Shown piece after piece: positions 1-25,645 of a DNA stretch of 25,645 bases. Positions within the stretch are counted from its first letter, which is position 1; the number at the start of each line of letters is the position of its first letter. The notes beneath the pieces were generated by a model that saw only the letters and a program-made list of their open reading frames with translations, did not search any database and was not told the DNA's origin. A program made the position numbers and the translations under genes. This DNA comes from a virus: positions 1-25,645 of the IMG/VR virus record IMGVR_UViG_3300023174_000593; one strand, 5' to 3'.

Positions 1-443
1 CTGATGGAGACGGAGTTGGAGAAGGCTCGATTGCGGGTGTCGGAATTGGAGATGGCGTTGGACTTGGCGCGTTCGAAGGCGATGGGGAAGGAATAGGAGA
101 TGGAATTATTACTGGTGGCTGAGATGTTGGGCTTGGGCTTGGTGTCGGCGTTGGGTTGGTTGTGGGCGATGGGGAAGGTTCAGGATTTACAGTTGGAGTT
201 GCGGATGGCGAAGCAGATGATTGAGGACTTGAAGAAGGAGAAGGTGTAGGCGATGGAGTGGGTGTGGGTGTCGGCTCTGCTGTTGGCGTCGGTGTTGGTG
301 TGGGGGTCGGTGAGGGTATTACAGGTGGCGTTGGCGTGGAAGTTGGTTGAGGACTTGGCGAAGGCTCAGGAGTTACAGAAGGACTTGGAGTTGGCTGAGG
401 TGTTGGAGAAGTGGAAGGTTCAGGGGTCGGAGTAGGTCCGGGC
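1..443 (-). repeat. Low-complexity Pro/Thr/Ser codon repeat
   Basis: Degenerate CCA/CCT-ACA/TCT codon repeats encode alternating Pro-Thr and Pro-Ser with interspersed Glu-Pro. Larger blocks recur: PPVIPSP and PPVIIPSP, and several EPSPSP/EPSTSP. Codons vary at third positions although the peptide stays regular, which suggests selection on the protein linker and not recent slippage. Such linkers usually form extended, often glycosylated spacers spanning cell walls. Confidence 0.85.
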
Positions 444-1261
444 TCTACGACTTCAGCGGTAACAACGGGCGCAATATAAACTCTTGTAAGTCCGGCTTCT
501 TCTAAAGTAACAACGCGACCATCAGGCAAACGAACGCCTGTTCTTGTATTTAATCCCGCTTGCACATCTGAAAGATAAGTAATAGTTAAAGTGTTATCAG
601 CATTAATAGCCGCAGTTACAACAATTGTTGAAAGCGGATTGGCACTAGCGTTCTGACCATAAGGGCGAACTGCTAAGTCAACTTGAAATCCCGCTTGACT
701 CGAAGTAATAATCAAATGCTCGTCCGGCGCTCTCCATCCAGCGGGATAGGCATTTGAGGGATTTGGGTTAGCAGGGTCAAGAACTACCCAGTCATAAGCA
801 TTTACTGAAATTGAAGGCGCTGTTGGATAATTAGCAAATGCGTTATCTTGACGACCAAAAGTAATAGTTGAGTTTGTTGTTGCATAAACTGCGTTGTAAT
901 CGGTGCCTTGAAAATTAATAGTTGTGGGAAGTGCTACTTGATACGAAACGTCATCTCCACCACAAGTATCTTGAACAATAACCGGGGTTGAAGTAACAGT
1001 TGTACCATCAGTCGCTGTTGCTGTTGCTGTTTCATTTAAAACGACAGGAGCAGTTCGAGCGGTTGCAATACTTTGCACCGTTGTTACGCAAGTAGCCGAC
1101 GCATCAATTGTTCCCACGCAAAGATTAAATGAGAACGCTAGTGATGCAACAAAAAGAAAAACCCCCCAGTGTTTTGCACCTTGGGGGGTCTTTAAGTTTA
1201 GATGTTTTGCTATTTTGCTTACCTCTTTCGAGTTAGGCTTGGGCTTCCGTCCATGACACAC
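1..1261 (-). CDS. Secreted or surface protein with Pro/Thr/Ser linker (5' part; runs off left edge)
   Basis: An uninterrupted minus-strand frame runs from about 1261 off the left edge. No ATG lies in its 5' part, so the start is uncertain: GTG at 1261 overlaps the preceding gene by 29 bases, while an SD-like GAGGT at 1221-1225 is followed 8 bases later by an ATA (1213). From GTG, residues 31-56 (HWGVFLFVASLAFSF...DASA) form a basic, hydrophobic, Ala-x-Ala stretch like a Sec signal peptide with cleavage near 1094. A domain of about 200 residues follows (motifs FQGTDYNAVYATTNSTITFG, DWVVLDP, AGFQVDLAVRP), then at least 147 residues of PTPTPSP-type linker. The effector domain must lie beyond the window. 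It follows the tail and lysis-type genes, so a secreted lysis enzyme, a virion adhesin or a host-derived wall protein are all possible. The frame is clear; the function is unknown. Confidence 0.75.
   Translation of the reverse strand, partial: MCHGRKPKPNSKEVSKIAKHLNLKTPQGAKHWGVFLFVASLAFSFNLCVGTIDASATCVTTVQSIATARTAPVVLNETATATATDGTTVTSTPVIVQDTCGGDDVSYQVALPTTINFQGTDYNAVYATTNSTITFGRQDNAFANYPTAPSISVNAYDWVVLDPANPNPSNAYPAGWRAPDEHLIITSSQAGFQVDLAVRPYGQNASANPLSTIVVTAAINADNTLTITYLSDVQAGLNTRTGVRLPDGRVVTLEEAGLTRVYIAPVVTAEVVEPGPTPTPEPSTSPTPQPTPSPSVTPEPSPSPQPTSTPTPPVIPSPTPTPTPTPTAEPTPTPTPSPTPSPSSSPQSSASPSATPTVNPEPSPSPTTNPTPTPSPSPTSQPPVIIPSPIPSPSPSNAPSPTPSPIPTPAIEPSPTPSPS
1151..1188 (-). terminator. Rho-independent terminator of the late operon
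   Basis: Read on the minus strand, CCCCCCAAGGTG, loop CAAAA, CACTGGGGGG folds into a GC-rich stem (1162-1188) followed immediately by TTTTTCTTTTTG (1151-1161). This is a classical intrinsic terminator 45 bases after the stop of the 930-residue structural gene. It also lies inside the open frame of the next gene, within its signal-peptide codons, so it may attenuate that gene. Confidence 0.85.
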
Positions 1262-4025
1262 GACCTGCTACATCGATAGCCGCCGCTGAAATGTTTGTTA
1301 CTAAAAAAGTCAATACATCGGGTCCATCAGGAAAAATCTGAGTGTTAGCCAAAGATGAACCGCCACCCATAATTGCGTTACCTAGGTCGCGCAAGTTTGT
1401 AAGGTCAAGTGTATCTGTACCACCTGAAAGGAAGCCGCCTGTTGTTTCTCCACCAGCGACAGTTGTAGCACCGCCACCATAGTCGGCGATTTGAGCAAGT
1501 GATGAGTTGGTTAATGTCGCTGAACCCGCCGTAGGGCTTGTCCAAGAAGTTGCTGAGGAAGGTGTGCCATTGATAACAGCGGTAATTAAATAGTTTGATG
1601 AAGCCGTCTTACAAGTCACGCCAAGAGCAACCATTTTTAACTGCATACGGTTAAGTAGTTCACGGACACCATAAAGACCACCAATACCGCTATCAACAGA
1701 GGGTGCTACACGAATACTTAAAAGAGCCTTTGTTGCACCAGCGGAGATGTTCGTAAAGACAGTCTGTCCGTAAGTAAAAATAAGTGACTTATCGTTATCA
1801 AAACGACCATCCATAATTACTGATGTTCCCCAGTGAGAAATTGTTGGAGCATAAGTTGGTTGAGAAAGTTCAACAAGAATCGGCGCACCAGTTAATGCAG
1901 TAAATGTGAAAGCGAATGGCGAACCTGCATCCATTGGTGGAATTGTTAAAGTTGGATTTGCTCCTGTTGCGGCTACGCTTAAAACAAAAGTTGTTGCGTT
2001 TGTAATAGATTGAACAAATCCGCCTTCAGGAATATAACCAGTTGTTAAATCATAAACTTTTTGACCGACTCGTAAGTTTGCTGTTGAAGCAACAGTCACT
2101 ATGTTTGAACCCGAAGCCACGGTTGAAGAAACTCCAGCAGGAATGCCTGCTCCTGAGCGAGAAAGACCAGTAAATGTAGTAGAAGTTTTTCCTGTATAAG
2201 TTACATATTCACATTTGGCGTTATCTCGAACTAATAAAACACCACTAGAGGGGAAAGTAGAAGTGCTTACAACAGTCATTGTTACATCTGTGCTACCTAG
2301 CGTTGCGGCTAGACGACTAAATGGCGGTTGCATTGAAGTTTCATAGCGAGCAGGAAGGTTTCCTGAACGCATATAGGCTTCAGCATTCACATTGTTATTA
2401 GCAATACGGTGACAATAAGTTACTTGACCATCGGTTGCGCGGAATCCATAACGGATTGCACCAGCGCCATACCAAGTGTAGTCAATGTAAAACATTTGCA
2501 TTTTAGATAAATCAATGTTGTAACCACTTGTGCCAGTTCCGTCCATCTTGTCTATATTCCAAGAGGATTGAGCAACTTTAGTATCTACTGTTCTTGTAAC
2601 TTGAACCATTGTTGCGGTTGAACCGCGATAGGAAGGTGAAATTGTAAATGTATTGTCGTCTGTAATACCTAGAACGCGGTAAGAAGAACCGCGAATTACA
2701 ACATAATCATTTGGCACTAATTGAGTCAATGAAGCGGTAGGGAAAGTAACAGAAGTTCTTGTTACTTGGTCTGAACCTTGTGTGACCGAGTAACGACCCG
2801 GCAATTGATAGGTAGAAGTTCTGCGAACTGCGTAAAGTGTTTGTCCATCAAATTCAAAAAACACGCCGTTTTGGTCATCAAATAACCCAAGACGATTAAT
2901 TGCTCCATACCAAGCAACAACGGAAACAATAAATGGTCCCTGTGCAGTTAATATAATAGGAGTATTTGGCAAAGTAACAGTAAATGTATTATAAGAAATA
3001 ACAGCAGAAACAGTAAAAGTTCCATTGTAAGTGCCATCGTTAGTTACTCCCGAAATAGTAACTTGAGCGCCTGTCCAAATGTTGTGGCGTTCTTTTGTCG
3101 TGACAGTTGCAGTAGTTCCCGAAGCAGTAATTGCATCTACTTGAAGACTGGGTTTTAAAATTGTTCCCGAAGAAATCTGAATACCTTTACCAGACTGGTA
3201 ACGGAAATAACGACGGGTTTGGCGAACGGCTGTTTCATAATTTGAATTGCCGTTTGATGAGAAGATAACTCCACCATCAAAAGGTCGATGTAAGAATTGT
3301 CCAGAAGGACGAACATACACATTCATGCTTGTTACGGTCAAAGCAGAAGGAACACCAGCGTTATAATCTACAACATAACTAAAAATGTTTGGAGTAGAGA
3401 TACTGCAAACTTCATAAGCGCCATTGGGTGGATTTGTTCCCGTAATACCAGTGACAATAATCTCGTTACCAATTGCAAGACCATGTGGAGTTGAGCAAGT
3501 TACGGTTACAATCTTGTTGCTGGTTGTAACAATGTAAGAACCTTGAGCCGCAATAGCCGCATTGCTGTAAAGAACTGCTTGATAAACAACTGTTTTATTA
3601 GCATCAAAAATTGCTGTAAATGATGTGTTATTTGTTGAACGAGCCTTATAAGTAAATACAGTTGTTCCGCCGCCTGTTTCAATAATGAAGTTACCATTGG
3701 CTGGAGTTAATAACGAATCTTGAACATAAATAGCAGTGCCGTTTGCAGGAGCAACGCCGGAACCTAAAGTAATAATTACTTGACGAGACCCTGCTACATA
3801 TTGCATTGAAACAATGTTGGGAATTGAGTTAGCGCTTGGATAAGCAAATGGCACATTGTTTACTGTTGCAAGGTTTTCCCACTTAGTTGTCTGTGTGCCA
3901 TATTCAAAGTCTGTATCAATAAGTGATTCTGGAGTTGCTACGCGCAATTTATTTGTAGGGTCGTATAAAACTTCAGTGGGGGTAAAGATTGTTGAAGTTC
4001 CTACGGTCGTCGTTGAAATTGGCAT
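1233..4025 (-). CDS. Large virion structural protein, VrlC-like, possible tail fibre
   Basis: 930 residues, beta-rich, no signal peptide. Repeating modules of the type 'HGLAIGNEIIVTGITG...NGAYEV' (about 181-206) and 'HNIWTGAQVTISGVTN...NGTFTV' (about 314-339) are typical of phage structural beta domains. A region near 488-562 (WNIDKMDGTGTSGYNIDL, YTWYGAGAIRYGFRATDG, AYMRSGNLPARYE) closely resembles a signature I know from VrlC-type structural proteins of T4-like marine cyanophages. The start at 4025 follows AAGGG within 12 bases and lies two bases after the upstream stop. It is the last gene before a strong terminator. Likely a virion appendage or fibre; its exact position in the tail is inferred. 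Confidence 0.7.
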   Translation of the reverse strand: MPISTTTVGTSTIFTPTEVLYDPTNKLRVATPESLIDTDFEYGTQTTKWENLATVNNVPFAYPSANSIPNIVSMQYVAGSRQVIITLGSGVAPANGTAIYVQDSLLTPANGNFIIETGGGTTVFTYKARSTNNTSFTAIFDANKTVVYQAVLYSNAAIAAQGSYIVTTSNKIVTVTCSTPHGLAIGNEIIVTGITGTNPPNGAYEVCSISTPNIFSYVVDYNAGVPSALTVTSMNVYVRPSGQFLHRPFDGGVIFSSNGNSNYETAVRQTRRYFRYQSGKGIQISSGTILKPSLQVDAITASGTTATVTTKERHNIWTGAQVTISGVTNDGTYNGTFTVSAVISYNTFTVTLPNTPIILTAQGPFIVSVVAWYGAINRLGLFDDQNGVFFEFDGQTLYAVRRTSTYQLPGRYSVTQGSDQVTRTSVTFPTASLTQLVPNDYVVIRGSSYRVLGITDDNTFTISPSYRGSTATMVQVTRTVDTKVAQSSWNIDKMDGTGTSGYNIDLSKMQMFYIDYTWYGAGAIRYGFRATDGQVTYCHRIANNNVNAEAYMRSGNLPARYETSMQPPFSRLAATLGSTDVTMTVVSTSTFPSSGVLLVRDNAKCEYVTYTGKTSTTFTGLSRSGAGIPAGVSSTVASGSNIVTVASTANLRVGQKVYDLTTGYIPEGGFVQSITNATTFVLSVAATGANPTLTIPPMDAGSPFAFTFTALTGAPILVELSQPTYAPTISHWGTSVIMDGRFDNDKSLIFTYGQTVFTNISAGATKALLSIRVAPSVDSGIGGLYGVRELLNRMQLKMVALGVTCKTASSNYLITAVINGTPSSATSWTSPTAGSATLTNSSLAQIADYGGGATTVAGGETTGGFLSGGTDTLDLTNLRDLGNAIMGGGSSLANTQIFPDGPDVLTFLVTNISAAAIDVAGRVSWTEAQA

Positions 4026-4027
4026 GG

Positions 4028-4336
4028 TTACTTACCCTTTGTGGTCTTTTTTACCGGAGCCTTCTTGGCAGTTTTTTTAATGGCTTTAGCGGTTTCTTTT
4101 TTTGCGCCCTCTAGGAGCGGCTTTGCAATTAAGCCAAATGCTGGGTCTTTCTTATTAATGTAACGAAGTGCAACTGGGATTAAAGTTGTCCAAAGAACAT
4201 TAGAAACATCGGCCCATTGGGAAGATGTAAATGAGGCTGGGTTTGCGCCTTGTCCAACGAGAACAACCGCGGCGGCAACCTGTCCTGCTAGGTTGCGAAC
4301 GTATGAGTCAAGCATTGACTGAAACTTAGGGTTCAT
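4028..4336 (-). CDS. Small membrane-associated protein, putative holin partner
   Basis: 102 residues. A hydrophobic helix at about 17-30 (AGQVAAAVVLVGQG) and a second at about 48-60 (VLWTTLIPVALRYI) are followed by a strongly basic C terminus rich in KKTAKK. The start overlaps the upstream stop as ATGA, so translation is coupled to the preceding membrane protein. Short proteins of this layout (N-terminal MNPK, central weak membrane segments, then 'INKKDPAFG') recur next to lysis genes in actinobacterial and aquatic phages and are often called putative holins. That label rests on size, topology and context only. Confidence 0.5.
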   Translation of the reverse strand: MNPKFQSMLDSYVRNLAGQVAAAVVLVGQGANPASFTSSQWADVSNVLWTTLIPVALRYINKKDPAFGLIAKPLLEGAKKETAKAIKKTAKKAPVKKTTKGK

Positions 4337-4632
4337 TTTATCTCCTTCATCGACTTAACTAAATCATAGAGGTCGTCTAGGCGAGTTACCACGCCCGACT
4401 GGCGTTCTTCCAATCTTATGATTCTATCAGCAAGGTGTGAGCCTCCATTGGTTTCTAATTGCGACACCAATTTGAGGATAGGCGCAAGGTGGCACTCAAG
4501 TTCAGATTTTACTTCTTCAATTAGGGATTTTTTCACCGGGCTCCAGACAAACTTTTGTAGGACTAAGGCTAGGGTCAGTATTGCTCCTCCGATAATGCCC
4601 ACCGCGCCCGCGGCTTGAAGGAATGAATTCAT
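4333..4632 (-). CDS. Single-span membrane protein with coiled-coil tail, holin-like
   Basis: 99 residues. One clear transmembrane helix near the N terminus (about 6-30, AAGAVGIIGGAILTLALVLQ) is followed by a charged helical tail with heptad-like spacing (SLIEEVKSELE, LADRIIRLEERQ, LDDLYDLVKSMKE). This one-span plus cytoplasmic coiled coil is the layout of many phage lysis accessory proteins or holins. No convincing SD precedes the ATG at 4632; a 47-base AT-rich gap separates it from the baseplate gene. It is coupled to the next gene by ATGA. Function is inferred from topology and position. Confidence 0.5.
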   Translation of the reverse strand: MNSFLQAAGAVGIIGGAILTLALVLQKFVWSPVKKSLIEEVKSELECHLAPILKLVSQLETNGGSHLADRIIRLEERQSGVVTRLDDLYDLVKSMKEIK

Positions 4633-4679
4633 GGTTATAAGGATAACAAGTGTTTAGCAATATGGGTTTAGGGAAACGC

Positions 4680-5126
4680 TTAAGTTAGTTTGCCTAAAAC
4701 AACCAAATCATTATCGTTGACAAGGCAAATTACAACATCATTAACTACGGGGGAATAAGAAGATAAATAACGAATTCCCGTAATGGCGGTCGCCGCACCT
4801 GATGGTTTGACTGAAACCCTAGTTGAGTAAAAAGTAAGAGCGGCGGCGGCATTAATAGACGCGCCCACATTTGTCATAATTAAATCTGCTCCGTTAATGG
4901 AATAAACGTAAGTACTGGCAGAAATGTTTGTTCCTGTTATTGCCATTCCGGGCAAAATAGCATTATTTGCCGCGCTTAGTGTCACGGCTTTAGTTGCGGT
5001 ACCAACGCTTCCGGTTGCTGTTGTAGTTGAAACCGCTTGGGTAGTTATAGCAGTAACAACCCCAAATCGAATAAATATGTCCTGATTATTTTTAACAATG
5101 GTATTTAGTAACTGACCAATTTCCAT
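4680..5126 (-). CDS. Small baseplate or tail-tip protein with OB-like C-terminal motif
   Basis: 148 residues, beta-rich and poor in charged residues. The C terminus 'SPVVNDVVICLVNDNDLVVLGKLT' style pattern (about 126-148) resembles the last strands of OB-fold tail-spike or baseplate hub proteins, where 'G-D-x-V-x-x-(n)-VLGxL' is common. The middle (about 38-95) looks like an inserted beta domain with an 'LPGMAITGTNISAST' motif of the kind seen in phage fibres. It starts in a TAATG overlap with the stop of the upstream tail protein, so it belongs to the same tail-tip module. Exact role unknown. Confidence 0.5.
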   Translation of the reverse strand: MEIGQLLNTIVKNNQDIFIRFGVVTAITTQAVSTTTATGSVGTATKAVTLSAANNAILPGMAITGTNISASTYVYSINGADLIMTNVGASINAAAALTFYSTRVSVKPSGAATAITGIRYLSSYSPVVNDVVICLVNDNDLVVLGKLT

Positions 5127-6274
5127 TAAACGGTTCCAATCGCAACAATTTCATTTGCGCCAACAATTCGAACTACCCGAGTAGTCACGTTTAGTGAGCC
5201 TTTGTAATCAAGCGGTATATCCAAAGAATCGATAATAACAGTTCTATCCACTTTTGAACCTTCTGACTGCACATAGATGACGTCATTGACGTCCAGAGAG
5301 GCGTCAACCATAGACTCAAAAGTAATTTGTTCTTGTTGACCAATATAAGTATTTAACAAAAGCGAAGCCGCTTTAATTGCATCGGCTGACGTACCAATAA
5401 CGTTTGTAGTAATAAAAGTTGGGACAGAACCAAAAACACCATAACGATAAGTCGGACTGGTTGTATCTTCATCCCATACCTCAACGCGAATTGGTGTGGT
5501 TACTTGAGAACCCTCAACGGTATAGATAACCCCGTTGTAAGTTTCTTTTGTTGATATTTTTCTATCAATAGAAGTAATTGTTGTTCCATTTCCTTCTTCA
5601 TAAGTTGCCACAACAGAGGCCGCATCAAGTGTTGGAAATTGCCTCATGGTGCATACGCCCTTGACGTCAAAATAAAGGTCATATCCAACCAATTGAGCCA
5701 GCATGACGGCATCTTTCCAAGGGTCTAAGTTTGAGTCGGCGCCTAATACAATTTGGTTGATAGTCACTTGAGTAGTAGGAAAATTTATTTCAATATCTGC
5801 ATAGCGATTTTGAAGCAAAGCCGTCAAAGAGGTTTCTAGCGTTCCCGAAACCATTTGATAACTGGAAGTCCATTTGTTACGGGAAACGATAATAGATTTA
5901 TCTTCTCCTCGTATTGATATAGATACACCATCGTTTGTATCTTTGACTTCAACCTCAGTAATAACAAATACACCTAAAGGAATATATTCCTGTGTTCCGT
6001 CTGCATATTGGACACCTCGATAAAGACGAAGTTGATTACCAAAAGGTGCTAAGTAATCAAAGCCGTTGTCAGGAACTAAATTTGCGGTTGTTCGGTCTGT
6101 TGTCAAATGAACTTCACAAGTACGTCGAACTGAACTGGATGTACTGACGCTTACTTTTCCTGAATCAATGTCAAGGTCTAGTAACTTTCTGTCCGCACTC
6201 CAAATTTCGGCTTTGCCAATTACTGTATGGTCAGAAACAATTGCTAATTTGTAAGCCGCGCTTGTTGCATACAT
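5126..6274 (-). CDS. Minor tail protein, DUF5047-like (tail tip/hub)
   Basis: 382 residues. The N-terminal stretch describes an added-segment pattern 'KAEIWSADRKLLDLDIDSG' followed by 'SVRRTCEVHL', 'LAPFGNQLRLYRGV' and 'IPLGVFVITEVEV', the characteristic run of DUF5047-type proteins of actinobacteriophages, which sit in the tail tip downstream of the distal tail protein. The middle and C-terminal parts (about 125-370) contain 'SLTALLQNRY' and 'SLDVNDVIYVQSEG', consistent with the hub/Tal-like domains that follow. It overlaps both neighbours by TAATG (6274 and 5126). No peptidase or lysozyme motif was seen. Confidence 0.7.
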   Translation of the reverse strand: MYATSAAYKLAIVSDHTVIGKAEIWSADRKLLDLDIDSGKVSVSTSSSVRRTCEVHLTTDRTTANLVPDNGFDYLAPFGNQLRLYRGVQYADGTQEYIPLGVFVITEVEVKDTNDGVSISIRGEDKSIIVSRNKWTSSYQMVSGTLETSLTALLQNRYADIEINFPTTQVTINQIVLGADSNLDPWKDAVMLAQLVGYDLYFDVKGVCTMRQFPTLDAASVVATYEEGNGTTITSIDRKISTKETYNGVIYTVEGSQVTTPIRVEVWDEDTTSPTYRYGVFGSVPTFITTNVIGTSADAIKAASLLLNTYIGQQEQITFESMVDASLDVNDVIYVQSEGSKVDRTVIIDSLDIPLDYKGSLNVTTRVVRIVGANEIVAIGTV

Positions 6275-7797
6275 TATTCAGCGATTTCTACATAGGTCAA
6301 AGTAATATCACGGTAAACATTGTCGCTTTGGCTTTCTGCTGTCCATTTACGGTCAGTAATACGAATCCATTTTTGATTACCATAAGGGTCTTGAACTAAT
6401 AACTTGCCTTGATGAACAATAAGTGGATAAACTGCATCCCATTCAGTTTCAGTTACTGTTTTGATGTTGTATGCACCATCTTCGCCCTGTAAAGGACCTG
6501 CGACAATAATAGGCTTGGTTGCGCCCAACGGTCTGAAAACAGTATTTGGTTCATCTACTTGAACATCTAATTCTTTAAGGACTCGTATTGAGCCTTTATT
6601 TAGGGTTGGGTCTTCAATACATTTGAACCACCATGTATTGTCATTAGTAATAAGAACTTGCTGAGTTACAGACCATCCGGAAGGATATTCAATTGAGTTT
6701 GAATCTACTGCAACGGCGCGACAACGATAGTAAGCAGTGATGCCGCGGGGTGCTTCATAATCAGCAATAACGCTTTGATTTGAGGCATTTAGAGTAATTC
6801 TTTCTCCATCGCGAATGTAATCCCAAGTGACGCCTGAATCATCCGAACGCTGAATCTGATGGTATTGACTTGTAAAAGCCGCACCCAAAGAAGTTCCTTG
6901 GTTTGTAAAAGAGGCTTTTGCAAGAGTTGCAGACCAAGCAACTACCATTGTTGGAACTGCTTGCGTTGAGTAACTAACGTTGAATTCTGAATATGTCCAA
7001 TCAGACCAGAAAGCACTTCCATTAATATCTTTAGCAACACGAACAAAACAACGATAAGTAGCAGGGACTAATAAGGTGCCAACAACGGAGTTTAAATCTG
7101 TTTGCGCAATTGCGCCGGAGGTCCAAGTGGGCGTTGAGGTGCTTACACTCCATCCCGCGGCATTGTATTGAGCAGAACTAAATACTTTAATTTCTACATA
7201 TTCTTGAGTTGAACCATCAGTTGCATCTACATAAGTCCAAGTAATGTCTGGTGTGGTTGTAGAAACAGTGCTTACTGGTGCGGATACTGTTCCAACAGAA
7301 GGTTGCGCGGCAATATCCACATCAACATAAAGTTCATAAATTTTTCCTCGGTCCGTTGTGTCTTTATATTCTTCAACTTTAACACGAATGTTGTTTACGT
7401 TTGTTTGAGTCCAATCCGAACCATCAGGTGCGGCTGTGTAATAAGGGCCAGTAAAAGTAGTAGCAGAAGTATATGCACCTCTAATAGCCAAACCTGTATA
7501 AAAATAATTTTTTCGTGTAATTAAAGCGCCAAGATACACATTGATTTTGCCTGAATCGTTTGGAGTTGAACAACGAGCGCGAACACGAACTTGTTTTACT
7601 CGTTGAGCAGAAGTGAGGGTTAAAGTTCCAAAGTCCATAATAAGGTCCGCCCCACCTAATACGGTGTTGGCTTTTTGAACATAAGTGCCGTCTGAACCAT
7701 CATTTAAAGCCGCTTGAATAGTCGCAGAACCGCCCGTGATTGTATAAAGGGTTGTTCCTGATGCAACTGCGTTAGCAAGTACCGTTGTTACTGCCAT
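6274..7797 (-). CDS. Minor tail protein with two fibronectin-III-like domains, distal-tail type C terminus
   Basis: 507 residues, lying directly after the tape measure where distal tail proteins are found. The N-terminal third (about 1-165) is a jelly-roll-like beta domain. Two Ig/fibronectin-III-like segments follow (about 166-275, with PDITWTYVD and ATYRCFVRVAKD; about 276-385, with YHQIQRSDDSGVTWDYI and AYYRCRAVAVDS). The C-terminal about 115 residues (WWFKCIEDPTLN, VFRPLGATKPIIV, WIRITDRKW, RDITLTYVEIAE) resemble the C-terminal region of SPP1-type distal tail proteins, which hold the receptor-binding apparatus on the tail tip. ATG at 7797 lies 4 bases from the tape measure stop. Role is inferred from position and domain style. 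Confidence 0.65.
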   Translation of the reverse strand: MAVTTVLANAVASGTTLYTITGGSATIQAALNDGSDGTYVQKANTVLGGADLIMDFGTLTLTSAQRVKQVRVRARCSTPNDSGKINVYLGALITRKNYFYTGLAIRGAYTSATTFTGPYYTAAPDGSDWTQTNVNNIRVKVEEYKDTTDRGKIYELYVDVDIAAQPSVGTVSAPVSTVSTTTPDITWTYVDATDGSTQEYVEIKVFSSAQYNAAGWSVSTSTPTWTSGAIAQTDLNSVVGTLLVPATYRCFVRVAKDINGSAFWSDWTYSEFNVSYSTQAVPTMVVAWSATLAKASFTNQGTSLGAAFTSQYHQIQRSDDSGVTWDYIRDGERITLNASNQSVIADYEAPRGITAYYRCRAVAVDSNSIEYPSGWSVTQQVLITNDNTWWFKCIEDPTLNKGSIRVLKELDVQVDEPNTVFRPLGATKPIIVAGPLQGEDGAYNIKTVTETEWDAVYPLIVHQGKLLVQDPYGNQKWIRITDRKWTAESQSDNVYRDITLTYVEIAE

Positions 7798-7800
7798 TTT

Positions 7801-10800
7801 TTACCTCGCGTCCAGTGCGTCTAATAATGCTCTCTTAAATGCTGGAATTACACTTGCCGCATCAGATGCAGAATTAGCATTAATAGTAATTGCACCGCTT
7901 TCAATAACTGTTTTACTTGCATTTGCGGCGGCTAGTGCCGCGGCGGCAAGTCTTTCAGTATTAGCGCGGTCACTTAATCCTCTTGATTCTGCTGAACTTA
8001 TTCCTGAAGGTGCTTGTGCGGCGGCTTGTTGTTTGAAGTAAGCATCGGCTTGACCAGCGTAACGAGCAGAACTTAATGCTCCTGCAACACTTCCACCTTG
8101 AGCAATAATTGCATCGTAAGCACTTTGAGCGGCGGCATTAGAACTAACAATGACTCCGGCCCCTGAAGAACCTGATGAGCCCGAGGAACCCGAAGAACCC
8201 GAAGAACCTGAAGAAGCACCCTTGGCTAGTGCGGCGGCGGCGGCCGCGGCGGCGGCAGATGCGGCGGCGGCATTTGCCGCGGCCTGTGCATTTGCGGCAT
8301 TCATTGCCCCAATAGATGCCATTGCTTGCGCCATGTACATTGCAATTTGGTCTGCAATTGATTTAGCAAGAGCGATAAGCGCGGCTTCCTTTGCTTTAAG
8401 AGCATCGTAAAGACCTTGTGCCAAATCTGTTCCTAGGTTTGTTCCCAGAATCTTAAGTGGCTCAAGTTGTTTTGCAATATCGTCATTGATTTTCTTCATC
8501 TGAGCCATGATTGCGTCGTACTTGGCTTGTGTTGAATTGACTAATCCTTGAGCAAGGTCTGTTCCTAGGTTTGTTCCAAGATTCTTAAGAGGAGAGAGCG
8601 TTGCGGTTATTCTATCTGTGATGCCTTGCATAGCGGCAGTTATTGCATCATATTCCGCTTGCGCTCCCGCAACCATTGCCTGTGCCATAGCAACAGAATT
8701 ACCGTAGAAAGTATCTGCCATTTGAGTTCCAAATGATTCAGATTCAGAATTAATAGCGGAATACAAACCATTAATCTCATTAATTTGGTCTGCGCCCGTT
8801 TGAGCAAGAAGGGCCGCGGTTGCTCCCGCGGCTTCAGGTCCGGCAGTTAATAATTGTTGAACATAATCTTTGTTTAAACCACTAGCGAGTAACTTTTGAA
8901 TGTTAGCCGCAAAGTCTTTAATACCTTGTAGGCGAGTCTTGAGTTGGTCCGTAATGGATTGAACGCCCTTTGAGCCGTCAGCCATTTGAGTAATAACCAT
9001 GCCAGTAGCAGTTTTAATTACTTTAATAGTATTTGCACTATTTCCTTTTGAAATATCAGCAAGTGCAGTTGCGTAATTTTTCATACTTCCGGTTACGGAA
9101 GATTTCATTTCCGCTTGTTTTGCTAATACATCTTCAAGATGTTTCTGCGCTTCAGCCAATACCTTAGCCGCAGTATCTCGTTTCTTAACAAGTTCCAGAA
9201 GTTTTTCTGTTTGCTTATTTAAATAATCAATCATTCCCGCGCCGCCGCCTTCAATTCCGGCGTAGCGTTGAGTGATAGCGGCTTTGAGAGATTTGTACAT
9301 TCCAATAATAGAATCGCGGCTTGCTTCAGCGCCACTCATGGCCTTAGCAAGTTCCGAAGGGCTACCAAATGCAGAATCTAAGATATCTGCAATAGAAGCC
9401 GCGCCTGATTTGCGAGAAGTTATTGCGTCTTCTAAGGCTTGTTGAGCCGCCTTTAAATCTTCTGCAACCTTTTCTCTTTGTTTCGCAAGGTCCACAAGTT
9501 GCTGTGTTTGATTTTTGAGTGCATCAAGCAGTGCGTTTTTACCTGATGGGTCAATACCAGCGTAGCGCTTTTCAATAGCATCTTTAATTTTGTCGTACAT
9601 TGAAATAATAGAACTAACGCTTGCTTCGGCGCTTGATAGGGCAGTGCTAAGTTCGCTTGGTGTTCCAAATGGAGTTGCCAGCATTTGTGCAAATGAAGCG
9701 GCGCCTTCTTCTCTATCTTTAATTGCAGAATCAAGAGCATCTTTAGCAAGTTTAACTTCTGCCTGTACTGCCTCAAGTTCCCCGGCAACTCTCATGGCTT
9801 CAGGAATCATTGCTCGAATTTTTTCATTTAATGCTGTAAACGCATTTTCTACCTTGGAAAGACCACCCTTGTCTCCCTTGGCTTCAAAAATAGCCGCTTG
9901 CGCATCAAATACTTTTTTAGCCTCATCAAGACCTTTGAGAATTGTGTCGCGGGCTTTTTCTGTACCATTAATAAATCCAACGGCAAAATCATTAGCAATA
10001 AAATCGTTATAGCCTTGAAGCGTTTCTTTTAATTTACTTTTAAGGTCAGCAAGTTGAGCGGCTAATTTTGCGGCGGCTTTGTTTTTTTTATCATCGCCAG
10101 TTGCTGTTGTTACTCCCGGGTCAAGGCCGCTGATATCTGGATAACCAGCCGCGGCGGCGGCATCTGTTGCTTTTGGCATTGTAGGCATTGACAAACCCGG
10201 TAATTTAATTTTTTTGTTTGCTAAACCGTCTAAGTTATCTGCGTAACCTTTAACTTTTTTAGCCGCGTCATCAAAAAATGTACCTACGTTATCAATTGCT
10301 CCCGTAATACCATCAAGAGCCTGTTGCGCACCCGGTACTTTAAGTAAGGCTAATCCTTTAAGAAGTAAACGCAAAGGACCTGATGCAACTTTTAATACAC
10401 CCGTGGCTAGTTTGCCAATCCATTCAATTAAATAACCGAAACCAATAACTCCCGCTTTAGCAATTGCAATAACCACTTTTCTAAATGTTTCAGAATGATT
10501 CCAAGCAACAACAAACGCGGCAACAAGAACAGCGATACCTGCGACAATTAAACCAATAGGGTTTGCCGCCATGATTGCATTGAGTCTAAGCATTGAAGCC
10601 GCAAGAGTATTTGTGCTTGCAATTTGAGCAAGTTGACCGCCAGTCATTATTGTTTGAACAACTTGGAATGCTATTTGTGCGCCTTTTACAATTTTGAGAA
10701 TTGCCGCATGGGCAAATAGCGCCGCATTAAAAATAATGAATCCCATGGCGGCTCCCGCTATTACAGCAGAAACAACAACCATAATTCCTTGATGTTCTTT

Positions 10801-11805
10801 TAAGAATGTTCCTACTTTTCCTAGAACTCTAATCATTCCAACGATTGCGGCTCCGGCCAGCATAAAAGCAGGAACCAAAATGTCGGTTATAACTGGTCCA
10901 ATAATTGAAGCAATGGCGGAACCAAAATCAAACAGATTTTTTAATAAAGAACCAACAAAATTTATAAACTTTTGAATTGCAGAACCATCTTTAAATTTTT
11001 CCATTAACCCATTAATAATTGGCAAAAGTTTAGTGGCCATAAAACCTTGTACTTTTTGAATTGTTGGTAACAACATTTCACCAAATGATTGTTTTAAATT
11101 ATTTATTTGAACGCCTAATTTTTGTTGCGCTCCAGCGGCAGTATCACCAGCGGTTGAGGCAAAATCTTTATAAGTTGAATTTAAAACACGGACAATTGCC
11201 GCGGCTCGTTCCATTTCGGTACCGGATTTAATATCTGCTTTTGTTTTAGCATCAAGAACAAAACCAACTCGAGTCAGTGCGCCAAATTGACCATTGAGAG
11301 CCAAAGCCAAACCATTTGTCATCTGACGGTATTCATCCGCGCTTGCTTTAGCGCCTTTTTCAGCAACTACATAATCAAGAATTGCGGGCGTCATAGTAGC
11401 GATTGCTTTTGAGCCTAAATCAAATGTTGCTAATTGCGATTGAACAACCGTAATGTTATCTTTAGAAACAACCGTCATATTTTCAAGCGCGGTCGCTTGT
11501 TGATTTAAAATTTTAATTTGGTCTTCGGTTGCTCCGCCTGTTGCAAGCAAAAGCATTCTTAAACGGTTTTGTGCCGCTCCCGCCGTTTGTGCGGCTTGAA
11601 CAGAATCTCTGCCCAATTTAACAATATATGTAGCCATTGCTCCAAGAGCAAGTTTTTTCATTACTCCGCCAAGCAGGTCCATTCCGGCACCTGTGTGCTT
11701 GGCTGAATCATTTAAACGATTAAGAGATTCAGACGCTTGTTTAGCCGAGGCTACAAAGGACCCCGTTGCGAGGGTCATTTCGCCTTTTATATTGTAATCA
11801 GCCAT
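7801..11805 (-). CDS. Tail tape measure protein
   Basis: 1334 residues, the longest gene, directly after the frameshifting tail chaperone: the standard place for the tape measure, which sets tail length and is ejected during infection. N-terminal helical region (1-280) with motifs such as 'SFGEMLLPTIQKVQGFM' typical of the family; hydrophobic segments at about 296-330, 339-370 and 413-436; then long coiled-coil regions with a duplicated 100-residue unit (677-876) and a 44-residue duplication (1052-1139); poly-Ala (1164-1194) and a (Gly-Ser-Ser)n linker (1198-1216). No lytic or peptidase motif (such as an NlpC/P60 or lysozyme signature) was seen. A strong AGGAGG lies 6 bases before the ATG. 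Confidence 0.95.
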   Translation of the reverse strand: MADYNIKGEMTLATGSFVASAKQASESLNRLNDSAKHTGAGMDLLGGVMKKLALGAMATYIVKLGRDSVQAAQTAGAAQNRLRMLLLATGGATEDQIKILNQQATALENMTVVSKDNITVVQSQLATFDLGSKAIATMTPAILDYVVAEKGAKASADEYRQMTNGLALALNGQFGALTRVGFVLDAKTKADIKSGTEMERAAAIVRVLNSTYKDFASTAGDTAAGAQQKLGVQINNLKQSFGEMLLPTIQKVQGFMATKLLPIINGLMEKFKDGSAIQKFINFVGSLLKNLFDFGSAIASIIGPVITDILVPAFMLAGAAIVGMIRVLGKVGTFLKEHQGIMVVVSAVIAGAAMGFIIFNAALFAHAAILKIVKGAQIAFQVVQTIMTGGQLAQIASTNTLAASMLRLNAIMAANPIGLIVAGIAVLVAAFVVAWNHSETFRKVVIAIAKAGVIGFGYLIEWIGKLATGVLKVASGPLRLLLKGLALLKVPGAQQALDGITGAIDNVGTFFDDAAKKVKGYADNLDGLANKKIKLPGLSMPTMPKATDAAAAAGYPDISGLDPGVTTATGDDKKNKAAAKLAAQLADLKSKLKETLQGYNDFIANDFAVGFINGTEKARDTILKGLDEAKKVFDAQAAIFEAKGDKGGLSKVENAFTALNEKIRAMIPEAMRVAGELEAVQAEVKLAKDALDSAIKDREEGAASFAQMLATPFGTPSELSTALSSAEASVSSIISMYDKIKDAIEKRYAGIDPSGKNALLDALKNQTQQLVDLAKQREKVAEDLKAAQQALEDAITSRKSGAASIADILDSAFGSPSELAKAMSGAEASRDSIIGMYKSLKAAITQRYAGIEGGGAGMIDYLNKQTEKLLELVKKRDTAAKVLAEAQKHLEDVLAKQAEMKSSVTGSMKNYATALADISKGNSANTIKVIKTATGMVITQMADGSKGVQSITDQLKTRLQGIKDFAANIQKLLASGLNKDYVQQLLTAGPEAAGATAALLAQTGADQINEINGLYSAINSESESFGTQMADTFYGNSVAMAQAMVAGAQAEYDAITAAMQGITDRITATLSPLKNLGTNLGTDLAQGLVNSTQAKYDAIMAQMKKINDDIAKQLEPLKILGTNLGTDLAQGLYDALKAKEAALIALAKSIADQIAMYMAQAMASIGAMNAANAQAAANAAAASAAAAAAAAALAKGASSGSSGSSGSSGSSGSSGAGVIVSSNAAAQSAYDAIIAQGGSVAGALSSARYAGQADAYFKQQAAAQAPSGISSAESRGLSDRANTERLAAAALAAANASKTVIESGAITINANSASDAASVIPAFKRALLDALDAR
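8162..8213 (-). repeat. Tandem 9-base Gly-Ser-Ser codon repeat in tape measure gene
   Basis: About six copies of a GGTTCTTCG-like 9-mer encode (Gly-Ser-Ser)n next to a GCC-rich poly-Ala tract (about 8227-8317). The regular nucleotide unit is prone to slippage, so copy number could vary between strains and alter tape measure length slightly. Confidence 0.85.
8389..8652 (-). repeat. Duplicated 44-residue unit in tape measure
   Basis: Residues 1052-1095 and 1096-1139 align unit to unit. Both begin YDAI and share 'LGTNLGTDLAQGL', and the DNA is near-identical around 'GTTCCTAGGTTTGTTCC' (plus sense). The nucleotide similarity suggests a fairly recent tandem duplication. Confidence 0.85.
9178..9777 (-). 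repeat. Duplicated 100-residue unit in tape measure
   Basis: Residues 677-776 and 777-876 are a tandem pair with landmarks exactly 100 residues apart: GAAS at 701 and 801, GTPSELS/GSPSELA at about 714 and 814, SAEAS/GAEAS, and RYAGI at 747 and 847. Each unit is helical with coiled-coil character. Tape measure proteins are known to grow by such repeats, since length tracks tail length. Confidence 0.9.
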
Positions 11806-11808
11806 GCG

Positions 11809-12329
11809 TCACCTCCTATTTGCTTCTTCCTGCTCCCAAGCACGAACTTGTTCTAGTGATTCCCATTCCGCCAATTCGATTGCAGAGATTGGGTTATGGG
11901 ACGGACTGCCGTTTAGAAGTTCATCGACAGTCCGACCCAACCTTTGTGCTAATTCGAAGACGAATCTTCTATAACCGTTTCGGACGAATCTTTTCCCAAA
12001 TCATTTTGTGTTTCTGCTAAGAAACCTGAAAGTCGCATACCAACTGTTGCTAGTGCATCAAGTGCGTTTGCTGACTTTGAGAGTAACGCTGTTCGGTCTT
12101 CAGGGGCAAAAATCTTTTCGCCTGTTTCAGCATCGAACGCTGTTGAAATAACAATTTCGGGATAAACCATTTGCAAGTTCATTCCGCCGTCGCCTTGGGC
12201 TAAATCCAAGATACGGGTGCGCTCGGCACCTGTCATACCTCGTACTTCGATAGAAACATTCCACTCTTTAACTTTTACAAGTTCTTTAGGAATGTCATTG
12301 CTACTTAAAATCTGGTCTCTTAAGGACAC
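11809..12329 (-). CDS. Tail assembly chaperone, long form made by -1 frameshift (gpG-gpT type)
   Basis: The first 113 codons are shared with the short chaperone. At G GGA AAA (11991-11997) a -1 slip enters an overlapping frame with no start of its own that adds 60 residues and ends at a TGA at 11809-11811, giving 173 residues. The extension (FELAQRLGRTVDELLNG, SAIELAEWESLEQVRAWEQE) has the shape of gpT-type C termini, with an 'L-G-x-T-V-x-E-L' helix and an 'ELAEW' segment. In lambda-like phages the short and long forms occur in a fixed ratio and load the tail tube protein on the tape measure. Its position between tail tube and tape measure genes fits exactly. The stop lies inside the tape measure SD region, so expression is tightly linked. 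Confidence 0.85.
11949..12329 (-). CDS. Tail assembly chaperone, short form (gpG type)
   Basis: 126 residues, starting with GTG at 12329 after a purine-rich AAAGAGAGAG. The body (DIPKELVKVKEWNVSIEVRG, RTRILDLAQ, MVYPEIVISTAFDAETGEKI, LLSKSANALDALATVGMRLSG) matches tail assembly chaperones of actinobacterial siphophages in size, composition and place. Unshifted translation ends in an acidic, Ser-rich tail (DSSETVIEDSSSN) at TAG 11949-11951. It works in the cytoplasm during tail assembly and is not expected in virions. Confidence 0.85.
   Translation of the reverse strand: MSLRDQILSSNDIPKELVKVKEWNVSIEVRGMTGAERTRILDLAQGDGGMNLQMVYPEIVISTAFDAETGEKIFAPEDRTALLSKSANALDALATVGMRLSGFLAETQNDLGKDSSETVIEDSSSN
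11991..11997 (-). promoter_or_regulatory. Programmed -1 ribosomal frameshift site G GGA AAA
   Basis: On the minus strand the zero-frame codons read TTG GGA AAA GAT, so the heptamer GGGAAAA fits X XXY YYZ exactly. It lies 14 codons before the zero-frame stop, and the -1 frame is open for 60 codons. A UUCG hairpin (GAAGA-TTCG-TCTTC, 11956-11969) lies 21 bases downstream, and ATTCG/CGAAT just outside it could pair across the interval; either may stimulate the shift, but this is not established. Confidence 0.85.
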
Positions 12330-12347
12330 GTTTACTCTCTCTTTCGA

Positions 12348-12368
12348 TTGGGTCTCTAGGACTCGGTT
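12348..12368. repeat. Intergenic motif copy A (GGGTCTCTAGGACTCGG)
   Basis: Plus-sense TTGGGTCTCTAGGACTCGGTT lies in the 58-base gap between the second tail tube gene and the chaperone. It matches a 22-base motif at 13868-13889 with two single-base length differences. Purpose unknown; a transcript processing, weak promoter or recombination site are possible. Confidence 0.5.
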
Positions 12369-12387
12369 ATTGGGTTATTAAGTTTTT

Positions 12388-12801
12388 TTAGTATGTACCG
12401 CGTGTTACAGCACCTGTTACTTGGAACTGCGCTGTGTAGGAAACGATATCCCCTACGCCGCCCTTTACTTCGTATGAAGTTAGGAATGCAGTACCTGTGT
12501 ATTTGGTGTATGTAGATGTTGAACCTTCTGGTCCATATACGAATGCGCTCGCTGTGTCATTACCGACAAGTCCAGAAAGGTATCCATCGATTGTTGCATC
12601 AAATGAACCTTCAACTGAAATTGTTGAATCTGAGAAACCAATTACATAAGATTTCGATGTTGAACCGAAAGAAGTGGTTTCCAAAGTTTCGATAGAGCGT
12701 GGCATTGTTACCGACTTTAGCGTATTGCTAATGTCGCGAACAACCGCACCGCTATCTGCGATAGTGAACTGCGAGTTTTTACCGTGGCGAAATGTTGGCA
12801 T
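12388..12801 (-). CDS. Major tail (tube) protein, second copy
   Basis: 137 residues from the ATG at 12801, which is preceded by a near-perfect AAGGAGAT SD and begins MPTFRHGKN, the same nine residues as the upstream tube paralogue. An in-frame ATG at 12873 would add 24 residues (MQTFRDLQGHPVLQP...) that merely read the end of the upstream gene out of frame; I reject it. The body (SIETLETTSFGSTSKSY, FSDSTISVEGSFDATIDG, YEVKGGVGDIVSYTAQFQVTG) is the usual tail tube beta-sandwich pattern. It lacks the C-terminal domain of its neighbour, so it is probably the plain tube subunit. Confidence 0.85.
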   Translation of the reverse strand: MPTFRHGKNSQFTIADSGAVVRDISNTLKSVTMPRSIETLETTSFGSTSKSYVIGFSDSTISVEGSFDATIDGYLSGLVGNDTASAFVYGPEGSTSTYTKYTGTAFLTSYEVKGGVGDIVSYTAQFQVTGAVTRGTY

Positions 12802-12802
12802 T

Positions 12803-13549
12803 TTATCTCCTTGCGAATCCAACGGTGATGGTTGCAGAACCGGATGACCCTGCAAATCCCGAAACGTTTGCACGAACGTAGCGGGCTACTGATGTTCCAG
12901 CGGCTACTTCAATTCTTTCTGAAGTAATTGTTGCTGAAGTTGTTGCTGTAAAGGTAACTAAATCAGTCCATGTTGAGTTATTGGCTGATTGTTGAACCTT
13001 TATTGTGATTGCACCATTGCGCGTATTAGACGTAACATGCAATTGAGCAACTCCACCATTCGTGCTTGCGGCGGTGTTGTCCACACTTGTATTTGCTATT
13101 GTTGCAGTAATTGCTTGATTAGCGGCAAGTAGAACTCCACCATCAAAGCCCCCAACAGTTCCGCTTGCTTGTGCTTGACCAGTAATTGTTACCATGTCAG
13201 CAATTGCGGATTTAATTTCATAAGAAGTATCGTCTGCCCAAATCATTTTGCAACGACGTCCGAGAGTGGCGCCTTCCGTTGCAACAGTGATAGGGATTTT
13301 TGTTGTTGAATTGAAAGCGGCATGAAGAACTGCATCTGAGCCTGATGTATCAAGAACACCAGACCATAGACCCTCAAAACTTACTGTTCCATCTTTCATA
13401 CCGACTGCGTATGTTTTGTTTGCGGAGCCAAATGTTGTTGTTTCAACCGTCTCTGCCATCGCAGATGTTGTTGCTGAGTTAAAGTATTGGCTTAAGTCGT
13501 ACTTATCAAAAAGAACAACTGTGTTTTTACCGTGGCGAAAAGTAGGCAT
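12803..13549 (-). CDS. Major tail (tube) protein with extra C-terminal beta domain
   Basis: 248 residues. Residues 1-130 form the tube domain (MPTFRHGKN, ETVETTTFGSANKTYAVG, DGTVSFEGLWSG, ADMVTITGQAQASG), closely parallel to the next gene. Residues about 145-248 form a separate beta domain with a discoidin/jelly-roll-like pattern (NGAITIKVQQSANNSTWTDL, ARYVRANVSGFAG, ATITVGFARR), resembling the surface-exposed Ig or carbohydrate-binding decorations known on tail tubes. Two tube genes in tandem suggest a mixed tube, or one subunit reserved for a section such as the terminus. It starts in an ATG immediately at the end of the 85-residue gene. Confidence 0.8.
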   Translation of the reverse strand: MPTFRHGKNTVVLFDKYDLSQYFNSATTSAMAETVETTTFGSANKTYAVGMKDGTVSFEGLWSGVLDTSGSDAVLHAAFNSTTKIPITVATEGATLGRRCKMIWADDTSYEIKSAIADMVTITGQAQASGTVGGFDGGVLLAANQAITATIANTSVDNTAASTNGGVAQLHVTSNTRNGAITIKVQQSANNSTWTDLVTFTATTSATITSERIEVAAGTSVARYVRANVSGFAGSSGSATITVGFARR

Positions 13550-13806
13550 TATTCAGCCTCTCCTTCTTCTGAGGCTTCATCAGTCACTTCTGCAACTGGT
13601 TCTGCAATTACTTCTTCTTTTAGAACAGGAGTTTTTTCAACTGCTGGTGTTTCAACTTTTTTAGTTGGCTTGCTTGGGTCTTCAATTAGACCATCTTCAA
13701 GAAGCCATTTAATTGCGTCGCCGGGCAGGTCTGAAACAATTTCGCCTGCTTCTGCTCGCTTGTTTGGCGGGTAATCAATTCCAACCAGTGCGCGGTACTG
13801 TGCCAT
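13549..13806 (-). CDS. Small acidic protein with SH3-like N terminus, function unknown
   Basis: 85 residues. The N-terminal half (YRALVGIDYPPNKRAEAGE, IVSDLPGDAIKWLLEDGLIE) is a compact pattern common in small proteins encoded just before the tail tube gene in actinobacterial phages. The second half is a Lys/Pro then Glu-rich, probably disordered tail (VEKTPVLKEEVIAEPV, EASEEGEAE). A similar 'basic fold plus acidic tail' layout occurs in the 61-residue gene at 23972-24157. A strong AAAGGAGG lies 5 bases before the ATG at 13806. Not recognised functionally. Confidence 0.65.
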   Translation of the reverse strand: MAQYRALVGIDYPPNKRAEAGEIVSDLPGDAIKWLLEDGLIEDPSKPTKKVETPAVEKTPVLKEEVIAEPVAEVTDEASEEGEAE

Positions 13807-13867
13807 TCTGCCTCCTTTGGACAGGAAGGACCCCAGTACCGAATAGGACTCTTGGTCACGACAACGG

Positions 13868-13889
13868 TTGGGGTCTCTAAGGACTCGTT
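13868..13889. repeat. Intergenic motif copy B, with leader inverted repeat
   Basis: Plus-sense TTGGGGTCTCTAAGGACTCGTT in the 96-base gap upstream of the 85-residue gene; second copy of the 12348-12368 motif. Within the same leader GACCCCA (13829-13835) can pair with TGGGGTC (13869-13875) around a 33-base loop, so the motif may take part in mRNA structure. Confidence 0.5.
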
Positions 13890-13902
13890 CGCATAAATGT
13901 TA

Positions 13903-14202
13903 TCACTGCTCTTGTTTATTTAAACGTTCCCGCTCCGCACGTTCTTGTTGAACCATTGCTAATGTTAAGAAATATCCAATACCGTCAACGGTGTTATCTA
14001 ATTTTGTTTTATGAACCTCGCGCCCGATTTTTACTCCGACCATACAAAGCGCAACTTGTTCCGCGGTTATTGGGGCATCAAGAATTACTTCCCATATCCG
14101 GGCTATGCGGGTGAAGTTATCAAGCGGGTGGTCGTAATCTGCATTGCGGTCTTTTTGAACCAACTGAGCCGCATAGGACGCTATGTCGTCAACGCTCATC
14201 AT
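13903..14202 (-). CDS. DUF6378-like phage protein
   Basis: 99 residues from the ATG at 14202, which overlaps the upstream stop as ATGA. The frame stays open upstream to an ATG at 14331, but those 43 residues are Arg/Ser/Asn-rich and only mirror the end of the phosphoesterase gene, so I reject them. The sequence (KDRNADYDHPLDNFTRIARI, ITAEQVALCMVGVKIGREVH, KLDNTVDGIGYFLTL) follows the conserved all-helical pattern of DUF6378: 'R-x-x-x-Y-x-x-P-x-x-N', 'I-T-x-E-x-V-A-x-x-M-x-x-x-K-I-x-R' and 'D-x-x-x-D-x-x-G-Y'. The Asp, Glu and Lys positions are reminiscent of alpha-helical NTP pyrophosphatases, but no activity is established. It is the last of a three-gene non-structural block. Confidence 0.7.
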   Translation of the reverse strand: MMSVDDIASYAAQLVQKDRNADYDHPLDNFTRIARIWEVILDAPITAEQVALCMVGVKIGREVHKTKLDNTVDGIGYFLTLAMVQQERAERERLNKQEQ

Positions 14203-15398
14203 AGGATTTGCAGGTCTTTCACTTTCACTTCCGGATACGTTGCGAACGTTAGAACTCCCGGTTGACTGTGTTCTCCTGTTGTTAGTCTGAACCATTCCGA
14301 ACCTCCGTCTAATGCCGGGGCTTGAAGCCAATGAACGCTTCCCCAGTCGGCTTGTCGTAAGTGATGGTAATGACCAGTCACCAAAATGTCACACTCGCCA
14401 ATTGGTTGACGGCCTAAAGACATTCGGCTCAACCAACCTTTTAATTTTTGTTCTGCGGTCCCGCTTGCTCTTGCAGTATGACCATGAGTTAGCCCCAGAA
14501 TCCACCCCGCCGTTTCGACCGTGAGCGAAAGATGGTCAGGTGCAATAATCGTTTCAACATGACCGTAGGTCTCGGGGTTGAATTCAAGGGCGTCTTTAAC
14601 TTGGTCAATAACCGCAAGGTCATCATTGTCTGCAAGGGTTGTAAAGGCTTTTCCTGATTTCGAACGATTCTCACCATGGTTGCCTCCCACTGCAACGATT
14701 CTAACTTTTTCAAAATGTGGAGCCCATTGACGGATTGCCTCAAGAAGCAAAGTTCGAACTGCGTTGACTTGCCCTCGTCTATCTAAATCAACTGAGAAGG
14801 TCTGCATTTCATAGTGGCCTAAACAGCCCTCAACGCTATCTCCGGTCCAAATAATCTGTAAGGTACCTAGAGGTCGTTTTAATCTTTTTAACTCCTCTAC
14901 GCGGCTTAGAACGGCTGTGATGGCATTTAAAACTCTCTGCGCCGTAGCAGGTGTTCCGCCGTCTTCGTTCTTTCCCATCTGCCAATCTGCAAGAACTACA
15001 TTGAAGACACCCTCACCATACATAACTGAGGTTTTGTTTCTTTTATGTTTTTTGATTTCTTCTTTTAAAATATCTAAGTTGTAATCTGTTTTTGCATCTT
15101 GGATACGAACTACTTTTCCTTTCCACTGGCGATTGAGTGCGCCAAGCGGGTCGCCCCATACGTTAAATAAAACGGGTTCGACAACTGCAAAAAATTCTGG
15201 GTCTAATCCCCACATGCGAAGAACGCCTGACCAATCAGGAGCAACTTCACCTTCCATCGGGAGGGTGGTTACTTCGCCTTCATCACCTTTCCATTCAATA
15301 CCGGGAATCCATTGAGCCTTGCGGTCTCTTTTGGGAGGTTCGTGTTCTTCTTGTTCGGCTTTACCAACAAGAGCATTCACGCGGTCCTCAAACGTCAT
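14199..15398 (-). CDS. Calcineurin-like metallophosphoesterase, DxQ variant
   Basis: 399 residues. Metal-site motifs appear in family order: D138-W-Q140 (motif I, with Gln where His is usual), G185-D186-x-x-E189, G239-N240-H241 with E243, H305-G-H307, and G342-H343-x-H345. Residues 1-130 form an N-terminal extension (WGLDPEFFAVVEP, WKGKVVRIQDAKTDYNLD) also seen in related phage enzymes. Such proteins are metal-dependent phosphodiesterases or nucleases; substrate unknown. It is joined by ATGA overlaps to the RHR/CxC protein before it and the DUF6378-like gene after it. The three sit oddly inside the tail operon and may act on DNA or nucleotides late in infection. Confidence 0.85.
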   Translation of the reverse strand: MTFEDRVNALVGKAEQEEHEPPKRDRKAQWIPGIEWKGDEGEVTTLPMEGEVAPDWSGVLRMWGLDPEFFAVVEPVLFNVWGDPLGALNRQWKGKVVRIQDAKTDYNLDILKEEIKKHKRNKTSVMYGEGVFNVVLADWQMGKNEDGGTPATAQRVLNAITAVLSRVEELKRLKRPLGTLQIIWTGDSVEGCLGHYEMQTFSVDLDRRGQVNAVRTLLLEAIRQWAPHFEKVRIVAVGGNHGENRSKSGKAFTTLADNDDLAVIDQVKDALEFNPETYGHVETIIAPDHLSLTVETAGWILGLTHGHTARASGTAEQKLKGWLSRMSLGRQPIGECDILVTGHYHHLRQADWGSVHWLQAPALDGGSEWFRLTTGEHSQPGVLTFATYPEVKVKDLQIL

Positions 15399-15739
15399 TT
15401 ATCGCACCGACATCCATGCGCTCGGTGGCGGCGCATTGTTGCTTCGCTCATTTTGTAACCTTCGGCTTCGCAAAGCCTCACCAAATCAACATGGCGGATT
15501 CTTTTATCGGAAAGTGCTGTTTTTAAAAGTTCTGCTTCTTCTTGTTCAATTGAACAAAGCATCTGTCCAACAAAGCATTCTTGTCCTGCAAATACTTTTG
15601 GATTGTTTACAAGTTTAATAAGGCCGTCTTTAAATGTGCTGGTTGACTGCTTTACATCTTGAGCATTTGAGTGAGTACGGGACCGTGAGGTATTCCGCAA
15701 GGATTCGTCCACATCTCCAGCACTTAGGGAGTTCGTCAC
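15395..15739 (-). CDS. Putative helix-turn-helix DNA-binding protein with RHR...CxC C terminus
   Basis: 114 residues, starting with GTG at 15739, 8 bases after a GGAAGGGG SD. The first 40 residues are Ser/Thr/Asn-rich and probably disordered. The C-terminal half (LLKTALSDKRIRHVDLVRLC, EAEGYKMSEATMRRHRAHGC) reads as a short helical bundle ending with 'MRRHRAHGCRC', like a small HTH with 'cellular-order recognition' pattern 'G-Y-x-x-S-x-x-T-x-x-R-H-R-x-x-x-C-x-C' found in actinobacteriophage DNA-binding proteins and small terminase-like proteins. It is coupled by ATGA to the metallophosphoesterase. DNA binding is an inference from pattern. Confidence 0.5.
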   Translation of the reverse strand: MTNSLSAGDVDESLRNTSRSRTHSNAQDVKQSTSTFKDGLIKLVNNPKVFAGQECFVGQMLCSIEQEEAELLKTALSDKRIRHVDLVRLCEAEGYKMSEATMRRHRAHGCRCDK

Positions 15740-15759
15740 GATTTGAGCCCCTTCCGTAT

Positions 15760-15777
15760 GGGTCCTTTATAGGCTCG
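15760..15777. repeat. Intergenic motif copy C (diverged)
   Basis: Plus-sense GGGTCCTTTATAGGCTCG in the 45-base gap before the RHR/CxC gene shares the frame GGGTC-(YT-rich)-AGG-CTCG with copies A and B. On the minus strand it contains TATAAA, a possible -10, about 26 bases before the GTG, though no good -35 was found. Assignment to the same family is tentative. Confidence 0.3.
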
Positions 15778-15784
15778 CTCATCG

Positions 15785-16180
15785 TTATCTTTCTACATAG
15801 GCTTGAAAGTTAGCGGCAATGCGTGGCCTGTCTTTGTCATCCAAGCCTAAAGGAATAGTTGAACCTAGGGAAGCGACACGCAAGACTTTCGTTGAAGAAA
15901 TCGTGACGTTCGTGATGTTTGCTAAAAGGTCTCTTATTACTTTTGCACCATCGCGAGCAGTTGGATAATCGTCGCGAGCGCCTCTTACAACTATTTGAAT
16001 TCGAGGTTTATCAATGTCGTAGGCAGTGTTTCCAAAAGATTCTTCCGGACCCATGCCTTCATATTCATATAAACAAATGCAGTAGTCAGGGCTTGCTGGC
16101 ATCTTGCTTAAAAAGATATTAGTCCCAAGGGTGCCAAGAGAATTGGTAACTAAGTAGTCGCCTAGCGCTTCAAGTATCAA
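15785..16180 (-). CDS. Tail terminator-type minor protein
   Basis: 131 residues. The pattern (MILEALGDYLVTNSLGTLG, ICLYEYEGMGPEESFG, KPRIQIVVRGARDDYPTARD, GAKVIRDLLANI, PRIAANFQAYVER) is that of the small alpha/beta tail terminator or 'minor capsid' proteins encoded after the gp10-like gene in siphophages. These form the ring that ends tail tube growth and joins the tail to the head. It overlaps the tail-completion gene by ATGA (16177-16180) and is followed by a 45-base gap and the non-structural trio. Confidence 0.75.
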   Translation of the reverse strand: MILEALGDYLVTNSLGTLGTNIFLSKMPASPDYCICLYEYEGMGPEESFGNTAYDIDKPRIQIVVRGARDDYPTARDGAKVIRDLLANITNVTISSTKVLRVASLGSTIPLGLDDKDRPRIAANFQAYVER

Positions 16181-16575
16181 CGTAACATCCCTTTCGTAGC
16201 CCGCTCAACTTTATCAGCAATGCGCCCACTTATGCCGTTAACCTGACGGGTCATAGGGTCCTCTAAATACTTTGCCTTACCATGAGGGTGATTTGCTTCA
16301 AGATTTTCGTGAACATAAATTGAGTATTCGGTAGCAGTTCCACCATAGGTGAGTTCTACATAGACCTCCCCCGCCCGCGTGAAGACTCCAGTTTCTGGTC
16401 GAACACGTCCAGAGGCTTTCAGGGCTCCGGTATCAACCGGGACTTCATCTTGAGATACGGCAAAAGCATCTTGCGCCTCACTGCGTAAAGCCATAGCCGC
16501 AACTTTTGCTCCGGCTGGTCCTGATTCTGCTAGGGCTTTTTGAATTCTTTCAAGGTCAGGAAATATAATTTTCAT
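16177..16575 (-). CDS. HK97 gp10-like tail completion protein
   Basis: 132 residues. An N-terminal helix (LERIQKALAESGPAGAKVAA) is followed by 'AFAVSQDEVPVDTGALKASG' and 'YSIYVHENLEANHPHGKAKY', the hallmark layout of the HK97 gp10 family: 'P-V-D-T-G-x-L-x-x-S-G' and 'Y-A/S-x-x-V-H-E-x...H-x-x-G...KYLE'. This family forms the tail completion interface at the head-proximal end. It begins right at the stop of the stopper gene and ends in an ATGA overlap with the tail terminator gene. Confidence 0.85.
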   Translation of the reverse strand: MKIIFPDLERIQKALAESGPAGAKVAAMALRSEAQDAFAVSQDEVPVDTGALKASGRVRPETGVFTRAGEVYVELTYGGTATEYSIYVHENLEANHPHGKAKYLEDPMTRQVNGISGRIADKVERATKGMLR

Positions 16576-16934
16576 TAAACACCAAAATGAATGACCGTGT
16601 GATGATTTCCACCAGTATCTTTTTTGGTTTCAAGCCCCACAATTACTGGCGTAGTTGAATTAGGCAAAGTTATTTTGTCGGCAAGAGTTAAAGAGGCATA
16701 AGGACCATACAAAATTACTCGACCTGTTGAAACTATATCTTGGCCCTCGGCATCTTTCATAAGACGTGTTTCATAAATCACGCGCCCGCGGGCGGATGTG
16801 ACAGTTCCACCATAAGTACGCTTACCGTATTTATCAATTGCTGACCCGGCGTTAAATGTAATCGTATCCGGCATCATTTCATAAAATTTAGAATCAATAC
16901 CTTCCGGACCCTGCCATGTTGTAGGTAGTGCCAT
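16575..16934 (-). CDS. Head-tail stopper/joining protein
   Basis: 119 residues, mainly beta (DTITFNAGSAIDKYGKRTYG, GRVIYETRLMKDAEG, VSTGRVILYGPYASLTLADK, KKDTGGNHHTVIHFGV). Length, a strand-rich body and position between the connector and gp10-like genes match the gp16/gpFII-type stopper or joining proteins, which close the portal channel after packaging. TAATG-type overlap with the connector gene (16934). Assignment rests on context and style, not a decisive motif. Confidence 0.7.
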   Translation of the reverse strand: MALPTTWQGPEGIDSKFYEMMPDTITFNAGSAIDKYGKRTYGGTVTSARGRVIYETRLMKDAEGQDIVSTGRVILYGPYASLTLADKITLPNSTTPVIVGLETKKDTGGNHHTVIHFGV

Positions 16935-17371
16935 TATTGTGAATTTGTTTCTTGAGTATCAGAACGAGGGTTATCCATTTGACCAAGGTGCGCATCCGTA
17001 TTGTAAGTAGTTACATTCCGGTCCGCTGTGGATTTGAGCGAATCTGCATTTGCAATCCATGAAGGCGCGTAACGGCGCATACGATTTAAACGAAGGCTTG
17101 AGGCTAAAGCAGAAAAACGCTGTGATTGAGTTGAGAAAGTTTCGTTTAAGGATAGGTCGCCAACAGACTTTGAATAATCAGCCTTGTGAGCATATTGTCC
17201 GGCAAGGACGTCAGCGGCGTTTGCGGCGGCATCATAAACATCAGCCCATTCAGAGATAAGCCAGTTAATTTCCTCATCGGTCATGTGGGGAGCCGTTGAG
17301 TCAGTATCTTGGATAAGAAAACGGACCTTATCGCGGTCTGAGGTCGCTGGTCCTACATAGGTAAAAGTCAT
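16934..17371 (-). CDS. Head-tail connector (adaptor) protein
   Basis: 145 residues, helical. Opens with 'TFTYVGPATSDRDKVRFLIQ' then 'DTDSTAPHMTDEEINWLISE' and alanine-rich helices, the usual pattern of phage gp6/gp15-like connector proteins ('D-x-V-R-x-L-I-x-D-T', 'D-E-E-I-x-x-L'). These form the ring beneath the portal. It is separated from the capsid gene by about 6.8 kb of fibre and accessory genes, where normally it follows closely. A TAACAT hexamer ends 6 bases before the ATG, and AAGGGT lies too close to act as a normal SD, so a leaderless start is possible. Confidence 0.8.
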   Translation of the reverse strand: MTFTYVGPATSDRDKVRFLIQDTDSTAPHMTDEEINWLISEWADVYDAAANAADVLAGQYAHKADYSKSVGDLSLNETFSTQSQRFSALASSLRLNRMRRYAPSWIANADSLKSTADRNVTTYNTDAHLGQMDNPRSDTQETNSQ

Positions 17372-17377
17372 ACCCTT

Positions 17378-17383
17378 ATGTTA
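17378..17383 (-). promoter_or_regulatory. Possible -10 element for connector operon (leaderless)
   Basis: Minus-strand TAACAT fits the actinobacterial TANNNT -10 pattern and is separated from the ATG at 17371 by exactly 6 bases (AAGGGT), so transcription would start at or next to the start codon. No good -35 is visible. It mirrors the element facing the plus-strand oxygenase. Confidence 0.35.
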
Positions 17384-17404
17384 CACGCCTTGCCCCCACT
17401 CGCC

Positions 17405-17433
17405 TTGAAGTCGCGCCGACACAAGAGTAGGCT
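17405..17433 (+). promoter_or_regulatory. Promoter for the plus-strand oxygenase, probably leaderless
   Basis: TTGAAG (17405-17410), a 17-base spacer, then TAGGCT (17428-17433, TANNNT type) and 6 bases to the ATG at 17440. The geometry predicts a transcript starting at the ATG. There is no proper SD. As this is the only plus-strand gene, an own promoter is expected. Confidence 0.5.
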
Positions 17434-17439
17434 CGTTTT

Positions 17440-17997
17440 ATGATTATTCAAGATGACCAGTTTTTAACACAAGATGAGGCTAAATTCTACGAAGAAACTC
17501 TTTTAAATAATAGCCCATGGAAGTTTAATCCTTGGACTAATACAAAAAGTGCCAATGGAGAAGCCTTGTCTTCACAAAACGAATCATTTCAATTTGTGAG
17601 CAATATCGATATGGACCATCCACTTCATTTACTTACTCTCGAATTGCTTTATAAATTCACAAACAAACATAACATAAATGTTAAAACCGTACGAAGAATA
17701 AAAAGCAATATATTGACTCAAAGTAGTAATACTGGATATCACTCTCCGCATATTGACCAAAATTATGAACATAAAGTTTTTCTTTATTATGTAAATGACT
17801 CTGATGGAGATACAATTTTTTTTAATCAATTTTGGTCTGAAAATAATCCAGCAACAGAAGACACTTTGACTGAACAGATTCGAGTTTCCCCTAAACGGGG
17901 GTTAGGTATTGTGTTTGATGGTTTTCAATATCATGCTTCAACATCTCCACAAATAAACGGTTATCGTTGCGTTGTAAATGTGGATTTTATAATTTAA
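17440..17997 (+). CDS. 2-oxoglutarate/Fe(II)-dependent dioxygenase (prolyl-4-hydroxylase-like fold)
   Basis: 185 residues. The double-stranded beta-helix signature is complete: H104-I-D106 (GYHSPHIDQN) and H165 (FDGFQYHASTSP) as iron ligands, R176 (GYRCVVNVDF) for the 2-oxoglutarate carboxylate, and 'FLYYVNDSDGDTIFF' between them as in P4H-type enzymes. It would couple 2-oxoglutarate decarboxylation to hydroxylation; the substrate (protein side chain, sugar or nucleotide) is unknown. It is the only plus-strand gene in the window, AT-rich like the three genes it meets, and its stop overlaps the neighbour's stop in TTAA. Such enzymes are frequent in aquatic phages near fibre genes. Likely a moron-type acquisition. 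Confidence 0.85.
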   Translation: MIIQDDQFLTQDEAKFYEETLLNNSPWKFNPWTNTKSANGEALSSQNESFQFVSNIDMDHPLHLLTLELLYKFTNKHNINVKTVRRIKSNILTQSSNTGYHSPHIDQNYEHKVFLYYVNDSDGDTIFFNQFWSENNPATEDTLTEQIRVSPKRGLGIVFDGFQYHASTSPQINGYRCVVNVDFII

Positions 17998-18707
17998 TTA
18001 ATTATGTTTTTTGTAATTTCTTTTGATATTAACTTAGACATACCGTTGGCATGAAATTTCTTATACAAAAAAGATAATCCTTTATTAGGTTCAAATCTTT
18101 TATAGTTTATACACCCTTGAGATAATTGAATAAGTTCATTACTTAAATTAAATCTTTTTAAAACGACAGGCTCATTAGTATGAAACTTTACATAAGCCAT
18201 TGGGTCATTCCGTTTAATTTCAACATAGTTACTTTTTTCATTTAATTGAATTGCGGCTTCAAGAGGTCTAAACCAAGAATTGATATTAAATGAACCCGGT
18301 ACATAATAACCATCAAAAACTGGTTTGTGTAAATAGGCTGGTGTTGAAGTAATTTCTAATGATTCTTCAGACCAAAATATCCAGTTATTTAAAATACTAA
18401 ATGTATAAGCATCCGTTACGCTTGGTTGTTTATTTGCCACTACACTAATATCCGATTTACCATAATCTGAACTAACAATTCCAAAGTCTTTATCTATGTG
18501 AAATGAAATAGGACTTGGAAACTTTAATACAAATGTATTCTTTACATTATGTAAAAAAGCATGACATTGAAACCAATTTTCTTTTTTATTTTCTTTATTT
18601 TGTTGATATTTAATATCTTGCAATAAAGATACTGGCTCATCGTATAAAAGGTGCATTGAGGCATAGGTATCGCTTGGATACCAAGGGGACCAATAAACAG
18701 TAACCAT
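17994..18707 (-). CDS. Cassette protein 3, divergent member of the DUF6065-like trio
   Basis: 237 residues, AT-rich. Not recognised by motif, but the middle can be laid against its two neighbours: 'WIFWSEESLEITSTPAYLHK' sits where they have 'WGIKTPKGYSCLF' and 'SPFFIRTPKNYSVFI', and 'PLEAAIQLNEKSNYVEIKRN' followed by 'DPMAYVKFHTNEP' sits where they have the 'DTD...FPF...G-I-x-x-G-T-P-x-x-Q' run. N-terminal region begins VTVYWSPWYPSD. I infer a distant paralogue with a beta-helical (cupin-like) core. It starts in a TAATG overlap with the second trio gene and ends convergently with the oxygenase. Function unknown. Confidence 0.6.
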   Translation of the reverse strand: MVTVYWSPWYPSDTYASMHLLYDEPVSLLQDIKYQQNKENKKENWFQCHAFLHNVKNTFVLKFPSPISFHIDKDFGIVSSDYGKSDISVVANKQPSVTDAYTFSILNNWIFWSEESLEITSTPAYLHKPVFDGYYVPGSFNINSWFRPLEAAIQLNEKSNYVEIKRNDPMAYVKFHTNEPVVLKRFNLSNELIQLSQGCINYKRFEPNKGLSFLYKKFHANGMSKLISKEITKNIIN

Positions 18708-19405
18708 TATTGATATGTTTTAACCTTCCATTGATTTTTTTTATACCAACCACTGATTACAGAATGAGCGCGTCTTTGATTTAATCCGCCAATTTTAATA
18801 ATGTTTTTATTTTCGACACTTTCCCAATCATCTCTTTTAAAAGGAATTATTTGAAATAAAGGAGTTCCCTTTTTAATAATACCCGTGAAGCCTTCTTTAA
18901 TAAAAAAAGGCACATTTCCAGTAGTCATAACATCATCACTATCGACAACAGCAGATAATGTTTTAAAAGGTAAATCATCTCTGTTTATAGGGTGTGTAAT
19001 AAACACGCTATAATTTTTAGGCGTTCTTATAAAGAATGGAGAACGCCATGTGAATCTTCTCGGGTGAAAACCAATAGGAACAGGAAGATTATCATTGAGG
19101 TCAATTGGTCTTTCTGCTATTGGGTCATACTCGCTTTGGCGATGGCGAAATACTTGCATATCGTTTTCAAAATCCACAAAAACATCGACCCATAAAGTAG
19201 CAATGTAGCCACTTAGCATTCCATCTAAAAATGGAGCACAATGTTTAAAACTTTTAATCGGTTCATTCCCACTCCATTTTAAATCACTATCTTTAGGCTT
19301 CGGGCTATTTTTATACCACTCAGGAATAAACAACTTTGCTGGTTTTGGTAAATCAATTATTTCACCTTCACAAGCAAATTCTATTATTTGTTTTTTAGAT
19401 TTCAT
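18707..19405 (-). CDS. Cassette protein 2, DUF6065-like
   Basis: 232 residues. Conserved landmarks: 'LPKPAKLFIPEWYK' (19-32), 'SFKHCAPFLDGMLSGYI' (52-68) with 'DVFVDF', 'FFIRTPKNYSVFITHP' (124-139), 'AVVDSD' (152-157), 'VPFFIK', 'GIIKKGTPLFQIIPFKRDDW' (175-194) and a C-terminal 'WYKKNQWKVK'. This is the pattern of a family, which I know as DUF6065, encoded in many aquatic phages and some bacteria; no activity is established. The order of strands suggests a double-stranded beta-helix, but the iron-binding HxD motif of oxygenases is not evident. ATGA and TAATG overlaps tie it to both neighbours. Confidence 0.7.
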   Translation of the reverse strand: MKSKKQIIEFACEGEIIDLPKPAKLFIPEWYKNSPKPKDSDLKWSGNEPIKSFKHCAPFLDGMLSGYIATLWVDVFVDFENDMQVFRHRQSEYDPIAERPIDLNDNLPVPIGFHPRRFTWRSPFFIRTPKNYSVFITHPINRDDLPFKTLSAVVDSDDVMTTGNVPFFIKEGFTGIIKKGTPLFQIIPFKRDDWESVENKNIIKIGGLNQRRAHSVISGWYKKNQWKVKTYQ

Positions 19406-20118
19406 TTATCAAAGTCCGTAATTGACCAATTCTTTTTTGTCCAGTATAGATTTTTATATCTATTAAAAAATCTAACACTTAATTCCGTATTAACATTTTT
19501 TGCTTCTTCTAAATCATTTGATTGACCTCTAACAAACTTCCATTCATCGCGTTTAAATGGAATTACTTGAATCATTGGTGTGCCAGCAGGTATCAATCCT
19601 TGAAATGAAGGATTTTTAAGAACAAACGGAAAATTAACTCCTGCCGTATATGTATCTGTATCTACAATACCCGGCAAACATTCAAACCATATATTGGAAT
19701 TGTGCATTGGTGGTAAAAATAAACAAGAGTAACCCTTGGGAGTTTTGATTCCCCAACCATTAATCCATTTTGGAAATGAAAAACTATTTTGATTAGGGTG
19801 TTTATGTCCTTGCTTTAAAGGATGATGTTCAATGATTTTAGGAACGCTTGTTTCATAATAAGGTTCACCTAATTTATCACTTACAAAAACATCAGCAGGT
19901 GTATTAAGAATATAACCAGCAGTCATTGAATCAAAAACTGGCATACATTTTTTAATTGTAGGATAACTCTCGGGAGTTTGATTTTTACTTTCAGGATACC
20001 AATTGGTTGTTTCTTTATACCAAGTAGGTATTACTTTTGAGGCTGGCTGAGGTGCTGATAGTTCAGGATACTCATGCAAATTTGTAAAAGTAATTATAGT
20101 TTTTGATTTAAAAAACAT
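19402..20118 (-). CDS. Cassette protein 1, DUF6065-like
   Basis: 238 residues, parallel to the next gene: 'APQPASKVIPTWYK' (22-35), 'TIKKCMPVFDSMTAGYI' (54-70) with 'DVFVS', 'GWGIKTPKGYSCLFLPPMH' (121-139), 'PGIVDTD' (149-155), 'FPFVLKN', 'IPAGTPMIQVIPFKRDEW' (176-193) and 'YWTKKNWSI' near the end. Clearly homologous, though diverged, so an old duplication. The SD (AAAGGGGG) and start codon are buried in a hairpin stem. It follows the fibre-type genes, so a role in modifying or matching fibres or cell-surface glycans is possible, as inference only. Confidence 0.7.
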   Translation of the reverse strand: MFFKSKTIITFTNLHEYPELSAPQPASKVIPTWYKETTNWYPESKNQTPESYPTIKKCMPVFDSMTAGYILNTPADVFVSDKLGEPYYETSVPKIIEHHPLKQGHKHPNQNSFSFPKWINGWGIKTPKGYSCLFLPPMHNSNIWFECLPGIVDTDTYTAGVNFPFVLKNPSFQGLIPAGTPMIQVIPFKRDEWKFVRGQSNDLEEAKNVNTELSVRFFNRYKNLYWTKKNWSITDFDK

Positions 20119-20149
20119 TACGCCCCCTTTAGTAATAAAGGGAGCGTAA
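20112..20149 (-). promoter_or_regulatory. Hairpin covering SD and start of cassette gene 1, followed by T6
   Basis: Minus strand: TTACGCTCCCTTT, loop ATTACT, AAAGGGGGCGTAA form a 13-pair stem with one mismatch (20118-20149). It contains the whole SD and reaches the A of the ATG; TG then TTTTTT (20110-20115 area) follow. It could be an intrinsic terminator ending the fibre transcript, or a translational gate, or both. Confidence 0.7.
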
Positions 20150-20173
20150 CATTAATTGTTGTTAATTACTACT

Positions 20174-20617
20174 CTATGCTTTTTCTTCTAGGAGTGCTCG
20201 CAGTCTTTTAATTTCTGCATCTTTTTCATCTTCTGATAAAGGCGCCTCGATAGATTGCATAGGAATAACTTCCTCGGCATCAATGTATGGTTTTTCCCAT
20301 TCAGTGCCATTCCATGTCCATCTGTGGTCTATTTCTTCTGTAACTATTGCTTTACCTTCTGCTTCATGTGAAAAATAAGTATGCTTAAATTCTATTGGCT
20401 TTCCTTTAGAATCAACTTCTGCATAAAAAATAACTTCAGCCTCTGACCATGTTTTTGTTTTTTCGTCATATTTTTTATTTAAAAATTCTTCTGGGTTATC
20501 TGTTTCAACAGAAATAGCCGTTGTGTGGTCAGGGGTTATAGAATGGTCAGGGTCTTCTCCTGCTGTTTTAATAACAGCAAAACCAATACCATCGCGCAAT
20601 TGAATAAAAGTTTTCAT
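20174..20617 (-). CDS. Protein with coiled-coil tail, possible fibre-associated or chaperone protein
   Basis: 147 residues, acidic. The N-terminal 30 residues (MKTFIQLRDGIGFAVIKTAG) and middle (DNPEEFLNKKYDEKTKTWSE, HRWTWNGTEWEKPYI) resemble the short accessory proteins encoded after tail fibres, including fibre assembly-type proteins with 'yd-x-x-t-x-x-W' repeats. The C terminus (SEDEKDAEIKRLRALLEEK) is a heptad coiled coil suited to trimerisation. Starts in a TAATG overlap with the preceding fibre-like gene. Function not recognised. Confidence 0.5.
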   Translation of the reverse strand: MKTFIQLRDGIGFAVIKTAGEDPDHSITPDHTTAISVETDNPEEFLNKKYDEKTKTWSEAEVIFYAEVDSKGKPIEFKHTYFSHEAEGKAIVTEEIDHRWTWNGTEWEKPYIDAEEVIPMQSIEAPLSEDEKDAEIKRLRALLEEKA

Positions 20618-21069
20618 TAGTTATACTCCACAACTTCCCAGCGACAAGCACCTGATACAACGAGTGATGTTGAGTTTGAAAGATATCCTTGAATTACACC
20701 TGCAACTAGATTATTAGAACCAGCACCAACTGATGCGTTGCCAGAGTTTACTGTTGCTGATTTGTTCCATGCCCAAGCGTTCACGCGAGTCCAACCAGAC
20801 TGACCTGCATCAACGCTGGCGCTAGAAGGCGCCCAGTATTCACCAAAGTTTGTTGCGTGACCAGCAACGCCAGGAACTGTCATAGCGCCCGCGTTCATGC
20901 TCATATTAAATGAAGCAGAAACCGTTCCTGTACCAACCGTTCCTTGGATATTAACAAATGATTTATTAATATCAACTGCTGTAATAGTTACTGTTCCTGC
21001 GCCAGCCGCGCTTCCACGCTGAATGGATTTAATAGGAGAGGCTACTGCTGGGTAAGTTGCTAGGGCCAT
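20617..21069 (-). CDS. Fibre-like virion protein
   Basis: 150 residues, Gly/Ala/Ser/Thr-rich and almost devoid of charges (KSIQRGSAAGAGTVTITAVD, ASFNMSMNAGAMTVPGVAGH, LSNSTSLVVSGACRWEVVEY). The opening 'IKSIQRGSAAGAGTVTITAVD-INKSFVNIQG' type stretch is common in short phage fibre or virion-surface proteins, in which a strand-rich domain ends in an 'R/W-x-V-V-E-Y/F' strand. TAATG overlaps on both sides place it in the fibre cluster. No enzyme motif. Confidence 0.55.
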   Translation of the reverse strand: MALATYPAVASPIKSIQRGSAAGAGTVTITAVDINKSFVNIQGTVGTGTVSASFNMSMNAGAMTVPGVAGHATNFGEYWAPSSASVDAGQSGWTRVNAWAWNKSATVNSGNASVGAGSNNLVAGVIQGYLSNSTSLVVSGACRWEVVEYN

Positions 21070-21374
21070 TATACGCTCGCTACTCCGCTAATGTGGTAAT
21101 TGACTGTTACGGCTGATGCAAAACCTGCAAGAACTTTAGTAGTTGTCATAACTTGCTTCATATCCATAACAACAGTTGAGTTAGCGGCAATTGCTACTGT
21201 CTTAAACAAATCAACGCCGTCTAAAGTTATAGTGAAAGTTCCTGCTGTTGCGGCTGTGTTAGCAATTACGATGTTAGTAATAATCATTGTTGTCGAGGCT
21301 GGGACTGTGTACAGAGTTGCGTTCGAAGTCGCAAAGGCGCCTCGCGCAAACGCTGTTGGTGTATTAACTGCCAT
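21069..21374 (-). CDS. Small beta-sandwich virion protein
   Basis: 101 residues. 'ATLYTVPASTTMIITNIVIANTA...TFTITLDGVDLF' followed by 'TVAIAANSTVVMDMKQVM' shows a small beta-sandwich with the same core pattern ('Y-T-V/C-P-S/A...I-I-x-x-I/V-V-x-x-N-T-A') as the 109-residue protein at 21920-22249. Such modules are found in phage appendages. Preceded by an AGAGGA SD 6 bases before the ATG. Probably a virion surface subunit; partner unknown. Confidence 0.55.
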   Translation of the reverse strand: MAVNTPTAFARGAFATSNATLYTVPASTTMIITNIVIANTAATAGTFTITLDGVDLFKTVAIAANSTVVMDMKQVMTTTKVLAGFASAVTVNYHISGVASV

Positions 21375-21421
21375 TTAGATTCCTCTTTCTTCTATGGCTA
21401 TTCTGCCATAATAGTGTTCAA

Positions 21422-21910
21422 TTATGAGCCGTAAACTCCCATGACATTGAGCATTTCTCCTGCTCCGATGTCATCGGTCAAAGCAAATGTTCCTGAAACA
21501 ATAGGCAAAGTTAGAGTTGGAGTTCCGGCGGCGGCAGGTGCGGCAATAATTGCGGCACCTGAAGACCCACCATTGACTGTGAATGTGCTTGCAAAAGATT
21601 TGTTCGAAAGAATCTCAGTCGCGGTAAGCAAAGATACTGTTCCTGTTGCATTTGGAAAAGTGATTGTTTGGTTTGATGTTGGAATAGTTGCTTGAAGTGT
21701 AGTGGTGTAAGTTGTTTGACCTGATGAACCAGTAAAAGTAAGACCAGTTGAACCAATCTTTTTATTGGTAAGAGTATAAGTACCTGTTGTGGTTAGGGCG
21801 TTAGCCGTAATGTAGGTCTGAACATCGTTTGCGAGGTTCTGCATATCCAAAGGAATGTTAATTGCATCTGTCGATGCTGGGTATCTAATACCGCCTGAAG
21901 TTGTTGGCAT
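21422..21910 (-). CDS. Tail-fibre-like protein with 'TLTNK' repeats
   Basis: 162 residues. 'IRYPASTDAINIPLDMQNLA' at the N terminus is an attachment-type segment; the body carries repeats of the 'L-T/S-N-K' class (YTLTNKKIGSTGLTFTGSSG and EILSNKSFASTFTVNGGSSG) plus 'TITFPNATGTVSLL' and 'TLTLPIVSGTFALTDD', a combination very common in fibres of aquatic phages. Strong AGGAGG SD 5 bases before the ATG at 21910. Likely part of a virion fibre or whisker. Confidence 0.65.
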   Translation of the reverse strand: MPTTSGGIRYPASTDAINIPLDMQNLANDVQTYITANALTTTGTYTLTNKKIGSTGLTFTGSSGQTTYTTTLQATIPTSNQTITFPNATGTVSLLTATEILSNKSFASTFTVNGGSSGAAIIAAPAAAGTPTLTLPIVSGTFALTDDIGAGEMLNVMGVYGS

Positions 21911-21919
21911 TTATGCCTC

Positions 21920-22249
21920 CTAAACGATTTCCACGCCAAAGGCGTTAAATGAAAGACTACCAGATGTTGAGTAAACTCTAAGAACATCTGCCGCATCCAT
22001 AGTAATACCAAGGGCTAATTCTGTTGTTGAGTTTCCAGCAATAATAATTTCACGAGCCACATATTGTGCCAAAGTATCAGCCGCACCATCTTTGGCAACT
22101 GAGACTCTAAAAGTTGAAGAGGAAGATGCTGTATTACAAACTACCACGGAATTGATGATAGCAAAGGTGGCAGATGGGCAGGTATAGATATCTGTCAGGG
22201 TCGCGGCGGCAGGGGCAGATTGGCCTAAAACTTTATACGTTAATGCCAT
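21920..22249 (-). CDS. Small beta-sandwich virion protein, paralogue of the 101-residue protein
   Basis: 109 residues. 'LTDIYTCPSATFAIINSVVV-CNTA' and 'TFRVSVAKDGAAD' then 'REIIIAGNSTTELALGITMD' follow the same strand order as the 21069-21374 product. The opening 'ALTYKVLGQSAP' is typical of virion proteins of aquatic phages. It overlaps the C terminus of the 356-residue fibre gene by 17 bases, with a TAGGAG SD 10 bases before its ATG. Confidence 0.6.
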   Translation of the reverse strand: MALTYKVLGQSAPAAATLTDIYTCPSATFAIINSVVVCNTASSSSTFRVSVAKDGAADTLAQYVAREIIIAGNSTTELALGITMDAADVLRVYSTSGSLSFNAFGVEIV

Positions 22250-23303
22250 ACCTGTAACTCCTACCTAGTAACTGATGAGGTCTATTAGCCGTAGAACGAA
22301 GTCTATCAGCCCAGTCGCGCAAAGTATTAGAAAAAGTGGTCGAGCCGAGTACGGCGTATGTCGGGAATGTGCTTGCGGTTACGGCATAGGTAAAGAAGGA
22401 ACGAGTCAGTGCGCCGTAGTCATTACCAGCAACAGTTCTAGTAAGACTCAACAATCTATCTGTAAGAGTTAAGTCATAAACATCTGCCGTATCTAAAGCA
22501 TTACCCATCTGTCCAATAAGGGTTCCAATTTGAGCATAAGTCCAATTCATGCTTGCACCAGTAAGGGCGTTGTAATTTAGATACTCGTTAGCAACATTGG
22601 CGTAGGTTCCCCATTTAGCCGTTACTGCATAATTTCCACTCACGCTTAACGCGCCACCATTAGTTGTCTCTCTAAGGTCAGTTGAGGTTGCTGTGTAGTT
22701 ATTAAGGCGAGTCATGCGGTCATAAATTAATTGAATACGAGCATTACTCAAACTTAAACTTGCGGGCGCGGCATTCGCATAAGTTCCCCAAGTGCTTGCC
22801 AAGGTGGCATAGGTATCGAAGTAAAGATAAAGCCATTCATAGGTTGCGGGGATAGGTAAAGTTGTAACAGGAAGCGTAACTCCGGTGTAGTAGGTTTCTT
22901 GAGTAACAGTTCTTGCTTGAAGGGGAGGCCATAGTTGATATGCGACGGGTTGAATATAATTCACAATTGTTGCATCAGCCCGAAGGTCGGTAATATCTAC
23001 GGTGGCACCTAAAGAAGAAGGAAGCGAAATAATATAAGTAGTTCCACCTTCAAAAGATTCTTCAAAAAGATAAGTAAAGTTCGCTGGAGTTACATCGGCA
23101 TCGTTTGTGACTGGGACTGAGACACTAAAAGAGCCGCCGACTAAATCTGTTGTAATAACAGTGGGAATAATAATTCTATCTGCGGCTGAATCTATAAGAA
23201 CTTGAGAAGGATAAATCTTTACTTGTCCATCAATAGCGGCACCTTGAAAGTCTAAATACTGACCAGTTAAAGTGATGAGGGTTATATTGCCGGGAAGTGC
23301 CAT
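22233..23303 (-). CDS. Fibre/appendage protein with actinophage-type N-terminal domain
   Basis: 356 residues. Residues 1-110 (MALPGNITLITLTGQYLDFQ, GQVKIYPSQVLIDSA, GGSFSVSVPVTNDADVTPAN, FTYLFEESFEGGTTYIISLP) form a beta-sandwich module widespread at the N terminus of minor tail proteins of actinobacteriophages. It is paralogous to the gene at 23383-23955. Residues 150-356 are Tyr/Ala/Thr-rich with recurring 'W-G-T-Y-A-N' (WGTYANAAPASLS and WGTYANVANEYLN) and no match I know; probably the receptor-side part. The ATG shares TAATG with the 26-residue ORF upstream. Confidence 0.65.
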   Translation of the reverse strand: MALPGNITLITLTGQYLDFQGAAIDGQVKIYPSQVLIDSAADRIIIPTVITTDLVGGSFSVSVPVTNDADVTPANFTYLFEESFEGGTTYIISLPSSLGATVDITDLRADATIVNYIQPVAYQLWPPLQARTVTQETYYTGVTLPVTTLPIPATYEWLYLYFDTYATLASTWGTYANAAPASLSLSNARIQLIYDRMTRLNNYTATSTDLRETTNGGALSVSGNYAVTAKWGTYANVANEYLNYNALTGASMNWTYAQIGTLIGQMGNALDTADVYDLTLTDRLLSLTRTVAGNDYGALTRSFFTYAVTASTFPTYAVLGSTTFSNTLRDWADRLRSTANRPHQLLGRSYRYGINV

Positions 23304-23383
23304 TACCTATCTCCCAACCAACAGGCAATAATTGTAATTGCAACAAGGCTGATAACCATTTGAATAGGAGTCATTCCGAACAT
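23303..23383 (-). CDS. 26-residue single-span membrane peptide
   Basis: A short ORF, MFGMTPIQMVISLVAITIIA followed by CWLGDR, exactly fills the space between two paralogous fibre genes. Its ATG shares TAATG with the upstream stop, and its stop shares TAATG with the downstream ATG, so all three are translationally coupled. Residues 7-22 make one hydrophobic helix with a short charged end. The exact fit, with no base left over, argues that it is translated. It resembles small holin-like, Rz-like or membrane regulatory peptides, but function is unknown. Confidence 0.6.
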   Translation of the reverse strand: MFGMTPIQMVISLVAITIIACWLGDR

Positions 23384-23955
23384 TAGTACGCCCTTGAAGG
23401 GTATAAAACTCCATTATCGGCTATGCCACCGATTGCTCGGACATAAGAACTGACTAGCGTTCTTGAAGTGTTTGAATTAGTAATTGCCGAACTCAGTGCA
23501 GATTGCAAAGAGGCTAAGAATGTTGTGACGCCACTTGCTTGCCCTTCCACGGTTGTGAGGCGAGCCGAATAAGCATTAAACTCGGCGGCGGCAATATAGA
23601 GTGCGCCAGTTCCATCGTTTGCCACAGCAGGCGACACATCGGCTAAATCTACTGTTGCAGTAGCGGCTGGTAAAAGGATATCAAATGAGCGACCACCAAC
23701 AAATGCTTCCTCTACATAGTAAGAGAAATTTACTGGAGAAGCATCGGCATCGTCTGTTGCTACAAGTTGCTGACTAAACGAACCATTAGCATCAAGTGTT
23801 ACAACGATTGTACTGTTAACTAAGATTACATTTGAGGTTGTATTACGAAGAACAGCGCGAGGGGTGAACTTAACCTGTCCGGCAATAGCAACGCCGGAAA
23901 TATCAATGTAAGTTCCTGTAACAGTAACAAGACTTAAATTGCCCGGAATTGCCAT
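23383..23955 (-). CDS. Fibre/appendage protein, short paralogue
   Basis: 190 residues. Residues 1-108 (MAIPGNLSLVTVTGTYIDIS, GQVKFTPRAVLRNTTSN, NGSFSQQLVATDDADASPVN, FSYYVEEAFVGGRSFDILLP) match the first 110 residues of the 356-residue protein throughout. The C-terminal part (AAEFNAYSARLTTVEGQASG, TFLASLQSALSSAITNSNTS) is helical, consistent with a coiled-coil stalk, and ends SYVRAIGGIADNG. An AGGGGTGG SD precedes the ATG. Probably a shorter fibre or stalk subunit that shares its attachment site with the longer one. Confidence 0.65.
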   Translation of the reverse strand: MAIPGNLSLVTVTGTYIDISGVAIAGQVKFTPRAVLRNTTSNVILVNSTIVVTLDANGSFSQQLVATDDADASPVNFSYYVEEAFVGGRSFDILLPAATATVDLADVSPAVANDGTGALYIAAAEFNAYSARLTTVEGQASGVTTFLASLQSALSSAITNSNTSRTLVSSYVRAIGGIADNGVLYPSRAY

Positions 23956-23971
23956 AATCCACCCCTACGCT

Positions 23972-24157
23972 TTAATTTTCTACGGTTGCTTTCTTAACTT
24001 TTGGTTCTGCCGCTTTTGCTTCTTCTTCAGATACAAAAGTAATATACCGCGAACCTTCAAGTGACTTAGCGTTACGCCATCCACTTACATCCACGATTGT
24101 TCCTACTTCTAATTCTTTTCCGTCATTTGTTAATTTCTTGAGGATTTTTGCTTTCAT
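23972..24157 (-). CDS. Small SH3-like protein, function unknown
   Basis: 61 residues. 'KAKILKKLTNDGKELEVGTI-VDVSGWRNAKSLEGSRYI' reads as one small beta-barrel like those encoded next to major capsid genes; the rest is an Ala/Lys/Glu tail (EEEAKAAEPKVKKATVEN). Similar overall layout to the 85-residue gene at 13549-13806. AAAGGAA lies 4 bases before the ATG. It follows the terminator-like hairpin behind the capsid gene. Confidence 0.6.
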   Translation of the reverse strand: MKAKILKKLTNDGKELEVGTIVDVSGWRNAKSLEGSRYITFVSEEEAKAAEPKVKKATVEN

Positions 24158-24171
24158 TTTATTCCTTTGCT

Positions 24172-24205
24172 ATGAAAGAAAGGGAGAGCCATTTCTGACT
24201 CTCCC
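24172..24205 (-). terminator. Terminator-like hairpin after the major capsid gene
   Basis: Minus strand GGGAGAGTC, loop AGAAAT, GGCTCTCCC (24182-24205, nine pairs including one G-T) is followed by TTTCTTTCAT. The U-run is interrupted, so partial termination is likely, which would raise capsid mRNA over downstream genes as in many phages. Confidence 0.7.
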
Positions 24206-24222
24206 CTCCCTTACTAATCGAA

Positions 24223-25200
24223 TTAAGCGACGATTGTTGTCCAGAAGTAACCGAGGTCTGAACCGATTACCTTGTTATCAAACGCCATTTCTGCTTCAAC
24301 GCGAGTTGCCTTGATTGATTCCATACGGAATGAAGATGTACCGATGTTGGCACCAAGTCCGCCTGAAACACCTGTCCAGTTAAATGTATAACCAGCAGAT
24401 GGTGTAAGTACACCCGGGTTCTGAGCAACGTGGCAGAGCATTGCGCCCTTGCCGTATGCGAAGGAGTATGCGCCTGATGCGCCTTCCTTGTTTGTTGCCT
24501 TGACAGCCTTTGCAACCATTACGCGTGGAATGTCAAACATTGCCGCGAGCATGTCGGTTGTGATTGTCTGTGAAGATGTGTACTTGATACGGTCAACTAG
24601 GTCCGGGTGATTCTTCAACTGACGGAATGTTTCGTATCCAAGAACAAGAGTGTTTGCTTCCTGTCCAGTTGTTGAAAGAATTGAAGACTTAGCGGCTTCG
24701 ATATCGTTGATTGGGTCTGAGTTTGTGTAATCAGACCACTGACGAGTTTCACCAGTAGATGGTGAGCCTGAAACGCCAGTTACGTCTGTACCCCATACAC
24801 CAGTGGTGAAGAAGTCTGATACGAACTGAAGTTCCTTGCGAAGTAGAAGGCGATGTGTTACGAACTCTGAAGCCTCGCGAAGTGGATTCAATGGTGCATC
24901 TGAGTTAGCAAGTGTCTGGTCGCCAATGTCCTTGTGGAATGCCCATACATCTGCGTTGTATGTGCCAGTTGTGAGTGAGTAACCTGAACCTGCTGATTCG
25001 GTTGCATCTGCTCGGCGCTGTGCTTCGTCGCGGAACCAGTCGTTCTTTGTGTAAACAAAATACTTGTTTGACTTCTTGTCAACTGGGATTACAGGGAAGA
25101 CCTTATCAGCGATAAAGTTATCCTGCTTCTGCATGTAAGCAACAGAAATGTTTGTGAGAATCGCATCAATGTGCGAGTCGGTTAACGTTGGTTGTGGCAT
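24223..25200 (-). CDS. Major capsid protein (HK97-like fold)
   Basis: 325 residues. 'LTDSHIDAILTNISVAYMQK' and 'FIADKVFPVIPVDKKSNKYF' at the N terminus, 'WAFHKDIGDQTLANSDAPLN' and 'EFVTHRLLLRKELQFVSDFF' in the first half, 'ANTLVLGYETFRQLKNHPDL' and 'LAAMFDIPRVMVAKAVKATN' in the second, match a well-known actinobacteriophage and bacterial prophage capsid family of about this length. It is placed after a decoration-type gene and before a terminator-like hairpin. An AAGGAG SD lies 10 bases before the ATG. Codon choice is strongly ordered, as expected for a highly expressed gene. Confidence 0.9.
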   Translation of the reverse strand: MPQPTLTDSHIDAILTNISVAYMQKQDNFIADKVFPVIPVDKKSNKYFVYTKNDWFRDEAQRRADATESAGSGYSLTTGTYNADVWAFHKDIGDQTLANSDAPLNPLREASEFVTHRLLLRKELQFVSDFFTTGVWGTDVTGVSGSPSTGETRQWSDYTNSDPINDIEAAKSSILSTTGQEANTLVLGYETFRQLKNHPDLVDRIKYTSSQTITTDMLAAMFDIPRVMVAKAVKATNKEGASGAYSFAYGKGAMLCHVAQNPGVLTPSAGYTFNWTGVSGGLGANIGTSSFRMESIKATRVEAEMAFDNKVIGSDLGYFWTTIVA

Positions 25201-25214
25201 TTAAGTTCGGCTCC

Positions 25215-25613
25215 TTAGTTCGCTCTTGTTGGTGTAGCGCAGTTAACAACTGCGGCAACGATATCGCCATCAGCGGCTGGTGCCTCAAGATAAACGCCAA
25301 GAACATACTTAGTGGTGTCGGTTACTGCAAGAGTAGCCGCCTTACCTGCTGAAGATGTTCCGAAGTTTAGTGCAGTTCCAAGTGTTGCCGCGGCTGACGC
25401 GACAATCTTTGTTCCGCCTACGATAGTTACAGATGCTTCTGCACCTGATACTGGGTTGTTTTGTAGAACTCCGATAGGAACATCTGTTGCCGCCGCGGCC
25501 GCAATTACCTGTCCTGATGAGTTCAACTTAACGAATGTGTATTGCTTTGCTGACAAATCCGCACCAGCAACAAAGGTTGCTCTTACGGAATAATTATTAA
25601 TCTCGTATGCCAT
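25215..25613 (-). CDS. Capsid decoration-type protein (DUF2190-like)
   Basis: 132 residues. Short beta-rich protein, Ala/Val/Thr-rich, with 'AGADLSAKQYTFVKLNSSGQ', 'PIGVLQNNPVSGAEASVTIV', 'GTKIVASAAATLGTALNFGT' and 'GVYLEAPAADGDIVAAVVNC': the running pattern of DUF2190-type head decoration or fibre proteins, which stand immediately before the major capsid gene. It stabilises capsids or carries surface decoration. 14 bases separate it from the capsid gene. Confidence 0.8.
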   Translation of the reverse strand: MAYEINNYSVRATFVAGADLSAKQYTFVKLNSSGQVIAAAAATDVPIGVLQNNPVSGAEASVTIVGGTKIVASAAATLGTALNFGTSSAGKAATLAVTDTTKYVLGVYLEAPAADGDIVAAVVNCATPTRAN

Positions 25614-25615
25614 GT

Positions 25616-25645
25616 TTATTTAGCACCCTTCTCGGTGAGGTATTG
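25616..25645 (-). CDS. 3' end of an upstream gene (partial)
   Basis: The last 30 bases read QYLTEKGAK then TAA, two bases before the ATG of the decoration gene. The codons fit the end of a head gene such as a scaffold or protease, which usually stands here; too little is present to decide. The GAGAAGGG in these codons may serve as SD for the next gene. Confidence 0.45.
   Translation of the reverse strand, partial: QYLTEKGAK

Follow-up and report, generated by a model that had tools for sequence, protein, structure and literature searches.

Among described proteins, the closest in fold to those considered here are the trimeric dUTPases (PF00692), such as the enzymes of Aquifex aeolicus (8y1q) and Mycobacterium tuberculosis (1six). 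In sequence, the nearest entries are phrog_7084 and DUF6065 (PF19541), a family without recorded function, and phrog_17480. Our search of the literature found, in the library covered, no paper naming DUF6065 and none mentioning a "dUTPase fold" together with phage tails. In the hafunaviruses HF2 and HSTV-2 a homologue lies near a Gly-rich adhesin that was reported to determine host range (PMC8651126). The 2OG-Fe(II) oxygenases of phages (phrog_274, PF13640) are common in aquatic phages (PMC3037559, PMC9146016). The present analysis gives a widespread phage family that has had no assigned function a predicted fold, a likely pocket and a fixed genomic place, directly behind the genes that decide host binding.

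The window, i.e. the whole stretch of viral DNA analysed here, is a 25.6 kb fragment (25,645 nucleotides). On its minus strand the tail fibre genes (phrog_14726; 22233-23303 and 23383-23955, spanning 22233..23955) form the upstream end of the fibre module. They are followed by several small proteins, the last two being of 150 aa (20617..21069) and 147 aa (20174..20617, cluster n91), and then by A (19402..20118, 238 aa), B (18707..19405, 232 aa) and C (17994..18707, 237 aa). The overlap is 4 bases (ATGA) between A and B and 1 base (TAATG) between B and C. OX, a putative oxygenase of 185 aa, is encoded on the plus strand (17440..17997) and converges with C, their 3' ends overlapping by 4 bases. 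On the opposite side, the cassette has a conserved boundary in a minus-strand phrog_1732 gene (16934..17371, cluster n11/c18). This layout of four open reading frames, with an overlapping trio, a convergent oxygenase gene and a high AT content, had been given in the preliminary description and is confirmed from the sequence; chance open reading frames are ruled out by the conserved homologues. The GC fraction of A, B, C and OX is 0.29-0.33, versus 0.436 in the remaining window. Of 275 A/C-family genes in the fetched loci, 96% have a lower GC content than the locus they belong to (mean -5.8 points), whatever the phage; the AT-richness of the cassette is therefore typical of the family and no sign of recent arrival here.

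A and B are clear paralogues, as had been proposed: they align over 204 aa at 32% identity, with a pairwise E of 5e-27, and both match the phrog_7084 profile (E 4.8e-54 for A and 9e-35 for B). B, itself a row of the alignment concerned (A2), keeps all the residues that are invariant in it. The third protein had been described as only loosely alignable. Pairwise comparison of B with C indeed gave no match, and C matches phrog_17480 over nearly its full length. Comparison by hhalign of the A-type profile (77 sequences) with the C-type profile (63 sequences) gave E 6e-5, with a probability of only 65%, over 131 collinear columns. Within these columns lies a cysteine that is invariant in both profiles (C58 in A, C48 in C), and the iterated A profile also recruits C-type proteins. 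Because of this profile comparison and of the fold described below, C is a distant homologue of A and B, and the three belong to one superfamily. The label "DUF6065-like" is justified in part: 22 of the 77 A relatives match DUF6065 at E<0.01, but B reaches 15.4 bits where the Pfam cut-off is 26.6, and A and C have no match.

Models of A and C were built by AlphaFold with family alignments (pLDDT 93.1 and 93.5, respectively). The 50 PDB matches listed for the A model are dUTPases apart from a single dCTP deaminase, the best match having E 8e-5 and probability 1.00. The 50 listed for the C model are likewise dUTPases and one dCTP deaminase, the likeness being weaker than for A (best E 1.9e-3). 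Against a library of viral structures, the A model retrieved uncharacterised tailed-phage proteins first and then dUTPases. Because both models match dUTPases in nearly all listed PDB rows, the modelled fold of the trio is the dUTPase beta-clip, a fold that is newly attributed here to the phrog_17480 type. For A, the TM-score to the target is 0.56-0.75 for the matches with E<=0.001. The preliminary description had suggested that the trio might share the fold of the oxygenase. This idea is ruled out by the fold searches, in which A and C match dUTPases instead.

The correspondence with dUTPase motifs 3 and 4 had been put forward from sequence ahead of the fold search. In a single hhalign comparison of the A family with five bacterial dUTPases (E 0.0027, 11% probability), GIVDTD of the A family is placed on GVIDAG of motif 3, and AGTPMIQ (GTPxxQ) on AGDRIAQ of motif 4. 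Among the 77 sequences of the A/B family, W33, C58, D63, Y69, S131, P137 and D153 are invariant, and Q184 (99%), D76 (97%) and R190 (96%) nearly so. The catalytic Asp of motif 3 (D153, 100%) and the Gln of motif 4 (Q184) are thus kept in A/B, and D76 is probably the retained Asp of motif 1. Several features nonetheless set A and B apart from the trimeric dUTPases: about 100 extra residues, the location of their genes in a fibre module, and a motif 2 (P-R-S-[GS]) in which P137 is kept and Arg-Ser is absent, the consensus being P-x-H-R. Motif 5, with its Arg and Gly-rich C-terminal arm, was not seen in A/B, where C-terminal helices are found instead. The PF00692 profile matched nothing in the window, whether at its curated cut-off or at E 1, and nothing across 36 records of relatives, and the sequence-profile searches found no dUTPase. 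Searching solved structures by sequence with A, C and OX gave no meaningful relative. Because motif 2 lacks its Arg-Ser and motif 5 is missing, A and B are probably not dUTPases; together with the absent profile match, this rules out a plain dUTPase. C lacks both the Asp of motif 3 and the Gln of motif 4 and has its own invariant set (C48, I142, W145, R147, Y172, Y215 and F218).

The genomic address of the family was studied in stretches of viral contigs, of which the best 80 of 117 encoding A relatives and the best 80 of 115 encoding C relatives were retained. In 49 of 83 deduplicated records, a Gly-rich open reading frame occupies exactly the second position upstream of the A homologue, versus 0-13% at the other positions from -6 to +6. 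In such relatives, this -2 slot holds a glycine-rich gene that is fibre- or adhesin-like; the -2 gene of the window itself, encoding the 150 aa protein, is not Gly-rich. The gene directly before A (n=130 A genes) encodes a small protein of cluster n4 in 30 cases and of cluster n34 in 10, and another A in 29. The profile of the small protein found at -1 in the window also matches one member of cluster n4. In 68 of 93 records, fibre or tail clusters are no more than 4 genes away. The fibre neighbourhood of the A/C family is real. The conservation of the neighbourhood in other phages, on which the preliminary description depended, is borne out by the -2 Gly-rich gene, and the full cassette is present in two other contigs. 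Annotated isolates carrying A relatives comprise 49 haloarchaeal virus records, and in HF2 and HSTV-2 the homologue stands at the end of the tail module. The fibre and small protein of these haloviruses have no detectable homology with the -1 small protein and the Gly-rich fibre discussed here, only the arrangement being similar. In L052 and related loci (cluster n31), the fibre region that holds A homologues also encodes collagen-like fibre proteins with Gly-X-Y repeats. A collagen-like fibre was considered as a target of OX and rejected for the window, from which Gly-X-Y runs are absent (they are present in 25 of 162 loci).

OX matches phrog_274 (E 6e-30) and, like the phage 2OG-Fe(II) oxygenases, contains the HxD...H motif and the 2OG-binding Arg: H104, D106, H165 and R176 are invariant in 8 homologues, in agreement with what had been read from the sequence. 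By these residues OX belongs to the 2OG-Fe(II) oxygenase superfamily; it has no Pfam match to PF13640. The description of phrog_274 as "DNA endonuclease V" clashes with this full motif and is probably a mis-annotation. Single-sequence scans of viral contigs with C and OX retrieved nothing or one match, whereas alignment queries succeeded. In two contigs (L086 and L088), homologues of A, B, C and OX all stand before the same structural gene, one member differing in strand in each; the closest-pair identities to the window are 57% for A, 50% for B, 58% for C and 50-52% for OX. Other close relatives have four family members and no OX. A 2OG gene (phrog_274 or PF13640) is present in 24 of 80 family records, and it lies within 3 kb of an A/C gene in 15 of the 80, i.e. 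in 15 of the 24 oxygenase-bearing records where 8.3 were expected (P 5e-4, an optimistic value because related contigs were not fully removed from the counts). In about 80% of the family records no oxygenase is found within this distance. In the reverse direction, a search from the OX profile alone gave 79 loci, of which 8 have an A/C gene no more than 5 kb away; in several of these (L203, L222 and L243) the A/C gene adjoins or overlaps the oxygenase gene. The claim that the four genes travel together therefore holds for this phage lineage and was overstated beyond it. The oxygenase is a recurrent but not an obligatory neighbour: members of the A/C family neighbour 2OG oxygenase genes in several groups of unrelated phages, and they neighbour fibre genes very often.

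Other genes of tailoring type also occur near the family. A carbamoyltransferase gene is close to an A/C gene in 8 of 13 cases (2.9 expected, P 3e-4, optimistic for the same reason as above). A link with halogenases was rejected: these were found in single clusters (L106, L107, L124 and L151) with no overall enrichment (4 of 11, 4.3 expected). The densest tailoring-like cluster around the A/C family was observed in L106 and L107 (locus coordinates about 1-7000), where A, a tryptophan halogenase (PF04820), a second A, a 301 aa protein, a carbamoyltransferase, a third A and C succeed each other in one direction. In L094, L096, L098 and L099, a sulfotransferase-like gene (PF13469 in L099) is inserted at the same site beside A/C genes.

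Twelve loci come from bacterial genome contigs. Some of these (L166, L167, L169 and L177) resemble phage or prophage. In Gammaproteobacteria MAG contigs (L170-L175), one or two A homologues are located among ordinary chromosomal-looking genes, with no fibre or phage genes in view. The function of the family is therefore not tied to fibres, which argues against a pure fibre-cap role. Next to some of these A homologues lie genes that, judged by eye, are recQ-like and queH-like.

The reading that we favour, tentatively and with somewhat less than even confidence, is that A, B and C constitute a fibre-associated maturation or tailoring module. It is the best fit because of the conserved pocket and the enzyme neighbours. 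The genes of the three beta-clip paralogues lie distally in the tail-fibre module, at its end. By analogy with dUTPases, we infer that the proteins probably assemble into trimers, either homo- or hetero-trimers, whose ligand pockets would lie between the subunits. In A and B the invariant acid/Gln pocket appears to be retained; since the parts that bind the triphosphate in dUTPases are lost, a different ligand is probably bound or acted on. C has a different invariant set, which includes W145, R147 and Y172. The role would most likely be to mature or tailor the fibre tip or adhesin, or a small molecule decorating the tip. The dUTPase-fold proteins would bind the substrate or a cofactor and OX, where present, would hydroxylate; in other lineages, different 2OG oxygenases or a carbamoyltransferase would take its place. 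Computation supports the fold, the relationship of the trio, the conserved residues, the fibre address and the recurrence of oxygenase and carbamoyltransferase genes nearby; trimers, substrate, a direct link with OX and the modification itself are inferred. A more specific version is unlikely as it stands: exapted dUTPase-fold hetero-trimers would bind the distal end of the fibre and present its tip to a partner enzyme (2OG oxygenase or carbamoyltransferase), constituting a dedicated system for modification of receptor-binding tips in bacterial and archaeal viruses. If the fibre is modified, viruses of both domains would share a general step that has been overlooked, the enzymatic finishing of these tips.

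In decreasing order of probability, we place tailoring or maturation, a virion part or chaperone, nucleotide chemistry, and a parked host-directed gene. A structural or assembly role in the virion, in which A, B and C would cap, decorate or chaperone a trimeric fibre tip as a beta-clip trimer and OX and the other tailoring genes would just be neighbours in a variable fibre locus, is rather doubtful. The exact position behind a fibre or adhesin gene and a small protein would suit such a role, as would the place of the hafunavirus homologue, which ends the tail module close to the host-range Gly-rich adhesin (PMC8651126), and a trimeric fold may fit a trimeric fibre. However, Trp, Cys, Asp, Ser, Gln and Arg residues that are invariant across very distant phages look like a pocket and not like a variable cap, and bacterial homologues exist without fibres. 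In the parts of the HF2 report that we consulted, the four major virion bands that were analysed, VP1-VP4, are not reported as the homologue, minor proteins remaining candidates (PMC7230728).

Nucleotide enzymes, i.e. divergent relatives of dUTPase or dCTP deaminase acting on a modified deoxynucleotide whose base OX would oxidise, make a quite improbable explanation. The fold and the retained Asp and Gln of motifs 3 and 4 speak for it, and so do the neighbours of some homologues, namely thymidylate synthase in HSTV-2, and in HF2 and phage CRP-6 ribonucleotide reductase, whose gene is directly preceded by the C homologue in CRP-6; the absence of a PF00692 dUTPase from the 36 relatives' records points the same way. 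Yet the Arg-Ser of motif 2 is replaced, motif 5 is not seen, C lacks the retained dUTPase residues, and the family is found most often in the fibre module and not among nucleotide genes. Moreover, HF1-group viruses have a separate dCTP deaminase (PMC7230728). The least probable reading is that the three genes act in host takeover or at the host surface, have no direct part in the fibre, and are simply parked behind the fibre genes at a hypervariable site. The content and order of the cassette do vary between relatives, glycosyltransferase, sulfotransferase and halogenase genes are also found at the cassette spot, and family members occur in bacterial contigs, but the fixed order of the -2 gene, the -1 gene and A is too regular for random parking. 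In L113-L120 and L139, the C homologues were observed directly 3' of a gene for a 595 aa protein that resembles a large terminase subunit, its Walker A motif being read by eye.
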